From NCBI RefSeq assembly GCF_900169305.1, contig NZ_FWDP01000004.1, forward strand, positions 868,001 to 932,000: a stretch of DNA of 64,000 nucleotides, in the 5' to 3' direction. Of the stretch, positions 1 through 64,000 are shown piece after piece. The stretch is from Marinilactibacillus piezotolerans (GTDB lineage Bacteria; Bacillota; Bacilli; Lactobacillales; Carnobacteriaceae_A). A program made the translations under genes and the position numbers. The notes below the pieces were generated by a model. That model made no database searches, was not told the DNA's origin, and was given only the letters and a program-made list of their open reading frames with translations. The number at the start of each line of letters is the position of its first letter. Position 1 is the first letter of the stretch.

Positions 1-327
1 TTTTTCTCTTCCCAGCATAATATTTTCTGCTACTGTAAATTTATCTACAAGCATAAAATGCTGATGCACCATTCCGATACCTAATTCATTCGCAACATCT
101 GGGGAGGTTATGTTAACAGATTTACCCTTTACTTTGATTTCACCTGAAGTAGGTTCTAAAAGACCTGATAGTATATTCATCAATGTTGATTTTCCTGCAC
201 CATTTTCACCTAATAATGCATGGATTTCACCTTTTTTCAAATCAAGATGAATATCGTCATTTGCTCTAAACGAACCAAACTCTTTCGTGATCCCATTCAT
301 TTCGATTACACGTTCTGAAGTCGGCAA
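1..327 (-). CDS. Nucleoside/BMP-type ABC transporter ATPase (N-terminal part)
   Basis: This is the N-terminal 109 codons of an ABC ATPase cut by the window edge. The start is a TTG at 325-327, preceded by AGGAGG at seven bases. The Walker A motif GENGAGKS and a Q-loop reading VHQHFMLV are visible; this histidine-rich Q-loop is typical of the YufO/NupO-type ATPases that serve BMP-family lipoproteins. It lies downstream of the binding-protein gene at 555-1622 on the same strand, with a terminator between them, so it is probably expressed at a lower level than the lipoprotein. It would energise uptake of nucleosides or related compounds at the inner face of the membrane. The substrate is inferred from the family. 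Confidence 0.88.
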   Translation of the reverse strand, partial: MPTSERVIEMNGITKEFGSFRANDDIHLDLKKGEIHALLGENGAGKSTLMNILSGLLEPTSGEIKVKGKSVNITSPDVANELGIGMVHQHFMLVDKFTVAENIMLGREK

Positions 328-490
328 ATGAAGCCCTCCTTGTTATGATTTACTTATTTTTTACATTCCTACTTATTATCTATTATCACTTAAAACTATT
401 CAAGCTGCTTTAGAAAATTGTTTTAAACCTCTATTTCATTTGTACTAAAAATGACAAATTTAATAAAGCATACTAACTTATTATCGCTCT

Positions 491-523
491 AAAAAAGCGC
501 TAGCCATACGACCAGCGCCTTTT
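491..523 (-). terminator. Partial terminator between binding protein and ATPase genes
   Basis: On the minus strand a GCGCT/AGCGC hairpin is followed by six T. It sits between the binding-protein gene and its ATPase and would cap most transcripts after the abundant lipoprotein, letting some read into the transporter genes. Confidence 0.6.
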
Positions 524-554
524 CTATTCAATTGAATAATTTTAATGAAATTGC

Positions 555-1622
555 TTATTCAGCAGGTGCTACCGGCACTTCGATTTCGCCATCGATAATG
601 GCTTGTCTTGCTTCTTCAACTGCAGTCCAAGCTTCTTCAGGCATATTTCCTTCAGTGATTCCAACACCATCATCTTCTAACCCATAAATAATGTTTTCTC
701 CACCTGGGAAACCTTCTTCTCTAGCTCTCTCTGTTGCCAATTGGATAGCTGTTCCAACTTGTTTCAGTGTAGAAGTTAATGTTAGATTTCCTTCTTCCCA
801 TTCGCCTAGTTCAGCTTGGTCTCTATCTACTCCGATAACCCATAACTGATTCTCTGAACCAGATTCCATACGGTTGGTTGCTTCAGTAAATACACCGTTT
901 CCTACTGCACCAGAAGCATGATAGATAATATCAGCACCTGAGCTGTACATACCAGCAGCAATTTGTTGTCCGATAGCAGCATCTGAGAATGATTCAGCAT
1001 ACTGAATATCGATTTCGATATTAGGGTCTACAGATTCAACACCTTCAACAAATCCAGCTTCAAATTTGTCGATAACTGGACCAGCTACGCCTCCGATGAA
1101 ACCAACTTTATCTGTTTGAGTAGTGTTTGCTGCTGCAACACCTGCAAGGTATGCAGCTTGGTTATCTTCAAAGTTCAATGAAACAACATTGTCTGCTTCA
1201 ACAACAGCATCAACAATTCCAAAATGCTGATCAGGGTTCTGACTAGCAACATCTGTTACAGCATCTGCTAATTGAAATCCTACTCCATAAATAATGTCAT
1301 AACCATCTTGTACTGCTGTATTTAAGTTTTGAACGAATTGAGACGGGTCATCTGATTGATAGTAGTTAACAGCATCATCGCTGAATCCTGCTTCTTCCGC
1401 CCAAGCTTGCATACCTTCCCAAGCTGACTGGTTGAATGAACGGTCGTCTACTCCACCTTCGTCAGTAACCATACCTAGTGAAAATTCGTCAGTTGTTTCT
1501 TCAGTATCTCCGCCTGCTGATTCTCCTGAACCGCCTGTAGAGTCACCAGCGTCTTGTCCACAAGCTGCTAGTAAAAGTGCTGATGTTCCAATTGCAAAAA
1601 GATTTCTTAACTTTTTCGTCAT
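555..1622 (-). CDS. BMP family ABC transporter substrate-binding lipoprotein
   Basis: A 355-residue secreted lipoprotein. The N-terminus has KK, a hydrophobic stretch and the lipobox LLAAC (Cys21), followed by an acidic, Ser/Gly/Thr-rich linker of about 25 residues. The mature part carries BMP/PnrA family features: LGMVTDEGGVDDRSFNQSAWEG near residues 49-70, a conserved DII-YG region, and GFIGG near 175. Family members (TmpC, PnrA, YufN) bind purine nucleosides and deliver them to an ABC importer. The ATPase gene follows downstream. GGAGGAATTTCAT precedes the ATG. The nucleoside substrate is a family inference; other BMP proteins may bind different small molecules. Confidence 0.92.
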   Translation of the reverse strand: MTKKLRNLFAIGTSALLLAACGQDAGDSTGGSGESAGGDTEETTDEFSLGMVTDEGGVDDRSFNQSAWEGMQAWAEEAGFSDDAVNYYQSDDPSQFVQNLNTAVQDGYDIIYGVGFQLADAVTDVASQNPDQHFGIVDAVVEADNVVSLNFEDNQAAYLAGVAAANTTQTDKVGFIGGVAGPVIDKFEAGFVEGVESVDPNIEIDIQYAESFSDAAIGQQIAAGMYSSGADIIYHASGAVGNGVFTEATNRMESGSENQLWVIGVDRDQAELGEWEEGNLTLTSTLKQVGTAIQLATERAREEGFPGGENIIYGLEDDGVGITEGNMPEEAWTAVEEARQAIIDGEIEVPVAPAE

Positions 1623-1890
1623 TATGAAATTCCTCCAATTAAAATGGTCGTAGACATGTGGCAGAATAAGAAGTAAAGCATAAACATCAAAATGAATAAG
1701 TGCCGTCCATCCCGTTCACAACGTCTTCGTTTTTTATCTCGAACTAATAGTAACATCTTTGTAAAGAAAAATAAAGTTAAAATACGATTATTTAATGACT
1801 GAATATATCTGATTGTTCACTTGAAAACGCTGTAAAACCGTACGTTCTTTAAATTCGCCTCGATTTATCCTTAAATTAGCTGATCATTCA
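1623..1890 (-). promoter_or_regulatory. Leader region of the BMP operon with a candidate extended -10 promoter
   Basis: A gap with no gene. On the minus strand a TGT-TACTAT extended -10 box lies at 1747-1755, with only a weak -35. It would give an untranslated leader of about 115 bases before the lipoprotein gene. I looked for the conserved pieces of a purine riboswitch and did not find them. Confidence 0.35.
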
Positions 1891-1924
1891 AAAAAAGAAC
1901 CCAGCTCTGCAGCTGGATTCTTTA
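1891..1924 (-). terminator. Terminator of ftsK
   Basis: A minus-strand hairpin of GAATCCAGCT paired with AGCTGGGTTC, followed by six T, 14 bases past the ftsK stop codon. Confidence 0.85.
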
Positions 1925-1937
1925 CAGAATATTTACT

Positions 1938-4292
1938 TTAAATCTCTGTTGGTGTTTCAGATGAAGTCGGATCTAATTCTGCCTGAACCAGCACCTCTCT
2001 TGGCTTAGAACCTTCAGAAGGCCCAACGACGCCTCTCATTTCCATCTCATCAACAATTCGAGCGGCACGATTATAGCCGATTCTGAATCTTCGCTGCAGC
2101 AGTGAAATACTTGCAGTCTGCATATCGACTACCAGCGCAACGGCATCATCATACAATTCGTCTTCTGCCTCTCCCTGTGCTTGCTTCGGTTCGTCTTTAG
2201 GAATCATTTCTTCAACATAATTGGCTTCTTGCTGGTCTTTAACAAAATTGACAACTGCTTCTACTTCCTCGTCAGAAATAAACGCTCCTTGCACCCGGTT
2301 CGGTTTGTTTTCTCCCATCGGCTGGAACAACATATCTCCTCGTCCGAGCAGCTTCTCAGCCCCGTTGCCATCTAAGATTGTCCTAGAATCCGTTCCGCTG
2401 GAAACGGCGAAAGCAATCCTTGAAGGAACATTCGCTTTAATGATTCCGGTGATGACGTCCACACTTGGTCTCTGTGTCGCCAATATCATATGAATTCCTG
2501 CAGCACGAGCCATCTGTGCTAGTCGTGTAATGGCATCTTCTACATCATTGGAAGCGACCATCATCAAGTCGGCCAACTCATCTACGATAACAACAATATA
2601 AGGCAGCGGCAGCAGTCCTTCTTCTTTTTCTTCATTTTTCTTTTTGACAAACTGATTATACCCTGCCATATTCCGCGTTCCGCTGGCAGCAAATAATTCG
2701 TATCGTCTTTCCATTTCCTGTACAACTTTATGCAGAGCTTGTGCAGCTTTTTTCGGATTGGTTACAACTGGGGTCAGTAAATGCGGAATTCCATTATAAA
2801 CATTCAACTCAACCATTTTCGGATCGATCATCATCAGTTTCACTTCATTCGGCTTTGCCTTGAGCAGCAGACTGGTTATGATACCATTGATCGCTACTGA
2901 CTTACCAGAACCCGTTGCCCCAGCCACCAGTAAATGCGGCATTTTGGCTAAATCTGCCATCGCAACATTTCCGGCAATGTCACGCCCAAGCGGTACTTCA
3001 AGCAGCTGATCTCTGTTTTTGATCTGTCCTTCGATCACATCTCTGAACGAAACGGTACTGACTTCAGAATTAGGGACTTCTATTCCTATCAGAGCTTTCC
3101 CAGGGATCGGCGCTTCCATACGAATATCTTTAGCTGCTAAAGCTAGTGCAATATCATCTGTCAGTCCTACAATTTTACTGACTTTGACACCAGTAGCCGG
3201 CTGAATTTCATATTTCGTTACAGCCGGTCCTAGATTTGCTTTAGTTACTGTTGCTTTTACACCAAAGCTTTCAAAGGTTTCTTCAAGTTTCTTCACGTTT
3301 TCTTGAATAATGGTATATTCATCGGACTGGTCGACGGCTTCTCTCTGGTTCAATAAAGAGATCGGAGGCATTCTATACTGTTCATTTTCTTCTTCGCCGA
3401 TTTCAAAGTCTACCGTACCTTCTTCTTCTGTTTCTTGTTCTGCTGGTTCAGTTTTACTTTGATTATTCTGCTGGAATCCTTCTATTTTCAATGCCATTTG
3501 TCCAGAAGAAGCTGTATCCAGTTCCTCTTCTTGTTGTGAAGCGGGAGCTAGCTGAGACTCCTGATCAGGTTCCGGAAGCGGCGTTTCCTGGTCTGATTGT
3601 GTTAACTGCTCAGCCCACTTTCTCTTTTTCTGATTCTTTTTATTTGCAGGTTTCTTTTGTTTTGGTTTTCTATTCTTACGATTTTCTTTGATGGCTGCAG
3701 CTTTTCCTTTTACAAAGTTCACAGCGTTTCTTCCTGCAGTACGCAGCTTATCTAACAATGCTTTATATGAAAACTGAAAAAATGTCATGATGCCTACAAA
3801 AATAAAGACACCCATCATCAGATATGTACCGATAGCAGAAAAAAGGAAATAACTGACTGCATAAAGAACTGCACCGATCATGCCTCCACCGACCGATTGA
3901 CCAATTGTGTTCGTCGTAAACTGCGGCGTAATCAATCTCCATGTCGCTTGTATGATATTCACATCTGTTTCCATAATAGGTGCAAACAACTGTGCATGCT
4001 GCCAGACAACTGCTGCACAAAAGAGCAGTACACCACCCAGCCATCTTGGATTCTTAAAGTTCGGACTTTTTCCTTTGATAATCAGATAGCTCCCTATCCC
4101 GATTACAGCAATCGAGACGACTATATACGTCTCTCCAACAAAGAATCTGCCAAGATTAGCAAAAAACCTGCCCACAAAACCAAATTGTCCAATGGCCAGA
4201 AAGTTAACGAGCAGCAGGATAACGCCGATCAGTTCTGAAGATATTTTCTTTTGTTTCTTTTTAGGTCTACCTCTTTTACGAGCACGAGCCAT
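1938..4292 (-). CDS. ftsK: DNA translocase FtsK/SpoIIIE
   Basis: A 784-residue DNA pump that clears chromosome DNA from the division septum. A basic N-terminus ([16 protein letters not shown]) leads into four membrane segments up to about residue 170. A charged, low-complexity linker of about 150 residues follows, then the alpha/beta motor. Walker A GATGSGKS is near residue 460 and Walker [13 protein letters not shown] near 570. The last 65 residues form the winged-helix gamma domain ([22 protein letters not shown]), which reads orienting DNA motifs. Length and order match SpoIIIE/FtsK of Firmicutes. It appears to be a single-gene unit with its own promoter and terminator. Confidence 0.95.
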
Positions 4293-4326
4293 TTTTGTTT
4301 CTCCTAACTATATAAAATTCTATTTT

Positions 4327-4335
4327 ATTATAGCA
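4327..4335 (-). promoter_or_regulatory. ftsK promoter, extended -10
   Basis: The minus strand reads TGC-TATAAT about 35 bases upstream of the ftsK ATG, a consensus extended -10. The -35 is weak. Confidence 0.55.
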
Positions 4336-4402
4336 TGAAACCAGTCTAGTCGAAAGTTTGTTCTGACTTCATAGCCTTCTTTTCTGAACATTGCCTTTAC
4401 TT

Positions 4403-4431
4403 TTGTAGTTTAGGTTCATTCCTTGTAGAAT
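4403..4431 (+). promoter_or_regulatory. Promoter of the acylphosphatase gene
   Basis: TTGTAG at 4403-4408, a 17-base spacer, then TAGAAT at 4426-4431, about 35 bases before the start codon. Confidence 0.5.
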
Positions 4432-4466
4432 AAAGGAATAAGGTACTAAATAAAGGAGGAAAACAA

Positions 4467-4838
4467 ATGGGTTCTCTATTTGACAGTTTTTTAAACAAAG
4501 GAAAGCAGAACAAGCAGCCAGCCCCTGTAGACTATCTGAACGAAAGAAATCCCCATACAGATCAAGACAAGATCTCAGCACAAGTGTATGGCCACGTCCA
4601 AGGTGTCGGATTTCGTATGAGTACTAAACAAGCTGCGGATGAGATCGGTGTTACCGGTATTGTTCGGAATGAAAGTGACGGATCGGTTTATGCTGAGGCA
4701 GTAGGTTCATCTGAACAGATCGATCAATTTATAGAAGTTTTGCGCAAAGGACCTAGTCCAGCAGCTTCAGTAGATAAAGTTGTGATTAAATTCGATGAAA
4801 AGATTGAAGAAAAATCAAATTTTTCACAGGCTAATTGA
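4467..4838 (+). CDS. Acylphosphatase with an N-terminal extension
   Basis: A 123-residue protein. Residues about 35-120 are a complete acylphosphatase fold, with the signature GHVQGVGFR (the phosphate-binding Arg) and GIVRNESDGSV (the catalytic Asn). The enzyme hydrolyses acyl phosphates such as acetyl phosphate. Typical members are about 90 residues; this one has an extra hydrophilic head of about 33 residues (MGSLFDSFLNKGKQNKQ...). The head is translated from a good start with AAAGGAGG upstream. yidC2 follows 77 bases later on the same strand, a pairing I recall from other lactobacilli. A fixed head of unknown role is the only oddity. Confidence 0.9.
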   Translation: MGSLFDSFLNKGKQNKQPAPVDYLNERNPHTDQDKISAQVYGHVQGVGFRMSTKQAADEIGVTGIVRNESDGSVYAEAVGSSEQIDQFIEVLRKGPSPAASVDKVVIKFDEKIEEKSNFSQAN

Positions 4839-4915
4839 ATTATCCTATCTAATAAGGTATAGTGAGAATTAGCGTTTTTAATGCTCTACTAACTTATTTA
4901 AAGGATTGAATATTA

Positions 4916-5884
4916 TTGAAAACTAGAACAAAAAAATGGATGCTTTCGGGTGTCATGCTCTCGACACTGTTCTTTATGGCCGGGTGTATACGAATCGATC
5001 AGGAAACAGGACAACCTGCAGGCTCTATCTCACAATTTTTATATGACTATCTTGTCGTTCCAACACAACAATTGATTGAGTGGCTGAATGAAGTTACAGG
5101 AAGTTATGGATTAGCCATCATTGCGATCACGATTATCGTAAGAATTCTGATATTGCCGCTCAGCATTCGTCAGCAGCGTGCGACAATGGAACAACAAGTA
5201 AAAATGTCTGTAGTCAAGCCTGCTACAGATGAGATCCAAGCTGAGATGAAAGCAACGAACGATCCTAGAGAAAAACAAGAACTTCAAGCTGAAATGATGG
5301 AACTGTATCGTGAAAACAATGTAAATATGCTCGGCGGTCTTGGCGGATGTTTGCCTTTATTGATCCAACTGCCTATTTTTACAGCGATGTTCCAGGCGAT
5401 CCGAATGTCAGAGACGATTCAGAACGCTTCCTTCTTAGGCATTGAATTAGGAAACCCTAGTATTCTGTTGGCTCTATTCACAGGTGCTGTCTATTTTGCT
5501 CAGTCAAAAGTCATGCTTTTAGGTATGCCTGAAGAACAGAGAAAACAGTCTAATATGATGATGCTGATGAATCCGATTATGCTGCTGGTCATTTCTATCT
5601 CAAGTCCAGCTGGTCTAGCCTTATACTGGTTAGTCGGTGGATTCGTTGCCATTGCGCAATCGGTCGTTACTACTTTTTACTATAAACCTAAAGTTCAAGC
5701 AGAACTGAAAGAAAAACACGGTGAAATGCAAGTGGTTGAACGGAAACGCAAACCACGAAAACCAGCTGAGAAAGTTGACACAACTGGCGGAAACACTCAA
5801 GAACCTAAACCTATTCGCAACAAACGTAACGCAAGTCCTTTTGAAAGCAAAAACCGTCGTAACGAAGGTAAACAGAAAAAGTAA
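4916..5884 (+). CDS. yidC: Membrane protein insertase YidC2/OxaA2
   Basis: A 322-residue YidC/Oxa1-family insertase that helps membrane proteins fold, alone or with SecYEG. The start is TTG at 4916 with AAGGA upstream. A signal sequence ends in the lipobox FMAGC (Cys24), as in Gram-positive YidC. The first conserved membrane segment contains the positively charged groove Arg (IIVRILILPLSIRQQ). A cytoplasmic coiled hairpin and four further membrane segments follow. The C-terminal tail of about 70 residues is strongly basic (KRKPRKPAEK...NKRNASPF...), which is characteristic of YidC2 paralogues that can bind ribosomes. A second yidC next to rnpA is expected elsewhere in the genome. Confidence 0.93.
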   Translation: MKTRTKKWMLSGVMLSTLFFMAGCIRIDQETGQPAGSISQFLYDYLVVPTQQLIEWLNEVTGSYGLAIIAITIIVRILILPLSIRQQRATMEQQVKMSVVKPATDEIQAEMKATNDPREKQELQAEMMELYRENNVNMLGGLGGCLPLLIQLPIFTAMFQAIRMSETIQNASFLGIELGNPSILLALFTGAVYFAQSKVMLLGMPEEQRKQSNMMMLMNPIMLLVISISSPAGLALYWLVGGFVAIAQSVVTTFYYKPKVQAELKEKHGEMQVVERKRKPRKPAEKVDTTGGNTQEPKPIRNKRNASPFESKNRRNEGKQKK

Positions 5885-5894
5885 ATTAAGTACT

Positions 5895-5940
5895 AAAAAG
5901 AGCTGCAGACAAGGTTATTCCCCGTCTTGCAGCTCTTTTT
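5895..5940. terminator. Shared terminator between yidC2 and the sensor kinase gene
   Basis: AAAAAGAGCTGCA and TGCAGCTCTTTTT form a long symmetrical stem with A/T runs on both sides, so it can stop both converging transcripts. The last codons of the kinase gene lie inside the stem. Confidence 0.85.
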
Positions 5941-7468
5941 GTGTATAATCATCTGGTTCTTCTAAAGAAGAAATCGGCAGAACGATGCGGAAAATGGATC
6001 CATGATCCACAACACTTTCAGCCCAGATTTTCCCTTTATATCCCTCAATCAACTGCTTGGCAATAGATAATCCTAAACCATTTCCGCCTTTATAACGGCT
6101 GCGCGCTTTATCGATTCGGTAAAAACGATTGAAAATCTTCTCGGTATCTTCCTCAGTCATTCCTTCTCCGTAATCTTGTATCGCAATCTGAATAAATTTA
6201 CCATCTAGAGAAACAGAGATATGAACCTCTTTTCGCTCATTGGAATATTTAACGGCATTATCCAGCAAGATAATCAATATCTGTTCTAAGTGATTTCTGT
6301 ATATATTTGCATATACTTCTTTTCTTAGATCATCATCCAAGATAAATACAAAGTCAGGATGAACCAGTTGAATATTATTATAGGTAGCATTTACGATCTG
6401 GCGAACTGGCGTCTGTTCATTTTTATAATGAATCTCAACTTGTTCAGCACGCGATAAATCAAGCATTTCCTGCACCAGACTCTTCATTCTTCCAATTTCC
6501 TGCAAGGAAGCATCCAGCGATTCTTCTAGTACAGTCGGATCGTCTTTACCCCAGCGATTTAATAGTTTCAAATGGCCTTCTACCACTGCCACAGGTGTTC
6601 TTAATTCGTGAGATACATCTTCGACAAATTGCTTTTGATGATCAATATTCCTCTGCATCCGGTCCAGCATTTTATTGTAGGCATTGGCTAAGTCCGTCAA
6701 CTCATCTCTGCCTTCTCCTGAATCAATTCTTTCAAGAGAGTCAGGATCTTTTTCAATACTTTTCATAGCTGATGTCATACGTCTGATCGGCTGCAGAAAT
6801 TTCAACGCAATAAAATAACCGATGATTGCACTGAATAACAATGCAATAATGCCTGTAACCAGGATAGCCACTAAGACGCTGTTCGACAACTGATGATAAG
6901 ATGCTAGTGTATTGACGACTTGGACATATCCGATCTGCTCATTATTCAAATAAGAATAAACAGGCGTCCTAGCCGAATAGGCTTCTCCATTGGGTCCCTT
7001 AATGGTTTCAATCCGCAGTTCATCAACCGGTTCAAAAACTATATCTGACTCAGCAGATTCATATAACAGTTCGCCCTCCAAATTAAAAACGCGTATAAAC
7101 ATACCCCCATGATCAATACCCAAAGGGGTTGTTGATTCTGCATCATCTTCTGAAGTTTGTGTATGATCATTATCCTGTCCAGATAAAGAAGGAAGCAATT
7201 GAAGTCGGCGTAATTCTAATGTATCGGCAACGGATTCTTCATTCAAGGGAAAATACTGCTGTCCAAAACGATTGGCTACATTCTGGACAGTCGTTTTCAA
7301 AGCATCTTCTTCACTACCCAACATAATCTGCTGGAAGGTGACATATAAAACTGTTGAAAAAATAGTATAAGTCAGAAAAATCGCGATAGCCGCTCCAGTG
7401 GTCCACTTCCACCTTAACGAAATACGCTGCTTCTGATTTCGTCCTTTTTCTGCAGAGTTCGATTTCAC
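5915..7468 (-). CDS. Sensor histidine kinase, ArlS/CsrS-like
   Basis: A 517-residue membrane kinase. The first membrane segment is at about 24-46, the extracytoplasmic domain at about 47-195, the second membrane segment at about 196-218, then HAMP. The HisKA phosphorylation site is VSHELRTPVAVVEGH near residue 286. The ATPase domain has NAVKYSNE (about 402), DYGEGMTEE (about 430) and GGNGLGLSIAKQ (about 460). The start is GTG at 7468, overlapping the regulator's TGA by four bases, so the pair is translationally coupled. The signal is unknown. The regulator's resemblance to streptococcal CsrR and staphylococcal ArlR suggests a role in envelope or virulence-type control. Confidence 0.9.
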   Translation of the reverse strand: MKSNSAEKGRNQKQRISLRWKWTTGAAIAIFLTYTIFSTVLYVTFQQIMLGSEEDALKTTVQNVANRFGQQYFPLNEESVADTLELRRLQLLPSLSGQDNDHTQTSEDDAESTTPLGIDHGGMFIRVFNLEGELLYESAESDIVFEPVDELRIETIKGPNGEAYSARTPVYSYLNNEQIGYVQVVNTLASYHQLSNSVLVAILVTGIIALLFSAIIGYFIALKFLQPIRRMTSAMKSIEKDPDSLERIDSGEGRDELTDLANAYNKMLDRMQRNIDHQKQFVEDVSHELRTPVAVVEGHLKLLNRWGKDDPTVLEESLDASLQEIGRMKSLVQEMLDLSRAEQVEIHYKNEQTPVRQIVNATYNNIQLVHPDFVFILDDDLRKEVYANIYRNHLEQILIILLDNAVKYSNERKEVHISVSLDGKFIQIAIQDYGEGMTEEDTEKIFNRFYRIDKARSRYKGGNGLGLSIAKQLIEGYKGKIWAESVVDHGSIFRIVLPISSLEEPDDYTQKELQDGE

Positions 7469-8157
7469 GTACGCATCACATATCCTGTACCACGAACAGT
7501 TTGGATGTAGCTTTCTTTGTTGGGCACATCGATTTTATTTCTCAAATAACGAATATAAACATCTACCACATTTGTTTCCACTTCTGTTTCATAGCCCCAG
7601 ACTTTGTTCAACAAGACTTCTCTAGAAAGGACAACATTGACATTTTCCATTAACTCAACAAGTAATTCATACTCGCGTTTTGTCAACTCAATTACGTCTT
7701 CACCACGGCGAACAACACGATTTTCTTTTTCAACCGTCAAGTCTTTATATGCCACTGTTGTTTGTCTGTTGGCATTTTCTTCTGTTTCGATTTCGATTCG
7801 TCTTAACAACGCACGCATACGTGCCAGTAGTTCTTCAATAGCAAACGGTTTAACGACATAATCATCTGCCCCATGATCAAATCCAGATACTCGATCGATT
7901 ACTGAATCTCTTGCAGTCATCATGATGATCGGTACATTGCTGACTTGACGGATACGGCGGGCAACGTCGATTCCATTAAGCTCAGGAAGCATTAAATCAA
8001 GCAGGATTATATCCCATTCTTCACTTTCATCCAACGCAGCTTCTAAACCAGCACGTCCATTAAATCGGACTTCCGTTTCGAACCCTTCGTGGTTTAATTC
8101 TAATTCAACAAAACGAGCAAGGTTTTTTTCATCTTCTATAATCAAAATTTTACCCAT
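7465..8157 (-). CDS. OmpR-family response regulator, CsrR/ArlR-like
   Basis: A 230-residue DNA-binding regulator. The receiver domain has the acidic pocket IIEDEK, phospho-acceptor Asp54 in ILLDLMLPE, Thr80 and Lys102 (VKPF). A linker precedes an OmpR winged helix (LTKREYELLVELMENVNVVLSREVLL) ending in the family tail VDVYIRYLRNKI...TVRGTGYVM. The wording is very close to CsrR/CovR. The kinase gene follows directly with a four-base overlap. It is likely activated by that kinase; its targets cannot be read from this window. Confidence 0.92.
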   Translation of the reverse strand: MGKILIIEDEKNLARFVELELNHEGFETEVRFNGRAGLEAALDESEEWDIILLDLMLPELNGIDVARRIRQVSNVPIIMMTARDSVIDRVSGFDHGADDYVVKPFAIEELLARMRALLRRIEIETEENANRQTTVAYKDLTVEKENRVVRRGEDVIELTKREYELLVELMENVNVVLSREVLLNKVWGYETEVETNVVDVYIRYLRNKIDVPNKESYIQTVRGTGYVMRT

Positions 8158-8389
8158 TTTTTCAGCTCCTAGCCATCATTTAAATTTATACGGACCCTCT
8201 TTTTAAGAAATTTCACCAGGGATCGATATACATGTATATTAAAAAAAGATAAGAATGTAGAACTTTTTATTCTAATCCAGTTATACACAACTAGTTTAAC
8301 ATAGTTGATGGATAGAAAAAAAGCAAGCTTAGTACATTATTCTAATTTTTTTCTCATTTCTGACAGATATGTGTCACCTGTCGGCACGC
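8158..8389. other. Intergenic region upstream of the two-component pair
   Basis: There is no gene here. It is A/T rich and must hold the promoter of the response regulator. Candidate -10 boxes (TTAGAAT near 8270 on the minus strand) lack a convincing -35, so I do not place it. Confidence 0.4.
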
Positions 8390-8422
8390 AAAAAAGCGGG
8401 ACCCAAAAGCGGACCCCGCAAT
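8390..8422 (-). terminator. Terminator of gnd
   Basis: The minus strand has a GC-rich stem (GCGGGGTCC with GGGTCCCGC) followed by six T, about 40 bases past the gnd stop. Confidence 0.8.
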
Positions 8423-8460
8423 TTTACTGGTTGGTTTTTAACTTTACCGCAGAATGTTCT

Positions 8461-9900
8461 TTAGTCCCATTGCTCTTGTCCGTCATTACCGTACCAGTCA
8501 AAGTGGAAAGTACCTTCTTTGTCTGTTCGCTCGTAAGTGTGGGCACCGAAGTAATCCCGTTGTGCTTGAATAATGTTGGCTGGCAAACGTTCAGAACGAT
8601 AAGAGTCGTAGTAAGCGATCGCTGAAGAGAATGCGGGTACAGGAACACCTGCTTGAACAGCAACTCCTACTAATTCACGAAGAGATTGCTGGTAGTTTTC
8701 AGTGATACCCATGAAGTACTCATCCAACACTAAGTTTTTAATGTCAGGTTTTCTTTCGTAAGCTTCTGTGATTTTTTGCAAGAAGCCTGCACGGATGATA
8801 CATCCAGCACGGAAAATTTTGGCGATCTCACCGTACTTAAGGTCCCAGCCGTATTCTTCTGAAGCTGTTCCCATTTGAGCAAATCCTTGAGCGTAGCTCA
8901 TGATTTTACTGAAATACAAGGCTTGGCGAATTTTTTCGATCAATTCTTTTTTATCGCCTTCATAAGGCTTATGCTCTGGTTTAGGCAAGAATTTACTTGC
9001 TGCAACACGTTCATCTTTAAGCGCTGAGATATAGCGCGCAAATACTGACTCTGTGATTAATGGTAATGGTACGCCTAAGTCCAAAGCGCTTTGAGAAGTC
9101 CATTTACCAGTCCCTTTATTACCAGCACGGTCTAAAATGATATCGACCATCGGCTGGCCTGTTTCAGGATCTTTTTTCGTTAAAGCATCTGCTGTGATAT
9201 CAATCAAGAAACTATCCAGTTCTCCGGTATTCCATTCCTTGAATACTTCTGCTGTTTCTTCATTAGATAAGCCGGCTACATCACGCAATAAATGATAAGC
9301 TTCAGCGATCAGCTGCATATCTCCGTATTCAATACCATTGTGAACCATTTTTACATAGTGTCCAGCACCATTTGGTCCGATATACGTTACACATGGTTCT
9401 CCATCTGCAGGTGCCTTAGCCGCAATTTTTTCCAAGATCGGTGCAATCAGATCATATGCTTCTTTTTGTCCGCCGGGCATGATTGCTGGTCCTTTTAAAG
9501 CACCCTCTTCTCCACCAGATACACCTGTACCGATAAAGTTGATGCCTGACTCTGCTAACTCTTCGCTTCTGCGCATGGTATCTTTATAGAACGTGTTTCC
9601 GCCGTCTACTAAGATATCGCCTTTATCTAAGAATGGAAGCAGTTGTTGAATGACTGCATCCGTTCCTTTACCTGCTTGAACCATTAGTAAAATTCTGCGT
9701 GGTTTTTCTAATGACTGAACGAACTCTTCCAATTCATGTGTAGCTACGAGATTTTTCCCAGGGTTTTCCTCAATAACTGCATCTGTTTTTGAACCGGTAC
9801 GGTTATAAATAGATACACTATACCCTCTGCTTTCAATATTTAAAGCAAGATTTTTCCCCATGACGGCCATTCCGATAACGCCGACTTGTTGTTTACTCAA
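8461..9900 (-). CDS. gnd: 6-phosphogluconate dehydrogenase, decarboxylating
   Basis: A 479-residue enzyme of the oxidative pentose phosphate pathway: 6-phosphogluconate plus NADP gives ribulose 5-phosphate, CO2 and NADPH. The Rossmann motif [15 protein letters not shown] is at residues 7-21 and NRTGSK follows strand 2. The substrate site shows GGEEGA and [22 protein letters not shown], with the catalytic Lys and the conserved His-Asn. The family signature [14 protein letters not shown] lies near 260. Length is normal. GAGAGGAG lies upstream of the ATG. It is a single-gene unit with its own promoter and terminator. Confidence 0.97.
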
Positions 9901-10233
9901 TTGCTTTCTCTCCTCTCAAAATTGATCGCTCAGTTATTTTCAGGCAATTGACCTATTTAGTCTGTATTTTCATTGATATCTTTTGACTAAGGAGTACCTG
10001 GTCTGTTCTGGCGACCATTCTAGCATATTATCAAAGTCACTTAGACTATTCTCCCTGTATATACTCGAACAAAGAAAAAGTAAAGAATAAGTCTGGAAAC
10101 TTTTTTGTTTAGCTTAATAGTATCAAACTTTGAACACTTTTAAAACAATCTTCTATACTCTTGAAAAAAAAGATCATATTGCGTACACTGTAAATTGATT
10201 CAACGTCATCAATATGAAAGTTGGTGTAGACAC
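9901..10233. promoter_or_regulatory. Divergent promoter region between gnd and a small membrane ORF
   Basis: A gap of 333 bases without a recognised gene. Minus strand, for gnd: an extended -10 TGC-TAGAAT at 10017-10025. Plus strand, for the small ORF: TTGAAC-18-TATACT at 10130-10159, and TTGAAA-17-TACACT at 10161-10189. I do not see a clear cre operator. Confidence 0.4.
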
Positions 10234-10350
10234 ATGTCAAAGAAAGACAACAAAAAAAAATCTAACATTATTTCTAAGATTATTATCTGGGGGATGGTCA
10301 TTACAATGATTATTCCAGCGATCGCAGCGCTGCTACAAGCGATTTTGTAG
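10234..10350 (+). CDS. Small membrane protein, DUF4044-like
   Basis: A 38-residue ORF easily missed because of its size. A strongly basic head (MSKKDNKKK) is followed by one membrane segment of about 22 residues (IIIWGMVITMIIPAIAALLQAIL). This matches the layout of the DUF4044 proteins that recur in Lactobacillales, from memory of the family. It has two plausible promoters upstream and a strong terminator four bases after the stop, so it forms a free-standing transcription unit. The ribosome-binding site is weak (GAAAGTTGG). The function is unknown. Confidence 0.7.
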   Translation: MSKKDNKKKSNIISKIIIWGMVITMIIPAIAALLQAIL

Positions 10351-10353
10351 ACG

Positions 10354-10384
10354 AAGTCATGGAACCTGTTTCCATGACTTTTTT
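10354..10384 (+). terminator. Terminator of the small membrane ORF
   Basis: AAGTCATGGAA / TTCCATGACTT stem with a five-base loop and six T. The opposite strand lacks a T run, so it works on the plus strand only. Confidence 0.85.
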
Positions 10385-10404
10385 GTTTACTGAATAAAAC
10401 ACCG

Positions 10405-12114
10405 CTAAGCTTTTTTCTTTTGTCCTGCTAATGACAATAATTCTTTGGCTGTATCCATCGTCAGCTTTGTAATCTCGCTACCGGCCAGCATGCGTGCAAC
10501 TTCAGATACTTTATCTTCGTCTGCCAGCTGTTCGACATGTGTACTGGTTCTTTCGTCTATAACAACTTTGCTGATGTATAAATGCTGATCCGCCATTGCT
10601 GCCACTTGCGGAAGATGGGTAATACATAAAACTTGTGAATGATAAGCTACAGAGTAGATTTTATCTGCAATGGCTTGAGCAACTCTTCCGCTCACCCCTG
10701 TATCCACCTCATCAAAAATGATACTCGTGATTCCCTGTTCTTTTGAAAAGACTGTTTTCATTGCCAGCATCATACGGGATAGTTCTCCGCCTGATGCAAC
10801 CTTGACTAAAGGTTTCAAAGGTTCTCCAGGATTGGTCGCTACATAAAATTCAACCTTATCCATTCCATTCTCATGAGCCGTCTCGATCGTAAAAGATTCA
10901 ATCGACTGACTGAAATGAACTGAAAAAACGACTTTGTCCATAAACAATTCTTTTAATTGTTCATGAATCGCTTTTTCCAGCTTCACTGCTGCTTCTCTTC
11001 TAGCGCTCGACAATCGGCTCCCGACTTTCAGCAACTCAACTTCCAGTTCTTTGATTCTCTTGATCAGGTGATCCATCTGACCTTCTCGGTTTTCGATTTT
11101 CTCCAGCTCTTCAACTGCATTGTTATAAAAAGATTTGATTTCTTTGATCGAACTGCCATATTTTCTTTTCAGCTGCTGAATCAGATTCAACCTTTCTTCA
11201 ATCTGATTTAAGCGCTCTTCATCATATTCCAAGTTATCCATTTCGTTATAAATATCACTGGAGGCTTCTTGAATCTGGAAAAAAGCTGCAGAAATCGTAT
11301 CAGAAATTTGCTTGAATCGTTCATCCATCGACTCGATCGAGGCCATAATATCCATTGCCTGTCCTACAAGGTCCAAACCGCCGCTCTCTTCTTCACCCTG
11401 AAGGGCTTGATAACTGTTTGAAAGAGCTTCAACGATTGACTGATAATTGGACAGCTTCTGTTCTTCTTCTTTTAAATGCTCTTCTTCTTGATCTTCTTCT
11501 AATTCCGCTTCACCGATTTCTTGAACTTGAAAACTCAGAATATCTTGTCTCTGCGCTAATTCCTGTTCATTATACTGCCAGTTTTTCTGTTCTTTTTTAA
11601 CCGCTCTATATTCTCTGAAAAGTGATTCAAACTGTTTTTTTGCAGAAACAAGGTCTTTATCTCCATACTGATCGAGCAACTCGATATGACTTTCAGGAAG
11701 CATCAGTTCTTGATGTTCATTCTGACCATGGATATCGATCAAAGCATTACCAATCTCCTTCAAAACGGCTATCGTTACAATACTGCCGTTGACCCGGCAG
11801 ACATTCCGTCCGGTAGTATAGATTTCTCTCTGGATCATAATCACTTGATCATCGGAATCAATCGCATGCTTCTCGAATAATTCTGCTAATTCTTTATTAC
11901 CATTTAGAGAAAACTGCCCTTCAAGCAGACACTTCTTTTCACCATAGCGAACGAATTCAGAAGAGCCTCTACCTCCTGCAAGTAGTCCTACAGCATCAAT
12001 GATAATAGACTTCCCCGCACCTGTTTCTCCTGTTAAAACGGTCATGCCTTGTTTAAAATCTAATGTTAATTCTTGGATAATCGCAAAATTTTGAATATGC
12101 AATGCTTGCAGCAA
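10405..12114 (-). CDS. recN: DNA repair protein RecN
   Basis: A 569-residue SMC-like ATPase that gathers at double-strand breaks early in recombinational repair. I start it at TTG 12114, six bases after GGGAGGG. A longer open frame begins 13 codons upstream, but this start gives the family N-terminus MLQALHIQNFAII. Walker A GETGAGKS is at 29-36, a central coiled coil spans about 150-400, the ABC signature is VASGGELSRMMLA and Walker B is SIIFDEVDTGVSG. It follows argR by 44 bases, the standard argR-recN pair of Firmicutes. Confidence 0.95.
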   Translation of the reverse strand: MLQALHIQNFAIIQELTLDFKQGMTVLTGETGAGKSIIIDAVGLLAGGRGSSEFVRYGEKKCLLEGQFSLNGNKELAELFEKHAIDSDDQVIMIQREIYTTGRNVCRVNGSIVTIAVLKEIGNALIDIHGQNEHQELMLPESHIELLDQYGDKDLVSAKKQFESLFREYRAVKKEQKNWQYNEQELAQRQDILSFQVQEIGEAELEEDQEEEHLKEEEQKLSNYQSIVEALSNSYQALQGEEESGGLDLVGQAMDIMASIESMDERFKQISDTISAAFFQIQEASSDIYNEMDNLEYDEERLNQIEERLNLIQQLKRKYGSSIKEIKSFYNNAVEELEKIENREGQMDHLIKRIKELEVELLKVGSRLSSARREAAVKLEKAIHEQLKELFMDKVVFSVHFSQSIESFTIETAHENGMDKVEFYVATNPGEPLKPLVKVASGGELSRMMLAMKTVFSKEQGITSIIFDEVDTGVSGRVAQAIADKIYSVAYHSQVLCITHLPQVAAMADQHLYISKVVIDERTSTHVEQLADEDKVSEVARMLAGSEITKLTMDTAKELLSLAGQKKKA

Positions 12115-12158
12115 AGCAAACCCTCCCACTCTAAAGATGATTAACCGCTTCATAAGTT

Positions 12159-12608
12159 TTATACAAATGAAATCATACGTCTTTGAAATACATCTGCCTG
12201 TTTTTCTGATCGACAGATAATCAAAACAGAATTATCTCCTGAGATACATCCGAAAACTTCTTCATAATTTGCTGTCTCTACCAGCGCGCCTAATGCAAAT
12301 GCATTACCAGGCAGCGTTTTGATCAGTACAAACTCTTTCTGTGTATCAATGGAGACAAAAGCATCTTTCATCAATCTAGACAATTTTTTTGAAATATTGA
12401 AATTCATTTCAGGCGGCACACTGTACTGATACCCTCCAGATTGAGAAGGCACTTTGATCAGCTGCATTTCTTTTATATCCCGGGAAATAGTAGCTTGAGT
12501 CACTTCGATTCCCCGCTCTTTTAATATACTGACAAAATGTTCTTGCTTTTGAATCGTTTCTTGCTGGACAAGCTGTTTTAATAACTGATGGCGTTCTTTC
12601 TTTTTCAT
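12159..12608 (-). CDS. argR: ArgR/AhrC-family arginine repressor with altered effector motif
   Basis: A 149-residue hexameric transcription factor. An N-terminal winged helix contains the DNA-reading ATISRDIKEMQL (39-50). A linker and an oligomerisation/arginine domain with KTLPGNAFALGALVE (97-111) follow. In AhrC and most ArgR the effector loop reads GDD, and both Asp contact arginine. Here it is GDN (124-126), so the second Asp is missing. That change may weaken or alter arginine binding, as in lactococcal ArgR, where two paralogues share the work. Candidate self-operator and promoter sequences lie upstream. Confidence 0.92.
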   Translation of the reverse strand: MKKKERHQLLKQLVQQETIQKQEHFVSILKERGIEVTQATISRDIKEMQLIKVPSQSGGYQYSVPPEMNFNISKKLSRLMKDAFVSIDTQKEFVLIKTLPGNAFALGALVETANYEEVFGCISGDNSVLIICRSEKQADVFQRRMISFV

Positions 12609-12728
12609 CTATACGACACTCCTACTCTAAGCTCAGTGATCACGTTAAGGTTTAATGTACTCGTCAATTTAAGTTTAAGAACATAAATGCTGCTCTAAAC
12701 TATATATAAAAACCGATGGTCATATACA

Positions 12729-12784
12729 GTATATTTATGCATTTGTTCACCCTATAGTATACTCTAGAAGACACTGAGATTAAA
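12729..12784 (-). promoter_or_regulatory. argR promoter with a candidate ARG box
   Basis: On the minus strand TTTAAT (12779-12784), a 17-base spacer and TATACT (12756-12761). Just downstream, TGCATAAATATACT (about 12729-12742) resembles the ARG box TGAAT-wwww-ATTCA with three mismatches, a placement that would allow self-repression. Confidence 0.4.
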
Positions 12785-12847
12785 GCAAAATGTACATTCT
12801 GATTATGAATTTTTAAACTATTTAAAAAAGTTATATACAGGAATACA

Positions 12848-13660
12848 TCATTCTTTAGATAGATAATCCTCGCTGGAAAGAACTTGTTCGATGATTTTCT
12901 CTAAATCGATGTGGTCAGAATTTATATTTTTCAAATATGCTAAAAATTCTATATTCCCTTTTCCGCCTGTGATCGGAGAAACCGTCAATCCAGCAATTGT
13001 ATATTCATTCTGCTGGACAAATGATAGAATATCTTGAAGAACTGTTCTATGGACTCTTGTATCCGTGATGATTCCATTGTCACCAACATCTTCTCTATAA
13101 GCTTCAAACTGAGGTTTAATGAGCGCAACCACTTCGCCATTCGGCTCTAGTATTGTTTTCAAGGCTGGCAGTATTTTTTTTAAGGAAATAAACGAAACAT
13201 CGATTGTTGCTGCCTGAGGTTGACCAGCTTTGAAGTCTGACAGTTGGCTGTGTCTAAAATTCGTCTGTTCCATTACGGTAACCCGGTCATCATTCCTCAG
13301 TTTCCAAGCCAGCTGATTGGTACCAACGTCCAATGCATATACGCGTGATGCACCATTCTGCAGTGCTGCATCAGTAAAGCCGCCTGTAGAAGATCCAATA
13401 TCTAAGACGACTTTATCTTTCAAATTTAGCTGGTAGTGGTCAATCGCCTTTTCAAGTTTCAAACCACCTCGGCTGACGTATTTTAATGGTTTGCCTTTTA
13501 CATACAATTCTGTTTCCAACGGCCACTTCTCTCCAGCAGTCAAGACCTGTACTTCATCTCGATTATAGACGGAACCAGTCATAATCAGTCTTTTTGCTTT
13601 CTCACTGTCCTCAGCCCATCCTTGTCGAACCAGCAGCTGATCCGCACGCTGTTTTTTCAA
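12848..13660 (-). CDS. tlyA: TlyA family rRNA (cytidine-2'-O)-methyltransferase
   Basis: A 270-residue protein. An N-terminal S4 RNA-binding domain (RADQLLVRQGWAEDSEKAKRLIMTG) precedes a FtsJ-like methyltransferase with the SAM motif VLDIGSSTGGFTDAAL (85-100) and the Asp-Val motif TIDVSFISLKKILP. TlyA methylates 2'-OH groups of cytidines in 16S and 23S rRNA; the B. subtilis member here is YqxC. Older annotations call it hemolysin A. It lies between ispA and argR, the usual Firmicutes order. GAGGAACCTCT lies just ahead of the start. Confidence 0.92.
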   Translation of the reverse strand: MKKQRADQLLVRQGWAEDSEKAKRLIMTGSVYNRDEVQVLTAGEKWPLETELYVKGKPLKYVSRGGLKLEKAIDHYQLNLKDKVVLDIGSSTGGFTDAALQNGASRVYALDVGTNQLAWKLRNDDRVTVMEQTNFRHSQLSDFKAGQPQAATIDVSFISLKKILPALKTILEPNGEVVALIKPQFEAYREDVGDNGIITDTRVHRTVLQDILSFVQQNEYTIAGLTVSPITGGKGNIEFLAYLKNINSDHIDLEKIIEQVLSSEDYLSKE

Positions 13661-13698
13661 TAGAGGTTCCTCTTTTCATTTATATTTTTAGAGTTCAT

Positions 13699-14580
13699 TT
13701 ATTCCAGTGCCAGCGAATCTATAAATGTTAGTAATATTTCAGCATCAAACATCTGATTCGATTGATGGACTTTTTGAACGTTTTCTTTGGCTGAATCCAG
13801 TTCTTGCTGCAATCGGTTCTGAGCATTTTCAAGCCCCAACAGAGAGGGATAAGTGCTTTTCCCTAACTTGCTGTCCGCACCGATTGCTTTCCCCAGTTCT
13901 TCTGAATCTCCAATTACATCTAAGATATCATCTCGAATCTGATAAGCAATACCTATTTTACGAGCTGTTTCTTCTAAATAATCAATTGATACTTCATCCG
14001 CATCAGCGATAACGCCTCCAGCCAGCATAGCAAAACGCAGTAATTCGCCGGTTTTTCTAGCATGGATGGCTTCCAGATCTTCTAGATCGAGCTGTGCATT
14101 TTCACCGTCGATATCCGCTTGCTGACCGCCGATCATTCCTTCATACCCAGCGCAATAAGCCAGTTCCTTAATCAGATATACTTTTTTCTCGGGAACGATT
14201 TCTCCACGAGTGATTAATTCAAACGCCTTTGTTAAAAGGGCATCACCTGCAAGGATGGCAGTTGATTCAGAGAAGCGAATGTGACTGGTTGGCTTTCCAC
14301 GGCGCAGGTCATCATCATCCATTGCAGGCAGATCATCATGAATCAGCGAATACGTATGGATATATTCCAACGCTGCTGCAGCTGGATAACCAGCCTCGAC
14401 AGTTTGATCAAATGCCTTCAGTACTGCCAATAACAGAAGCGGACGCAGTCTTTTACCGCCAGCTTCCAATGAATACTGCATAGCTTCTTCAATCACAGTA
14501 TTGCTGACAGAATCAATTAAATTAAGACTGTAGGTTTCAAACGGGGTTAATTCTTTTTGATAAAACTCCTGAAACTTCAT
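13699..14580 (-). CDS. ispA: Polyprenyl (farnesyl/geranylgeranyl) diphosphate synthase
   Basis: A 293-residue all-alpha trans-prenyltransferase. The first aspartate-rich motif is HDDLPAMDDDDLRRG (81-95) and the second is YQIRDDILDVIGD (about 217-229). KRLRP binds the homoallylic diphosphate. The residues before the first motif (TYSLIHDD) fit a short-chain C15 synthase. The product feeds undecaprenyl phosphate and menaquinone synthesis. It follows xseB by ten bases, so it is in the ExoVII operon. Confidence 0.93.
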   Translation of the reverse strand: MKFQEFYQKELTPFETYSLNLIDSVSNTVIEEAMQYSLEAGGKRLRPLLLLAVLKAFDQTVEAGYPAAAALEYIHTYSLIHDDLPAMDDDDLRRGKPTSHIRFSESTAILAGDALLTKAFELITRGEIVPEKKVYLIKELAYCAGYEGMIGGQQADIDGENAQLDLEDLEAIHARKTGELLRFAMLAGGVIADADEVSIDYLEETARKIGIAYQIRDDILDVIGDSEELGKAIGADSKLGKSTYPSLLGLENAQNRLQQELDSAKENVQKVHQSNQMFDAEILLTFIDSLALE

Positions 14581-14590
14581 ATCGCCACTC

Positions 14591-14827
14591 CTAGTTTTCC
14601 TGAATATTCAAATCTTCATTAAACGGTTTTTCTTCGCCATTCTTATTAACGATCTTCGTCATTGTTTCCTCTGCTTCTTGAAGTGTTTTTTTACACTGTC
14701 TGCTCAATTTAATGCCTTCTTGGAACTGATCCAGCGCTTCTTCCAGCGGTACATCCCCCTGCTCTAATTTAGAGACAATTTCTTCCAACTGTTTTAAAGC
14801 AGTATCAAATGTTACTTCTTCTGACAT
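14591..14827 (-). CDS. xseB: Exodeoxyribonuclease VII small subunit
   Basis: A 78-residue helical subunit. The family pattern FDTALKQLEEIVSKLEQGDVPLEEALDQFQEGIKL is intact. Several copies wrap one XseA to form the enzyme that degrades single-stranded DNA into short oligonucleotides. It is placed 40 bases after xseA and ten before ispA. Confidence 0.95.
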   Translation of the reverse strand: MSEEVTFDTALKQLEEIVSKLEQGDVPLEEALDQFQEGIKLSRQCKKTLQEAEETMTKIVNKNGEEKPFNEDLNIQEN

Positions 14828-14867
14828 GATTTCCCCTTCTTTCGAATCTTTTTTTATCCATCTCTTT

Positions 14868-16214
14868 TTAATGTTTATCCTGTTTAATGTCTACAACTTC
14901 AGCTGTAAATGATCCATCTGATAACTGTACAGAAATTTTGTCAGAAGCTGATAGATCGTCCGTCGACTTGATCACTTGCGTTTCTTTTCGAACATACGCA
15001 TATCCTCTGCCTAGTATCTTTAACGGCGAGAGATGTTCCAGCGACTGAATATTATAAGTCAATTGCTTATCTGCTTGACGGATCAGTTGGTTTTGGGCAC
15101 GAATCAGCTGTTTTTCCAGCTGATCCACATCCCGCCGATATTGTTCGATCTGCTGGGTTGGATCTACTGCTTTTAATCGCTGACTCAACAACCGGCTTTC
15201 TTGATTTGCCTGCATCAGTTTTTCTTTCATAACTTGCAAAAGCTGCTGGTGAAGCTGATCCGCGTTTTGGCTGTATCCTTCATAAAGACGCTGCGGTTGT
15301 CTGAAAATATAAGATCGTTCAATCCGGTTCAACCGTTCTTTCAAAGCTTGAAGTCTGGTTTGATAGGCTCGTAACAAGCGATGTTCCTGCTGTTCGATCT
15401 TCATTAATTCTTCTGATAGTACCGGAACAGCCAATTCAGCAGCAGCTGTAGGCGTTGCTGCTCTGACATCCGCTGCCAGATCTGATAAAGTTGTATCTGT
15501 TTCGTGGCCAACAGAAGAAATAATCGGAGTTTCAGCAGCCACGATCGCCCGTACCACAATTTCTTCGTTGAATGGCCATAGATCTTCAAAAGATCCCCCG
15601 CCGCGAGCAACAATCAGCGTATCAAAATGGCCTTTTGCCTCCGCTCTGGTAATATTCTCAGCTATAGAGGCTGCAGCTTTTTCCCCTTGAACCAATGTAG
15701 GGAAAAGAACCAGTTCAACAGAGGGAAATCTTCTTTTTACAGTTGTTATAATGTCTCTGATTACTGCTCCGCTTTGGCTAGTAATGATTCCGATTCTTTT
15801 AGGAAATTTAGGAAGCTGTTTTTTCAGAGACTCATCAAAAATCCCTTCAGCTGCCAGCCGTTTTTTTGATTCTTCATAGGCTTTGTATAAAGCTCCTACG
15901 CCGTCAGGCTCCATGTGCTCAATATAGATCTGATACGCCCCGGTACGTTCGTAAACAGAAACACGTCCGATGACTAAAACGCTCATACCCTCTTCCGGCT
16001 GGAACTTCAATTTTTTGTACTCTCCATAAAACATAACTGCAGATAATTTTGCCTGATCATCTTTCAAACTGAAATACTGATGACTGTTTCGGCGATTACG
16101 GTTAAAGTTGGAAATTTCTCCTGTCAGAAAAATCCTTTCCATATAAGGATCCTTATCAAACTTCATCTTGATGTATTTCGTCAGCTGAGAAACGGTTAAG
16201 TATTGTTCTTGCAT
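14868..16214 (-). CDS. xseA: Exodeoxyribonuclease VII large subunit
   Basis: A 448-residue catalytic subunit. I start at ATG 16214 (MQEQYLTVSQLTKYIK), after AAAGGAGG; the open frame extends 35 codons further but encodes an unrelated hydrophobic stretch. The order is an OB-fold (to about 100), then a catalytic domain with IGIITSQSGAVIRDI, GGGSFEDLWPFN and SSVGHETDTTLSDLAADVRAATPTAAAE, a long coiled coil, and a C-terminal strand that returns to the core (GRGYAYVRK). folD, which normally separates nusB and xseA, is not here. Confidence 0.95.
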   Translation of the reverse strand: MQEQYLTVSQLTKYIKMKFDKDPYMERIFLTGEISNFNRNRRNSHQYFSLKDDQAKLSAVMFYGEYKKLKFQPEEGMSVLVIGRVSVYERTGAYQIYIEHMEPDGVGALYKAYEESKKRLAAEGIFDESLKKQLPKFPKRIGIITSQSGAVIRDIITTVKRRFPSVELVLFPTLVQGEKAAASIAENITRAEAKGHFDTLIVARGGGSFEDLWPFNEEIVVRAIVAAETPIISSVGHETDTTLSDLAADVRAATPTAAAELAVPVLSEELMKIEQQEHRLLRAYQTRLQALKERLNRIERSYIFRQPQRLYEGYSQNADQLHQQLLQVMKEKLMQANQESRLLSQRLKAVDPTQQIEQYRRDVDQLEKQLIRAQNQLIRQADKQLTYNIQSLEHLSPLKILGRGYAYVRKETQVIKSTDDLSASDKISVQLSDGSFTAEVVDIKQDKH

Positions 16215-16421
16215 GTTCTTTTCTGCCTCCTTTCTGTGTTCATTTTTATACAAAAAGAAAGAGAGCGAAAAAAGAGGAATGCCGATAATCCAATGCACTC
16301 CTGTTTCTTCCCTCTTCATCTGATCACGCTTACTGCGGCAATAAACGCAACCTTCTTTGATTATTAGAAGTTAAGTTCATGTGTCTATTACTGGAGCAAC
16401 TTTTTTCATTATGAAATCATA

Positions 16422-16904
16422 TTAAGACTGTGTGTTTACAATGCTTTGAAGAACACCATTAACAAATTTGCTGGCTTTTTCATCATTAAAGTCTTTTGTT
16501 AACTCGATTGCTTCATTCATTACTACACGCTTATCTATTTCTTTTTGATACAGCAGTTCATATGCAGCAAGTCTTAAGATCAATAAATTTGTTCTTTCCA
16601 AACGCGATAATGTCCAATTTTTTAAATGTTTTGAAATCGTATGGTCGATTTCATTTTCATTTTTTTGAACACCAGTGACCAGCGTATTAAGATACACAAG
16701 AGCATCGTTAATAATCTGAGTCCCATTTTTATCTTCTGGCAGAACTTTCTGCATAGCTTCTTCAGCTGTCAGTTCTTCTTTGAATTCCAGTTCACTGCCA
16801 AGTGAAAACTGGATCACTTCATCTACTGTACAATCAATATCTGTGGCCAACTGGAAAAGAGACTGAAAGGCTTTTTCCCGAATCACACGCCTAACGGTTC
16901 TCAC
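16422..16904 (-). CDS. nusB: Transcription antitermination factor NusB
   Basis: A 160-residue all-helical RNA-binding protein that, with NusE (S10), marks rRNA transcripts for antitermination. It shows RRVIREKAFQSLFQL at the start and the C-terminal signature AYELLYQKEIDKRVVMNEAIELTKDFNDEKASKFVNGVL. It overlaps the Asp23-family gene by four bases, which implies coupled translation. Confidence 0.95.
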   Translation of the reverse strand: MRTVRRVIREKAFQSLFQLATDIDCTVDEVIQFSLGSELEFKEELTAEEAMQKVLPEDKNGTQIINDALVYLNTLVTGVQKNENEIDHTISKHLKNWTLSRLERTNLLILRLAAYELLYQKEIDKRVVMNEAIELTKDFNDEKASKFVNGVLQSIVNTQS

Positions 16905-17323
16905 TTTTCCTCATCTTCTTCCGATTCCAATTCAAATAATTCTTGGAGATTTGATTTTTCAGGCACTATTCCTACAATATGAATATTGATTTCAGATAGT
17001 GCGATTTCTGTCATATGATACACTTGTTCACGAATACGCTGTTGGATTTCAGTAGCCACTTTAGGCACATTTACACCGTATTTAAAGTAACAGTAGACTT
17101 CTACTTTCAAGCCTTCTTCATCAGATACAAGGTGTACCCCTTTGTTATGACTGGTTTTTCCAAACATGGATTTTACTTCAGTTGCAAATCTTCCCTGCAT
17201 TGCATAGACGCCGTCCACTTCATTCGCTGCAATACCGGCAATGACTTCCAGTACTTCTGGTGCTACTTCGATTTCTCCATAAGGATTAACGTCGCGATGT
17301 GTAATATTGGTTTGTTCCTCCAC
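16901..17323 (-). CDS. Asp23/Gls24 family envelope stress protein, YqhY-like
   Basis: A 140-residue cytoplasmic protein with the DUF322/Asp23 fold: GEIEVAPEVLEVIAGIAANEVDGVYAMQG, VKVEVYCYFKYGVNVPKVATEIQQRIREQV, and NIHIVGIVPE at the end. The C-terminus is acidic. The position between efp and nusB matches B. subtilis yqhY, which in that species is linked to acetyl-CoA carboxylase; the accBC genes are absent here. The exact role is unsettled. Confidence 0.9.
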   Translation of the reverse strand: MEEQTNITHRDVNPYGEIEVAPEVLEVIAGIAANEVDGVYAMQGRFATEVKSMFGKTSHNKGVHLVSDEEGLKVEVYCYFKYGVNVPKVATEIQQRIREQVYHMTEIALSEINIHIVGIVPEKSNLQELFELESEEDEEK

Positions 17324-17362
17324 TACTATTCCTCCTTTTAGATCTTTACTGAGTTAAAATGC

Positions 17363-17920
17363 TCAGGCACGTGATACGTATGAACCTTCAGCAGTGTTGA
17401 CGATCAGTACGTCGTCTTTGTTGACAAACAATGGTACGGTAACGACTGCACCTGTTTCAAGTGTAGCTGGCTTAGAGCCTCCTGATGTTGTATCACCGCG
17501 GATTCCCGGTTCTGTTTCAACAACTTTCAGTTCAACTTTTGTAGGCAACTCTACCCCTAAAACTTCGCTTCCGAACATCATGATGTCGACCAGCATATTT
17601 TCTTTCATAAATTTCAATTCATCTTCGATTTGATCTTGAGGAATTTCAAGCTGCTCGTAAGTCTCTGTATCCATGAAGACATGAGTTCCAGCATTATCAT
17701 AAAGATATTGCATGTTTTTGTTTTCGATATGAGCCGTTTCCAGTTTTTCTCCAGCGCGGAATGTTTTATCTTGTACCGCACCTGTTCTAAGATTTTTCAA
17801 TTTTGAACGAACAAATGCCGCTCCTTTTCCTGGTTTAACATGTTGAAATTCCAGTACTCTCCAGATATTTCCGTCGTATTCAATCGTAAGACCTGTTTTA
17901 AATTCATTTGTTGAAATCAT
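17363..17920 (-). CDS. efp: Elongation factor P
   Basis: A 185-residue three-domain translation factor that relieves ribosome stalling at polyproline. The N-terminal KOW-like domain carries the tip loop [11 protein letters not shown] with Lys32, the residue modified with 5-aminopentanol in Bacillus. The C-terminal domain ends in the signature [35 protein letters not shown] precedes the ATG. The pepP-yqhY-nusB neighbourhood is conserved in Firmicutes. Confidence 0.97.
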
Positions 17921-18104
17921 TCTGTCAGTTTCCTCCTAAAATCGTTTCCTATTATTCAGTTTTCCTCTTTGATCAGTCCCAGATATCGATTTGTTATTTG
18001 GCTGATATAGATACGTTTATTGTACCATGCTTTGAAGAGAAATGCTTATATTCCGAGTGTTCTGCTGTCTTTTTTCATTAGAATTTCACTTTCGGTTTCC
18101 CTTT

Positions 18105-19166
18105 TTACAGGATAATCAATTCTTTTGTTGATTTCATCAAGTTGCGATTTCCCGATTCAGTGATCAGCAAGTCATCTTCAATACGTACTCCGCCTAAACC
18201 TGGAATATAAATACCGGGTTCATTTGTGATCATATTTCCCACGACAAGCGGCTGATCGTTTTTAAAACTGATGCCAGGTCCTTCGTGAACTTCCAGCCCA
18301 ATACCATGACCTGTAGAATGTCCGAAAGCTTCGCCGTATCCCTGTTCAGTAATATAGTCTCTGGCAATGGCATCCAATTCCGCACCAGTCATCCCTGCTT
18401 TTGCAGCGGCCGTGACCTTTAAATTAGCATCAAGAACGATCTGATGGATTTTTTTCAGTTCTTCTCCTGGATCTCCAACTGCAAACGTACGCGTCATGTC
18501 TGAAATATATCCTTTGTAGTAACAACCGAAGTCGATCGTGACCATGTCTCCCTGCTCGATCACTTTATCGCTGGCTACTCCATGCGGCATAGCTGAACGA
18601 ATCCCGCTGGCAACGATCGTATCGAAAGAAACGCCTGAAGCTCCACGCTCGCGCATAAAGAAATCCAGTTCATTCGCTACTTTGATTTCTGTCATGCCAG
18701 GTTTGATATAAGTTAGTATATGTTCAAAAGCTGCTTCTGTGATTTCAATCGCTTGCTGGATCAATTCAACTTCAGTTTCATCTTTGATTTCTCTCAACTG
18801 TTCAACCAATGAGCTGACAGGTACGAGTTCACATCCTAGAGAAGCATTAATGGATTGATATGCAGCATAGCTTACATAGTTTTCTTCAAAACCGAGTTTG
18901 CTGATCCCTTCAGCTTCAACTATTTTAGCCACTTCATCGTAGATAGGCCCTTTATTTTGAATAACTTTAAATCCTTCTGCCTGTTTAGCCGCTTGTTCTG
19001 TATATCTGAAATCCGTCACAAAGAAAGCTTTCTCTCTCGTGATGACACTTAATCCTGTAGTCCCAGTAAACCCAGACGCATATCTCAAATTATAGCTGCT
19101 GGTAATTAAAATCGCATCAAGTTTCTGTTCTGCAAGTTTCGTTTGTATATTGTTTATCCGTGACAT
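18105..19166 (-). CDS. M24 Xaa-Pro aminopeptidase/dipeptidase, YqhT-like
   Basis: A 353-residue metallopeptidase that cleaves before or after proline. A creatinase-type N-terminal domain (to about 125) precedes the pita-bread domain. Metal ligands are visible: Asp in VTIDFGC, Asp in SDMTRTF, His in GHSTGHGIGLEVHEG, Glu in TNEPGIYIPG and Glu in GVRIEDDLLI. The position upstream of efp matches yqhT/pepP. A second M24 enzyme, PepQ, is at 35963-37054. Which of X-Pro dipeptides or longer N-terminal X-Pro peptides it prefers cannot be told from sequence. Confidence 0.92.
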   Translation of the reverse strand: MSRINNIQTKLAEQKLDAILITSSYNLRYASGFTGTTGLSVITREKAFFVTDFRYTEQAAKQAEGFKVIQNKGPIYDEVAKIVEAEGISKLGFEENYVSYAAYQSINASLGCELVPVSSLVEQLREIKDETEVELIQQAIEITEAAFEHILTYIKPGMTEIKVANELDFFMRERGASGVSFDTIVASGIRSAMPHGVASDKVIEQGDMVTIDFGCYYKGYISDMTRTFAVGDPGEELKKIHQIVLDANLKVTAAAKAGMTGAELDAIARDYITEQGYGEAFGHSTGHGIGLEVHEGPGISFKNDQPLVVGNMITNEPGIYIPGLGGVRIEDDLLITESGNRNLMKSTKELIIL

Positions 19167-19276
19167 CTTAACACCCTATCTATAAAAGATCTCTTAATTC
19201 ATTCGCTGACCTGTCGATTATTCGGTATTCAGCATGAAAAGAGTCGTTTGAACTCTTTTATTATAACAAACGATTG

Positions 19277-19317
19277 AAAAAAAAGAAACGCGCGAACAGA
19301 GCCGCTGACGTTTCTTA
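19277..19317 (-). terminator. Terminator of the comG operon
   Basis: On the minus strand AAGAAACG pairs with CGTTTCTT across an 18-base loop that contains further GC pairs, followed by eight T. It lies about 100 bases after comGG. Confidence 0.65.
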
Positions 19318-19416
19318 TGTTGGTACGCTTGAGATTCGTTTGAATCAATGATTATAGATCAGCGTTTAGTCAGTCAGCCGGAAGCCGTCACAAGGAATCT
19401 CCTTCCCTCATGCTCG

Positions 19417-19800
19417 TCATTCAGTAGATATTTGTCTTGTTTCCTTTTTGGCTGCTGCCGGATTCTCTGCTGCACTTACTTTGATGATTCTATCTAGTGA
19501 AAATCCGCTATCCAATACAGTTTTCAGTTCAAACTGAGTATCCGTTTGCTGCTCGATCGTGACTCTGCCTTTATTAAACACAATCGTTCCGCTATTCGGC
19601 GATACCGGATCCTGATCCAACTGTTGATTTAATTTGCTCTCAGCAATATGGAGCATACTTCTCACCTGATAACTTTCTTGGATCTGATCTAACTGAGATA
19701 CTTGCTTTTGGATAATGACTGCTAGTCCCGTCACAAAAATTGCTGAAACAGAGATAAACAGGAGCGCAGAAATCAAGATACTTCCGTTTTCATTTTTCAT
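19417..19800 (-). CDS. comGG: Competence pseudopilin ComGG-like
   Basis: A 127-residue protein, last gene of the comG operon. It has a short charged head, NGSILISALLFISVSAIFVTGLAVII as the pilin-like membrane segment, and a hydrophilic C-terminus. The Glu at +5 of normal prepilins is not seen, as is usual for ComGG. The assignment rests on operon position more than similarity. It would take part in the transformation pseudopilus. Confidence 0.75.
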   Translation of the reverse strand: MKNENGSILISALLFISVSAIFVTGLAVIIQKQVSQLDQIQESYQVRSMLHIAESKLNQQLDQDPVSPNSGTIVFNKGRVTIEQQTDTQFELKTVLDSGFSLDRIIKVSAAENPAAAKKETRQISTE

Positions 19801-19816
19801 GGTTCACCTTATTCTT

Positions 19817-20290
19817 TTACCTGCTTTGGATTTTCAACTCCGCCTGATATTGATCGTCATTTTGGAATATTGCTGTAATCAGCAAACCTTCTTCCTTTTC
19901 CTCAAAACGAATGCTCTGCAATTTAGTCAAAACCGGCTGATGTCCTTCCCCTTCTACTTTTCTTCTTAGAAGGGTGTAATATCTTTCGTAAGTAATCGTT
20001 TCTGACTGGCCATCCTCTGCTGGTTTTTCCGCAGAAAACTCATCTCTATGAACAGACTTGAGTCTCCCATCAGACAAATCATATTCCAGCTGATTTAAAA
20101 ATAAGTGCCATTCGATCTGACGATCTGCTTTTATTTCATCTTGTATTCTGGAAGCCTGTTCTGTAAATATAGACAGCAGCAAAAAACTTAAACTCATAAT
20201 ACTTAAGGCTGCCAGCACTTCCAGGAGAGTAAATCCCTCTTCATTTTTCCCATTCAATGGATTCAATTTCCAGTTTATTTTGTCTCCCAC
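19817..20290 (-). CDS. comGF: Competence protein ComGF
   Basis: A 157-residue minor pseudopilin. The prepilin site EEGFTLLEVLAALSIMS is near residues 16-32, with Gly before the cleavage, Phe at +1 and Glu at +5. Its start overlaps the end of comGE by about 50 bases. The rest is the beta-rich ComGF-type domain (ending LLITAIFQNDDQYQAELKIQSR). Confidence 0.85.
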   Translation of the reverse strand: MGDKINWKLNPLNGKNEEGFTLLEVLAALSIMSLSFLLLSIFTEQASRIQDEIKADRQIEWHLFLNQLEYDLSDGRLKSVHRDEFSAEKPAEDGQSETITYERYYTLLRRKVEGEGHQPVLTKLQSIRFEEKEEGLLITAIFQNDDQYQAELKIQSR

Positions 20291-20585
20291 TGTTTAGCTC
20301 CTTAACAGTTAGCTGATCTTCAGTATAGTTTGTGATCAAATTCAACTCATGTGAGTGAATCGTTTCTTTGACCGAAATATTTGACCCTCGATTTTTTGAG
20401 AGATCGTACAGTACTCTATTTATCTCTACTTCTATTTGTTCAGCTTGTAGATGCGAGACTAACTGCACAGTTAAAGGCAGCGTAACCCCGAGAACAAATA
20501 CTAGTAAACTCAAACTTACCAAGCTTTCTAAAAGTATAAACCCTGCAGCTTGCCTAATCTTCTTCAGCGAGCTCAAATCTTCCAC
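20241..20585 (-). CDS. comGE: Competence protein ComGE-like minor pseudopilin
   Basis: A 114-residue protein with a prepilin-like N-terminus, AAGFILLESLVSLSLLVFVLG (near 14-34), keeping Gly, Phe and Glu at +5. It overlaps both neighbours (comGD by 32 bases, comGF by about 50), so the whole operon is tightly coupled. The assignment is by position and the pilin signal. Confidence 0.8.
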   Translation of the reverse strand: MEDLSSLKKIRQAAGFILLESLVSLSLLVFVLGVTLPLTVQLVSHLQAEQIEVEINRVLYDLSKNRGSNISVKETIHSHELNLITNYTEDQLTVKELNSGRQNKLEIESIEWEK

Positions 20586-21009
20586 TTCCCAACTTGAATT
20601 TCAAAACAATGAATCCATTCTTTGTTTTGAATCGGACAATATTCAGATTTCCTTGATTTCCTGAAAAACCCCTGAAACGATAAACCTTTGCCCCGCCTAA
20701 AATGTCCATATGCTCCGGCAACTCTATTGTTTGGTTAAGTTCGCTTTCTAATTGACCAATTACTCTGAACGAAAGGTCTCTTGCTTGCGGTCGAACAGTC
20801 AATACGGTTGTTTCTCCATTCAAAACAGCATGATGTTGTATCCTTGTAATAGAGGCAGCGACATCTTCAAAGAAAAGATCCTCTTCCATTGTTGTCTTAA
20901 GGTGATCATAAGGAATAATCGGTAATAACATCATTATGCTGATCAAGGCTAGTACCAGCAATGTTTCGATAAGCGTAAAGCCTTCTGAATGGTCTACTGG
21001 CAGTCTCAT
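20554..21009 (-). CDS. comGD: Competence protein ComGD
   Basis: A 151-residue minor pseudopilin. The prepilin site is SEGFTLIETLLVLALISIMMLLPII (near 9-33). The C-terminal beta domain includes KVYRFRGFSGNQGN and FKTKNGFIVLKFKLGSGRF. It follows comGC by five bases. Confidence 0.88.
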   Translation of the reverse strand: MRLPVDHSEGFTLIETLLVLALISIMMLLPIIPYDHLKTTMEEDLFFEDVAASITRIQHHAVLNGETTVLTVRPQARDLSFRVIGQLESELNQTIELPEHMDILGGAKVYRFRGFSGNQGNLNIVRFKTKNGFIVLKFKLGSGRFELAEED

Positions 21010-21014
21010 CTTCG

Positions 21015-21362
21015 TTATTCTCCGCCTATTTTTACTAAATTACCACTGCTGTCAAGTTCAAACTGTTCTTGTACTTTTTCCAATTGACTCTTACTTAAGA
21101 ATCCAGCTGTCTGTAATTCACTAAGCGTAGCCGGCTTTATTTCTTTTTCCATTTCATATAAGTCGATCTGAGTCTGTACCACTGTTTCTAATGCCTCGTT
21201 TCCTGTCTCTTGAGCCGTCCCTTGGTGTGAACCGATATTGGGAATAATCAGCAATAGTAAGACAGATATAATAAATAGGACAAGAGACATTTCAATTAAA
21301 GTAAAACCTGCATCATTAGTAATGAATTTTTTTATAGCTCTTTTCAAAGTGTTTTTCATCAT
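21015..21362 (-). CDS. comGC: Major competence pseudopilin ComGC
   Basis: A 115-residue pseudopilin that forms the transformation pilus shaft. The prepilin site is AGFTLIEMSLVLFIISVLLLLIIPNI, with Glu at +5 after the conserved Gly-Phe. The ComGC signature QTQIDLYEMEK and SELQTAGFLSKSQL follow. The prepilin peptidase ComC is not in this window. The gene abuts comGB. Confidence 0.93.
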   Translation of the reverse strand: MMKNTLKRAIKKFITNDAGFTLIEMSLVLFIISVLLLLIIPNIGSHQGTAQETGNEALETVVQTQIDLYEMEKEIKPATLSELQTAGFLSKSQLEKVQEQFELDSSGNLVKIGGE

Positions 21363-22430
21363 TTATAATCCTTTCATCATAGAAAATGTGGGCAGCAATA
21401 AAGCAGCGTAGATGGCAATAATCATTAAAGCGACAAAAATAAAAACGGCTGGTTGAATTTTTTCGATCAGCTTTTCTACTTTACGGTTCAGTTCTTCTTC
21501 ACAATCTGAAGCATAAACCTTCATCTCACTGGCAAGCTTCCCTGAGTTCTGACCATGCAAAGCAATTTCTCTAAAATCTGACTTTAAAAATGGTAAGTGA
21601 GCGATGGCCTCTTCAAAAGGTTTTCCCGATTTCATTTCTTTTTCCAATTCGCCCCCGACTTCTCTAACTAGAATAGAAGCTGTGTCAGCTTGCATCAACT
21701 GAACAATTTGTATAAAACTGCAGTTGCTTTTTAATAACTGGCTCCACTCATGAGAAAAAAACTGAGTCCAGTACAATTGAATAAACGGTCGAATAAATCT
21801 TATACCTGCATAAAATGAAGTTTTTTCTATTGCCGAACGGTTTCTCATCATCCTTTGTATAACGATCAGCATCAGAAGTATAGAGACAAACAGACCGATC
21901 AACCAGAATGGAGCAGTATTCACGAGCGACATCATCATTCTAGTACCGAAGTCAATCGAATCGGAGTCAGGAGAAGCGATCCGTTCTATATGAGGTAATA
22001 ATACATAGCGCATGGACAACAGCATCAGCAGTACAAATAGCAGCAGCATAATGGGATACTGGATAATCGATTGGATTTTCTTTTTTCGATGAGCACTAGC
22101 GATCATCTGCGTGCCCGTTAACAAAACTGTTTCAGAAAATGCACCGTGAGCAGCCGCTAAATAGATCTGCGTACAGATGCGCTCGCTGAACCCTATTTTG
22201 CTTAATGCCTCAGAAAGCGTATCTCCAGAATGGATTAGTTCCATTATGTTTTCTGCCCACGACATCTGTTTTTTTGCCGGGGCAATGGCTACAAAATTCA
22301 AGGCTTCTTTTAGAGAGAATCCTTCGCAAAGCAGTCGTCCTATTCTTTTCAAGAAAAGTCCCTGTGCTCGAGAGTGTTCAGCACTAAGGAATAGCATACT
22401 GTCGGCATGTTTTTTCTGAGATAAACCCAT
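21363..22430 (-). CDS. comGB: Competence type II secretion membrane protein ComGB
   Basis: A 355-residue GspF/PilC-type platform protein with two GspF cytoplasmic domains and three membrane segments: about 125-145 (QYPIMLLLFVLLMLLSMRYVLLP), about 172-190, and near the C-terminus (AVFIFVALMIIAIYAALLLP). It overlaps the end of comGA by 47 bases. AAGGTG lies seven bases before the ATG at 22430. It couples the ComGA motor to pseudopilus assembly. Confidence 0.9.
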   Translation of the reverse strand: MGLSQKKHADSMLFLSAEHSRAQGLFLKRIGRLLCEGFSLKEALNFVAIAPAKKQMSWAENIMELIHSGDTLSEALSKIGFSERICTQIYLAAAHGAFSETVLLTGTQMIASAHRKKKIQSIIQYPIMLLLFVLLMLLSMRYVLLPHIERIASPDSDSIDFGTRMMMSLVNTAPFWLIGLFVSILLMLIVIQRMMRNRSAIEKTSFYAGIRFIRPFIQLYWTQFFSHEWSQLLKSNCSFIQIVQLMQADTASILVREVGGELEKEMKSGKPFEEAIAHLPFLKSDFREIALHGQNSGKLASEMKVYASDCEEELNRKVEKLIEKIQPAVFIFVALMIIAIYAALLLPTFSMMKGL

Positions 22431-23454
22431 AAAGTTGCACCTTCTTCAATAAATGATTGAATGATCGATCAATTGTCCGTATAGCTTCATTTTGATGATT
22501 GCTCTCTGATTCAAACATGCAGGAAAGATCTTTTCCTGAGACTACCTCATATAATGCAGCTCTTTTTTGTTCTGGTGAAATATGGGTACAGTAAGAACTG
22601 CAGTGCTTTGCACAAAGAGGACAATAAACTGGAAGGAGTTTCTGAAAAACAGCTCCAATAATCGTTTGTTCCAATAATTCCTGAGAAATCCCAAGCTCTT
22701 TTAATCTAGAAATGATGCCTTTGGTATTTTTTGCATGGACTGAGGCGATAATCAAATGTCCAGTCAGTGCGCCTCGAATCACCATCTTCGCGGTTTCCTC
22801 GTCTCTGATTTCACCAACGATCAACACATCCGGGTGATGGCGCAGACTGGATTTAAGCAAATGTTCATAAGTAATACCGGCTTTTTCATTGACTTCGGTC
22901 TGCAGGAACTGAGATTCATGAATTTCAACCGGATCTTCAACAGTTACGACTTGCTGTTTCTCTTCAGTGATACGATTTTTGACCAGTTGATAAATCGTCG
23001 TCGTTTTGCCAGAGTCGACTGGACCAGAAAACAGGATCAATCCGCTTTTATAAGAGATCAGCTCTTTCAGCTGGTTAAGCTCATGTTGAAAAAAAGTATT
23101 AACGGTATGGTCAGAAGCTTCTTTTTGCTGCAGCAGCCTAATGACCAGTGATTCCTTCGTATGATAATTTGCTATAGTTGAAAATCTTAGATCGATTTTT
23201 TTCTCGGGCAATTGAAAAGCCAGCGAGCCGCTTTGCGGTTTTCTCCTCTCTCCCACGTCCATGTTAGAGACGAACTTAAAATAAGAGATGAGTCTTGTGC
23301 CTTCATCTATATCCAGAAAAAATTGTTTTTCCATTCTTCCATTCAATCTAAAATAAGCGGAATAGTGTTTTTCTTCAGGCAGAATATGGATATCACTTGT
23401 CTTAAATGTATCCGCTAATGTTACAAGGTGCTGGGCAAAAGCTTCTATATCCAC
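22384..23454 (-). CDS. comGA: Competence traffic ATPase ComGA
   Basis: A 356-residue GspE/PilB-type ATPase that powers pseudopilus assembly for DNA uptake. The start is GTG at 23454 with AGGAGG six bases upstream. Walker A is FSGPVDSGKTTTI near residue 142; the Asp box is VTVEDPVEIHE; Walker B is HPDVLIVGEIRDEETA; the His box is HLIIASVHAKNT. A cysteine cluster (CPLC...C...C, near 270-285) is present. It is the first gene of comGA-GG. Confidence 0.93.
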   Translation of the reverse strand: MDIEAFAQHLVTLADTFKTSDIHILPEEKHYSAYFRLNGRMEKQFFLDIDEGTRLISYFKFVSNMDVGERRKPQSGSLAFQLPEKKIDLRFSTIANYHTKESLVIRLLQQKEASDHTVNTFFQHELNQLKELISYKSGLILFSGPVDSGKTTTIYQLVKNRITEEKQQVVTVEDPVEIHESQFLQTEVNEKAGITYEHLLKSSLRHHPDVLIVGEIRDEETAKMVIRGALTGHLIIASVHAKNTKGIISRLKELGISQELLEQTIIGAVFQKLLPVYCPLCAKHCSSYCTHISPEQKRAALYEVVSGKDLSCMFESESNHQNEAIRTIDRSFNHLLKKVQLYGFISEKTCRQYAIP

Positions 23455-23494
23455 GTACTTCCTCCTCTACTGGTGCCTGTTTTATTACCAGGCA

Positions 23495-23523
23495 TTTATA
23501 CTTGTCTATGTATATATTGTCTA
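23495..23523 (-). promoter_or_regulatory. comG operon promoter, housekeeping type
   Basis: On the minus strand TAGACA (23518-23523), a 17-base spacer and TATAAA (23495-23500), about 40 bases before comGA. It looks like a SigA promoter. No streptococcal-type cin box (TACGAATA) is present. Confidence 0.55.
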
Positions 23524-23555
23524 AAAATATAGGAAGTAACGAAAAAAAACGAAAT

Positions 23556-23585
23556 AAAAAAGGATGACCTCATTGTCATCCTTTC
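23556..23585 (-). terminator. Terminator of yebC
   Basis: A minus-strand AAGGATGAC / GTCATCCTT hairpin followed by T-rich sequence, 18 bases past the yebC stop. Confidence 0.75.
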
Positions 23586-23602
23586 AAGTATTATTCAAAA
23601 AT

Positions 23603-24328
23603 TTACAGTTCAGCATTATGGAAGACTTCGCTGACATCATCGTCATCTTCTAATGCTTCAATCATATTTTCAAATGTTTCAAGCTTATCTTCAGGAACTG
23701 GAACAGTTGTCTGTGGAACCATAGTCAGTTCAGCTTGGTCTAGCGTATACCCGGCAGCTGTTAATGCATCTCTTACGTCAGCAAAATCTTGAGGTTCTGT
23801 ATAGATCTCAAATACATCTTCTGAAGTTTCCAGCTCTTCACCGCCAGCTTCCAGAACACTCATCAGCATCGTATCTTCATCAACATCCAATCCTTCTCGG
23901 GCAATTGCGATATATCCTTTACGATCAAACATGTAGCTGACCGAGCCTTTTTCACCCATTGATCCGCCATTACGGTTAAAAGCTACGCGCACATTTGTAC
24001 TTGTACGGTTCAAGTTATCTGTTAATCCATTGACGAGAACAGCAATACCGTTTGGTCCGTATCCTTCGTAAACAACTTCATCATAATTGTCGCCTTGACT
24101 GGAGTCTGTCGCTTTCTTGATCGCACGGTCTACATTGTCGTTCGGCATATTATTGGCTTTTGCTTTATCCACAGCTAGTCTAAGCGCTGCGTTTGTGTCT
24201 GGATCGCCACCGCCATCTTTTGCGGCTTTATAAATTTCTTTTGATAATTTCTGAAAAATTTTTCCGCGTTTAGCATCTTGAGCCCCTTTACGGTGCTGTA
24301 TATTTTTCCACTTCGAATGTCCTGCCAT
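23603..24328 (-). CDS. yebC: YebC/PmpR family protein
   Basis: A 241-residue three-domain protein with [25 protein letters not shown] at the start, the signature [23 protein letters not shown] in the middle and an acidic C-terminus. The family was first described as DNA-binding regulators. Recent work on YebC2-type members points to a translation role, easing stalls at proline stretches. This is the standard YebC I length. It is transcribed alone. Confidence 0.93.
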
Positions 24329-24413
24329 GCTTTTTCCTACTTTCTGATTTACATTATCGTTCGGACGTTTAACCTATCCTATTATAGCAAATTTTTCATA
24401 TTGTTCAAATCTG

Positions 24414-24431
24414 TATTGAACGCTTTCAATA
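24414..24431. promoter_or_regulatory. Palindrome upstream of yebC, cre-like
   Basis: TATTGAA-CGCT-TTCAATA is a perfect 7-bp inverted repeat with a four-base centre between the vanZ-like gene and yebC. The reverse strand partly matches the CcpA operator TGWAANCGNTNWCA (12 of 14 positions). No T run follows, so it is not a terminator. Confidence 0.3.
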
Positions 24432-24442
24432 GGATCTTATGC

Positions 24443-24973
24443 CTATTTGATCTTTAATTTCTTTATTTTGCTTTTTGGTTTCCGTCTTTTAGTAAAAAAT
24501 ATCCAAGAAATCAAGATCCCTGTGAAAGCTCCCATGGAATCTAAGAAAACATCTTCCATCAAAGCCGTTCGATTTGGATTGAATGATTGGTGCAATTCAT
24601 CAAAGCTAGCATACCCGGCCGTTAATAATAAAGCAATCATCACCGTAAGCCAGATAGGTTGGACTCTGTTTTTTATTCCTAAAAACCAGAACAGGCCTAA
24701 TAAGAAATAAGATACAAAATGAGCTGCTTTGCGGATAAAGAATTCAATAAAGCCAGTATAGCCTGAAGCTTGTATGCTGACTTCACTTCCAGCATAGGAA
24801 AAGCGAATGCCTTCCAATAATCCTCTTAATGGTTCCCCGGACAACAGTTTTTCTAAAAGCGGCTGAACATTCTGATCCTGATAAGTCATACTTGAACTAA
24901 AAAAGAGTATGATCATCATTATTAAGGCCAGAATAATAAAAAGATTGTCTTTCCATCCCGTTTTTTTATACAT
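24443..24973 (-). CDS. VanZ-like family membrane protein
   Basis: A 176-residue protein with four predicted membrane segments: about 9-25, 92-110, 118-136 and 146-162. The VanZ core is visible as KAAHFVSYFLLGLFWF and YASFDELHQSFNPNRTALMEDVFLDSMGAFTGILI, in which DE-HQ-F-P-R is conserved. The C-terminus is basic. VanZ of enterococci gives low-level teicoplanin resistance by an unknown mechanism; most chromosomal homologues have no assigned role and do not imply resistance. Confidence 0.85.
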   Translation of the reverse strand: MYKKTGWKDNLFIILALIMMIILFFSSSMTYQDQNVQPLLEKLLSGEPLRGLLEGIRFSYAGSEVSIQASGYTGFIEFFIRKAAHFVSYFLLGLFWFLGIKNRVQPIWLTVMIALLLTAGYASFDELHQSFNPNRTALMEDVFLDSMGAFTGILISWIFFTKRRKPKSKIKKLKIK

Positions 24974-25087
24974 ATAACCCCAACTTTCTCTCGAATATAC
25001 ATATTCTAGCTGATGTGTATGGATATGGAAAGAAAAAACTTGTAGAATAAAGAAGTATACAATTTATATGAAAGGGAGTTATATTTT

Positions 25088-26902
25088 ATGTCTTATCCAA
25101 TTAATTGGGATATGGATTCAATTTTTAATGGGGGAAGCGATTCATCTGAATTGCGTAATAAAATTGAATCAATGAAAGAAGAAATCAAAAATGTTCACAA
25201 ATCAGTCTCCGAATGGAGTCCTGAGGCAGATGCACCAGAGTATGATCAATTAAAAACGTTGCTTCAACTTACTGAAACAGTCGGAAATGGATTGTCAGAA
25301 GCCATGACCTACTCAAGAGGATTGTTATCTGCTAATGTCAGAGATAAAAATGCAGCTAAGCTGACAAATGAAATCAGCACGCTCTACAGTACTTTGAGCA
25401 ACAGCAACACGATTTTAACGAAAAAATTTGTAGCGATCAGCGATCGTGAATGGACACAGCTGCTGGAAAAAGAGCCTTTCAGCGCCAGTGCTTTTCCACT
25501 GAACGAACAGAGAGAACAAGGGAAAAAACTGCTATCTAATGAAGAAGAAGCTGCCATCAATGTTTTATCAAATGACGGTTTTAAAGGATGGGGCGACCTG
25601 TACAATACTTTGGTGGCAACTGTACAAGTCGAATTTGAGAATGAAGACGGAACGACTACAGCCTACTCTGCCGGCCAAGCGGCAAACGTTATGGGATCAG
25701 CAAAAGACCCGCAGACACGCCACCAAATGCTTGAAAAATGGGAATTGGCATGGGCTGAAAAAGCTTCTCTGTTCGCTGACACACTCAATCATCTTGCAGG
25801 GTTCCGTCTGGAAAACTATAAACTCCATGGTACAGAGGATTTCATGGACCGCCCGCTGGAATATAACCGTCTTAAAAAAGAAACTTTGGATACGATGTGG
25901 GAAACCATCACGAAAAATAAACCGAAAGTAGTCGAATACTTAAACCGCAAAGCTCAACTTTTGAATATTGAAAAATTATCTTGGGCTGATGTTACAGCTT
26001 CTGTTTCTGTCGGCGACTTTGAACCGCGTCAGTACTCTTATGATGAAGCTGCGGAGTTCATTATGGAAAACTTCGAAACCTTCAGCGGCAAAATGAAAGA
26101 CTTAGCACAAACGGCATTTGAGAACGGGTGGATCGAAGCAGAAGACCGTGACGGCAAGCGACCAGGTGGATACTGCGCAAATCTCCCGGAATCAGAACAA
26201 TCTCGCATTTTTATGACTTTTTCGGGATCAGCCGGCAATGTGTCGACGCTGGCACATGAATTAGGTCATGCCTTCCACAGTTATGTCATGAGAGACCTGC
26301 CAGTCATGAATCGGCGTTATGCCATGAATGTTGCTGAAACGGCTTCTACTTTTGCAGAATTAGTAGTCTCAGATGCGACTGTCCGAGAATCGGCTTCTGA
26401 AGCAGAAAAAATCAATCTTTTAGACAGTAAAAATGCTAGAGCTGCTACAATGTTTATGAATATTCACGCACGCTACTTGTTTGAAACAAGCTTTTATAAT
26501 GAACGTAAGTCCGGTATTGTGACAGATGATCGTTTATCAGAATTAATGGTGGAAGCACAGAAAGAAGCTTACCAAGATTCACTTTCGACTTATCACCCTA
26601 CTTTCTGGGCAAGCAAACTGCATTTTTATAATACAGGTGTACCATTCTACAATTTCCCATACACATTCGGGTTCTTGTTCAGCTTAGGAATCTACGCTCG
26701 TTCACTTGAAGAAGGTACAGATTTTGAAGAGCAGTATATTGCTTTGTTGCGTGATACTGCAAGTATGACAACAGAAGAATTAGCAGAGAAACACTTGAAT
26801 GCAGATTTAACGAAACCAGACTTCTGGCAGTCAGCGATCGATATGGTCTTAACAGACATTGATGACTATCTGGAAATCACTGAAAAATATATTAATAAGT
26901 AA
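25088..26902 (+). CDS. pepF: M3 family oligoendopeptidase F, copy 1
   Basis: A 604-residue cytosolic zinc metallopeptidase. The catalytic HELGH is at 390-394 (LAHELGHAFHSY), with the third ligand Glu417 in AMNVAETASTFAE. The C-terminal substrate wall includes HFYNTGVPFYNFPYTFGFLFSLGIYA. PepF enzymes cleave peptides of about 7-17 residues taken up by Opp transporters or left from protein turnover. AAAGGGAG precedes the ATG. A close paralogue follows 12 bases downstream in the same frame order, so both are in one operon ended by the terminator at 28733. Confidence 0.94.
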   Translation: MSYPINWDMDSIFNGGSDSSELRNKIESMKEEIKNVHKSVSEWSPEADAPEYDQLKTLLQLTETVGNGLSEAMTYSRGLLSANVRDKNAAKLTNEISTLYSTLSNSNTILTKKFVAISDREWTQLLEKEPFSASAFPLNEQREQGKKLLSNEEEAAINVLSNDGFKGWGDLYNTLVATVQVEFENEDGTTTAYSAGQAANVMGSAKDPQTRHQMLEKWELAWAEKASLFADTLNHLAGFRLENYKLHGTEDFMDRPLEYNRLKKETLDTMWETITKNKPKVVEYLNRKAQLLNIEKLSWADVTASVSVGDFEPRQYSYDEAAEFIMENFETFSGKMKDLAQTAFENGWIEAEDRDGKRPGGYCANLPESEQSRIFMTFSGSAGNVSTLAHELGHAFHSYVMRDLPVMNRRYAMNVAETASTFAELVVSDATVRESASEAEKINLLDSKNARAATMFMNIHARYLFETSFYNERKSGIVTDDRLSELMVEAQKEAYQDSLSTYHPTFWASKLHFYNTGVPFYNFPYTFGFLFSLGIYARSLEEGTDFEEQYIALLRDTASMTTEELAEKHLNADLTKPDFWQSAIDMVLTDIDDYLEITEKYINK

Positions 26903-26914
26903 AGGAATGAGTAA

Positions 26915-28726
26915 ATGTCTTATAGTATGAAATGGGATCTGGAATCCATCTATTCAAGCGTCACTGCTCCAGAACTGGAACAGGATTTATCAAGATGGGA
27001 ACAGGAGATTCCTGAACTTGGTCAGAAAATCAGCCAATGGGATCCCAAAGCGGACCATCCGGGTTACCCTGAAATGCAAAGTATCTTAAAACAGTTAAAT
27101 ACCCTGCAGCCGCAAATTTCTGAAGCAGGTATGTTTATCAGCGGAACCTTATCAGCGGATGTCAATAACTCAAAAGCAAAAACCTTAATGGGACGGTTAA
27201 GTGTTCTGTATAGTGAATTATCTACAATTACTGTCCCTTTTTATAAGAAATTTGCGACCATTTCAGATGAAGATTGGCAAACTTTGCTGCAAAACCCTGC
27301 CTTAGCTCCGTTCTCATTCAATCTATCTGAAGACCGAGAACAAGCAGAACAACTGCTTTCTGAAAAAGAAGAAGCGCTGCTGGCTAAGTTATCTGTAGAT
27401 GGCATCCAAGGCTGGGAACAGCACTATGATACACTCGTTTCAAAAATCGAAATTCCTGTTACAGATGAAAATGGAAATGAGCAATTGCTTTCTGCTGGAC
27501 AAGCAGAAAACCGTATGTATAATGATCCGAACAATAAAGTAAGAGCTGAGCTTTTTGAAAAATGGGAAGCTGCCTGGAGCAGCCAATCGGAATTATTTGC
27601 AGATACATTGAACCATCTAGCAGGTTTCAGACTGACTGACTATAAAGCGCACGGTATAGATAATTTTCTAGAAAAACCGCTTAAAGCTAGTCGAATGAAA
27701 CAGGAAACACTAGATGCAATGTGGCAAGCTATTGCTGAAAATAAAGCTCCGTTTACTGACTATTTATCTAGAAAAGCTGCACTGCTTGGCAAAGCACAAT
27801 TAAGTTGGCAGGACGTAGAAGCACCCGTTACAGTTGGTAATGGCAAGCCAAAGTCTTACAGTTTCGATGAGGGAGCTGCTTTCATAATTGAAAACTTCCG
27901 AAAATTTAGTGGTAAAATGGCTGATTTTGCGGAAATGGCGTTCGAAAAGCGCTGGATTGAAGCAGAAGATCGCCCTGGTAAATCACCAGGAGGATATTGT
28001 GCTGAGTTGCCTGTTTCAAAAGAATCGCGCATTTTTATGACATATTCTGATTCACCGGGAGAAGTAGCGACTTTAGCACATGAATTAGGTCACGCCTTCC
28101 ACAATCATGTTATTTTTGAATTACCTTATATGAAGCAGCATTTTGCAATGAATGTTGCAGAAACAGCTTCTACCTTTGCTGAACTCGTAGTTTCCGATGC
28201 AACAGTTAAGTCAGCCTCTTCTGATGAAGACAAAATTGCTTTACTAGATACAAAGATACAAAATGCCTTAGCTATGTTCTTAAATATCCATGCTCGTTTC
28301 ATTTTCGAAACAAACTTTTACAATGAACGTAAAAATGGACTAGTTTCAGCAGAACGATTAAATGAGTTAATGGAAGAAGCTCAAAAAGAAGCTTATGATA
28401 ATAGCCTGTCTGACTATCATCCAAGCTTCTGGGCAAGCAAACTTCATTTTTACATCAGCGGTATCTCTTTCTACAACTTCCCTTATACCTTCGGCTACTT
28501 GTTCAGTTTAGGTATCTACGCTCAAGCTCTGGAATCCGGTTCCGATTTTGAGGATCAATACATTGCATTATTGCAAGACACCGGCTCAATGAATACTGAA
28601 GAACTTGCTGAAAAACACCTGAACGTAGATTTGACATCTACTGACTTCTGGGTAAAAGGAATCAATATTTTGAAAGAAGATGTTGCACAGTTCATCGCAT
28701 TGACTGATCAGTATACAAAAAACTAA
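26915..28726 (+). CDS. M3 family oligoendopeptidase F, copy 2
   Basis: A 603-residue paralogue of the preceding gene, alignable from MSYSMKWDLESIYSS to the last residues without large gaps. The active site is intact: HELGH at 389-393 and Glu in AMNVAETASTFAE. Much of the C-terminal wall is identical, while the N-terminal domain has diverged clearly. The two genes are 12 bases apart with AAAGGAATGAG as the second ribosome-binding site. The pair is an old tandem duplication with both copies apparently active; different peptide preferences are likely but unproven. Confidence 0.92.
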   Translation: MSYSMKWDLESIYSSVTAPELEQDLSRWEQEIPELGQKISQWDPKADHPGYPEMQSILKQLNTLQPQISEAGMFISGTLSADVNNSKAKTLMGRLSVLYSELSTITVPFYKKFATISDEDWQTLLQNPALAPFSFNLSEDREQAEQLLSEKEEALLAKLSVDGIQGWEQHYDTLVSKIEIPVTDENGNEQLLSAGQAENRMYNDPNNKVRAELFEKWEAAWSSQSELFADTLNHLAGFRLTDYKAHGIDNFLEKPLKASRMKQETLDAMWQAIAENKAPFTDYLSRKAALLGKAQLSWQDVEAPVTVGNGKPKSYSFDEGAAFIIENFRKFSGKMADFAEMAFEKRWIEAEDRPGKSPGGYCAELPVSKESRIFMTYSDSPGEVATLAHELGHAFHNHVIFELPYMKQHFAMNVAETASTFAELVVSDATVKSASSDEDKIALLDTKIQNALAMFLNIHARFIFETNFYNERKNGLVSAERLNELMEEAQKEAYDNSLSDYHPSFWASKLHFYISGISFYNFPYTFGYLFSLGIYAQALESGSDFEDQYIALLQDTGSMNTEELAEKHLNVDLTSTDFWVKGINILKEDVAQFIALTDQYTKN

Positions 28727-28732
28727 AGATTT

Positions 28733-28776
28733 AAAAAAGGATCGAGATCACACCTGATGTGATCTCGATCCTTTTT
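28733..28776. terminator. Bidirectional terminator after the pepF pair
   Basis: AAAAAAGGATCGAGATCACA and its complement form a 20-bp stem with a five-base loop. T runs on both strands serve the pepF operon and the NlpC/P60 gene. Confidence 0.9.
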
Positions 28777-28801
28777 CTGTTTACTAATCGTTATTGGCTG
28801 A

Positions 28802-30370
28802 TTAATATCTTCCGTATCCAATAAATCTTGAACCCCAGTAACCTGAATGAACATTGGCATATGCTACACCAGTGCTGGTTTGTGCCCCGATAAATCTGCC
28901 GCCGCCTGCGTAAATCCCTACGTGAGTGACTCTTCCGTTACCAAAGAATACTAAATCTCCTGGTTGAGGATTAGATACTTTTTGAGAGCTTGCATATTGA
29001 GCAGCTGAATTACGAGGGATGGTTTTTCCAACTTGACGGAATACCCAGCTAGTAAATCCGGAACAGTCAAATGTGCTTGTTCCTCCAGAACCCCATTCAT
29101 AAGGTGTTCCTAATTGGCTGTCAGCATATGACTTGATTGCAGACCATGAAGCTCCGCTTGTTGTTGGAGTCGGTTTAGATTCAACTTTTTCTACTGTCTC
29201 TTTTTTAGGAGCAGTTTGTGTCTCTTCAGTTCTTTCATTCTCTGAAGAATTATTTGAACTACTATTGTTTGAATTTTGATTATTGTTGCTTGAACTATTG
29301 TTATTAGAATTATTGTTATTTGAGTTATTGTTGCTTGAACTGTTGTTATTAGAATTATTGTTATTTGAGCTATTGTTGCTTGAGCTTTGATTATTTGAAG
29401 AACTTTGTGAAGCTGATTCTGTTCCAGTAGATTCAGCCGGTTCAGAATCATTAGCAGACTCTGAAGAACGTTCGCTAGATTCTGCTGGAGTTGAAGAAGC
29501 TGTTGTTACAGTATTTTCTTCTTCAGCTGCCTCTGCTTCTGCTTCTGCTTGAGCCAATGCTTGCTCTTCTGCTTCTCTTTGACGTTGTTCTTCTGCTTCT
29601 TGCGCTGCGCGCGCTGCTTCTTCTCTTGAAGCAATCAATTGATCTACTTTCAGTTCAGCTGCTTCGCGCTGAGCTAGAAATTCTGAACGCTCTGATTCAG
29701 CTGTTGCTTTTTCAGCGGATAACTGGGCAACCAGTACTTCTTTTTCCAGCTGTTGCTGCTCTAGATCTGCAGATACTTGTTCAAGTTCTTCAGCCAGTGC
29801 ATTTTGCTGAGTAATGGTTTTTTCAACTTCTGCCTGCTTAGTCACTACAGATTTTTTGTCTTGCATTTGAGCTTCCATTAATTCTTTGTTGGATTGCACT
29901 AAGTTTGTTACGACGTCTATACGTCCGATAACGTCAGTAATTGATTCAGAATCTAACACAAATTCTATGTAATTTGCTGTCTGACCATCTACTTGAATTT
30001 TACGTGCTTGTTCTTCCAGTTGTCCATTTCTTTTTTCAATCAATACTTCTAATTCTGCAATTTCTACTTGTAAAGTATCGAAATTGTTGTGTGCCGTCTG
30101 TAAACGCTCAACGGTTTCTTTAATTAGGTTTTCATTGTTGGTAATCTCGTCATTGATTGATGCTAATGCTGCTTCAGTATTTTGTGATTCAGATTCCAGT
30201 GAATTGATCGTTTCATTTAATGAGTCAATTTGCTGATTATTATTTTCTACTTGAGTTTTTGCTTCATCGATTTTTGTATCATAATCTTCAGCTGATACTA
30301 ATGGAGCTGAGATTAATGAGCTTAATATCATTGTTGTAGTTGCGGACAATACGAATAATTTACTTTTCAA
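28802..30370 (-). CDS. Secreted NlpC/P60 peptidoglycan hydrolase with PcsB-type coiled coil
   Basis: A 522-residue secreted endopeptidase. I start at TTG 30370, nine bases after GGAGG, giving MKSKLFVLSATTTMILSSLISAPLVSA as a signal peptide; an ATG 12 codons upstream lacks a ribosome-binding site. A long coiled coil (about 30-260) is followed by an Ala/Glu-rich helix and a Ser/Asn linker of about 60 residues. The C-terminal NlpC/P60 domain (about 415-522) has Cys in FDCSGF, His in RVTHVGIY and a third polar residue downstream. It should cut D-Glu-diaminoacid or related stem bonds. The coiled coil resembles that of the M23 protein at 58424. Confidence 0.92.
   Translation of the reverse strand: MKSKLFVLSATTTMILSSLISAPLVSAEDYDTKIDEAKTQVENNNQQIDSLNETINSLESESQNTEAALASINDEITNNENLIKETVERLQTAHNNFDTLQVEIAELEVLIEKRNGQLEEQARKIQVDGQTANYIEFVLDSESITDVIGRIDVVTNLVQSNKELMEAQMQDKKSVVTKQAEVEKTITQQNALAEELEQVSADLEQQQLEKEVLVAQLSAEKATAESERSEFLAQREAAELKVDQLIASREEAARAAQEAEEQRQREAEEQALAQAEAEAEAAEEENTVTTASSTPAESSERSSESANDSEPAESTGTESASQSSSNNQSSSNNSSNNNNSNNNSSSNNNSNNNNSNNNSSSNNNQNSNNSSSNNSSENERTEETQTAPKKETVEKVESKPTPTTSGASWSAIKSYADSQLGTPYEWGSGGTSTFDCSGFTSWVFRQVGKTIPRNSAAQYASSQKVSNPQPGDLVFFGNGRVTHVGIYAGGGRFIGAQTSTGVAYANVHSGYWGSRFIGYGRY
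29284..29390 (+). repeat. 45-bp tandem repeat in the Ser/Asn linker
   Basis: Two nearly identical 45-bp units (29284-29328 and 29329-29373) and a partial third encode NNNNSNNNSSSNNNS-type linker. Only a few positions differ. Because 45 is a multiple of three, slippage or recombination would change linker length without breaking the frame. Confidence 0.8.
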
Positions 30371-30503
30371 GATTGCTTCCCTCCAAGAAAGTGTCTTCCG
30401 GTCCATCTGCTGTAATTTGTCTTTATAGACTTTTCATCGAATGAGTTTATTAACGGGTAACATAGTATTGTTGCTCTTCCTCAGTTTTTTGAGGACTAGA
30501 GAA

Positions 30504-30512
30504 AGTATAGCA
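30504..30512 (-). promoter_or_regulatory. Promoter of the NlpC/P60 gene
   Basis: The minus strand reads TGC-TATACT, an extended -10, giving a leader of about 125 bases that contains a small CCTCA/TGAGG hairpin. Confidence 0.5.
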
Positions 30513-30595
30513 TGTTTATCTGCTCATTAGATTTCAACAGTATTACATCTTAATTTCTTTTTAACATCTCTTTTCAGAGATATAGTAACAAATTC

Positions 30596-30624
30596 TTGCA
30601 ATCTCTGTGTCCTTCGAGTATAAT
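30596..30624 (+). promoter_or_regulatory. trhO promoter
   Basis: TTGCAA (30596-30601), a 17-base spacer and a perfect TATAAT (30619-30624). The -10 box lies inside the longer open frame of the next gene, which shows that the true start is further downstream. Confidence 0.75.
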
Positions 30625-30678
30625 TTTAATGTTTATGATACGAATCGAAATTGTAGAACGAACAAGGAGGAACACCCC

Positions 30679-31644
30679 GTGAGTGAATACCAAGTATTGC
30701 TTTACTATAAATATGTAGAAATTGAAAATCCTGAACAATATAGAAGTGAGCATATGCAGCTGTGCAAGGATCTTAACCTTAAAGGCCGTATATTAGTATC
30801 TGATGAAGGACTAAACGGTACGGTATCAGGTACGATTGAAGAAACTGAAAAATATATGGAAACTATGCATGCTGATGAGCGCTTCAGCGACATGATGTTT
30901 AAGATCGATCCATCAGAAGGACATGCTTTCAAAAAATTGCATGTACGTTATCGTCCGGAAATTGTATCACTTCAATTAGGTGAAGAAGATATCGATCCAA
31001 ACCGATTGACCGGAACCTATCTGGAACCGGAAGAATTTCGTAAAGCACTTGAAGATGAAAACACAATTGTGTTAGATGCACGAAACGATTATGAATATGA
31101 TTTAGGCCATTTCCGCGGTGCGATCCGTCCTGATATTCGTAATTTTAGAGAACTGCCGGATTGGATTAAAGAAAACAAAGAAAAATTTATGGATAAACGT
31201 GTAGTTACCTATTGTACAGGCGGTGTACGTTGCGAAAAATTCAGCGGCTGGCTATTGAAAGAAGGCTTTGAAGATGTTGCTCAACTACACGGCGGCATTC
31301 ATAATTATGGCACCAACCCCAATACTCAAGGAGAATTGTGGGACGGCAAAATGTATGTATTTGACGAGCGTATCAGTGTAGATATTAACCGGAAAGAAAA
31401 AACAGTTATTGCACGCGACTGGTTCGATGGTACCCCATGCGAACGTTACGTAAATTGCGGAAACCCATTTTGCAACCGTCAAATCATAGCTTCAGAAGAA
31501 AATGAGCATAAATATCTGCGCGGATGCACACATGACTGTAGAATTTCTCCAGAAAATCGTTATGTTGTAGAACATCATTTAAGCCGTGAAGAAGTTGCTG
31601 AACGTTTGGCACTAATAGGAGAAAAATTTCCTGAAACTGTATAA
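30679..31644 (+). CDS. trhO: tRNA uridine(34) hydroxylase, rhodanese family
   Basis: A 321-residue enzyme that hydroxylates uridine at the wobble position, a step toward 5-methoxyuridine. I use GTG 30679, eight bases after AAGGAGG. An N-terminal acylphosphatase-like domain ([19 protein letters not shown]...[15 protein letters not shown]) precedes a rhodanese domain with active-site Cys179 in [17 protein letters not shown]-terminal cysteine-rich zinc-type motif follows ([11 protein letters not shown]...RGCTHDCR). Length and order match YceA/YbfQ. Confidence 0.93.
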
Positions 31645-31656
31645 CGGATTGGATTA

Positions 31657-31709
31657 ACCCTTTTATCATTAAAATTGCTTCATCAATTTTAGTGGAAAGA
31701 GGGTTTTTC
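31657..31709 (+). terminator. Terminator of trhO
   Basis: A two-part stem: an inner CATTAAAATTG/CAATTTTAGTG hairpin stacked on an outer ACCCTTT/AAAGAGGGT stem, followed by TTTTTC. Confidence 0.7.
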
Positions 31710-31795
31710 TATCCATTTCCATGAATGCGTTTGCTCTTCAGCCCCTATTGTCTTCTTTAAAACAAACCACAGTAAAATTTGTAACATCTATTCGT

Positions 31796-31830
31796 TTTAC
31801 TTTTAAGGCGTGTTTGCTATAATATAGCAA
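31796..31830 (+). promoter_or_regulatory. PBP promoter with a 17-bp palindrome over the -10 box
   Basis: TTTACT (31796-31801), a 16-base spacer and a perfect TATAAT (31818-31823). The -10 lies in TTGCTATA-A-TATAGCAA (31814-31830), a perfect inverted repeat. A further GCTATA half-site follows at 31831. The placement is that of a repressor operator. Confidence 0.6.
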
Positions 31831-31868
31831 GCTATACCTTATTTAAAATAAAGATAAAGGAGTCTAGA

Positions 31869-34628
31869 ATGAATCAATCTGAAAATAAGAAATCCGAACA
31901 AGCAGAAGAAACAAAAGAGACTTCTTCAAGTAAAGGTTTTTTTTACTATTTTGATATCTCTTATCGAGTAGCAAAAGCACTTGTCATTATATTAGCTGTT
32001 ACCCTTTTAGTAGGAGGTTCTCTTGGAGCTGGAGCAGCAGTAGGGTACTTTGCTTCTCTCGTTCACAGCAGCGAAATTCCAGAATATGAAGAAATGGAAG
32101 CTCAAATCGATGACTATACGTTAAAATCTTCTATTTATTATGGAAGCGGCGAACTAGTCAGCGATGTCCGCAGTGACCTTGTCAGAACACCCGTCAACTT
32201 AGAGCAGGTTTCTCCTTATGTCGTCAATGCTATTATTGCAACCGAAGATGAATACTTTTTTAAACATAACGGAATCGTTCCTAAGGCTGTGGCTCGAGCT
32301 CTTGTTCAAGATCTGACAAACAGTGCATCCTCTTCTGGAGGTTCCACTCTTACACAGCAGTTAATCAAGCAGCAGTTGGTCGGAAATGAAGTCACTCACG
32401 AGCGTAAAGCCAATGAAATTTTACTCGCTATGCGTTTGGAAAACTTTATGTCTAAAGAAGATATTCTGCAATCTTATTTGAATATCTCCCCTTTCGGGCG
32501 TAACAATAAAGGCGAAAATATTGCCGGTGTTCAAGAAGCGGCTCAAGGAATCTTCGGTGTTGCAGCTGCAGATCTCACTTTACCGCAGGCTTCTTTTATA
32601 GCAGGATTACCGCAGAGTCCTATTGTGTATAGCCCTTATACGCAAACAGGTGAATTCAAAGACAGCTTTGAGTACGGACTGCAGCGTCAAAAAGAAGTAT
32701 TATTCCGTATGTACCGCGAAGGATATATTACTGAAGCAGAATATCAAGAAGCTGCTGAGTATGATATTACTCAGGACTTTATCAATCAGGAAAGTATTGA
32801 AGAAGAAGATCAGTCATACGTTTATGATCTTGCATTCCAAGAGGCAAGCAAAATTCTAAAAAACCATCTCATCCAACAAGATGGTCTCACAGCAGAAGAA
32901 GTTGCTGATGATGAAGAACTGAATAATCAGTATTTAGAAGAAACCGATGCTGCTATGCGTAACGGCGGTTACAAAATCTATACAACGATTGACAAAGCTG
33001 CACATAATGCTGTGGAGCAAGTAGTTGCAGAGCAGATCGATACGTTAGGCAGAACCCGAGAATATACTTGGACCGATGCAGATGGTGAAACACATACCCA
33101 GACGTATCCTATGCAAGTCAGCGGCTCACTGATCGATAATGCTACTGGAAAAGTCCTAGCCTTTATCGGAGGTCGCGATTATGAAGAAGACAATTATAAT
33201 ATTGCTTTTAAACCCGGACGAAGCCCAGGATCTATTATAAAACCGCTGGCAACTTATGGTCCCGCCTTAGATGTCGGAATGATCACACCGGCAACTTTAA
33301 TACCAGATACGAAAGTCTCTTTTCCTCAAGTTGGACAGGATCCTTATGAACCAACAAATGCCGGCCCTATTACAAACCGTTGGATGACAGCTCGAGAAGC
33401 TTTGACGATTTCTCAGAATATTCCTACAATCAAGATCTTTAATGAATTAAATGATCAAGTAAACCCTGGAATCTACATGGAAAGAATGGGTATCGGTAAT
33501 GACAGAATTCCTCTGGATGTCTATGAGTCTCAGTTAGCTACTGCTATCGGCGGAGTTTCTACTGGACCTTCTGCAGTGGAATTAGTCAGTGCATTCTCCA
33601 GCATCGCAAATGACGGTGTCCATGCTGATCCATATGTCATCGAGCGTATCGAAGATCAATCCGGAGAAGCAATTTATCAGCATGAACAAGTTGAAACGCG
33701 TGTCTGGAATCCGCAAGCTAACTATCTGCTCTTAGATATTCTGCGAGATGTTCATACAGAAGGAACAGCTAGAAATACAATCAATCAGTTGAACTTTAAT
33801 TCTGACTTTATTTCCAAAACGGGTACTGCCGGTCGTTCTGATTTAGTAACGGATATTTGGTATGTTGCCAGTACTCCTAAAATCTCTTTAGGTACTTGGA
33901 TAGGTTACGATAATATCAATGTTGGCATAGAAGATGAATTTGGTCTCTCTGCCAGTCGAAGAAATCGAAATTTCTGGGCACAAGTAATGAACAGAATCTA
34001 TGAAGTAAATCCAGAATTAGTTGGTGCGGGCGAAACTTATCAGCAACCGGATAATATTGAACAGCGATCTGTTTTAGAAAAAACAGGCATGCTGCCGGGA
34101 ACAATCGAATTGCCTAATGGCGATACCCGAGAAGTTTCGGGAGAAACATTTACAGAAATCTTTAGTACAAATAACCTCCCTGAAACGTCACAATATGATT
34201 TCGCAATCGGAGCTACAGATGAAGAGCTTGCTGAATATTGGAATACAACTTTATCTAAAAATGATCAAACAGAGGAAGAGCCAAATCAAGTTGAAGTCAG
34301 TATAGCTTCTGCGAGCACTGAAACGAAACCTGATACTGTAAAACCCGAAGAAACCGAAGAAGAACAACCGCAAGAAGAGGAAAAACAAGAACAAAAACCA
34401 GAAAAAAAGCCTGAATCAAACAGTCCATCTGATGAAGAACCAACAGATGAAACTCAAACAGACGAAAAACCGGAATCTAAACCCGAGAAAGAGGAAGAAA
34501 CGAGTGAAGATCCACCGGACACTTCTCCTGATGAACCAACAGCTCCTTCAAAACCGGATCCAGAAGAAGATTCATCTAAAGAAGGAACGCCCGATGAGTC
34601 TGCCAACTCATCTCCTGATAATGAATAA
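31869..34628 (+). CDS. Class A penicillin-binding protein (transglycosylase/transpeptidase)
   Basis: A 919-residue bifunctional peptidoglycan synthase. A cytoplasmic head of about 30 residues is followed by one membrane anchor (about 38-65). The GT51 domain has the catalytic Glu in IIATEDEYFFKHNG and GGSTLTQQLIKQQL. The transpeptidase domain has SIIK (Ser455), the SxN box SQN and KTGTAG (near 651). The last 130 residues are a low-complexity tail rich in Glu, Pro, Asp, Lys and Ser, probably an unstructured extracellular extension. Overall it resembles streptococcal PBP2a. A strong promoter and a shared terminator make it a single-gene unit. Confidence 0.95.
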   Translation: MNQSENKKSEQAEETKETSSSKGFFYYFDISYRVAKALVIILAVTLLVGGSLGAGAAVGYFASLVHSSEIPEYEEMEAQIDDYTLKSSIYYGSGELVSDVRSDLVRTPVNLEQVSPYVVNAIIATEDEYFFKHNGIVPKAVARALVQDLTNSASSSGGSTLTQQLIKQQLVGNEVTHERKANEILLAMRLENFMSKEDILQSYLNISPFGRNNKGENIAGVQEAAQGIFGVAAADLTLPQASFIAGLPQSPIVYSPYTQTGEFKDSFEYGLQRQKEVLFRMYREGYITEAEYQEAAEYDITQDFINQESIEEEDQSYVYDLAFQEASKILKNHLIQQDGLTAEEVADDEELNNQYLEETDAAMRNGGYKIYTTIDKAAHNAVEQVVAEQIDTLGRTREYTWTDADGETHTQTYPMQVSGSLIDNATGKVLAFIGGRDYEEDNYNIAFKPGRSPGSIIKPLATYGPALDVGMITPATLIPDTKVSFPQVGQDPYEPTNAGPITNRWMTAREALTISQNIPTIKIFNELNDQVNPGIYMERMGIGNDRIPLDVYESQLATAIGGVSTGPSAVELVSAFSSIANDGVHADPYVIERIEDQSGEAIYQHEQVETRVWNPQANYLLLDILRDVHTEGTARNTINQLNFNSDFISKTGTAGRSDLVTDIWYVASTPKISLGTWIGYDNINVGIEDEFGLSASRRNRNFWAQVMNRIYEVNPELVGAGETYQQPDNIEQRSVLEKTGMLPGTIELPNGDTREVSGETFTEIFSTNNLPETSQYDFAIGATDEELAEYWNTTLSKNDQTEEEPNQVEVSIASASTETKPDTVKPEETEEEQPQEEEKQEQKPEKKPESNSPSDEEPTDETQTDEKPESKPEKEEETSEDPPDTSPDEPTAPSKPDPEEDSSKEGTPDESANSSPDNE

Positions 34629-34633
34629 AATAG

Positions 34634-34675
34634 AAAAAAGGACTTGCGGGATAAATTTACCGCAGGTCCTTTTTT
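34634..34675. terminator. Bidirectional terminator between PBP and ccpA
   Basis: AAAAAGGACTTGCGG pairs with CCGCAGGTCCTTTTT (one G-U) with T runs on both strands; it serves both converging genes. Confidence 0.88.
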
Positions 34676-34692
34676 AGGTATTACAATTTAAT

Positions 34693-35700
34693 TTATGCTT
34701 CTTTAGTCGTTCCTTTTGTTGCAATATGATAAGGTAATTTGATGGTTTTTTCATCAATCTCTTCTTTATTCATTAATTTTGTCAGTAATCTCATAGATAC
34801 TGCTCCGATATCATATAACGGTTGAACAATTGTACTTAACTGCGGACGAGTCATGTCAGTTAGTTTGGAATTATTTGATGTAATGACTGCAAAGTCTTCC
34901 GGTACACTGATTCCTCTATCCAAAGCTGCATTCAATACACCAACCGCTAGTTCATCATCTGCCACTACGGCAGCCGTTGCACCAGCTTTAGAGATTTGTT
35001 CAAAGACTACATCGCCGACTTTATACGTGTATTCTGATTGTACAACAAGATTTTCATCATAGTCGATTCCAGCATTTTTCAAAGCTGATTTGTACCCTTC
35101 AAGTCGGTATTGCCCATTGATTGGTTCATCATGACTTTCTGAAATGAACGCCACTTTTTTGTGCCCTTTTTCAATCAGTGATGTTACGCAGTCTTCTGTA
35201 GCAGCCGTATAGTCAATATTTACACTTCCAACTTGGCCATCTGGATCTACAGTTCCAGCAAGAACCACCGGTGTGCGAGAGCGTGAAAATTCAGCGCGCA
35301 GCTCTTCGGTGATTTTATTTCCCATAAAAATGACACCGTCTACTTGTTTTGCTAACAGTGTATTCAACACTTGTACTTCTTTTTGTTCATTTTCATCAGA
35401 GTTTGCCAAGATGATATTGTACTTGTACATGGTTGCTATATCATCAATTCCTCGCGCTAAAGATGAAAAGTACAAGTTGGTTACATCAGGAATAATCACT
35501 CCGACAGTGGTTGTTTTCTTGCTCGCTAATCCTCTGGCCACTGCATTAGGTCTATAATCTAAACGATCAATGACATCCAATACTTTCTTTCTAGTTGTAG
35601 GTTTAACATTAGGATTTCCGTTTACGACACGCGAAACCGTAGCCATTGAAACGCCCGCTTCTCTCGCCACGTCATAAATCGTGATAGTTTGTTTATCCAT
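34693..35700 (-). CDS. ccpA: Catabolite control protein A
   Basis: A 335-residue LacI-family regulator that, with HPr-Ser-P, binds cre sites to repress or activate carbon genes. I start at ATG 35700 (AAAGGAG upstream); a longer open frame would run through the promoter. The helix-turn-helix is TIYDVAREAGVSMATVSRVVNGNPNVKPTTRKKV with the hinge YRPNAVARGLASKKT. The core has the CcpA-type DVTNLYFSSLARGIDDIA and LLAKQVDGVIFMG. The divergent pepQ neighbour supports CcpA over other LacI members. Confidence 0.95.
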   Translation of the reverse strand: MDKQTITIYDVAREAGVSMATVSRVVNGNPNVKPTTRKKVLDVIDRLDYRPNAVARGLASKKTTTVGVIIPDVTNLYFSSLARGIDDIATMYKYNIILANSDENEQKEVQVLNTLLAKQVDGVIFMGNKITEELRAEFSRSRTPVVLAGTVDPDGQVGSVNIDYTAATEDCVTSLIEKGHKKVAFISESHDEPINGQYRLEGYKSALKNAGIDYDENLVVQSEYTYKVGDVVFEQISKAGATAAVVADDELAVGVLNAALDRGISVPEDFAVITSNNSKLTDMTRPQLSTIVQPLYDIGAVSMRLLTKLMNKEEIDEKTIKLPYHIATKGTTKEA

Positions 35701-35803
35701 TTTATTTTCTCCTTTGGTCAAATACCGGTTTTTAATGTTCAGCCAATCAGTCAAATTGCCGGCTGAGTAAGGCTGAATCAGGTAAAATTGTTTTCCTGTT
35801 TTT

Positions 35804-35832
35804 ACTTTATCAAAGCATGAAAGAGATTTCAA
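35804..35832 (-). promoter_or_regulatory. ccpA promoter
   Basis: On the minus strand TTGAAA (35827-35832), a 17-base spacer and TAAAGT (35804-35809), leaving a leader of about 100 bases. The leader contains TTCAGCC (plus strand, 35738) facing two copies of GGCTGA (35761, 35771). Confidence 0.6.
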
Positions 35833-35908
35833 TATAAAATTATTATTTTCATGAAAATTTCTTTGAGTTTTTCAGAAAAGGCTTACTTTCAACTTCGTGC
35901 TCTCTCAT

Positions 35909-35925
35909 TATAATCGTGTTACAAT
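35909..35925 (+). promoter_or_regulatory. pepQ promoter region
   Basis: Two candidate -10 boxes, TATAAT at 35909-35914 and an extended TGT-TACAAT at 35917-35925, lie 40-55 bases before pepQ and facing away from the ccpA promoter. Confidence 0.45.
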
Positions 35926-35962
35926 ACAAATAGCAAACAATTTGATGGAAATGAGGAATACG

Positions 35963-37054
35963 ATGAACACAGCATTACAACAACTGATCCAGCGAGTTTC
36001 AGACAAACAGTTAGACATGATCTATATTGATGACCCTAATCTGATTGGGTATTTAACAGGTTTTGAAAGCAATCCTCATGAAAGAGTACTAGCACTCTTT
36101 GTGTTAAAAGATTCTGTATTCTTATTTACTCCGTTTCTGGAAGCGTCAGAAGCACGAGCTCAATCCTCTATCGAAGAAATCATCAGTTACAAGGATGAAG
36201 AAAACCCATGGAAGATTATCTCTAAGCAATTAAACCGTTACAATCAATCCTTTGAAACGATCGGATTAGTTGAAAATCAATTGACGGTTGACCGTTATAA
36301 GCAGCTGCTTGCTATGACGAATCCTGAACAAACCATAGATATTTCAAGTATGATTCAAGAGATCCAGCTAATCAAATCAGACGATGAGCTCTCAAAAATG
36401 AAAACAGCTGGAAAAATGGCAGATCGAGCTTTGGAAATTGGAATGAGTGCTCTTAAAGTTGGCATCAGCGAACAAGAAGTGGTTGCTGAGATAGAATATG
36501 AACTTAGAAAATTGGGGATCTCTGAAATGAGCTTCCAGACGATGGTCCTTTTCGGCGATCATGCCGGCAGTCCGCATGGCAATCCAGGTTCACGCAAACT
36601 GAAAGCGAATGAACTGGTATTATTCGATCTAGGTGTAGTCGCTGATGGGTACACTAGTGATGTGACACGTACAGTAGCTTTTGGAGACATTTCCGAAGAA
36701 TTGAAACAGGTGTATAATATTGTTTTAAAAGCGCAGCAAACCGCTCAAGCTGCTGTTAGACCCGGGATCACTACTGGAGAACTAGATCAAATCGCTCGTT
36801 CTATTATTGAAGAAGCCGGATACGGAGAGTATTTTACCCACCGTCTTGGACATGGATTAGGTAAAACCGTTCATGAATTTCCAAGTTTATCAAAAGGAAG
36901 TTCTATGGTCGTTCAAGAAGGTATGTGTTTCTCACTTGAACCAGGTATCTATATTGAGAATCAAGTTGGGGTAAGAATTGAAGACTGTGTTTACGTCACC
37001 GCAGATGGCTGTAAATCTTTCACACATACGCCAAAGACACTTATAACCGTCTAA
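35963..37054 (+). CDS. pepQ: Xaa-Pro dipeptidase PepQ
   Basis: A 363-residue M24 prolidase. I start at ATG 35963 (GAGG six bases upstream, MNTALQQLIQ); the longer frame crosses the promoter. Metal ligands are visible: Asp in LVLFDLGVVADGYTSDVTRTV (two), His in THRLGHGLGKTVHE, Glu in FSLEPGIYIEN and Glu in VRIEDCVYV. It releases proline from X-Pro dipeptides in the cytoplasm. The ccpA-pepQ divergent arrangement is typical of lactic acid bacteria, where CcpA can control pepQ. Confidence 0.94.
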   Translation: MNTALQQLIQRVSDKQLDMIYIDDPNLIGYLTGFESNPHERVLALFVLKDSVFLFTPFLEASEARAQSSIEEIISYKDEENPWKIISKQLNRYNQSFETIGLVENQLTVDRYKQLLAMTNPEQTIDISSMIQEIQLIKSDDELSKMKTAGKMADRALEIGMSALKVGISEQEVVAEIEYELRKLGISEMSFQTMVLFGDHAGSPHGNPGSRKLKANELVLFDLGVVADGYTSDVTRTVAFGDISEELKQVYNIVLKAQQTAQAAVRPGITTGELDQIARSIIEEAGYGEYFTHRLGHGLGKTVHEFPSLSKGSSMVVQEGMCFSLEPGIYIENQVGVRIEDCVYVTADGCKSFTHTPKTLITV

Positions 37055-37061
37055 TTAACCA

Positions 37062-37109
37062 TTTAAAAAGCCTGCATGAGCTTCATAAAGCTCATGCAAG
37101 CTTTTTAAA
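37062..37109. terminator. Bidirectional terminator between pepQ and the DUF421 gene
   Basis: AAAAAGCCTGCATGAGCTT pairs with AAGCTCATGCAAGCTTTTT around a four-base loop, with A/T runs on both sides. Confidence 0.9.
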
Positions 37110-37601
37110 TTATTCTACATTTCTTAACGTTTCTTCGCTATCTGCTTTTTTCTTTAGGACAGAAAATGTGCCGTCTGTTTCTAAAATTACTGCTGATACT
37201 GTGTCAGTAGACCCAATTCCTTGTGATCTCAACGCCTGTGTAATCTCATTTTTTGCAATCCTCTCTTTTTTCAAAGCTCTTTCATCATAATCTCCATTGT
37301 AATAAAGCATAGTCGGCTGTGACTTCAAAAGTTTATTTGCCAACTTAAACCGTACTGATAACCAGCTGGTAAGAAACTGCAGAAAGACCAGTAGACAGAA
37401 TGCTATAATGCCCTGCCATAAGTTTCTTTGAAAATTGATTAAAAGACTTGAAAGCGTTGAACCCAGTGCAACTGTCACAATGAAATCAAAAGCATTCATC
37501 TTAGATAATGTTCTCTTTCCAGAAATCCTCAGTACAAAAATGATCAACATATAAGATAATGTTCCGATAATAATCATATTGATAACTGAACGTAAAGACA
37601 T
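37110..37601 (-). CDS. DUF421 (YetF-like) membrane protein
   Basis: A 163-residue protein. I start at ATG 37601, eight bases after AAAGGAGG; the frame continues 21 codons upstream without a ribosome-binding site. Three membrane segments fall in the first 85 residues. The DUF421 signatures are RISGKRTLSKMNAFDFIVTVALGSTLSSLLI and, in the small C-terminal domain, PTMLYYNGDYDERALKKERIAKNEITQALRSQGI. B. subtilis homologues (YetF, YrbG) have no firm function, though some are linked to sporulation or spore germination. Confidence 0.88.
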   Translation of the reverse strand: MSLRSVINMIIIGTLSYMLIIFVLRISGKRTLSKMNAFDFIVTVALGSTLSSLLINFQRNLWQGIIAFCLLVFLQFLTSWLSVRFKLANKLLKSQPTMLYYNGDYDERALKKERIAKNEITQALRSQGIGSTDTVSAVILETDGTFSVLKKKADSEETLRNVE

Positions 37602-37624
37602 ATAGGAAACCTCCTTTAGACTAA

Positions 37625-37663
37625 AATAAATAGAGATACTCCCGGTTAGAGTGAGTATCTCCA
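37625..37663 (-). terminator. Terminator of the ytxG/ytxH operon
   Basis: GAGATACTC / GAGTATCTC perfect stem with an 11-base loop followed, on the minus strand, by an A/T tract. It separates the stress operon from the DUF421 gene. Confidence 0.65.
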
Positions 37664-37699
37664 TTCTTTGTTATAAGACTTGAAGTGAAAGTAACAGAA

Positions 37700-38251
37700 T
37701 TAAATTCCAACATTTGTGTTTGTTGTATCTTTATCTTGACGTCCGTCTTCGGTTGTTTGTTCCGTACTTGTATTCTCTGTACGTTGTCCTTTTGCTTCAT
37801 CTTCAGCCATTTTTGCTTCATCGTAATCAAAAGACATTGTACGATCTTTTGCACCTTCAACTCCAGTGTCGTTAGACTGGTTATTCATGTCTTTTCCTTT
37901 TTGAACACCATCATTCACTGTATCCATCGCTTCTTTTTTGATTTGGTCTAAAGTATCTTTATGCTGATCTTTGCCTTTATTCAAAGAATCTGCAACTTGG
38001 CTGTACGTGTCTTTAGCATTTTTCATATAGTCTGAACTTGCTTTTTGCGCGGTTTCTTTAAGTTCAGTACCTTTTTCTTTTGCTAAGTCTGCATACTCTT
38101 GAAATTGACCTTTAGATTTATTCGTTTGCTTAGTAATATCATCGCGCATTTCTTTTCCAGATTTTGGAGCAAATAACAGTGCACTCGCTCCAGCAATAAC
38201 TGCTCCGACAATGGTTCCTAGTAAAAAGCCTTCTGCTTTATTTTTCCCCAT
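37700..38251 (-). CDS. YtxH-domain general stress protein
   Basis: A 183-residue protein. I start at ATG 38251 (MGKNKAEGF). The N-terminal YtxH domain has a glycine-rich membrane segment, GFLLGTIVGAVIAGASALLFAPKSGKEMR. The rest is long, helical and charged, with LEA-like heptads (YADLAKEKGTELKETAQKASSDYMKNAKDTY) and an acidic/threonine-rich tail. It is co-transcribed with the DUF948 protein. In Bacillus the ytxGHJ operon also lies next to ccpA and is induced by general stress; the same role is likely here. Confidence 0.88.
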   Translation of the reverse strand: MGKNKAEGFLLGTIVGAVIAGASALLFAPKSGKEMRDDITKQTNKSKGQFQEYADLAKEKGTELKETAQKASSDYMKNAKDTYSQVADSLNKGKDQHKDTLDQIKKEAMDTVNDGVQKGKDMNNQSNDTGVEGAKDRTMSFDYDEAKMAEDEAKGQRTENTSTEQTTEDGRQDKDTTNTNVGI

Positions 38252-38305
38252 AACTATCCGCTCTCCTTTTAAGTTTGTTTCTTTTCTATTCATTGAGTCT
38301 AGTAA

Positions 38306-38707
38306 TTATTTCTTGGCAATCTTATTGTTGATCTTTCTTGATAAACCAATTGATGCACCACGTTTAGAGGCACCCGCTAATGATGAAGTCAGATTTCTAG
38401 TCGAATCATTCAAGCTGGAAACAGAAATTCCTAAATCTCCAACAGCTTTGAATAACGGATCTGTTAACCCTAACTTCCCATTCACGTCATCTAAGGTTGT
38501 ATTTGTCTTATTAAGCAACCCTTCGACTTCGATCAGTAAATGATCTGCATCTTTAGTGATTGTTCCTAAGCTCTTGTTCGCTTCCTCAACTGTTGTATTT
38601 AGTTGAGACACAACACTCGCTACTTTAAATAACACATAGCATAGTCCTAAAACTAAAACTGCAAATGCAATAGCTGCAATCAGAGCAGCGATTTCTCCAC
38701 CTGACAT
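38306..38707 (-). CDS. DUF948 (YtxG-like) protein
   Basis: A 133-residue protein with an N-terminal membrane segment, MSGGEIAALIAAIAFAVLVLGLCYVLFKV. A helical region typical of DUF948 follows (VSQLNTTVEEANKSLGTITKDADHLLIEVEGLLNKTNTTLDDVNGKL), and the protein ends in a basic tail. It precedes the YtxH gene by 54 bases. The function is unknown; the operon is stress-linked in relatives. Confidence 0.88.
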   Translation of the reverse strand: MSGGEIAALIAAIAFAVLVLGLCYVLFKVASVVSQLNTTVEEANKSLGTITKDADHLLIEVEGLLNKTNTTLDDVNGKLGLTDPLFKAVGDLGISVSSLNDSTRNLTSSLAGASKRGASIGLSRKINNKIAKK

Positions 38708-38858
38708 ATTTTATCCCTCTTTCGTAATTTATTTACATTTTTAGAATACCATTCCGCAAATCAAAAAAGCAAATAGTAAGATTGCAGCTTTTATTCAATT
38801 CAAATAATCTTAGGTAATCCAATCATATTTCAGCTATCTATTTAAAGCTCTTTCACGG

Positions 38859-38912
38859 TATAATAGCTATGTCTGAATAACACTCTTTAAACTTATTAAC
38901 TAACTAACTAAC
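38859..38912 (+). promoter_or_regulatory. Promoter and TAAC tandem repeat before an unknown gene
   Basis: TATAAT at 38859-38864 (weak -35) is followed by four perfect TAAC units (38897-38912) that abut the ribosome-binding site GAAAGGTGGAG. Tetranucleotide repeats can vary in number. Confidence 0.5.
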
Positions 38913-38928
38913 TGAAAGGTGGAGTCTA

Positions 38929-39615
38929 ATGAATAAAACGCGTTATCAATTTGGCAAACCCCAAAATCAGCAATCAGGTATGAAGATCAAACACAAACGA
39001 TTCTTTTGGATTTTCTTGTCTATTGTCCTTTTAGCAGCTATCGGTATTTTACTGAGCTGGTACTATAATCTGGGGTCTTTTGCAGAGGAAGAAGTCAGTG
39101 GTCTTTCTGATCAGCATATTCGTATTTCTGAAACCAAGCAATCTACTCCCAGTTCTCTACTGTTCAGCGACTATGAAAGTTATGAGATGAACTATGAAGG
39201 TAGAGCTGTTGAATTAAGACTGGACTATTATGAATTCGAAAATAAAACAGCTTCCATCGGATTTGCTGGATTATCATCTTCCGGAAAGTCTGATTATAAT
39301 GGACTCATTACTTGGGGAATTCTTCCAGATGATTCTGTTGATTCAGATTTTGGAACACTAAAAGCAAAATTTTTGTTGTCTGGAAAAGGCACATCCAATA
39401 CTGAAAATCTGACCGATCTGTTCTCTTCCTTTAACCATTCGATGACGATGTATAGTGAAATTGAAGGACCGACCGAAATTTCTTCTGGAGAATCCATTCC
39501 GCTGAGAATCTGGTCTTCTAACCGAATATCTTTTACAAATTTTGAAGATTACTTGAAACCAGAGAATATGACTAACCAAGAAGGATTAGCAGTCCTCTAT
39601 TTAGATCTGAAATAG
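38929..39615 (+). CDS. Membrane-anchored protein of unknown function
   Basis: A 228-residue protein I do not recognise. It has a basic cytoplasmic head of about 25 residues (MNKTRYQFGK...KIKHKRFF), one membrane segment (about 26-46, WIFLSIVLLAAIGILLSWYY) and an extracytoplasmic part of about 180 residues. That part is acidic, lacks cysteine, and looks beta-rich with repeated aromatic/polar alternation (YEMNYEGRAVELRLDYYEFENKTASIGF). The ATG has GGTGGAG upstream. It stands alone on the plus strand between the ytx operon and mscS. A surface or periplasm-like role is inferred from topology only. Confidence 0.75.
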   Translation: MNKTRYQFGKPQNQQSGMKIKHKRFFWIFLSIVLLAAIGILLSWYYNLGSFAEEEVSGLSDQHIRISETKQSTPSSLLFSDYESYEMNYEGRAVELRLDYYEFENKTASIGFAGLSSSGKSDYNGLITWGILPDDSVDSDFGTLKAKFLLSGKGTSNTENLTDLFSSFNHSMTMYSEIEGPTEISSGESIPLRIWSSNRISFTNFEDYLKPENMTNQEGLAVLYLDLK

Positions 39616-39666
39616 CCTTTACATTATAATCGTTACATATTTGCAATAGGATTCTGTCCCTTTTTT

Positions 39667-39675
39667 TGATACAAT
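39667..39675 (+). promoter_or_regulatory. mscS promoter, extended -10
   Basis: TGA-TACAAT about 60 bases before the mscS start; no convincing -35. Confidence 0.4.
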
Positions 39676-39733
39676 TTATTTTAGCAAATTAAAGCGGCTG
39701 TATATAAACGCTAGTAAAAGGGGTATCAACGAT

Positions 39734-40630
39734 ATGTATTTAGCATCAGGAGAGGGAACAGATCAAGTCATTAAAGAAGTAACTGAACAGACAAACATCA
39801 TCACCGATTTCTGGAACTCTATAGACTGGAATGCCATTATGGTCAGAGCGATCGTTGGAGTCATCCAGATCTTATTAGCAGTCATTGTTTTCTTTATTCT
39901 CAAAAAAGTAGGACGCTATGTCATTGAAACAGTATTCAAAAGATATATGAGAGAGAAACAAACTGTACCGAATCGTTATAACACTTTATATAAATTAAGT
40001 AAAAATCTATTTAACAGCGTACTGTATTTTTTCTTGGTCTACACAATATTAGAGATAATCGGAATTCCAGTTGGAACACTCGTTGCTGGTGCCGGGGTTA
40101 TTGGTTTAGCTTTATCTCTAGGTGCTCAAGGATTTGTTTCTGACATCGTCAACGGCTTCATGATTTTACTGGAAAAGCAGTTGGATGTAGGAGATGTGGT
40201 TAACGTCAATGGCATTTTAGGAACTGTGGAAGATGTGAACCTTAAAACGACCAAATTAAAAGACTTTGATGGTACGATTCACTTTATTCCCAATCGATCC
40301 ATCACTGTCATCAGTAACCGTTCACGAGCGGATATGCGTGTAATGATCCAGTTGCGCTTATTTCCTAATACAAACCTCGATCAAGTTAGAGCAGTATTAG
40401 AAGATGTCAACAAAAAACTGATTCCTCAATACGAAGAAATAACCGTTGAACCAGCAGAAGTTGCTTTTGTGCCAATCGGAGCAGGTCAGACAGCAGCTCA
40501 GATTATTATGTATTCAAAAGCAGGAACAGAAATCGGTGTCCGCAATGCTTTCTATGAAGGATACGTAGATGCATTAGTGAGAGAAGGGATTGAATTGCCT
40601 AGAATCAACTTTGATACAACGGCTATTTAA
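39734..40630 (+). CDS. mscS: Small-conductance mechanosensitive channel MscS family
   Basis: A 298-residue channel that releases solutes on hypo-osmotic shock. Three membrane segments lie at about 37-60, 90-110 and 115-140. The pore-lining third segment has the Gly/Ala pattern LVAGAGVIGLALSLGAQGFVSDIVNGFMILLEKQLDVGDVV. The beta domain follows (VNGILGTVEDVNLKTTKLKDFDGTIHFIPNRSI) with an alpha/beta C-terminal vestibule. The layout matches YkuT-type MscS. It is transcribed alone. Confidence 0.93.
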   Translation: MYLASGEGTDQVIKEVTEQTNIITDFWNSIDWNAIMVRAIVGVIQILLAVIVFFILKKVGRYVIETVFKRYMREKQTVPNRYNTLYKLSKNLFNSVLYFFLVYTILEIIGIPVGTLVAGAGVIGLALSLGAQGFVSDIVNGFMILLEKQLDVGDVVNVNGILGTVEDVNLKTTKLKDFDGTIHFIPNRSITVISNRSRADMRVMIQLRLFPNTNLDQVRAVLEDVNKKLIPQYEEITVEPAEVAFVPIGAGQTAAQIIMYSKAGTEIGVRNAFYEGYVDALVREGIELPRINFDTTAI

Positions 40631-40644
40631 TTGAACAGACAACG

Positions 40645-40685
40645 TTAAAAAACGATAGATCACTGAGTGATCTATCGTTTTTTTT
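40645..40685. terminator. Bidirectional terminator between mscS and the CBS gene
   Basis: AAAAAACGATAGATCAC / GTGATCTATCGTTTTTT stem with a three-base loop. The CBS gene stop codon touches the T run. Confidence 0.9.
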
Positions 40686-41171
40686 CTACTTTAAAGGATC
40701 TGTTAGCAGTTTTTCGCGTACATCATATACTTTTTCAAACTCATGAGCAATCCGATTGGTTCCTTTTAAGATTTCACTTCTGGTAATGATCCCTTTGAAT
40801 GTCTGGTCTTCGTCAATGACTGTAATAAAGGCATGGTTGACCAGCATGTGTAACACATTTTCCAGCTCATAATCTTCAAAAACATGCGGAAAATCCGTAT
40901 CCATTATTTCCTCTACTTTTATTTCTCCGAGTTTTTCGAAATGAACATCTTCAATCTCCATAATCGCCTGCATAATTGAAGGCATAGAGATTAATCCTTT
41001 CATTCTGGATTTTTCATCTAACACTGGTACCACTGCATATTTATCTGTTGTTAATATCAGCAAAGCATGATTCAATCGATTCTTTGTCCCTACTACTGCT
41101 ACTTGATCAGCAGGTTTTACTAAGTCCTTATCTTGGTCAATCAGTAAGGTTTTGATTTTCTCACCAATCAT
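40686..41171 (-). CDS. CBS-domain protein, CbpB/DarB-like c-di-AMP sensor
   Basis: A 161-residue protein made of two CBS domains. I start at ATG 41171, seven bases after AAGGAG. The wording (DLVKPADQVAVVGTKNRLNHALLILTTDKYAVVPVLDEKSRMKGLISMPSIMQAIM and VLHMLVNHAFITVIDEDQTFKGIITRSEILK) is close to Listeria CbpB and Bacillus DarB (YkuL). Those bind c-di-AMP and, when free of it, stimulate RelA or pyruvate carboxylase. The adjacency of mscS (ykuT) to this gene resembles the Bacillus ykuL-ykuT neighbourhood. Ligand binding is a family inference. Confidence 0.85.
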   Translation of the reverse strand: MIGEKIKTLLIDQDKDLVKPADQVAVVGTKNRLNHALLILTTDKYAVVPVLDEKSRMKGLISMPSIMQAIMEIEDVHFEKLGEIKVEEIMDTDFPHVFEDYELENVLHMLVNHAFITVIDEDQTFKGIITRSEILKGTNRIAHEFEKVYDVREKLLTDPLK

Positions 41172-41358
41172 ATTCCCACTCCTTGTAAACGTTCTTACCA
41201 CTCATCTATTTTACTATCTTTGAAGACATTCACCAAATCAAACTGTCAATTAAGAGAATTTTCTTAGAAAACATTTTTACGATTTGAACTTTTTCATTTT
41301 AATCTTGTTGTTTTTATTTCATTATTTTACCACTTTTCCAGTTAACGAATTCTGCTCG

Positions 41359-41424
41359 CAAAAAAAGCAGAGCATCTTTTTCAACTCACCTAAATACGCT
41401 GGCAAGTTGAAGACCTCTCTGCTG
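41359..41424 (-). terminator. Long composite terminator of the murI operon
   Basis: On the minus strand GCAGAG and CTCTGC flank an inner TTCAACTTGCC/GGTGAGTTGAA stem, with seven T after the outer stem. It lies about 20 bases past the phosphodiesterase gene. Confidence 0.75.
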
Positions 41425-41444
41425 TCTGTTCACGATTATCAATT

Positions 41445-41957
41445 TTACAATTCTATCTTCTGAGATAGCTGAGGAAGCGAATGATGATCTTCATCATAAA
41501 ACGTGATATTTCCACTATTATTTTCTATCTCGAGAATGGCGTAACTGCCTTTGTTGATTGGACCTCGTGGTTGTGAGATGCTGCCTGGATTAATAAAATA
41601 GATTCCCTCTTCTTTATCGACTTTCGGGATATGTGTATGGCCGTAAAAGACAATTTGACAGTCTTCCTTTCTTGCAGCTTTTTTCAAAGCATCAAAAGAA
41701 GTCTTTACATGATGAAGATGCCCATGTGCTACAAAGAATTTTTGACCGTAGTATTCGATGACATTTGTCTCTGGGAACGCTTTTGTAATATCCATATTCC
41801 CTCTTACTGTCTGATAAGTTTGCCAAACAGGGTTATCTTCTTTAAACTCAGAATCTCCGCAGTGTATCCATACATCTACTTCTTCTTGATAAATAGAGAA
41901 GATTTCCTCCATTAAATAAGCTTCACCATGGTTATCACTTATGACTAGTACTTTCAT
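41445..41957 (-). CDS. YfcE/MJ0936 family metallophosphodiesterase
   Basis: A 170-residue calcineurin-like phosphoesterase. Metal ligands appear in order: ISDNHGE (Asp7, His9), CGDSE (Asp), RGNMD (Asn), VAHGHLH and YGHTHIP. It resembles B. subtilis YsnB. The family hydrolyses model phosphodiesters with Mn; the physiological substrate is unknown. It is the last gene of murI-rdgB-ysnB, 18 bases after rdgB, an order shared with Bacillus. Confidence 0.9.
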   Translation of the reverse strand: MKVLVISDNHGEAYLMEEIFSIYQEEVDVWIHCGDSEFKEDNPVWQTYQTVRGNMDITKAFPETNVIEYYGQKFFVAHGHLHHVKTSFDALKKAARKEDCQIVFYGHTHIPKVDKEEGIYFINPGSISQPRGPINKGSYAILEIENNSGNITFYDEDHHSLPQLSQKIEL

Positions 41958-41975
41958 CTCTGCATCCCTCTTTTT

Positions 41976-42593
41976 CTATTGATTTTTTATCCAATCTTCC
42001 AATACTTTATCTAGTTTTCTAACTGCAATCGCTCGGTGACTGATGCTATTCTTTTCTTCTTGTGTCAGCTCAGCCATTGTCTTTTCTTTTTCAGGAACAT
42101 AGAATAACGGATCATAGCCAAATCCATTCTGACCTCTTGGAACGCCTAAGATATATCCATCCAGTTCTCCTTCAATCGTCAGACTTTCTTTTCCAGGAGC
42201 AGCTAGCGCCAACGTACAGTGGAACTGAGCCGTTCTCTCATCAAATGGTAATTCTGAAAGCTCTCCTAGTAGCTTGGCATTATTTTTGGCGTCATTTTTT
42301 TCCTCTCCGGCATACCGAGCTGAATAGACCCCAGGTTGTCCCTGCAATGCGTCAACTTTTAATCCAGAATCATCTGCTAATACCATTGTATCAAGTATTT
42401 CGGCAACTCCTTCTGCTTTTAATAAAGCATTTTCCGCAAACGTTTCTCCTGTTTCTTCAATACTGTCAATCTCAGGATAATCCAGCAGCGTACGTACCTC
42501 AAATCCTTGTTTCTCAAAGATAGATTTAAACTCTGAGGCTTTCCCTTTATTTTCTGTTGCGATGACGATCACTTTATTTTCTGTCTGATTCAT
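41976..42593 (-). CDS. rdgB: XTP/dITP diphosphatase RdgB/Ham1
   Basis: A 205-residue house-cleaning pyrophosphatase that removes ITP and XTP from the nucleotide pool. Motifs: [13 protein letters not shown] at the start, [51 protein letters not shown] and [10 protein letters not shown] at the end. Its first 20 bases overlap the murI 3' end, so the two are translationally coupled. Confidence 0.95.
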
Positions 42594-43416
42594 TAAGTTC
42601 TATTCCTTTCAATTCCTCTACTGATACGTGTTCTACTTCGATTTCATTCATTTTCAACCAGCTGGAAGCGATATCTTTGAACATATTAACGGATCCCGTG
42701 GTGTAAAATTTCCGCTCATTCGGTTGATCGGTCTTTTCTTCTGCGAGATCGTAATAGTCCAGCAGCACACTTACTTCATTGACTGTTTCAGCCCCTGAAT
42801 CTATCAAAGTAACCTGTTCGCCCATTACATTTTGAATCAACGGTTTCAGCAGCGGATAATGTGTACAGCCCATCACAAGTGTATCTACCTTCTGCCTTTT
42901 CAGATCTCTCAAGCTTTCTGTCACAACCTTTTTAGCAATTGCACTGTTGAACTGGTTACTTTCTACTAAAGGTACAAATTTAGGACACGCTTGGCTGAAT
43001 ACTTCTGTTTGCTGCTGTTTTTTTTTGATTGCTTTTCGGTACTCTTCGGATCGAATCGTACCTTCCGTTCCAATGACCCCTATTCTGCCCTGATGAGTGG
43101 TTTTAATGGCTGCTCGGCTTCCTGGAAGGATCACACCAATCACTGGGATTTTCAATACCCTTTTTAACTCCGGCAAAGCCGCGGCAGTTGCTGTATTACA
43201 GGCAATAATCAGCATTTTGATATTTTTGTCTAATAAAAACCTTGTTAAATCCCAAGTGAATGCTTTGACTTGTTCTTCAGGCCTTGGTCCGTATGGACAG
43301 CGGGCAGTGTCTCCAATGTAATAAAAAGACTCATTGGGCAGCTGTTTCATTGCTTCTTTCATGACGGTCAATCCACCGACACCTGAATCCAATAATCCTA
43401 TGGCTTGTTTCTTCAT
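42574..43416 (-). CDS. murI: Glutamate racemase
   Basis: A 280-residue enzyme that makes D-glutamate for peptidoglycan. I start at ATG 43416, preceded by AGGAAAT ([15 protein letters not shown]); the upstream in-frame ATG adds 11 unrelated codons. Catalytic residues are Asp10, Cys73 in [11 protein letters not shown] and the second Cys in [10 protein letters not shown]. Downstream genes rdgB and ysnB match the Bacillus racE neighbourhood, and yslB lies divergently. Confidence 0.95.
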
Positions 43417-43690
43417 ATTTCCTACAACCTTCTCAAACGATATCAGCACTATCCATTATACTGATACAGTAGTTCTATAAGCTGACTTTTGTCTATTCCA
43501 GCTTCACTTTTCTATTTTCTCTTTTTTTTATAAAAATCGCAAGCAGAACGTAACACGAACAATACCTGAGTTTGAATGTTTATGTATTTTATAAATAGCA
43601 CATTCTTATGAACAATTTAATTTCTATTAGAAATCATCTGGATTCTAAGTTATACTATAGAGGTTAAATTAAGACTATGAGGTGGAAATC

Positions 43691-44116
43691 TTGGCAGAAG
43701 AGTTACCGAAAAATGCTTCACTAGATGCCATTCTTTTATTAAGAGATCAACTGCTTGAAAATCTTTTAGGTGAAGAAATAGACGACATTTTATACTGGGC
43801 AGGAAAAGAGCTTGCTCGACAAAAACATGCACACTCAGTAAATGATTTGCCCGCTATGTTTGATCTGTTTTCTTTTGGTACGCTGACTTTAGAGAATCAA
43901 AGGAAACATAAATTAGAATACAGGCTAACAGGTGAAGTCGTAGAAGAAAGACTGAACCATCACTCTTCAGCATCTTTTGCTTTAGAAACCGGCTATTTAG
44001 CCCAGCAGCTGCAAGTCATTGACCAAATTTATACGGAAGCTATTTATGAAGTTAAAGTTAGAAAAAAGGAAGTTTGGATCACTGTTCAATCAGACCCAAA
44101 AGAACCGCTTTCATAA
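43691..44116 (+). CDS. DUF2507 (YslB-like) protein
   Basis: A 141-residue cytoplasmic protein. I choose TTG 43691 (MAEELPKNASLD), five bases after GAGGTGG; a GTG nine bases upstream would sit inside that ribosome-binding site. Family features are LRDQLLENLLGEEIDDILYWAGKELARQ and FDLFSFGTLTLENQRKHKLEYRLTGEVV, with FALETGYLAQQLQVIDQIYTEA near the end. It resembles the V4R-like YslB proteins that sit beside racE in Bacillus. The function is unknown. Confidence 0.85.
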   Translation: MAEELPKNASLDAILLLRDQLLENLLGEEIDDILYWAGKELARQKHAHSVNDLPAMFDLFSFGTLTLENQRKHKLEYRLTGEVVEERLNHHSSASFALETGYLAQQLQVIDQIYTEAIYEVKVRKKEVWITVQSDPKEPLS

Positions 44117-44119
44117 TAT

Positions 44120-44177
44120 AAAAAAAACAATCTTTTGAAGGAACCCAGTCACACTTCTTTCTGAAAGGTTGTTTTTA
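44120..44177 (+). terminator. Terminator of the yslB-like gene
   Basis: AAAAACAATCTTT pairs with AAAGGTTGTTTTT across an inner GAAG/CTTC hairpin, four bases after the stop. Confidence 0.7.
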
Positions 44178-44182
44178 AATAC

Positions 44183-44310
44183 ATAAAAAAGCGTCATGAA
44201 CCAGCAGTCATTCTCTCTATCCCAGTTACTGCTTTGTTCAAAAACACTTCGTCTGTTCTTTTTAATTTTATTTTTGACTTTTACTATAGATTAACATTAA
44301 GTATGACGCT
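44183..44310 (-). terminator. Structured 3' end of the small hypothetical gene
   Basis: On the minus strand AGCGTCAT (within the last codons, 44303-44310) can pair with ATGACGCT (44190-44197), which is followed by six T. Inside lies a second hairpin (GAAC...AGCAGT/ACTGCT...GTTC). Read together they form a branched terminator that takes in the gene's own 3' end. Confidence 0.5.
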
Positions 44311-44565
44311 GTTTATAACATTTTCCTTACCATTAACGACTTGAATAAATCTTACTTCTCTTGCATCCCAACTCATTAAATCCTGTAGTGTATAATCGTT
44401 TTTTCTTAATACAACATCCAAAGGACAATCCAATACATCGTCTGCATTATAAAAGACATCACGAACATCTACTGTTAAACGTACTGTTTTTTCTCTGCAT
44501 TCTACTACATATTCATACGTTGAGGTGTCTTCCACATCATTATTAAGCATATTTTGCTGGACCAT
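44284..44565 (-). CDS. Small hypothetical protein
   Basis: A 93-residue acidic, soluble protein I do not recognise. It has no signal or membrane segment. The body (EYVVECREKTVRLTVDVRDVFYNADDVLDCPLDVVLRKNDYTLQDLMSWDAREVRFIQVVNG) looks alpha/beta with two cysteines. The ATG at 44565 has GGAG ten bases upstream, a somewhat long spacing. It is isolated between yslB and trxA, with a structured element on each side. Confidence 0.6.
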   Translation of the reverse strand: MVQQNMLNNDVEDTSTYEYVVECREKTVRLTVDVRDVFYNADDVLDCPLDVVLRKNDYTLQDLMSWDAREVRFIQVVNGKENVINSVILNVNL

Positions 44566-44956
44566 CTACAACACACTCCATTCATTACACAAGTAGTCGT
44601 ACCAAAATTGACTTTAAGAAGAACTGTTTATAATTTTATAGTATCTATATTATAAGTAAATCCGTTTAAGTTTCTTTAAGTAATCTGGTTTTTCTTTTAC
44701 TATTATATTGGCTACATTTTAGCTCAAACAATATGGAAATGAAAGCTTTGTATACATTTCTTCAATTTAACTGAAAATTCTGTTGAAAATTAGACACAAT
44801 TAACTATAAGGTTCTTAAACATAAATATACACAAAGATACCCCTCTGCAATTCGCGGATCATTCATTGACACGGTATATCTTATTGTGTCTATATTTATT
44901 TCCGGAATTTTTGGAGGGGTGTCCTTATTCAGATCTCAAGCATTTTCAATTTGAAA
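44566..44956 (-). promoter_or_regulatory. Gap below trxA with a nested inverted-repeat element
   Basis: A stretch of 391 bases without a gene. At 44836-44923 there is a nested inverted repeat: GATACCCCTC with GAGGGGTGTC (10 bp, one G-U), an inner AATTC-GCGG with CCG-GAATT, and a GACAC/GTGTC hairpin at the tip. No strong T run follows on either strand. On the minus strand it would sit about 270 bases upstream of the small hypothetical gene and just after trxA. The rest is A/T rich and I see nothing else in it. Confidence 0.45.
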
Positions 44957-45268
44957 TTATTTGTGTTTCGCTAAGGTTGCTTCAATTTGCTCTTTGCTGT
45001 GATATCCAATTAATTTTTCTACAACTTCTCCATCTTTTTTCACTAATAAAGTTGGAATACTCATGATACCGAATTTGCTGGGTGTTTCTTGATTGGCATC
45101 TACGTCCATTTTGAAGTAGTTAACTTCTCCATTAGATTCTTCATCTAATTGATCGATAACTGGAGATTGCATACGGCATGGTCCGCACCAAGTTGCCCAA
45201 AAGTCAACGAGTGATAAGCCAGATCCTGTTTGTTCTTCAAAAGTATTGTCTGTTAATTCTTTAACCAT
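44957..45268 (-). CDS. trxA: Thioredoxin
   Basis: A 103-residue disulfide reductase with the active site DFWATWCGPCRMQSPVIDQL (Cys pair WCGPC) and the cis-Pro loop MSIPTLLVKKDGE. Normal single-domain length. AGGAGG precedes the ATG. It has its own promoter and lies downstream of mutS2, as in several lactic acid bacteria. Confidence 0.95.
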   Translation of the reverse strand: MVKELTDNTFEEQTGSGLSLVDFWATWCGPCRMQSPVIDQLDEESNGEVNYFKMDVDANQETPSKFGIMSIPTLLVKKDGEVVEKLIGYHSKEQIEATLAKHK

Positions 45269-45322
45269 TCTAAATCCTCCTATAAATTTACTAATAAAAA
45301 GTAAGTTTGTATCAACATTTTC

Positions 45323-45331
45323 AGTATACCA
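45323..45331 (-). promoter_or_regulatory. trxA promoter, extended -10
   Basis: The minus strand reads TGG-TATACT about 55 bases before the trxA ATG. Confidence 0.5.
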
Positions 45332-45374
45332 AACATTTTATAAAAAATCTATTCTCTTCTCTTATTTTCTCTGC

Positions 45375-47750
45375 TTATTTGAAAGTAACATTTGTTGCAC
45401 CATTCCCACCTTGATTAGCAGGGGCATCACTATAGGATTTAACCTGCGGATGCTTTTTCAAATAATCCTGAACCGCTTTTCTGACGGCTCCTGTACCCAT
45501 ACCATGAATAATGGTCACTTTAGGATAATTGGACAATAGTGCCTGATCGATATATTGATCTAATTGGTTTAACGCAGCTTCCACGCGTTCACCTCTAAGA
45601 TCTAGTTCAGTAGAGACAGATCCTACTGAGTAAGATTTCAAAGTCGTGCGAGTTGATTTAGGTTCTTTTTCCGCTTGAGTCAGTGTTAAGTCACTTTCAT
45701 TCAATTTCATTTTCAGCATACCCATTTGAACGACCCACTGTTTATTGCCGGCTTTTTCAATGATCGTTCCTTTTTGACCGAAGGATTCTACCTGAACAGC
45801 ATCTCCTGGTTTCAGTTCTTTTTTACGTTTTTGTTTCTGCAGTACTTTATTTTTCTGCAAAGTTTCTTCTTCCGTTTTTAAGTTAGATAATCGGGTTTGT
45901 GCATCGATAAATTCGTGTTCTTTAACATTGCCTCCTGCTTGCCCCTCTAGCTGTCGCGCTCGCAGTTTTTCAATAATCCGGCTGGCATCTTTTTGTGCTT
46001 TTTCAACAATTTGATTTGCGTCAGCTTCAGCTTGTTTCTTCAAGCGTTCTTTCTCCGCTTCATACTCATCAAAGGCAGCTTTTAACTCTTTATGCAATCG
46101 TTCTGCTTTTCTGAGTTCTTCTTTCGCTTTAACTGTCTCTTGATTGGCCTGTTTGCGTTTGGTTTCAAGATCTTGAATCATTTCATCGACGCTTTGGCTT
46201 TCTCCGCTCATCAATTGTCTAGCCGATTCAATAATGGTCTGATCCAGTCCAAGTCTGCTGGCGATTTCAAAAGCATTGCTTCGGCCTGGAATCCCAATCA
46301 GCAAGCGATAAGTTGGACTAAGGGTCTCTACATCAAATTCCATGCTGGCATTGATGGTTTGCGGCCGGTTATAGCCATAAGCTTTTAATTCTGGATAATG
46401 AGAAGTGATCAGTACATAACTCCCTTTAGCTGCAATAGCATCCAGCATGGCGATTGCCAAAGCCGCTCCCTCTTGCGGATCGGTTCCTGCACCCAATTCA
46501 TCCAGAAGAATCAAACTATTCTCGTCAATGCGGTTTAAGATATCTACAATATTTGTCATATGTGAAGAAAAGGTCGATAGACTTTGCTCAATCGACTGTT
46601 CATCTCCAATATCAGCAAATACGCTGGAGAAAATCCCCATCGTACTATTTTCTTCTACAGGCAGCTGCAGTCCTGATTGGCCCATCAGCTGAAGCAGTCC
46701 CAGTGTTTTAAGGGCAACGGTTTTCCCCCCGGTATTTGGACCTGTAATAATCATTGTCTGATACTCTTCTCCAAGAATCAAGTCATTGGCTACGACTTCA
46801 TCCTCTCCCAGAAGCGGATGTCTTGACTGTATAAAAGAAACATGATTTTCGGTACTGATCAAAGGTCTGACGCCATTCAGCTCTCTTGCATATTTTGCTT
46901 TAGCATTGATAAAATCTAGCATAACCAGTACGGTCATATTCTGATCAATCTCATCCGTATGCGGCATCAGCTCTTCAGTCATTTCAGCTAAGATTCTGGC
47001 TACTTCATTTCGTTCCTCGCTCTGATACTGTTTCAGTCGATTATTTAGATCTACTACACTTTGAGGTTCAATAAACAGCGTTTGGCCGGTTGAACTTTGG
47101 TCATGGACCACTCCGCCGAAAGTCTGTCTGTTTTCTTGTTTGACCGGGATAACATAGCGATCATTGCGCATGGTAATAATAGCATCCGTCAAAAAACGGG
47201 CTTGGCTTCCTCTAACAATACTTTCCAGCTTTTGTCTTACACGGCTTTCTGTTTGTTTGATACCTGTACGAATCCCTTTGAGTTTTGTACTGGCATCATC
47301 CAGTACATATCCTCCCTCGTCAACTATAGCGAAAATACTGCGTTCCAAGCCTTTTAAAGGGACAAACTGATCACTGACCTTATAAAGCTGTGTCAAGGCA
47401 ATTTCTTCTTCACGCATGAGCGTAAAAAACTGATTGATTTCTCTGACACTTCTAATGACTTTACCGATCTGGGCTAATTCTTTTCCATTCAAAGCTGCAC
47501 CGATCTTCACTCTCTTAAGATGCGGTCTCACATCCATGAACGGAGAGATTGGAATACCGCCTTTCATACGCAGAATCCTTACCCCGTCGTCTGTTTCTTC
47601 TTGTCTATATCTGACTTCATCATAATCAGACGAAGGCGTCAAATGTTGGATTTTTTCTTTTCCCAGAGCAGAAACAGCATGGCCAGAAAGCTGCTGGATC
47701 ACTTTGGGAAAATCCAATGTTTTATAGGACTTTTCAATTTTCATCTTCAA
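45375..47750 (-). CDS. mutS2: MutS2 family ATPase/nuclease
   Basis: A 791-residue protein. MutS-like core and clamp regions precede the ATPase domain, with Walker A TGPNTGGKTVALKT near residue 338 and Walker B LILLDELGAGTDPQEGAAL. A long coiled coil (about 515-640) follows, then a C-terminal Smr endonuclease domain with ELDLRGERVEAALNQLDQYID and the active-site loop TIIHGMGTGAVRKAV. MutS2 lacks the mismatch-recognition domain. It limits homologous recombination and, in Bacillus, also helps rescue collided ribosomes. The cvpA-zapA genes upstream are the usual neighbours. Confidence 0.95.
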   Translation of the reverse strand: MKMKIEKSYKTLDFPKVIQQLSGHAVSALGKEKIQHLTPSSDYDEVRYRQEETDDGVRILRMKGGIPISPFMDVRPHLKRVKIGAALNGKELAQIGKVIRSVREINQFFTLMREEEIALTQLYKVSDQFVPLKGLERSIFAIVDEGGYVLDDASTKLKGIRTGIKQTESRVRQKLESIVRGSQARFLTDAIITMRNDRYVIPVKQENRQTFGGVVHDQSSTGQTLFIEPQSVVDLNNRLKQYQSEERNEVARILAEMTEELMPHTDEIDQNMTVLVMLDFINAKAKYARELNGVRPLISTENHVSFIQSRHPLLGEDEVVANDLILGEEYQTMIITGPNTGGKTVALKTLGLLQLMGQSGLQLPVEENSTMGIFSSVFADIGDEQSIEQSLSTFSSHMTNIVDILNRIDENSLILLDELGAGTDPQEGAALAIAMLDAIAAKGSYVLITSHYPELKAYGYNRPQTINASMEFDVETLSPTYRLLIGIPGRSNAFEIASRLGLDQTIIESARQLMSGESQSVDEMIQDLETKRKQANQETVKAKEELRKAERLHKELKAAFDEYEAEKERLKKQAEADANQIVEKAQKDASRIIEKLRARQLEGQAGGNVKEHEFIDAQTRLSNLKTEEETLQKNKVLQKQKRKKELKPGDAVQVESFGQKGTIIEKAGNKQWVVQMGMLKMKLNESDLTLTQAEKEPKSTRTTLKSYSVGSVSTELDLRGERVEAALNQLDQYIDQALLSNYPKVTIIHGMGTGAVRKAVQDYLKKHPQVKSYSDAPANQGGNGATNVTFK

Positions 47751-47816
47751 ACTTTCAAACCTCTCTCATCTCTGATTGTTGATTGCGCTGATTTCTTAAC
47801 AGCTGCTGATCCATTC

Positions 47817-47876
47817 AAAAAAAGTGCGGCTGGAAAACGGCTAGTTAAGCTCTCGTTTTCTAGGCCAACACCTCTT
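47817..47876 (-). terminator. Terminator between cvpA and mutS2
   Basis: On the minus strand GTGTTGGC pairs with GCCGCAC (one bulge) around GAAAACG/CGTTTTC, followed by seven T. Confidence 0.6.
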
Positions 47877-47918
47877 TTCATACTTATTTGATCAATTTCT
47901 ACATAATAATATTAACGA

Positions 47919-48515
47919 CTATTCTTCTTCAATTGCCGGTTGCTCAGGTGCTGTATCTTCTACTAAACCTTCCTCAACCCACCAGTTGTAGATATTGGAA
48001 GATAGTTCTGGTGTCTCAGAAACAATGACTCTGGCTAATGCACTGGATTCAAACTGAGATTGAATGAAGCTGACTGGAATCATCGAAAGTAAAAATAGAA
48101 TCAAGAATACTCCAACATATTGAACAATAAACCCGACAACTGACCCGCCGATGGCATTCAGCTGCTTGACTACGGGGATTTTAGTTAAGAAATTCAATAA
48201 CCCGCCGATGAATCTTGTCAAAATCCACCCGATGACTAAGATGCCAATAAAGGCTGCTCCATTATAAAACCCTTGATCTAGACTAAAGGTGAATTCCTGT
48301 CCATATAGGACAAAAGGACTCTCAGCAGAAGCAGACGGGCTTGGATAAGGCACCAGCATTTCAACCCATTCACTGACTGTTTTATAATAAGTCAAAGCAA
48401 AGTAAAATGAAATGACATATCCGATAGTCAGCACAAGCTGCAACACTAATCCTCTTTTAGCTCCGCTGTAAAGCGAGAGTAAAAGTAATAATATAATAAT
48501 TAACGATAATAACAT
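47919..48515 (-). CDS. cvpA: CvpA family membrane protein
   Basis: A 198-residue protein with four membrane segments at about 1-20, 25-42, 80-100 and 118-142. The family region SLIIILLLLLSLYSGAKRGLVLQLVLTIGYVISFYFAL is at the N-terminus. The C-terminus is acidic (VEDTAPEQPAIEEE). E. coli CvpA is needed for colicin V production and bile resistance. In Firmicutes it lies between zapA and mutS2, as here, with no fixed role. Confidence 0.9.
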   Translation of the reverse strand: MLLSLIIILLLLLSLYSGAKRGLVLQLVLTIGYVISFYFALTYYKTVSEWVEMLVPYPSPSASAESPFVLYGQEFTFSLDQGFYNGAAFIGILVIGWILTRFIGGLLNFLTKIPVVKQLNAIGGSVVGFIVQYVGVFLILFLLSMIPVSFIQSQFESSALARVIVSETPELSSNIYNWWVEEGLVEDTAPEQPAIEEE

Positions 48516-48525
48516 GGTGTTCTCC

Positions 48526-48816
48526 TTATTGGCTATTTAATTTCTTTTCTTGTGCTAACTGGTGCTCCAGTTCTGCAATTCTATCTTCTAGTTTTGTAAC
48601 TTTTTTCTTCATTTCCAGTTGATCAGACACTGCGTTGATGGCCATCAGCATGGCGCGTTTCTCTGTATCCAATCCCTTTGTCATCTTCTGCAGCAATGTC
48701 ATTTGTTCATCTACTGTCTGCGCGACGACTTGCATATGCTTTTCTGACCGAGGGCCGACAATCGTATAAGTTTGTCCAGCAATCTCAGCCTTGAATCTTC
48801 TTTTTTCTTCAGGCAT
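48526..48816 (-). CDS. zapA: Cell division protein ZapA
   Basis: A 96-residue protein that cross-links FtsZ filaments at mid-cell. The ZapA domain reads RFKAEIAGQTYTIVGPRSEKHMQVVAQTVDEQM, followed by a C-terminal coiled coil (LEMKKKVTKLEDRIAELEHQLAQEKKL). The ATG has AGGAGG seven bases upstream. It is the first gene of zapA-cvpA, ten bases apart. Confidence 0.93.
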   Translation of the reverse strand: MPEEKRRFKAEIAGQTYTIVGPRSEKHMQVVAQTVDEQMTLLQKMTKGLDTEKRAMLMAINAVSDQLEMKKKVTKLEDRIAELEHQLAQEKKLNSQ

Positions 48817-48966
48817 GCATTAGCCTCCTAGACATGCAAATTCTCTATTATAATAACATGAAAAAGCGGTTCATGCATCCTTTGATCGTCGTTTTCTAGC
48901 CTGTTTGCTGTTTCCAACTCTTACAGACCTTCCGCTGACTGATTTTTTACCGTCTGCTAACAGCAC

Positions 48967-49010
48967 AAAAAGACTTTTACATAGAATCATCTCTACGTAG
49001 AAGCCTTTTT
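48967..49010 (-). terminator. Terminator of pheST
   Basis: A near-perfect 19-bp minus-strand stem (AAAAAGGCTTCTACGTAGA and its partner, one mismatch) ending in CTTTTTG, about 70 bases past pheT. Confidence 0.75.
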
Positions 49011-49078
49011 GTTTTTTGTCTTACTTAACACTTAACTGTTTTGATTATCAGATCAATCCGTTCAGTGACTGTTCAACT

Positions 49079-51493
49079 TTATCTGATTTCTGCAGAAAGT
49101 TTTTCAGCTAATGCTGTTTTGACTTTTTCAAAATCTTTGTTGACTTCTTCTTCTTTCAACGTTGCTTCAGGATTCAAATACGCAAGCGAGTACGCCAATG
49201 ATTTTTTGCCTTGTTCAATGTGCTCTCCTTGGTATAAATCGAATAAGCGTACTTGCTGCAGCCATTTTCCACCATTTGCTTCGATGACATCCATTACTTG
49301 ACGATGCGTAACAGACTCGTCAACCAGTAATGCAATATCTCGAGAAGTCCCTGGATATTTAGGAATCGTATTGTAAAGCACTGGATTTTTTTCTGCTTGT
49401 ACAAGTGCTTCCAGGTTCAATTCAAATACATAGGTGTCTTCTAAATCAAATTGCTGCGCAACCAAAGGATGAACTTGACCGATTATACCAATCGGAGTGC
49501 CGCCTAATTGGATTTCTGCTGTTCTACCTGGATGCAAGTCTGGATAAGCTTGGGAAGCATTGTATCGAATAGACTCTTTTAATCCGATAGTACTGAACAA
49601 TTCCTCCAGAATTCCTTTCAAGGTATAGAAATCAACTGGAGTGTTGTCTGCAGACCACGTTTTTTCTGTTAATGATCCCGTTACCAGCCCAGCAACATGC
49701 TCTTCTTCATTCGGCAAGACCGATTCATTATTTTCGTAGAACACATGCCCAACTTCATAAAGAGCAGCCTGTTTTGACTGACGGGCAATATTATAAGCTG
49801 CATTGTCCACCAGGCCGCTGATCAAACTTAATCTGAGGGTTTTATGCTCTTCACTCATTGGCCAGTCCAAGCTGGTCGTTTTAGAAGACTTCAAGCTGAA
49901 TCTTTCCGCTTTTTCAGGTGTAGTCAATGCATAACTGATTGTTTGCGCTAATCCGCTGCCTTCCAGGAAACGGCGAACATAGCGTGTTAACCGTTGTTTC
50001 TCGTCTAGTTCGCCTGGTGTAGATTCCATCGTTGGTAATGTTGAAGGAATCTTGTTATAGCCATAAACTCTAGCAACTTCCTCTAATAGATCCGCTTCAA
50101 TCGAAATATCCCATCTTCTAAGGGGAACTGTCACATTGAATTGATCTTCAATAAGGTCAAATTCAAATTGCAGGCGCGTAAATATCGCGGCAACCGCTTC
50201 AAGAGAAAGGTCAGTTCCAAGTACATGATTGATTCTGCCCAACTTGATTGAAACCACTTTTTCAACCGGCTGTTCAGCGTTGATCTCTGCAGTACCGGAT
50301 AATATGGTTCCCCCGCTGATCTCCGCCATTAATGCAGCAGCATGATCTAATGCCGTTTGGATCGTCGCCAAATTCAGTCCGCGTTCAAATCGAGAACTAG
50401 ATTCGCTGCGCAAGTTCAAAGATTGTGCAGTTTTACGAACTAATGCAGAAGCAAACGCAGCAGATTCAATTAAAACAGTTTTCGTTTCTTTTGTGACATG
50501 AGAATTTTGTCCGCCCATAACTCCAGCTAATGCAACTGGAACTTCACCATTTGTAATGATTAAGTTTTCTGAAGACAAAGTTCTTTCCTGTCCGTCCAGT
50601 GTAGTAATCGTTTCGTTATTTTCTGCTCTTCTGACGAATATTTCTTTTGAACCTAAAGCATCATAATCAAATGCATGCAACGGCTGACCGTACTCCAGCA
50701 TAATATAATTTGTTACATCAACTACTGAGTCAATAGGTCTGATTCCTGCATTCATCAGCTTTCTCTGCAGCCATAGCGGACTTTCTTTTACGGTAACATC
50801 TTTGACCATTCGCAATTTATAATATGGCGTATCTTGCTGGTTTTGAACAGCGACTTGAACTTTATCGATAATCGATTCTGTACTTTCGGATATTGTAATT
50901 TTTTCAAATTCAGGCTTTTGAGAAAGGATTGCTCCTGCTTCAAAGGCTACACCGCGCATGCTCATTGCATCTGCTCTATTTGGTGTAATATCCAGATCAA
51001 TGATGACGTCGTCCAGTCCAATATAAGGCAATGCTGATTCACCGACGACTGCCTCTTCCGGAAGAATATAAATCCCATCTTCGGCATTTTTAGGGATCAC
51101 TGAGTCAGAAAAGCCGAGTTCTCCTAAAGAACAGATCATTCCGTTAGAGACATGTCCGCGCAGCTTGCTTTTTTTGATTTTAAAGTTCCCAGGCAACTTT
51201 GCGCCTGGCAAAGCCGTTATCACTTTCTGACCGTTTGCCACATTAGGTGCTCCGCAGACGATTTGATACAGCTCTTCTGCTCCAACATCGACTTGAGCAA
51301 TATTCAAATGATCAGAATCTTCCATTTTCTCCAATGACTTGATATGGCCTACGACCAAGTTATTCAACCCTTTGCCTGGTTCAATCAGACTGTCCACTTC
51401 AATCCCTGTCAGCGTAATCTGATCTGCCAGTTGTTCAGGTGTTACTTCCTGCAGATTTAAATATTCTTTTAACCAGTTATATGATGCTTTCAT
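49079..51493 (-). CDS. pheT: Phenylalanyl-tRNA synthetase beta subunit
   Basis: An 804-residue subunit of the alpha2-beta2 synthetase. The order is N-terminal MKASYNWLKEYLNL, an EMAP-type tRNA-binding domain (about 40-150), B3/B4 editing domain (about 200-400, with DVTNYIMLEYGQPLHAFD), B5, the catalytic-like core, and the C-terminal anticodon-binding FDX-ACB domain (YNTIPKYPGTSRDIALLVDESVTHRQVMDVI). It is seven bases after pheS. Full length. Confidence 0.97.
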   Translation of the reverse strand: MKASYNWLKEYLNLQEVTPEQLADQITLTGIEVDSLIEPGKGLNNLVVGHIKSLEKMEDSDHLNIAQVDVGAEELYQIVCGAPNVANGQKVITALPGAKLPGNFKIKKSKLRGHVSNGMICSLGELGFSDSVIPKNAEDGIYILPEEAVVGESALPYIGLDDVIIDLDITPNRADAMSMRGVAFEAGAILSQKPEFEKITISESTESIIDKVQVAVQNQQDTPYYKLRMVKDVTVKESPLWLQRKLMNAGIRPIDSVVDVTNYIMLEYGQPLHAFDYDALGSKEIFVRRAENNETITTLDGQERTLSSENLIITNGEVPVALAGVMGGQNSHVTKETKTVLIESAAFASALVRKTAQSLNLRSESSSRFERGLNLATIQTALDHAAALMAEISGGTILSGTAEINAEQPVEKVVSIKLGRINHVLGTDLSLEAVAAIFTRLQFEFDLIEDQFNVTVPLRRWDISIEADLLEEVARVYGYNKIPSTLPTMESTPGELDEKQRLTRYVRRFLEGSGLAQTISYALTTPEKAERFSLKSSKTTSLDWPMSEEHKTLRLSLISGLVDNAAYNIARQSKQAALYEVGHVFYENNESVLPNEEEHVAGLVTGSLTEKTWSADNTPVDFYTLKGILEELFSTIGLKESIRYNASQAYPDLHPGRTAEIQLGGTPIGIIGQVHPLVAQQFDLEDTYVFELNLEALVQAEKNPVLYNTIPKYPGTSRDIALLVDESVTHRQVMDVIEANGGKWLQQVRLFDLYQGEHIEQGKKSLAYSLAYLNPEATLKEEEVNKDFEKVKTALAEKLSAEIR

Positions 51494-51500
51494 CTTTATC

Positions 51501-52547
51501 TTATCCTTTCACCTTGAATTGTTCTAAGAAACGCTGATCATTCAAGTAGAAGTTTCGAATGTCATCAACTCCGTATTTCAGCATAGCGATCCGATCAGGA
51601 CCTAGACCAAATGCGAATCCGCCATAAATCTCTGGATCCACTCCAGACATTTTCAGTACTTCAGGATGCGTCATACCGGCTCCTAGTATTTCGATCCAAC
51701 CCGTTCCTTTACATACGCTGCATCCTGAACCGCCGCATTTAAAGCAGCTTACGTCAACTTCGACAGAAGGTTCAGTGAACGGGAAATAGCTTGGACGCAG
51801 TCTGATTTCTCGATTCTCGCCGAACATTTTTTTCGCTAACGTTTCAAGTGTTCCTTTTAAATCTGCCATTGTAATATGCTTGTCAATGACCATTCCTTCG
51901 ATTTGATGAAACTGATGTGAGTGAGTCGCATCATCTGTGTCGCGTCGGTACACTTTTCCGGGACTGATCATTTTCAGAGGTCCTTTAGAAAAATCATGCT
52001 GCTCAAGCGTTCTTGCCTGAAGAGGTGATGTATGCGTACGCAACAGTACTTCTGGTGTGATATAGAATGTATCTTGCATATCTCTTGCGGGATGGTTTTG
52101 CGGAAGATTTACACGTTCGAAGTTATAATAATCTTCTTCTACTTCGTTTCCTTCAATAATCTGATAGCCCATTCCTAAGAATAGATCTTCTATTTCTTCC
52201 ATAATTTGAGTAATGACATGTGACTGACCTTTTTTCGGTTTGCTGCCGGGCAGTGTTACATCTAAAGTTTCTTCAGCTAATCGTTTGTTTAACGCTTCTG
52301 TTTCGATTCTCTGTCTGGTCACAGCCAGCTGCTCAGTCAACTGGTCACGCACTTGGTTGGCAAGCTGCCCAATAACTGGACGTTCTTCGGCTGATAAGTC
52401 TTTCATTCCTTTTAAAACTTGAGTAATCTCGCCTTTTTTCCCTAAGTATGAGACTCTTAGATTTTCCAATTCTTCTAATGAAGAAACGACTCTGATTTCA
52501 CTGGATGCTTTTTCAGCAATGGCTGTTAATTTATCCTTTAATTCCAT
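51501..52547 (-). CDS. pheS: Phenylalanyl-tRNA synthetase alpha subunit
   Basis: A 348-residue catalytic subunit. I start at ATG 52547, seven bases after AAGGAG ([14 protein letters not shown]); the longer open frame runs into the T-box terminator. An N-terminal coiled coil precedes the class II core with motif 2 ([25 protein letters not shown]) and motif 3 ([17 protein letters not shown]). A four-cysteine insertion ([17 protein letters not shown]) replaces part of the usual loop. Transcription is controlled by the T-box upstream. Confidence 0.97.
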
Positions 52548-52579
52548 TCTTTTGCTCCTTAATAATGATAAATTTTGTA

Positions 52580-52845
52580 TAAAAAAAGACCCCATCCCAA
52601 TTAGGGACGAGGTCAACACGCGGTACCACCCTTGTTTAAAACCAATTACGATTAGTCTTACACTTTTGCATAACGGCGCATACCGAGATTTCTTTTAAAA
52701 TGATCGAAATCTACTTTATAAAGAATCAAGAAAAGCTGACTCTTGTACGATGAAAGTGAACTTCATTCAGGTTCCTATTCGGATACTTGCAGCCTTTGAT
52801 ATCCGATCTCTTAATAGTCCGCTCAATTACTCTTTTTCACCAGTA
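52580..52845 (-). promoter_or_regulatory. T-box riboswitch of pheST, probably Phe-specific
   Basis: The minus strand carries the T-box sequence AAGGGTGGTACCGCG (52619-52633), followed by a strong terminator (GACC-CGTCCC/GGGATGGGGTC, seven T; 52580-52614). Upstream a Stem I region contains a CGGATA/TATCCG distal hairpin. A probable specifier loop reads GAAGTTCAC near 52760, in which TTC is a Phe codon. Uncharged tRNA-Phe would stabilise the antiterminator and switch on pheST. Confidence 0.92.
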
Positions 52846-52887
52846 GTTTTATCTTATTCAATTATTTGCTGATTGTTTATCGATTGC

Positions 52888-53235
52888 TTACGCATGTTTG
52901 TGACAATCTTCTTCGCTGATCCAGTCGTCCGCCCATGTTTGGACTTCTTGCATCACGTTTTTTAATGCATGTCCCTTCGTTGTTAGACAATAGCCAGATT
53001 TCAAATCACAATCTTCGTTCAGTTCTTTTGTGACGATTTCTGATTTTTCAAGTTCTTTAAGTCTTTCTACAAGCACACGATCACTAACGTCGGGAATAGC
53101 TTGAGAAAGATCTTTAAACCGACGAGGTCCATCCAACAAAACATCAATAATAAGTCCAGTCCATTTTTTACCTAAAATAGAAAAAGTTTGTTCAAATTTA
53201 GGACAGATGATTTTATTTTGTGTAGCTTCAATCAT
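52888..53235 (-). CDS. HxlR/YodB family transcriptional regulator
   Basis: A 115-residue winged-helix protein. ICPKFEQTFSILGKKWTGLIIDVLLDGPRRFKDLSQAIPDVSDRVLVERLKELE is the HxlR core. The N-terminal Cys11 in CPKF is the conserved redox Cys of YodB/HypR-type sensors, and three more Cys lie near the C-terminus. Such regulators respond to quinones, aldehydes or hypochlorite and often control nearby oxidoreductases. The closest one here is the SDR gene at 55807, on the other side of mgtE; a link is speculative. Confidence 0.88.
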   Translation of the reverse strand: MIEATQNKIICPKFEQTFSILGKKWTGLIIDVLLDGPRRFKDLSQAIPDVSDRVLVERLKELEKSEIVTKELNEDCDLKSGYCLTTKGHALKNVMQEVQTWADDWISEEDCHKHA

Positions 53236-53265
53236 GTATGTTCACCTCTACTTTCAAACACTATC

Positions 53266-53294
53266 AGTATAACACCAATCGTTCTATATTGTAA
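53266..53294 (-). promoter_or_regulatory. HxlR gene promoter
   Basis: On the minus strand TTACAA (53289-53294), a 17-base spacer and TATACT (53266-53271). ACT-GAT-AGT overlaps the end of the -10 and may be part of an operator. Confidence 0.55.
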
Positions 53295-53361
53295 GAAAAG
53301 ATAAAACAATTTCCTAAAATTTTAAACAGTTTGTTCAATCTTTCAAATTTTTCACCCGTAT

Positions 53362-54723
53362 TTATAAATATTGCAGTAAAGAAGTTGCAATCGTAAAGTA
53401 AACGACTAGCCCGATCGTATCATTCAGCGTGGTGATAAAAGGTCCGGAAGCCACTGCCGGGTCGATTTTAAATTTGTTGATGACGACCGGAATAACTGTT
53501 CCAATCACTGATGCTAGACTTACGGATAAGAAAATGGAAGACCCAATGATAATACCAAGAATCAGATTGCCATATATAACCATGACAATGCCGAGCAGCA
53601 CTACTGCTGCCATTACACCGATCATCATTCCAGCACTCAGTTCATTTTTAACCGTTTTTATGAAATTATCTTTGTCATTATCATCGACTGTGAGATTTCT
53701 GACTGCCACAGCCAGTGATTGCGTCCCCACATTTCCGGCAGTCCCCATAATCATAGGAATAAATGCAGCAAGGATAACGACAGATTCCAGCGTATCTTCA
53801 AAATAACTGATCAGACTGCTGGTAATAAGACCTAGAAATAGTAAAATAATAATCCATGGTGCTCTTGATTTTGCTGCGTTAAATGGCGTCATTTTTCTGT
53901 CGTCTCCGCCTCTTCTGATACCGGCGAATTCATTAAAGTCTTCTGTTACTTCGTCTTGGATGACATCCATGACATCATCGACCGTTACGATCCCAAGCAT
54001 TGTTCCATCATGCGCAATAACCGGCAATGCCAGCAAGTCGTAGTCTTGGATGACTTGGGCAACTTTTTCCTGGTCTTCATCCACTCGGACTGAGACCACT
54101 TGCGAATACATCAAAGACTCAACCGTTTCTTCTTCTGAAGAGAGCAGCAAGTCTCTCAAGGAAAGAACGCCCAGCAGCCGATATTTTTCATCTACTACGT
54201 ACAAGTAATAGATGGTTTCAGCATGATGCCCGATCTGGCGCAGTCGTTTAATAACGTCGCTGGTCGTAGACTTGTAGTTGATCGAGATAAACTCTTTTGT
54301 CATAATGGATCCTGCTGTTTCTGGTGCATAAGACAGCAGCTCCTGTACCCGGTCGCTTTCTCGTTTATTCATCATTGACAGTAAAGCTTGATTATCAGTA
54401 TCCTCGCTGTTGGTTAAAAAATGCGCAACATCATCTGCTGCCATATGATTAAAGACTTTAGCCATATAAGCATCAGGAAGATACTGAACAGCATCTTCCT
54501 GATCTTCGATTTCCATCCATTCAAATACTTCAGCAAACTCTTCTGGGGAAAGAAATTCAGAAATTTTTGCTTTTTTTTCTGGATACAATAGATGAAAAAT
54601 TTCATGCTGATCTCGGTCATGCAGCTGCAGAAATAGTTTGCGGAATGCTTCTCGATCGTTCTGCTTAGCTGCCTGAAAAATTTCATCGTAATTTTTTCGT
54701 TCTGTATTTTCTACTATTTTCAT
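53362..54723 (-). CDS. mgtE: Magnesium transporter MgtE
   Basis: A 453-residue Mg channel. The N-terminal superhelical domain (about 15-125) precedes two CBS domains (about 130-250, IMTKEFISINYKSTTSDVIKRLRQ and YSQVVSVRVDEDQEKVAQVIQDYDLLALPVI). A plug helix and five membrane segments follow, with AFIPMIMGTAGNVGTQSLAVAVR and the C-terminal FITTLNDTIGLVVYF. I prefer ATG 54723; a GTG at 54732 is possible. Neither has a good ribosome-binding site, and a strongly initiated frame overlaps the start, so translation is probably coupled. The CBS domains close the channel when Mg is high. Confidence 0.94.
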   Translation of the reverse strand: MKIVENTERKNYDEIFQAAKQNDREAFRKLFLQLHDRDQHEIFHLLYPEKKAKISEFLSPEEFAEVFEWMEIEDQEDAVQYLPDAYMAKVFNHMAADDVAHFLTNSEDTDNQALLSMMNKRESDRVQELLSYAPETAGSIMTKEFISINYKSTTSDVIKRLRQIGHHAETIYYLYVVDEKYRLLGVLSLRDLLLSSEEETVESLMYSQVVSVRVDEDQEKVAQVIQDYDLLALPVIAHDGTMLGIVTVDDVMDVIQDEVTEDFNEFAGIRRGGDDRKMTPFNAAKSRAPWIIILLFLGLITSSLISYFEDTLESVVILAAFIPMIMGTAGNVGTQSLAVAVRNLTVDDNDKDNFIKTVKNELSAGMMIGVMAAVVLLGIVMVIYGNLILGIIIGSSIFLSVSLASVIGTVIPVVINKFKIDPAVASGPFITTLNDTIGLVVYFTIATSLLQYL

Positions 54724-54835
54724 ACTTGCCACTCATTTCGGATTCATATTTTAGCGAAGACATATGTCCAAGCTGCTTATCTGACATTGCTTCATTTTCT
54801 TTCATTATCTGATTCGAACTGGGAACAGCATCCAT
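54683..54835 (-). CDS. Putative 50-codon leader ORF overlapping the mgtE start
   Basis: On the minus strand GGAGGTGA, nearly the full anti-Shine-Dalgarno complement, lies at ideal spacing before ATG 54835. The frame runs 50 codons and ends with TGA at 54683, about 40 bases inside mgtE in another frame. The peptide starts MDAVPSSNQIMKENEAMSDK and ends very basic (KYRTKKLR). mgtE itself has no comparable ribosome-binding site. I cannot tell whether the peptide matters or only its translation does. Confidence 0.5.
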   Translation of the reverse strand: MDAVPSSNQIMKENEAMSDKQLGHMSSLKYESEMSGKYENSRKYRTKKLR

Positions 54836-55063
54836 ATGCTTCACCTCCACTAGAATTCACACACACAAGGTTTTGCGCTTAAATAACGCTTCTAAGAACA
54901 CAAAAACCCCTGAGTGTATTACTGATTATTTCTTCTGCTTCGATCCCTGATTTCTCCATAAAAAAAACACGCTCTGAGCATGCAATCAAGATGAACTCTT
55001 ATTCATTAGACCTGCACCTCTGCTATAAGTCCTGACTTTAAACCTCTCAATAAACCTTTACAA
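54836..55063 (-). promoter_or_regulatory. mgtE leader with promoter, short ORF and internal terminator
   Basis: On the minus strand, in order: TTGTAA-17-TAAAGT (55035-55063) as a candidate promoter; GAGGTG (55015-55020) before a six-codon ORF MNKSSS-stop (54986-55006); then a CATGCT/AGCGTG hairpin with eight T (54960-54983). About 120 further bases include a GGGGTTTT/AAAACCTT pairing before the strong ribosome-binding site of the 50-codon frame. I did not find the conserved M-box (ykoK) elements, so this is not an obvious Mg riboswitch. Confidence 0.5.
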
Positions 55064-55283
55064 ACCTAGTATTTTATTCAGACTTTTAAAGCTGATTTAA
55101 AGCGTTATTCCTAAGAAATGTTTTCATCTTTAATATAGAACCTTCTCAGTGGACAGATGAATTTCCTCCATAATCATAGCGAATTACGTTATTCGTTTCA
55201 AGATAATATTATTAGTTTTACATTACCCTATTCACTTTACTTTTTCAAAGATGACAGCTCGAAATTCCTTTCAGTCCTATTCT

Positions 55284-55312
55284 TTGTGATTGAAAGGCTT
55301 ATTTTGTATACT
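55284..55312 (+). promoter_or_regulatory. Promoter of the lipoprotein gene
   Basis: TTGTGA (55284-55289), a 17-base spacer and TATACT (55307-55312), 34 bases before the start codon. A longer open frame begins upstream of this promoter and is not used. Confidence 0.55.
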
Positions 55313-55345
55313 GGCAGTAATCAATCAATCTTAGGAGAGATCGAG

Positions 55346-55750
55346 ATGAAAAATTGGATAGCACTTAGTTTGGCAACGGTATTATTAGGCGCTTGTACAT
55401 CGGAAGTTTCTGAAGAAGACACGCTTTCTCAAGAAGAAGAAGCAGCTGTCGAAGAAGAGGTTTCTGACGCTGGCGCAACAGACGAAGAATTAGCTCCGGT
55501 CAATTCTGAGTCGCTAGATGAATCGGAAATCATTTCTGATATAACACAGTATGAAGAATTTGAGGAACAAGATGTTTTCGATCCATCTCAATTCGATGCT
55601 TATTTAGTCGAAGACTCTTATGGCGTTAGAATCATTGTTTTTGTAGAAGAAGGTACACAGAGATTTAAAAGCATTTTTACCAAAGAAGATAACCGGTTTA
55701 AAGTTATCGACTTAGAAACCGAAGAAGTATTATTAGATGCACCTATATAG
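55346..55750 (+). CDS. Small acidic lipoprotein of unknown function
   Basis: A 134-residue secreted lipoprotein with MKNWIALSLATVLLGACTSE: signal plus lipobox LLGAC (Cys17). An extremely acidic stretch of about 40 residues follows (EVSEEDTLSQEEEAAVEEEVSDAGATDEELAP). The C-terminal 65 residues look like a small beta domain (FDAYLVEDSYGVRIIVFVEEGTQRFKSIFTKEDNRFKVIDLETEEVLL). AGGAGAG lies eight bases before the ATG. The SDR gene follows 56 bases later without a terminator, so they may share a transcript. No family is recognised. Confidence 0.8.
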   Translation: MKNWIALSLATVLLGACTSEVSEEDTLSQEEEAAVEEEVSDAGATDEELAPVNSESLDESEIISDITQYEEFEEQDVFDPSQFDAYLVEDSYGVRIIVFVEEGTQRFKSIFTKEDNRFKVIDLETEEVLLDAPI

Positions 55751-55806
55751 TGATATGAAAAATAGACAAACAAATAATTAACTTAATAAAGAAAGAGGTT
55801 GAAAAA

Positions 55807-56673
55807 ATGACTGATGAACAAAAGATTGAGACGCAAGAACCTAAAAAGGATTATCTTATGCCGGATGATCGGGAAAAACTCGATCCGGTTCCTCAAGTAG
55901 ATGATCCGGAATATCGTCCAGCGGGTAAAATGAAAGGTTTCAACACCATCGTTACCGGTGCAGATAGTGGAATTGGCCGAGCAGTGGCCATTGCTTATGC
56001 TAAAGAAGGCGCGAACGTTGCACTGATTGATCTTGAAGATAAAGAAGATGCTCAAAGTATCAAAAAAGATATCGAAGATCTGGGGGTTCAAGCTTTGTTA
56101 TATACCGGAGATGTGGGTGACGAAGCTTTTGTTCAGTCCACTGTTAAAGAGATCACAGAAAAATGGGGCAAAATCCATGTATTGGTTAATAACGCTTCTG
56201 AACAGCATCCGCAAAAAAGTATTCTGGATGTCTCGGCAGCACAACTGGACAGAACTTTTAGAACGAATATTTTTGGTATGTTCTATTGGGCGAGAGAGGT
56301 TTTTCCTCACATGGCAGAGAATGGATCGATTATCAATTCATCGTCCGTAACGGCTTATAAAGGCTCTCCAGGATTACTGGATTATGCATCTACAAAAGGC
56401 GCGATCATTTCGTTCACGAGATCATTCTCTCAAAATTCAGAAGTCCTTGAAAAGAACATTCGAGTTAATGCTGTTGCACCTGGACCAATCTGGACACCAC
56501 TGATTCCCGCAACAATGGGCAGCAGTTATGAAGAACACGGCAGTGTCCCTATGGGCAGACCGGGCGAACCTTCTGAATTAGCACCCGCTTATGTCTATCT
56601 TGCTACAAAAGATTCAAGTTATGTAACGGGTCAGACGATTCATATTAATGGTGGTACCATTGTAAATGGCTAA
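55807..56673 (+). CDS. SDR family oxidoreductase, general-stress type
   Basis: A 288-residue short-chain dehydrogenase. An extra N-terminal segment of about 45 residues (KDYLMPDDREKLDPVPQVDDPEYRPAGKMKGF) is typical of the YdaD/YhdF/YhxC group of Bacillus stress proteins. The cofactor motif is TGADSGIGRAVA and the core motif NNAS. The catalytic set is Ser in INSSSVTAYKG and YASTK. The end reads SSYVTGQTIHINGGTIVNG. Substrate unknown. Confidence 0.92.
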   Translation: MTDEQKIETQEPKKDYLMPDDREKLDPVPQVDDPEYRPAGKMKGFNTIVTGADSGIGRAVAIAYAKEGANVALIDLEDKEDAQSIKKDIEDLGVQALLYTGDVGDEAFVQSTVKEITEKWGKIHVLVNNASEQHPQKSILDVSAAQLDRTFRTNIFGMFYWAREVFPHMAENGSIINSSSVTAYKGSPGLLDYASTKGAIISFTRSFSQNSEVLEKNIRVNAVAPGPIWTPLIPATMGSSYEEHGSVPMGRPGEPSELAPAYVYLATKDSSYVTGQTIHINGGTIVNG

Positions 56674-56690
56674 TTCTATATAGAATAAGT

Positions 56691-56728
56691 TTAAAGCTCT
56701 GTACAATTTTCTGTACAGGGCTTTTTTA
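56691..56728 (+). terminator. Terminator of the SDR gene
   Basis: AAAGCTCTGTACA / TGTACAGGGCTTT stem with six T. Confidence 0.85.
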
Positions 56729-56754
56729 GTATAGCTATTCAGTCTCCTTTGCAC

Positions 56755-56793
56755 CAAAAAAAGCATTAGAGGCAAACTCCTTCTAATGCTTAG
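56755..56793 (-). terminator. Terminator of the HD-domain gene
   Basis: Minus-strand AGCATTAGA / TCTAATGCT stem with an 11-base loop, followed by seven T. Confidence 0.85.
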
Positions 56794-56808
56794 CTTTTTA
56801 TATTAATT

Positions 56809-57333
56809 TTAAGCGTTGACTAAACGCAATCTAGAGACCCAGTCTGTCACTTTTGTTTTTGTCTTCGCACGAAGCGGTTGTGAGACTTCATAAATTGCAC
56901 AGTATTTATCTACACACGTTACAATCATACTCTCTTTATAACGCGGCATACCGACTTTTGAGCACAAAAACATATGCTTTAAGATAATATCACGTTCTAA
57001 TTCATTGAGCGGTGTAATTTTTTCTGCATTTTCTACAGCGATTTTAGGATGCACACAGTTATGAGATCCTAGCTCCATTGCAGCAATTTCTTCTCGGCCT
57101 TCATGAAAAAAGTCATGCAGCAGTCCTGCGCGAGCAACAGCTCTGACATTCAAATTCATTTTTTTAGCAATACGATAACTCACATAAGATACAAAGATCG
57201 AATGCGTTAATCTGGTTGTATAGTGATGATGCGTAATATCATCCAGTTTTAACAAGTCTTTGTTTTCAATTAAATCTGCAATCAAAGCCATATAATCTTG
57301 GTCTTGCTGCCAGATCGATTCAACAAATTCCAT
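56809..57333 (-). CDS. HD-domain phosphohydrolase
   Basis: A 174-residue metal-dependent hydrolase. I start at ATG 57333, seven bases after AAGGAG (MEFVESIWQQDQ). Ligands of the HD fold are visible: His in THSIFVSYVSYRIA, the HD pair in ARAGLLHDFFHEGREE, a further His in SHNCVHPKIAVENA, and Asp in VTCVDKYCAIYE. This is the small cytosolic HD class with unknown substrate (often nucleotides). It is transcribed alone. Confidence 0.85.
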   Translation of the reverse strand: MEFVESIWQQDQDYMALIADLIENKDLLKLDDITHHHYTTRLTHSIFVSYVSYRIAKKMNLNVRAVARAGLLHDFFHEGREEIAAMELGSHNCVHPKIAVENAEKITPLNELERDIILKHMFLCSKVGMPRYKESMIVTCVDKYCAIYEVSQPLRAKTKTKVTDWVSRLRLVNA

Positions 57334-57471
57334 GAAACGTCTCCTTTTTGCTTCCGATATAAAACAGTTCATTATGTTAGACAATCATTGTTTTTAATGT
57401 GATTTACATTGTCTATCTTACTCCAAACTGATCTAAATGCAAAGATGAAACTCTATCTAAAAGCGATTACA

Positions 57472-57506
57472 TAAAAATATAACAGAAATTGTCAAATTTC
57501 CGTTAT
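57472..57506 (-). terminator. A/T-rich terminator of the TrmH-type gene
   Basis: Minus-strand ATAACGGAAATT / AATTTCTGTTAT stem with a four-base loop followed by ATTTTT, about 45 bases past the stop. Confidence 0.5.
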
Positions 57507-57549
57507 ATTTATGATGAGTAATATTTTAAAATTTTATCATGGTACACAT

Positions 57550-58320
57550 TTATGCATACAGAGAAAACATTAAGATGCTTGCAGCTATCGCCACATTTAA
57601 GGACTCTGCTTGTCCTTTGATCGGAATATAAAGATTCTTATCTGTCAGCAGCAGGAGTTCAGAGCTGACACCGGATCCTTCATTTCCTACTATTAATGCA
57701 AATGGTTCTATTTGTTTTTCTCCATTATAAGGTACTGCTCTATCGTCCAAAGCTGTACCAAAAACAGGTCTGCCTTCCGTTTGAAACCTCTTGATCCACT
57801 CTTTTAAATCTGCTTGGTAAACTGGTAAATGCAAGTGACTGCCCTGCGCAGCCCTTAATGTTTTCGCATTATATAGATCAGCGGAACCTTCTCCCAATAC
57901 AACACCTTCGAATCCGGCAGCATCAGCTGACCTAATCAGAGTTCCCACATTGCCGGGATCTTGAACAGCATCAAGAAACAGATATGGACTGTGAATCTCT
58001 TGCGGAATCATTTTCTCTGTAATGTTTACAACAGCAAATACCCCTTGTGAAGTTTCAGTGTCTGCCATGTCTCTAGCAACTGAATCTGTAATTTCTATAC
58101 ATTCAGCAGACAGCTGATTCACCCAGTTTAACTTCAGGCTATCTTGCAGGATATCCTCACGAATCAGTAAGTGGGTTATTTCTTCACCTGCCTTTACGGC
58201 TTCTTCTACTAGATGAAACCCTTCAAGGATGTATTGTTGAGCTTTTTTTCTCCCTTTTCTAGTCTGAAGTTTTTTCCAGTCTTTAACTTTCTGGTTCTTT
58301 AATGATTCAATTCTTTCCAA
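57550..58320 (-). CDS. TrmH/SpoU family RNA 2'-O-methyltransferase
   Basis: A 256-residue SPOUT methyltransferase. I start at TTG 58320, nine bases after GAGAGG (MERIESLKNQKVKDWKKLQTRKGRKKA); the longer open frame overlaps the upstream hydrolase gene and its terminator. The N-terminal SpoU substrate-binding part (FHLVEEA...LLIREDIL) is followed by motif 1 DAVQDPGNVGTLIRSADAAGF, motif 2 LIVGNEGSGVS and motif 3 YIPIKGQAESLNVAIAASILM. It probably modifies 23S rRNA (YsgA-like); the exact site is unknown. Confidence 0.92.
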   Translation of the reverse strand: MERIESLKNQKVKDWKKLQTRKGRKKAQQYILEGFHLVEEAVKAGEEITHLLIREDILQDSLKLNWVNQLSAECIEITDSVARDMADTETSQGVFAVVNITEKMIPQEIHSPYLFLDAVQDPGNVGTLIRSADAAGFEGVVLGEGSADLYNAKTLRAAQGSHLHLPVYQADLKEWIKRFQTEGRPVFGTALDDRAVPYNGEKQIEPFALIVGNEGSGVSSELLLLTDKNLYIPIKGQAESLNVAIAASILMFSLYA

Positions 58321-58384
58321 TGGAAGCTTCCTCTCAATCGTTCTTATGACTTTTAGTTTATCATAATATGTATCCAGTATATAT

Positions 58385-58414
58385 AAAAAGAGGCGCTCGT
58401 AAGCACCTCTTTTC
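58385..58414 (-). terminator. Terminator of the M23 hydrolase gene
   Basis: Minus-strand AAGAGGTGCT / AGCGCCTCTT hairpin (two G-U pairs) with a four-base loop, followed by TTTATATA. Confidence 0.7.
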
Positions 58415-58423
58415 ACTTTCCTA

Positions 58424-59827
58424 CTATCCTCCGATGTAAGAAATTGGATTAACTGGACTACCATTGATCAGTACTGAGAAATGTAGATGAACACCTGTTG
58501 ATCTACCTGTCGTACCCATGATTCCAAGTTGTTGTCCCTGTGATACATTTTGTCCAGGAGCTACACTTAGTCCAGGCTGCATGTGAGCATAACGAGTGGA
58601 TACACCATTACCATGGTCAATCAATACCATGTACCCGTAAGTTCCAGAATAAGTAGCTTGAACGACTGTACCTGCTTTGGCTGCGATAATAGGACCGCCT
58701 CCAGCAATATCAAGACCATTATGCAGTGATCTTTTACCTGTTACAGGATGAATTCTATACCCAAAATGAGAAGAAATTCTTCCTCTTGCTGGTCTAGTCC
58801 ACCCAGAAGAGTTTTGAACAGGTTTAGATGCTGGTTTAGATACCGGCTTAGATACTTCTTCAGTTTTCTTGCTGCTGCCGGAATTAGAAGTTGATGCAGA
58901 CGATTTTGCAGATGCCTTCGCTTTTGCTTCAGCTTCCGCACGCGCTTTTGCTTCTGCACGAGCCTGAGCTTCCGCTGCTTCTTTTTGACGTTTTTCTTCA
59001 GCTAAGCGTCTTTCTTCCTGCAATCTTTTTTCTTCTTCAATAATTCTCTGTTGTTCCTTTTTCATTTCTGCACTCAACGTACTTGTACGTTCTGCAACTA
59101 TTGCTTGCTCAGTTACAAATGAAGCTTTTTCTTGTTCTGTCATATTGAATTTTTCAGCGACTTGAACGATTTTGTCATCCAGTTCCATACGCTGTGCAAC
59201 TAAGTTATTACGGTCGATTTCTAACTGAGTTTTAACCGCTTCGACTTCTTGGCGTTCTTTTTCAATATCTTGTTCTGCTTTTTCCATTGCTTTTTGATCA
59301 TCGATTTGTGCCTGCATGATCTCTTGGTTTGCAGAAACGATCTGGGTTACCACACCAATACGGCCGATCAAATCAGAAAAGTCTTCTGAAGCCATCAATA
59401 AATCAATGATATCTGTCGCTGTTCCTTGAGTCTGAACAGAACGTGCTTGAGATTCCAATTGTTTATTACGTTGTTCGATCTGCTCTTTAAGTTGAGTAAT
59501 TTCTTCTTGCAGTCTTTTAATTTCTTTCTCAATACGTTCAATTTCTTTTTCCTGATCTTTAATATTGACGATCAATGCATCAATATCTTTTTGAAGTCCT
59601 TTGACTTCTGATTCTAGTTTTTCTCGTTCTTGTTGCAAGTTCTGCATTTGAGATTCTTTATTTTGAATTTGATCATTTAATTGACTGTTTTGTTCATTTA
59701 ATTGTTGCTGTTGCTGCTGCAGCTCTTCCAAACGATCTGATGTTTGAGCGGAAGCAGTTGTAGGTACGAATACTGGTAAGGATAAGGTTGCTGTTGCCGC
59801 AACTATGAATAATTTTTTTCTAAGCAC
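58424..59827 (-). CDS. Secreted M23 peptidase with PcsB/EnvC-type coiled coil
   Basis: A 467-residue secreted protein. The start is GTG 59827, eight bases after AGGAG. The signal peptide (LRKKLFIVAATATLSLPVFVPTTASA) is followed by a coiled coil at about 28-265. An Ala/Lys/Glu-rich helix and a Ser/Pro linker lead to the M23 domain (about 345-467). Zinc ligands are seen in HFGYRIHPVTGKRSLHNGLDIAG (His, Asp) and HLHFSVLING. The coiled coil is PcsB-like, a type that FtsEX regulates at the septum. The catalytic domain is an endopeptidase (or a regulator if degenerate, which is not seen here). Confidence 0.92.
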   Translation of the reverse strand: MLRKKLFIVAATATLSLPVFVPTTASAQTSDRLEELQQQQQQLNEQNSQLNDQIQNKESQMQNLQQEREKLESEVKGLQKDIDALIVNIKDQEKEIERIEKEIKRLQEEITQLKEQIEQRNKQLESQARSVQTQGTATDIIDLLMASEDFSDLIGRIGVVTQIVSANQEIMQAQIDDQKAMEKAEQDIEKERQEVEAVKTQLEIDRNNLVAQRMELDDKIVQVAEKFNMTEQEKASFVTEQAIVAERTSTLSAEMKKEQQRIIEEEKRLQEERRLAEEKRQKEAAEAQARAEAKARAEAEAKAKASAKSSASTSNSGSSKKTEEVSKPVSKPASKPVQNSSGWTRPARGRISSHFGYRIHPVTGKRSLHNGLDIAGGGPIIAAKAGTVVQATYSGTYGYMVLIDHGNGVSTRYAHMQPGLSVAPGQNVSQGQQLGIMGTTGRSTGVHLHFSVLINGSPVNPISYIGG

Positions 59828-60125
59828 TTCTATTACTCCTAATTCTACTCATGATATTTTCAGTGATCTGCGGGTGCATCTCGCTGACAAAATCTATCCT
59901 ATCATGATTTCCTATGCCGTAAGATTTAAATCTCATGACAAAAACCACTAGGATTTGTTATACAATTGTGATGTTTGACGAAATTTTGAACGTGTAATTC
60001 TATCATAAATCCTTTAACGACGACTTTTATAACAGTCACAATTTAATATAACTGGTGCTTATACGGCGTGTCCTCGGTGAACAAAAATTGACAAATCTAT
60101 CTCAGCTATTAATATTTTTATCTAA
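59828..60125 (-). promoter_or_regulatory. Upstream region of the M23 hydrolase gene
   Basis: About 300 bases without a gene. On the minus strand an extended -10, TGA-TAGAAT, lies near 60000, giving a leader of about 170 bases. I looked for paired TGTWAH WalR sites and found only imperfect ones. Nothing else is recognisable. Confidence 0.35.
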
Positions 60126-60155
60126 GTAAAAAAGCAGCCGAAACATACGGCTGCT
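60126..60155 (-). terminator. Terminator of the sugar ABC operon
   Basis: Minus-strand AGCAGCCG / CGGCTGCT stem with a six-base loop and six T, about 25 bases past the last gene. Confidence 0.85.
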
Positions 60156-60178
60156 CTCTTCTCTTCTTATCTATTTCA

Positions 60179-61003
60179 TTACGCTTTTGTAGCACCTTCC
60201 GTAACACCTTCTACAATATATCTCTGTAGGAAGATATACAAGATAATAATTGGAATAATCGCCAGAACGAGTCCGGCTAAGGCCAGTTCCCATTGAACTG
60301 TATATTCGCCAAAGAAATAGTACATTCTAAGTGGAATAGTACGCATCCCATCCTGGTTGATGACTAGCGAAGGCAGCAAGAAGTCATTCCAGAGACGAAT
60401 GGCATTTAATATAATGACGGTTACAGTCGTTGGTTTCAAAATAGGAAAGATTACTTTCCAGAAAATCTGCAATGGATTGCCGCCATCCAAGTAAGCCGCT
60501 TCATCTAATGATACAGATATTGACCGCATAGCACCATAATACAAGAAGATAGACATACTAGTAGCAAATCCCCAGTTCATAATGATCAATCCAAAACGAT
60601 TCAGCAAATCCACTTGACCAAACATACTGACCAAAGGAATCATAACCGACTGAAACGGTATCAGCATCGTGATAGCACACATAAAATAAATTAGATTACT
60701 GATTTTACTTTTCCTTCTAGCTAAAGCATAAGCTGCCATTGAAGAAAAAATAACGATCACTACAATACTGACTGTTGTTATGAGCAGTGAATTTAAAAAA
60801 CTCATGGTAAATTGCAGACTCTCATAAGCAGTCGGGTAATTGGTTGTAACAACTTCTTGCGGTGCCCATAATGTGTTGGTAAAAATTTCGGAGCGGTTCT
60901 TGAAAGATCCGAAAAAGATGATCACAAACGGATAAATCCATGTTAGGGAAACAATTAATCCTAAGATTATAACCAGCGCTTTATGTCGTTTCTCTCTACT
61001 CAT
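60179..61003 (-). CDS. Sugar ABC transporter permease, MsmG/MalG type
   Basis: A 274-residue inner permease with six membrane segments. The cytoplasmic loop that contacts the ATPase reads EAAYLDGGNPLQIFWKVIFPILKP (EAA motif). It begins one base inside the end of the preceding permease gene (TAATG). With its partner it forms the channel of a CUT1-type carbohydrate importer. The substrate is not predictable from this subunit. Confidence 0.92.
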   Translation of the reverse strand: MSREKRHKALVIILGLIVSLTWIYPFVIIFFGSFKNRSEIFTNTLWAPQEVVTTNYPTAYESLQFTMSFLNSLLITTVSIVVIVIFSSMAAYALARRKSKISNLIYFMCAITMLIPFQSVMIPLVSMFGQVDLLNRFGLIIMNWGFATSMSIFLYYGAMRSISVSLDEAAYLDGGNPLQIFWKVIFPILKPTTVTVIILNAIRLWNDFLLPSLVINQDGMRTIPLRMYYFFGEYTVQWELALAGLVLAIIPIIILYIFLQRYIVEGVTEGATKA

Positions 61004-61869
61004 TATAAATCAACCTCTTTTCTTCGTGTCAGGAAGATTTGAGTAAGCGAAATGGCTGCAACCAGCGCTAGAAATACGATTGCTTTTGACTGAGCGTAAC
61101 CTTGTTGATATTGATAAAAAGCTGTATTGTAAATGTTCATAGCGACCATTTCAGTAGAACCGTATGGTGCACCATTTGTCAAAGCTAGATTCATATCATA
61201 AACTTTAAAGGCATTTGCCAAAGTCAGGAATAAACTGATCGTAAACGCCGGTGCAAGCATTGGAAATTTGATTCGCCAGAATGCCTGCCAGTCATTCGCC
61301 CCATCAATAAACCCTGCTTCTATCAAATCTTTTGGAATATTGGCTAAAAAGGAGATGTAAATAATCATGATATAACCGCTCATCTGCCATAAAAAAACAA
61401 TCACCAATGCCCAAAATCCTGTTGTTGAATCGGCAAGCCAGCCACTGAAAAAGCTGATTCCAGTAGCTCCAGCGATTCCCTCGAACGCTCTGACAAAAAT
61501 AAACTGCCAGATAAATCCAAGAATGATTCCGCCGATCAAGTTCGGCATAAAAAACACTGTTCTGAAAAATGTACTGACTTTGCCGAGTTTTTGTGTAACT
61601 ACGAGTGCCAATCCCAACCCGATAACGTTAATCAAAATAACTGCGACAAATGAAAAACGAATTGTAAACCATAAACTGGATAAAAATTGTTCATCACTTA
61701 ATAATCTTTGGTAATTCTCCAACCCAGTGAATGCAGCTGTATAACCGTCTGAGTTTGTTAGAGAAGTTCCGATCCCCAGCAATAAGGGGATCAGAATTAC
61801 TGCTAATACGACTAAAACCGAGGGCAAGATAAAAGCCCAATAATACAAAGTATTGTGTTTACCTTTCAT
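61003..61869 (-). CDS. Sugar ABC transporter permease, MsmF/MalF type
   Basis: A 288-residue permease with six membrane segments (YYWAFILPSVLVVLAVILIPLLLGI first). The EAA loop is EAGFIDGANDWQAFWRIKFPMLAP. It lies four bases after the binding-protein gene. No ATPase gene is in the operon, so it probably uses a shared MsmK/MalK-type ATPase encoded elsewhere, as CUT1 systems of Firmicutes often do. Confidence 0.92.
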   Translation of the reverse strand: MKGKHNTLYYWAFILPSVLVVLAVILIPLLLGIGTSLTNSDGYTAAFTGLENYQRLLSDEQFLSSLWFTIRFSFVAVILINVIGLGLALVVTQKLGKVSTFFRTVFFMPNLIGGIILGFIWQFIFVRAFEGIAGATGISFFSGWLADSTTGFWALVIVFLWQMSGYIMIIYISFLANIPKDLIEAGFIDGANDWQAFWRIKFPMLAPAFTISLFLTLANAFKVYDMNLALTNGAPYGSTEMVAMNIYNTAFYQYQQGYAQSKAIVFLALVAAISLTQIFLTRRKEVDL

Positions 61870-61873
61870 TCAA

Positions 61874-63187
61874 TCACCGCATTTCTGTAAAAGCTCTCGC
61901 TGTATTTTCTTCGAATTCTTCCCATGTCTGATCACCATTCAGATATTTCTGGAATTCAGGGTACAGTACTTGCTGGAACCAGCCGTCTGGATATTGCTTA
62001 TGAGTCATGGCTCCCGTTTCACCATCTAAAAGCGATTGATACAAATCACTGGAAACTGGATCAGAAATATCCGCAGGATCATACCCTTCTTGTGCAGGAA
62101 CAAAAGCAAGATCTCCAGTGATCATCTCTTTACCTTCTTCAGAAGTATACATCCAGTCCAAGAAGTTTTTCGCTTCTTCAACGACAGCTTCATCTAAATT
62201 TTTATTAATCCCCACGTAGAATGGTGCTCCGGCAATAATCTTGCCTTCTGTATCATTTTCTCCGTACACAGGCAGCATCCCTAGTTTTTCTTGAGCAAAC
62301 GCAGGATCAATCTCATTCAATGTCGGAACGATCCAAATCCCCTGATGTACCATTGCTACCTGATCATTAACAAACAGTTCTTCTACCGACCGGCTGTAGT
62401 CAACGGTTAAAATCGGTTGAACATTATACTGATTGAATAAGTCAGTATATTTCTTCATCTGATCTCCGTATTCCCACTCCAGCTCTTGTGCTTCATAAGA
62501 CTCTATGATACTTTCATTAAATTCCGGACTGGTAAAGTTAGCAGAAAATTGATTGACAATATAGTTTTCTCCGCCGCTGAAAGCAAAGACTTCTTCAATG
62601 CCCAGTTCTTCTTTCTGACTATCCAGTGTCTCTACCGCGGATACAAAATCCTCATAAGATTGAATGGAGTCAGGATCAACACCTGCTGCTTCAAAAATCT
62701 CTTTATTATACATCCATCCGAAACCCTCGATATTAAGCGGCACCCCTAAAGGCGTTCCTTCAATAGTTCCACCTTCCAGCATGCCATCAATGATCGTATC
62801 GGTCATTTCCAGTTCTGTCACATCTAATAGTGAATCACTGTATCGCTCGATCTCGGGAAGTCCACCCAACATCATCAGTGCGGGTTCATTTCCAGAAGCA
62901 AAACGAGCCTGCAGTCCTGCAGAACCTTCACCGCTCCCAACCGTCGTGATCGTAACTTCTGTATTCCCGCCAGTTTCCTCACTGTACATATCTGCTAATT
63001 CTTCCAATTGAGTGGTAATCTCAGGCTTCTGGTTGAAAAAGTCAATGGTGACCACATCCCCATTAACACCGCTTTCAGGATTTTCATCAGAAGAAGGTCC
63101 TGAAGTAGTACCACCTGTTCCGCAGGCTGCTAATACGATCGGCACCGCAAATAAGGGGATCAATAATGTACTGTATTTTCTTTCCAT
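61874..63187 (-). CDS. Extracellular sugar-binding lipoprotein
   Basis: A 437-residue family 1 solute-binding protein. I start at ATG 63187 because the in-frame GTG nine bases upstream overlaps the ribosome-binding site AGGAG. The signal and lipobox read LIPLFAVPIVLAACG (Cys22). A Gly/Ser-rich linker precedes VVTIDFFNQKPEITTQLEELADMYSEETG, typical of MsmE/MalE-like binders. Conserved blocks include EPALMMLGG, GVPLNIEGFGWMYNKEIFEAAG and FVNDQVAMVHQGIW. The operon is binding protein, permease, permease. A di- or oligosaccharide is the likely ligand. Confidence 0.93.
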   Translation of the reverse strand: MERKYSTLLIPLFAVPIVLAACGTGGTTSGPSSDENPESGVNGDVVTIDFFNQKPEITTQLEELADMYSEETGGNTEVTITTVGSGEGSAGLQARFASGNEPALMMLGGLPEIERYSDSLLDVTELEMTDTIIDGMLEGGTIEGTPLGVPLNIEGFGWMYNKEIFEAAGVDPDSIQSYEDFVSAVETLDSQKEELGIEEVFAFSGGENYIVNQFSANFTSPEFNESIIESYEAQELEWEYGDQMKKYTDLFNQYNVQPILTVDYSRSVEELFVNDQVAMVHQGIWIVPTLNEIDPAFAQEKLGMLPVYGENDTEGKIIAGAPFYVGINKNLDEAVVEEAKNFLDWMYTSEEGKEMITGDLAFVPAQEGYDPADISDPVSSDLYQSLLDGETGAMTHKQYPDGWFQQVLYPEFQKYLNGDQTWEEFEENTARAFTEMR

Positions 63188-63709
63188 TAAACTCACTCCT
63201 CCATATTTAGTAGGTTCTTATAGTGGAATAAATGTACGATTATGAAGCGTATTCTGTATATTTATTCTGATAAGAAGTTTTTTATATTCTCATATTAGCA
63301 TAATGAAGTAAAAAAGCTGTACTGATTACACTTGCAAATTTGTAAACCACTTCGATGACTATAATAAATGCTTATGTATCTTGTTTTCACTTTCTTAATG
63401 TAATATGGACATAAGGATGATTCACTGATAATCCTATTGTAAAATGTCGTTAATTCAGTAAATTGTCCAGCAAATTATAACTTTAGTTATCTTACCTATC
63501 TACTTAATGAACGTTTTCTCATTTTATAAGGTATACTGACTGAAACTTGAGTAAACAAGCATTCTGATTTATGATTATCCAGATTGACCGCCGACAGGAT
63601 TGCATAGTTTTCAGTGAATACAGTATACTGATAGAAGTTCTTACAATGTTTCAAACTGTTATTGAAAATAGATATTAAAAGTAAGCCATAGAAAGCAGGT
63701 AAACAGCTT
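63188..63709. promoter_or_regulatory. Divergent region between the sugar ABC operon and the last gene
   Basis: A gap of about 520 bases. On the minus strand an extended -10, TGC-TAATAT, lies at 63292-63300. About 35 bases upstream of it TTGCAAATTTGTAA (63332-63345) is an imperfect palindrome, a possible regulator site. On the plus strand GTATACTGA occurs twice (about 63532 and 63622) near likely -10 boxes for the next gene. No gene seen. Confidence 0.35.
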
Positions 63710-64000
63710 ATGAACGAATTCAACTTACTGCATACGCACAGTACAATGATCGATGAGAATGAATTTTTTGAACAGTTCTTTAACGAAAACTTACCAGAGA
63801 GATATGATTCCAATTTTTTCCGGCTGAAGTATCAGCCGACAATCGCGGAGTTTGAATTAATTGAGCAAATGCAGCTGGTTTACCACCTAGATGCTGGATT
63901 GAAGCATTTGAAGTTTTACTGGCCGCCAAATAAAGGATTCACTCCTGAGATTGTTTCTTATTTTGAACAAGAAGGATATCAAATTGAAATGCTTGAACTC
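63710..64000 (+). CDS. Unidentified protein, possibly a GNAT acetyltransferase (N-terminal part)
   Basis: The first 97 codons of a gene cut by the window edge, starting at ATG 63710 with AGCAGG upstream. The visible part is acidic and aromatic (MNEFNLLHTHSTMIDENEFF) and includes LKFYWPPNKGFTPEIVSYFEQEGYQIEMLEL. The pattern of a helix then EQEGYQIEM resembles the N-terminal half of some GNAT acetyltransferases, but the acetyl-CoA loop would lie beyond the window. No firm assignment. Confidence 0.5.
   Translation, partial: MNEFNLLHTHSTMIDENEFFEQFFNENLPERYDSNFFRLKYQPTIAEFELIEQMQLVYHLDAGLKHLKFYWPPNKGFTPEIVSYFEQEGYQIEMLEL

Follow-up and report, generated by a model that had tools for sequence, protein, structure and literature searches.

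A short open reading frame that precedes and overlaps mgtE in Marinilactibacillus piezotolerans is, on the evidence of sequence comparison, very likely a real translated leader, and it probably regulates in cis. Many families of Bacilli have comparable modules in front of Mg2+-transporter genes of the mgtE, corA, Nramp and P-type kinds, where they are found directly behind the M-box (ykoK, RF00380), a Mg2+ riboswitch. We lean modestly toward the reading that the frame encodes a translated, cis-acting leader peptide that works in the manner of the enterobacterial peptides MgtL and MgtQ. If this is true, the M-box, among the best-known metal riboswitches, would have an overlooked translational partner, and the ribosome would serve as a Mg2+ sensor well beyond enterobacteria.

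The locus lies in a stretch of 64,000 nucleotides (the window), and its features are listed in Table 1. An earlier note on this DNA had described a 50-codon frame with a strong Shine-Dalgarno (SD) sequence that runs into mgtE, and we confirm this description. The frame begins on the minus strand with an ATG at 54835, which is 5 nucleotides past an 8-base SD, ends with a TGA at 54683 (54835-54683), and overlaps mgtE in another reading frame. The mgtE reading frame is open from a GTG at 54732 to 53362, and the in-frame TGA (54735-54733) placed by the note directly before the mgtE start is the codon before this GTG. However, homologues of MgtE align from about the ATG at 54723 (MKIVENTERK), which favors that ATG as the start. 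Because the homologues start near it, the overlap is taken to be 41 nucleotides (50 if counted from the GTG), which agrees with the roughly 40 bases given in the note. Also borne out, by eye, is the lack of a comparable SD at mgtE, because none is seen at either the GTG or the ATG (upstream of the ATG: CCGAAATGAGTGGCAAGT). The mgtE product is a normal MgtE protein (TIGR00400, 414 bits against a cut-off of 233; Pfam MgtE, CBS and MgtE_N).

Table 1. Features of the leader-mgtE locus (positions in the window)
Feature	Position	Strand	Basis and remarks
Leader ORF, 50 aa (P0001)	54683..54835	minus	Translation; MDAVPSS..., full product MDAVPSSNQIMKENEAMSDKQLGHMSSLKYESEMSGKYENSRKYRTKKLR
Leader Shine-Dalgarno GGAGGTGA	54841..54848	minus	Read from the sequence; invariant in five Marinilactibacillus genomes
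Leader codons 1-6, MDAVPS (acidic residue 2, proline 5)	54818..54835	minus	Kept across relatives
mgtE, Mg2+ transporter	53362..54723	minus	Start (ATG) placed from homologues; a GTG at 54732 shares the frame
Promoter-like site (TTGAAA, 17 nt, TATGAT) for a leader-mgtE transcript	55173..55201	minus	Consensus scan, 10/12 matches; prediction only
Terminator-like hairpin, then T run, 5' of leader	54967..54983	minus	Scan, 7 pairs
5' arm of predicted SD:anti-SD hairpin	54832..54850	minus	RNAduplex, -17.7 kcal/mol; p 0.015 against 200 shuffles
3' arm (anti-SD), in leader tail just upstream of mgtE start	54738..54767	minus	RNAduplex pairing

The arrangement is unlikely to be accidental: the 2.29-Mb genome has only three instances of GGAGGTGA-N(3-9)-TGGA, and the other two open ORFs of 334 and 74 codons. 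The leader product, P0001, is polar by eye and has no credible match in Pfam or NCBIfam. Searching 59 other genomes of the same order with the whole peptide produced no convincing relatives, with two chance-level matches (E 0.4-0.5) in one genome. A search of this kind misses the conservation of the leader, which is limited to its first five or six codons. Upstream of the leader, the terminator-like hairpin aligns in genomes G001 and G002, and a similar hairpin is recognizable by eye in G003; the scan that found it returned three sites in 3 kb compared with 2.0 in shuffled sequences. In one locus of G003 (L004, ~1350-1390), a perfect terminator-like hairpin with a T run resides directly 5' of the leader, and an M-box is not detectable there. 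A rho gene is present in the genome (610 bits).

Within the family, 26 mgtE loci were scanned (L001-L024, L026 and L029). An SD followed by [M/L]-[DE]-x-x-P precedes mgtE in 5 of 5 Marinilactibacillus loci, 8 of 12 Alkalibacterium loci and 1 of 9 other loci, the last being the sole locus of genus g4. The 14 resulting leaders begin with MDAVP, MDSAP, MDASP, MDPVP, (M/L)DSVP, LDKVP or MEPVP. They span 26 to 50 codons, and their tails differ in sequence, length and frame offset; among Marinilactibacillus, the tails of only the window, G001 and G002 are alike. In the aligned 5' regions of the five Marinilactibacillus genomes, which align poorly farther upstream for G003 and G004, the longest near-invariant run is SD-ATG-GAT-NNN-NNN-CCC-AGT. 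The earlier note had named loss of the frame in close relatives that keep mgtE as grounds for refuting the idea of a leader, and here the outcome is divided. The frame is kept throughout Marinilactibacillus, but is absent from four Alkalibacterium loci (L010, L014, L015 and L016) and from all eight loci of five further genera (L019-L024, L026 and L029), each of which retains mgtE. Comparison gives good support to the wider proposal that a leader peptide precedes mgtE; it includes these loci, the survey of M-box loci and the predicted hairpin pairing described below. One further locus (L025, genome G048) has an mgtE copy with in-frame stops, and ~240 bases upstream of it an SD-like run and a VDSIPSC-like start can be seen by eye.

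The leaders of the family are closely associated with M-boxes outside Marinilactibacillus. An M-box lies upstream of all nine leader-bearing mgtE loci of other genera in the family, and the four leaderless Alkalibacterium loci comprise three without an M-box at that place and one with it. No M-box was detected in the mgtE loci of the five Marinilactibacillus genomes (G000-G004; covariance model, E<=0.001). A permissive RF00380 scan of window positions 53500-57000 gave no match at E<=1, and Rfam models yielded near the locus four weak matches, far below their gathering scores. The window, without a detectable M-box, still has the promoter-like site and the terminator-like hairpin. Because the M-box is undetectable in five genomes while the leader is kept, Marinilactibacillus seems to have lost the riboswitch and retained the leader, which would stand alone there.

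Leaders of this kind also precede mgtE behind M-boxes in Bacillales. Examples are MDSLPNPR in Shouchella (5-base SD), MDSSPEPDS in Alkalihalobacterium, MDSGPEPES in Halalkalibacter, MDPDSS in Alkalibacillus, MKKKSAADPDPRP in Salinicoccus and MDPDI or MDPDS in Alkalicoccus. The mgtE leader of Tepidibacillus, MKSDPSPR, has no M-box. Among the named mgtE loci, 13 of the 29 that have an M-box carry acidic leaders, of which one (L082) is inside the aptamer and should not count, compared with 4 of 51 without, these four being two from Marinilactibacillus, one from Tepidibacillus (L127) and one that is doubtful (L059). The Halalkalibacter alkaliphilus locus (L068) carries three M-boxes in 2.5 kb around one mgtE (2034-2199, 2582-2746 and 4342-4503), and the third of these precedes a gene that is MgtC-like by eye.

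A survey of M-box loci was evaluated with a rule that ignores the peptide: the best SD in each locus was taken, and it had to match at least 6 bases. Of 194 loci, with 44,534 bases covered, 77 have a strong-SD short ORF between the M-box and the gene that follows. The sample is non-random and combines the best-scoring loci returned, loci hand-picked at one or a few per genus, and named mgtE loci. The remaining 117 loci have no strong-SD leader under this rule, which leaves leaders with weaker SDs, such as that of Shouchella, uncounted. The identical rule found none in 30 TPP and none in 30 FMN riboswitch loci (14,019 bases), these controls being the 30 loci returned for each class, and the opposite strand gave three matches in total. 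The survey loci are nearly all from Bacilli, with one named Gracilibacter (L089). Of 195 compiled loci, one that was clipped (L167) was dropped; L056 and L058 were excluded as duplicates, and L047 and L051 were replaced by refetched stretches. Main ORFs were called by a simple script, which at some loci (for example, L040, L087, L157 and L181) placed them incorrectly or too late, and this affects some distances. The next genes include those for MgtE, CorA, Nramp and P-type ATPase proteins, which are four unrelated families of Mg2+ transporters; five of the genes were checked by Pfam and the others by eye.

The peptides, which had no part in the selection, tend to share an acidic start. An Asp or Glu stands at residue 2 in 52 of 77 leaders, compared with 4 of 36 control frames that lie within coding regions and are likewise preceded by an SD (Fisher p 1.4e-8, a value that is too good because the species are related and kinship is uncorrected). 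The pattern M[DE](x)(x)P opens 36 of the 77 leaders and none of the 36 control frames. Counted per genus, an acidic residue 2 is found in 26 of 39, and some acidic/proline motif in 33 of 39, with a lax regular expression such that 7 of 36 control frames have the motif or an acidic residue 2. The commonest residues give the consensus M-D-[S/D/P]-[S/V/G]-[P/S]-S-x-R. Fifteen of the 77 strong-SD leaders lack an acidic/proline motif, including a class resembling MVKRCILL. Twenty extra loci outside the 194 were mostly drawn from genera already known to have leaders, so that the 18 in which an acidic leader was recognized by eye, in some cases behind an SD of 5 bases, do not represent a frequency. 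Among them, every one of the seven g12 genomes sampled has MIQIDDHPEPHR, and three additional g15 genomes have xxxQ..E.EEPDSY. Two genomes have MPSL.AESDPDSS and one has MEDSEPQ, both kinds with 5-base SDs.

Residue 2 by itself cannot decide between constraint on the peptide and constraint on the nucleotides, because GAN codons always encode Asp or Glu. Three features nevertheless point to a signal at the level of the amino acids. Asp outnumbers Glu at this position (45 versus 7). At residue 5, all four proline codons are in use (CCC 11, CCT 10, CCA 4 and CCG 3). Acidic/proline runs also occur elsewhere in the leaders at differing positions, such as IDDHPEP, EVEEPDS, ESDPDSS and AADPDP. The MDAVPSS start in the window, with a single Asp and Pro, is milder than EPDP. 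Four leaders of genus g15 (L264, L347, L348 and L349) have 31 codons; their front half is acidic, and they end in NQAARVTNLHLWRT, a tail identical in the four genomes. In their front half, residue 7 alternates between Asp and Glu, and one genome has Gly instead of Glu at residue 6. Their tail contains the anti-SD and is nearly identical in nucleotides as well, and part of the leader tail looks like RNA structure. Serine codons in the leaders are very often AGT, a bias hinting at some nucleotide-level constraint too.

The SD and start region of the leader is predicted to pair with a segment of the leader tail that, in mgtE loci, mostly ends 12-49 nucleotides before the mgtE start. For the 57 leaders that have an acidic residue 2 or come from Marinilactibacillus, this pairing is significant in 41 (p<=0.05 against dinucleotide shuffles), compared with 1, 4 and 9 of 57 for decoy arms. 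Twenty other leaders yield seven hairpins at p<=0.05. In a swap test on 32 non-redundant leaders, one per N-terminal hexapeptide, the leaders' own arms average -19.5 kcal/mol versus -14.4 (sd 0.47) for permuted arms, and none of 5000 permutations reaches the observed value. The arms of the leaders thus covary. Taken singly, only 11 of the 32 arms pair best with their own target out of 32, and for 16 arms it ranks in the top three. Two Marinilactibacillus hairpins are individually non-significant (G002, p 0.16; G003, p 0.09). The ribosome-binding site (RBS) of the window leader is predicted to be almost fully paired (unpaired fraction 0.05), and the overall stability of the leader-mgtE region fold is not unusual (z +1.2; upstream region, z -0.45). 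When the leader start was blocked in folding, the accessibility of the next gene's RBS shifted by >0.1 for no more than 14 of 54 leaders, rising in 10 and falling in 4. Competition of the leader SD and the next-gene SD for one anti-SD was also considered and is not claimed, as folding with a blocked start showed no consistent effect.

The earlier note drew a parallel with mgtL, which is strengthened by these results, in that the conserved part of the leaders is the acidic/proline N-terminus, a signature of both MgtL and MgtQ. According to the available text of PMC11282234, MgtL precedes mgtA in E. coli and has EPDP near its N-terminus; in the published model, aborted translation at low Mg2+ alters the mRNA fold and thereby permits mgtA transcription. 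The available part of PMC8092293 describes MgtQ as an 8-residue ORF before mgtB in Salmonella with a strong SD, Asp2, Pro4 and Glu5, whose acidic codons cause poor translation and, in turn, more mgtB translation. The short ORF in the window likewise has its own SD, precedes a Mg2+ transporter gene and has acidic and proline codons early. As far as these two sources can be compared, MgtL likewise lies in the leader region 5' to a Mg2+ transporter gene and has an acidic/proline N-terminal run (PMC11282234). MgtQ shares the strong SD, the early acidic and proline residues, a transporter as the next gene, alternative RNA pairings that include the ORF, and, for MgtQ itself, action in cis (PMC8092293). 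By contrast with MgtL, the leaders described here belong to mgtE (elsewhere CorA-, Nramp- and P-type genes) in Bacillota, with an M-box upstream in the survey, and the sequence likeness to MgtL seen here is that of the motif. MgtQ differs in being intergenic within an operon, and its model frees the mgtB RBS, whereas the folding predicted here mainly hides the leader's own RBS (PMC8092293, in the portion available). The M-box precedes the surveyed leaders by construction, but no such aptamer is found at the window's leader-mgtE locus or in the four other Marinilactibacillus genomes.

Another short ORF associated with an M-box is the rv1805A uORF of Mycobacterium tuberculosis (pe20 M-box), which PMC12810186, in its available text, presents as a conserved short ORF behind the M-box. 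That ORF differs in being treated there as the gated gene; a search of the text returned neither 'leader peptide' nor 'MgtL', and 'acidic' is used only for pH. Two other candidates were set aside on the accessible portions of their sources: the small ORF of PMC4072509 is an MgtE-like fragment rather than a leader of this kind, and the mgtE motif of PMC11109978 comes from Thioalkalivibrio. The available portions of PMC9495176, PMC11567004 and PMC12992588 mention no such leader. Among the matches listed, which are mostly at the level of title or abstract and cover little subscription literature or bioRxiv, we recognized no published acidic leader behind an M-box or before mgtE in Bacillota. Leader-peptide sensing of Mg2+ is known from enterobacteria, and what would be new is its putative variant in Bacillota and the unexpectedly wide distribution suggested by these sequences.

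A Mg2+-dependent abort of translation on the leader is narrowly favored by analogy. Abort at low Mg2+ is taken as the likeliest signal because the element shares several parts with MgtL and MgtQ: the strong SD, the acidic/proline start, the covarying pairing and the Mg2+-transporter target. With ample Mg2+, the ribosome would pass the Asp and Pro codons and translate the leader to its end, and the SD:anti-SD hairpin would stay open. At low Mg2+, the ribosome would be destabilized at these codons and drop off, the hairpin would close, and the closed hairpin would result in higher transporter expression. Candidates for the last step are a freed mgtE start, an end of ribosome traffic across that start, a hidden Rho site, or coupling at the stop codon. 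The last of these is suggested by the predicted fold of the Halalkalibacter locus L068, in which the mgtE SD is part of a hairpin and the leader stop falls at its loop. To our knowledge, rho is absent from streptococci, so a Rho-site step would not be universal.

That same fold can also be read as plain translational coupling, which the earlier note had offered as an alternative, as can the geometry of the locus. In this reading, the leader would only deliver ribosomes to, or unfold, an SD-less mgtE start, and its acidic residues would be incidental. The 41-nucleotide overlap in the window has the geometry of a coupled pair; in all 14 leader-bearing family loci the leader stop lies from ~6 nucleotides before to 41 nucleotides after the mgtE start, with all three frame offsets represented; and the window's mgtE has, by eye, no SD on which to rely. 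The geometric part of the proposal thus stands, but folding with a ribosome parked on the leader gave no consistent effect on the RBS of the next gene. Moreover, most of the family relatives' mgtE genes have SD-like sequences of their own (by eye), some leaders elsewhere end far before the next gene (145 nucleotides in L151 and 65 in L252, yet 18 in L250), and the acidic/proline starts in 33 of 39 genera would be left unexplained. We consider plain coupling unlikely, although deserving of some weight. Control by RNA alone is less probable still. The SD:anti-SD hairpin, with or without an M-box, would then be the switch and the peptide sequence irrelevant, as might be expected from the covariation of the arms, the AGT serine bias and the near-identical tail nucleotides, anti-SD included, of the four g15 leaders. 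It is difficult to reconcile with the free use of proline codons, the excess of Asp over Glu, and acidic/proline runs whose position varies between genera.

The tail conserved within one genus in some leaders (NQAARVTNLHLWRT in four g15 genomes) could also reflect a trans-acting small protein whose target is the transporter or the membrane. We find this very improbable, as this tail includes the anti-SD, tails diverge strongly in the window's family, and P0001 appears polar. That the frame enters mgtE out of frame might suggest a displaced MgtE N-terminus produced by a frameshift or sequencing error. Comparison leads us to reject this with hardly any reservation: the relatives' leaders are separate ORFs, each closed by a stop of its own and occurring in all three frame offsets, and MgtE homologues begin at the mgtE ATG.

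If the reading of a cis-acting leader that resembles MgtL and MgtQ is right, a broader scenario can be proposed, tentatively and with something short of an even expectation. Bacilli would widely place a pair of Mg2+ sensors in series on a single mRNA: the M-box, an RNA sensor acting on transcription, and then the ribosome, sensing through an acidic/proline leader that aborts at low Mg2+ and is coupled to its SD:anti-SD hairpin. The peptide module would have been fitted to four unrelated transporter families. Marinilactibacillus would have discarded the riboswitch and come to rely on the ribosome alone. With the leader kept and the M-box not detectable, this genus would provide a natural experiment.

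Further strong-SD ORFs behind M-boxes deserve mention. A second, non-acidic class with 8-11 codons resides behind M-boxes in three genera (L036, L038, L039, L046, L237 and L066). Its peptides are MVKRCILL, MIKRCILT, MVKRCIIS, MVKRNYLVNSF and MVKRRILKN, and the next genes are transporter-like by eye. In L053 (genome G015), an M-box and a strong SD are followed by the leader MMEVSDDQLCM, and the next gene is MgtC-like by eye.
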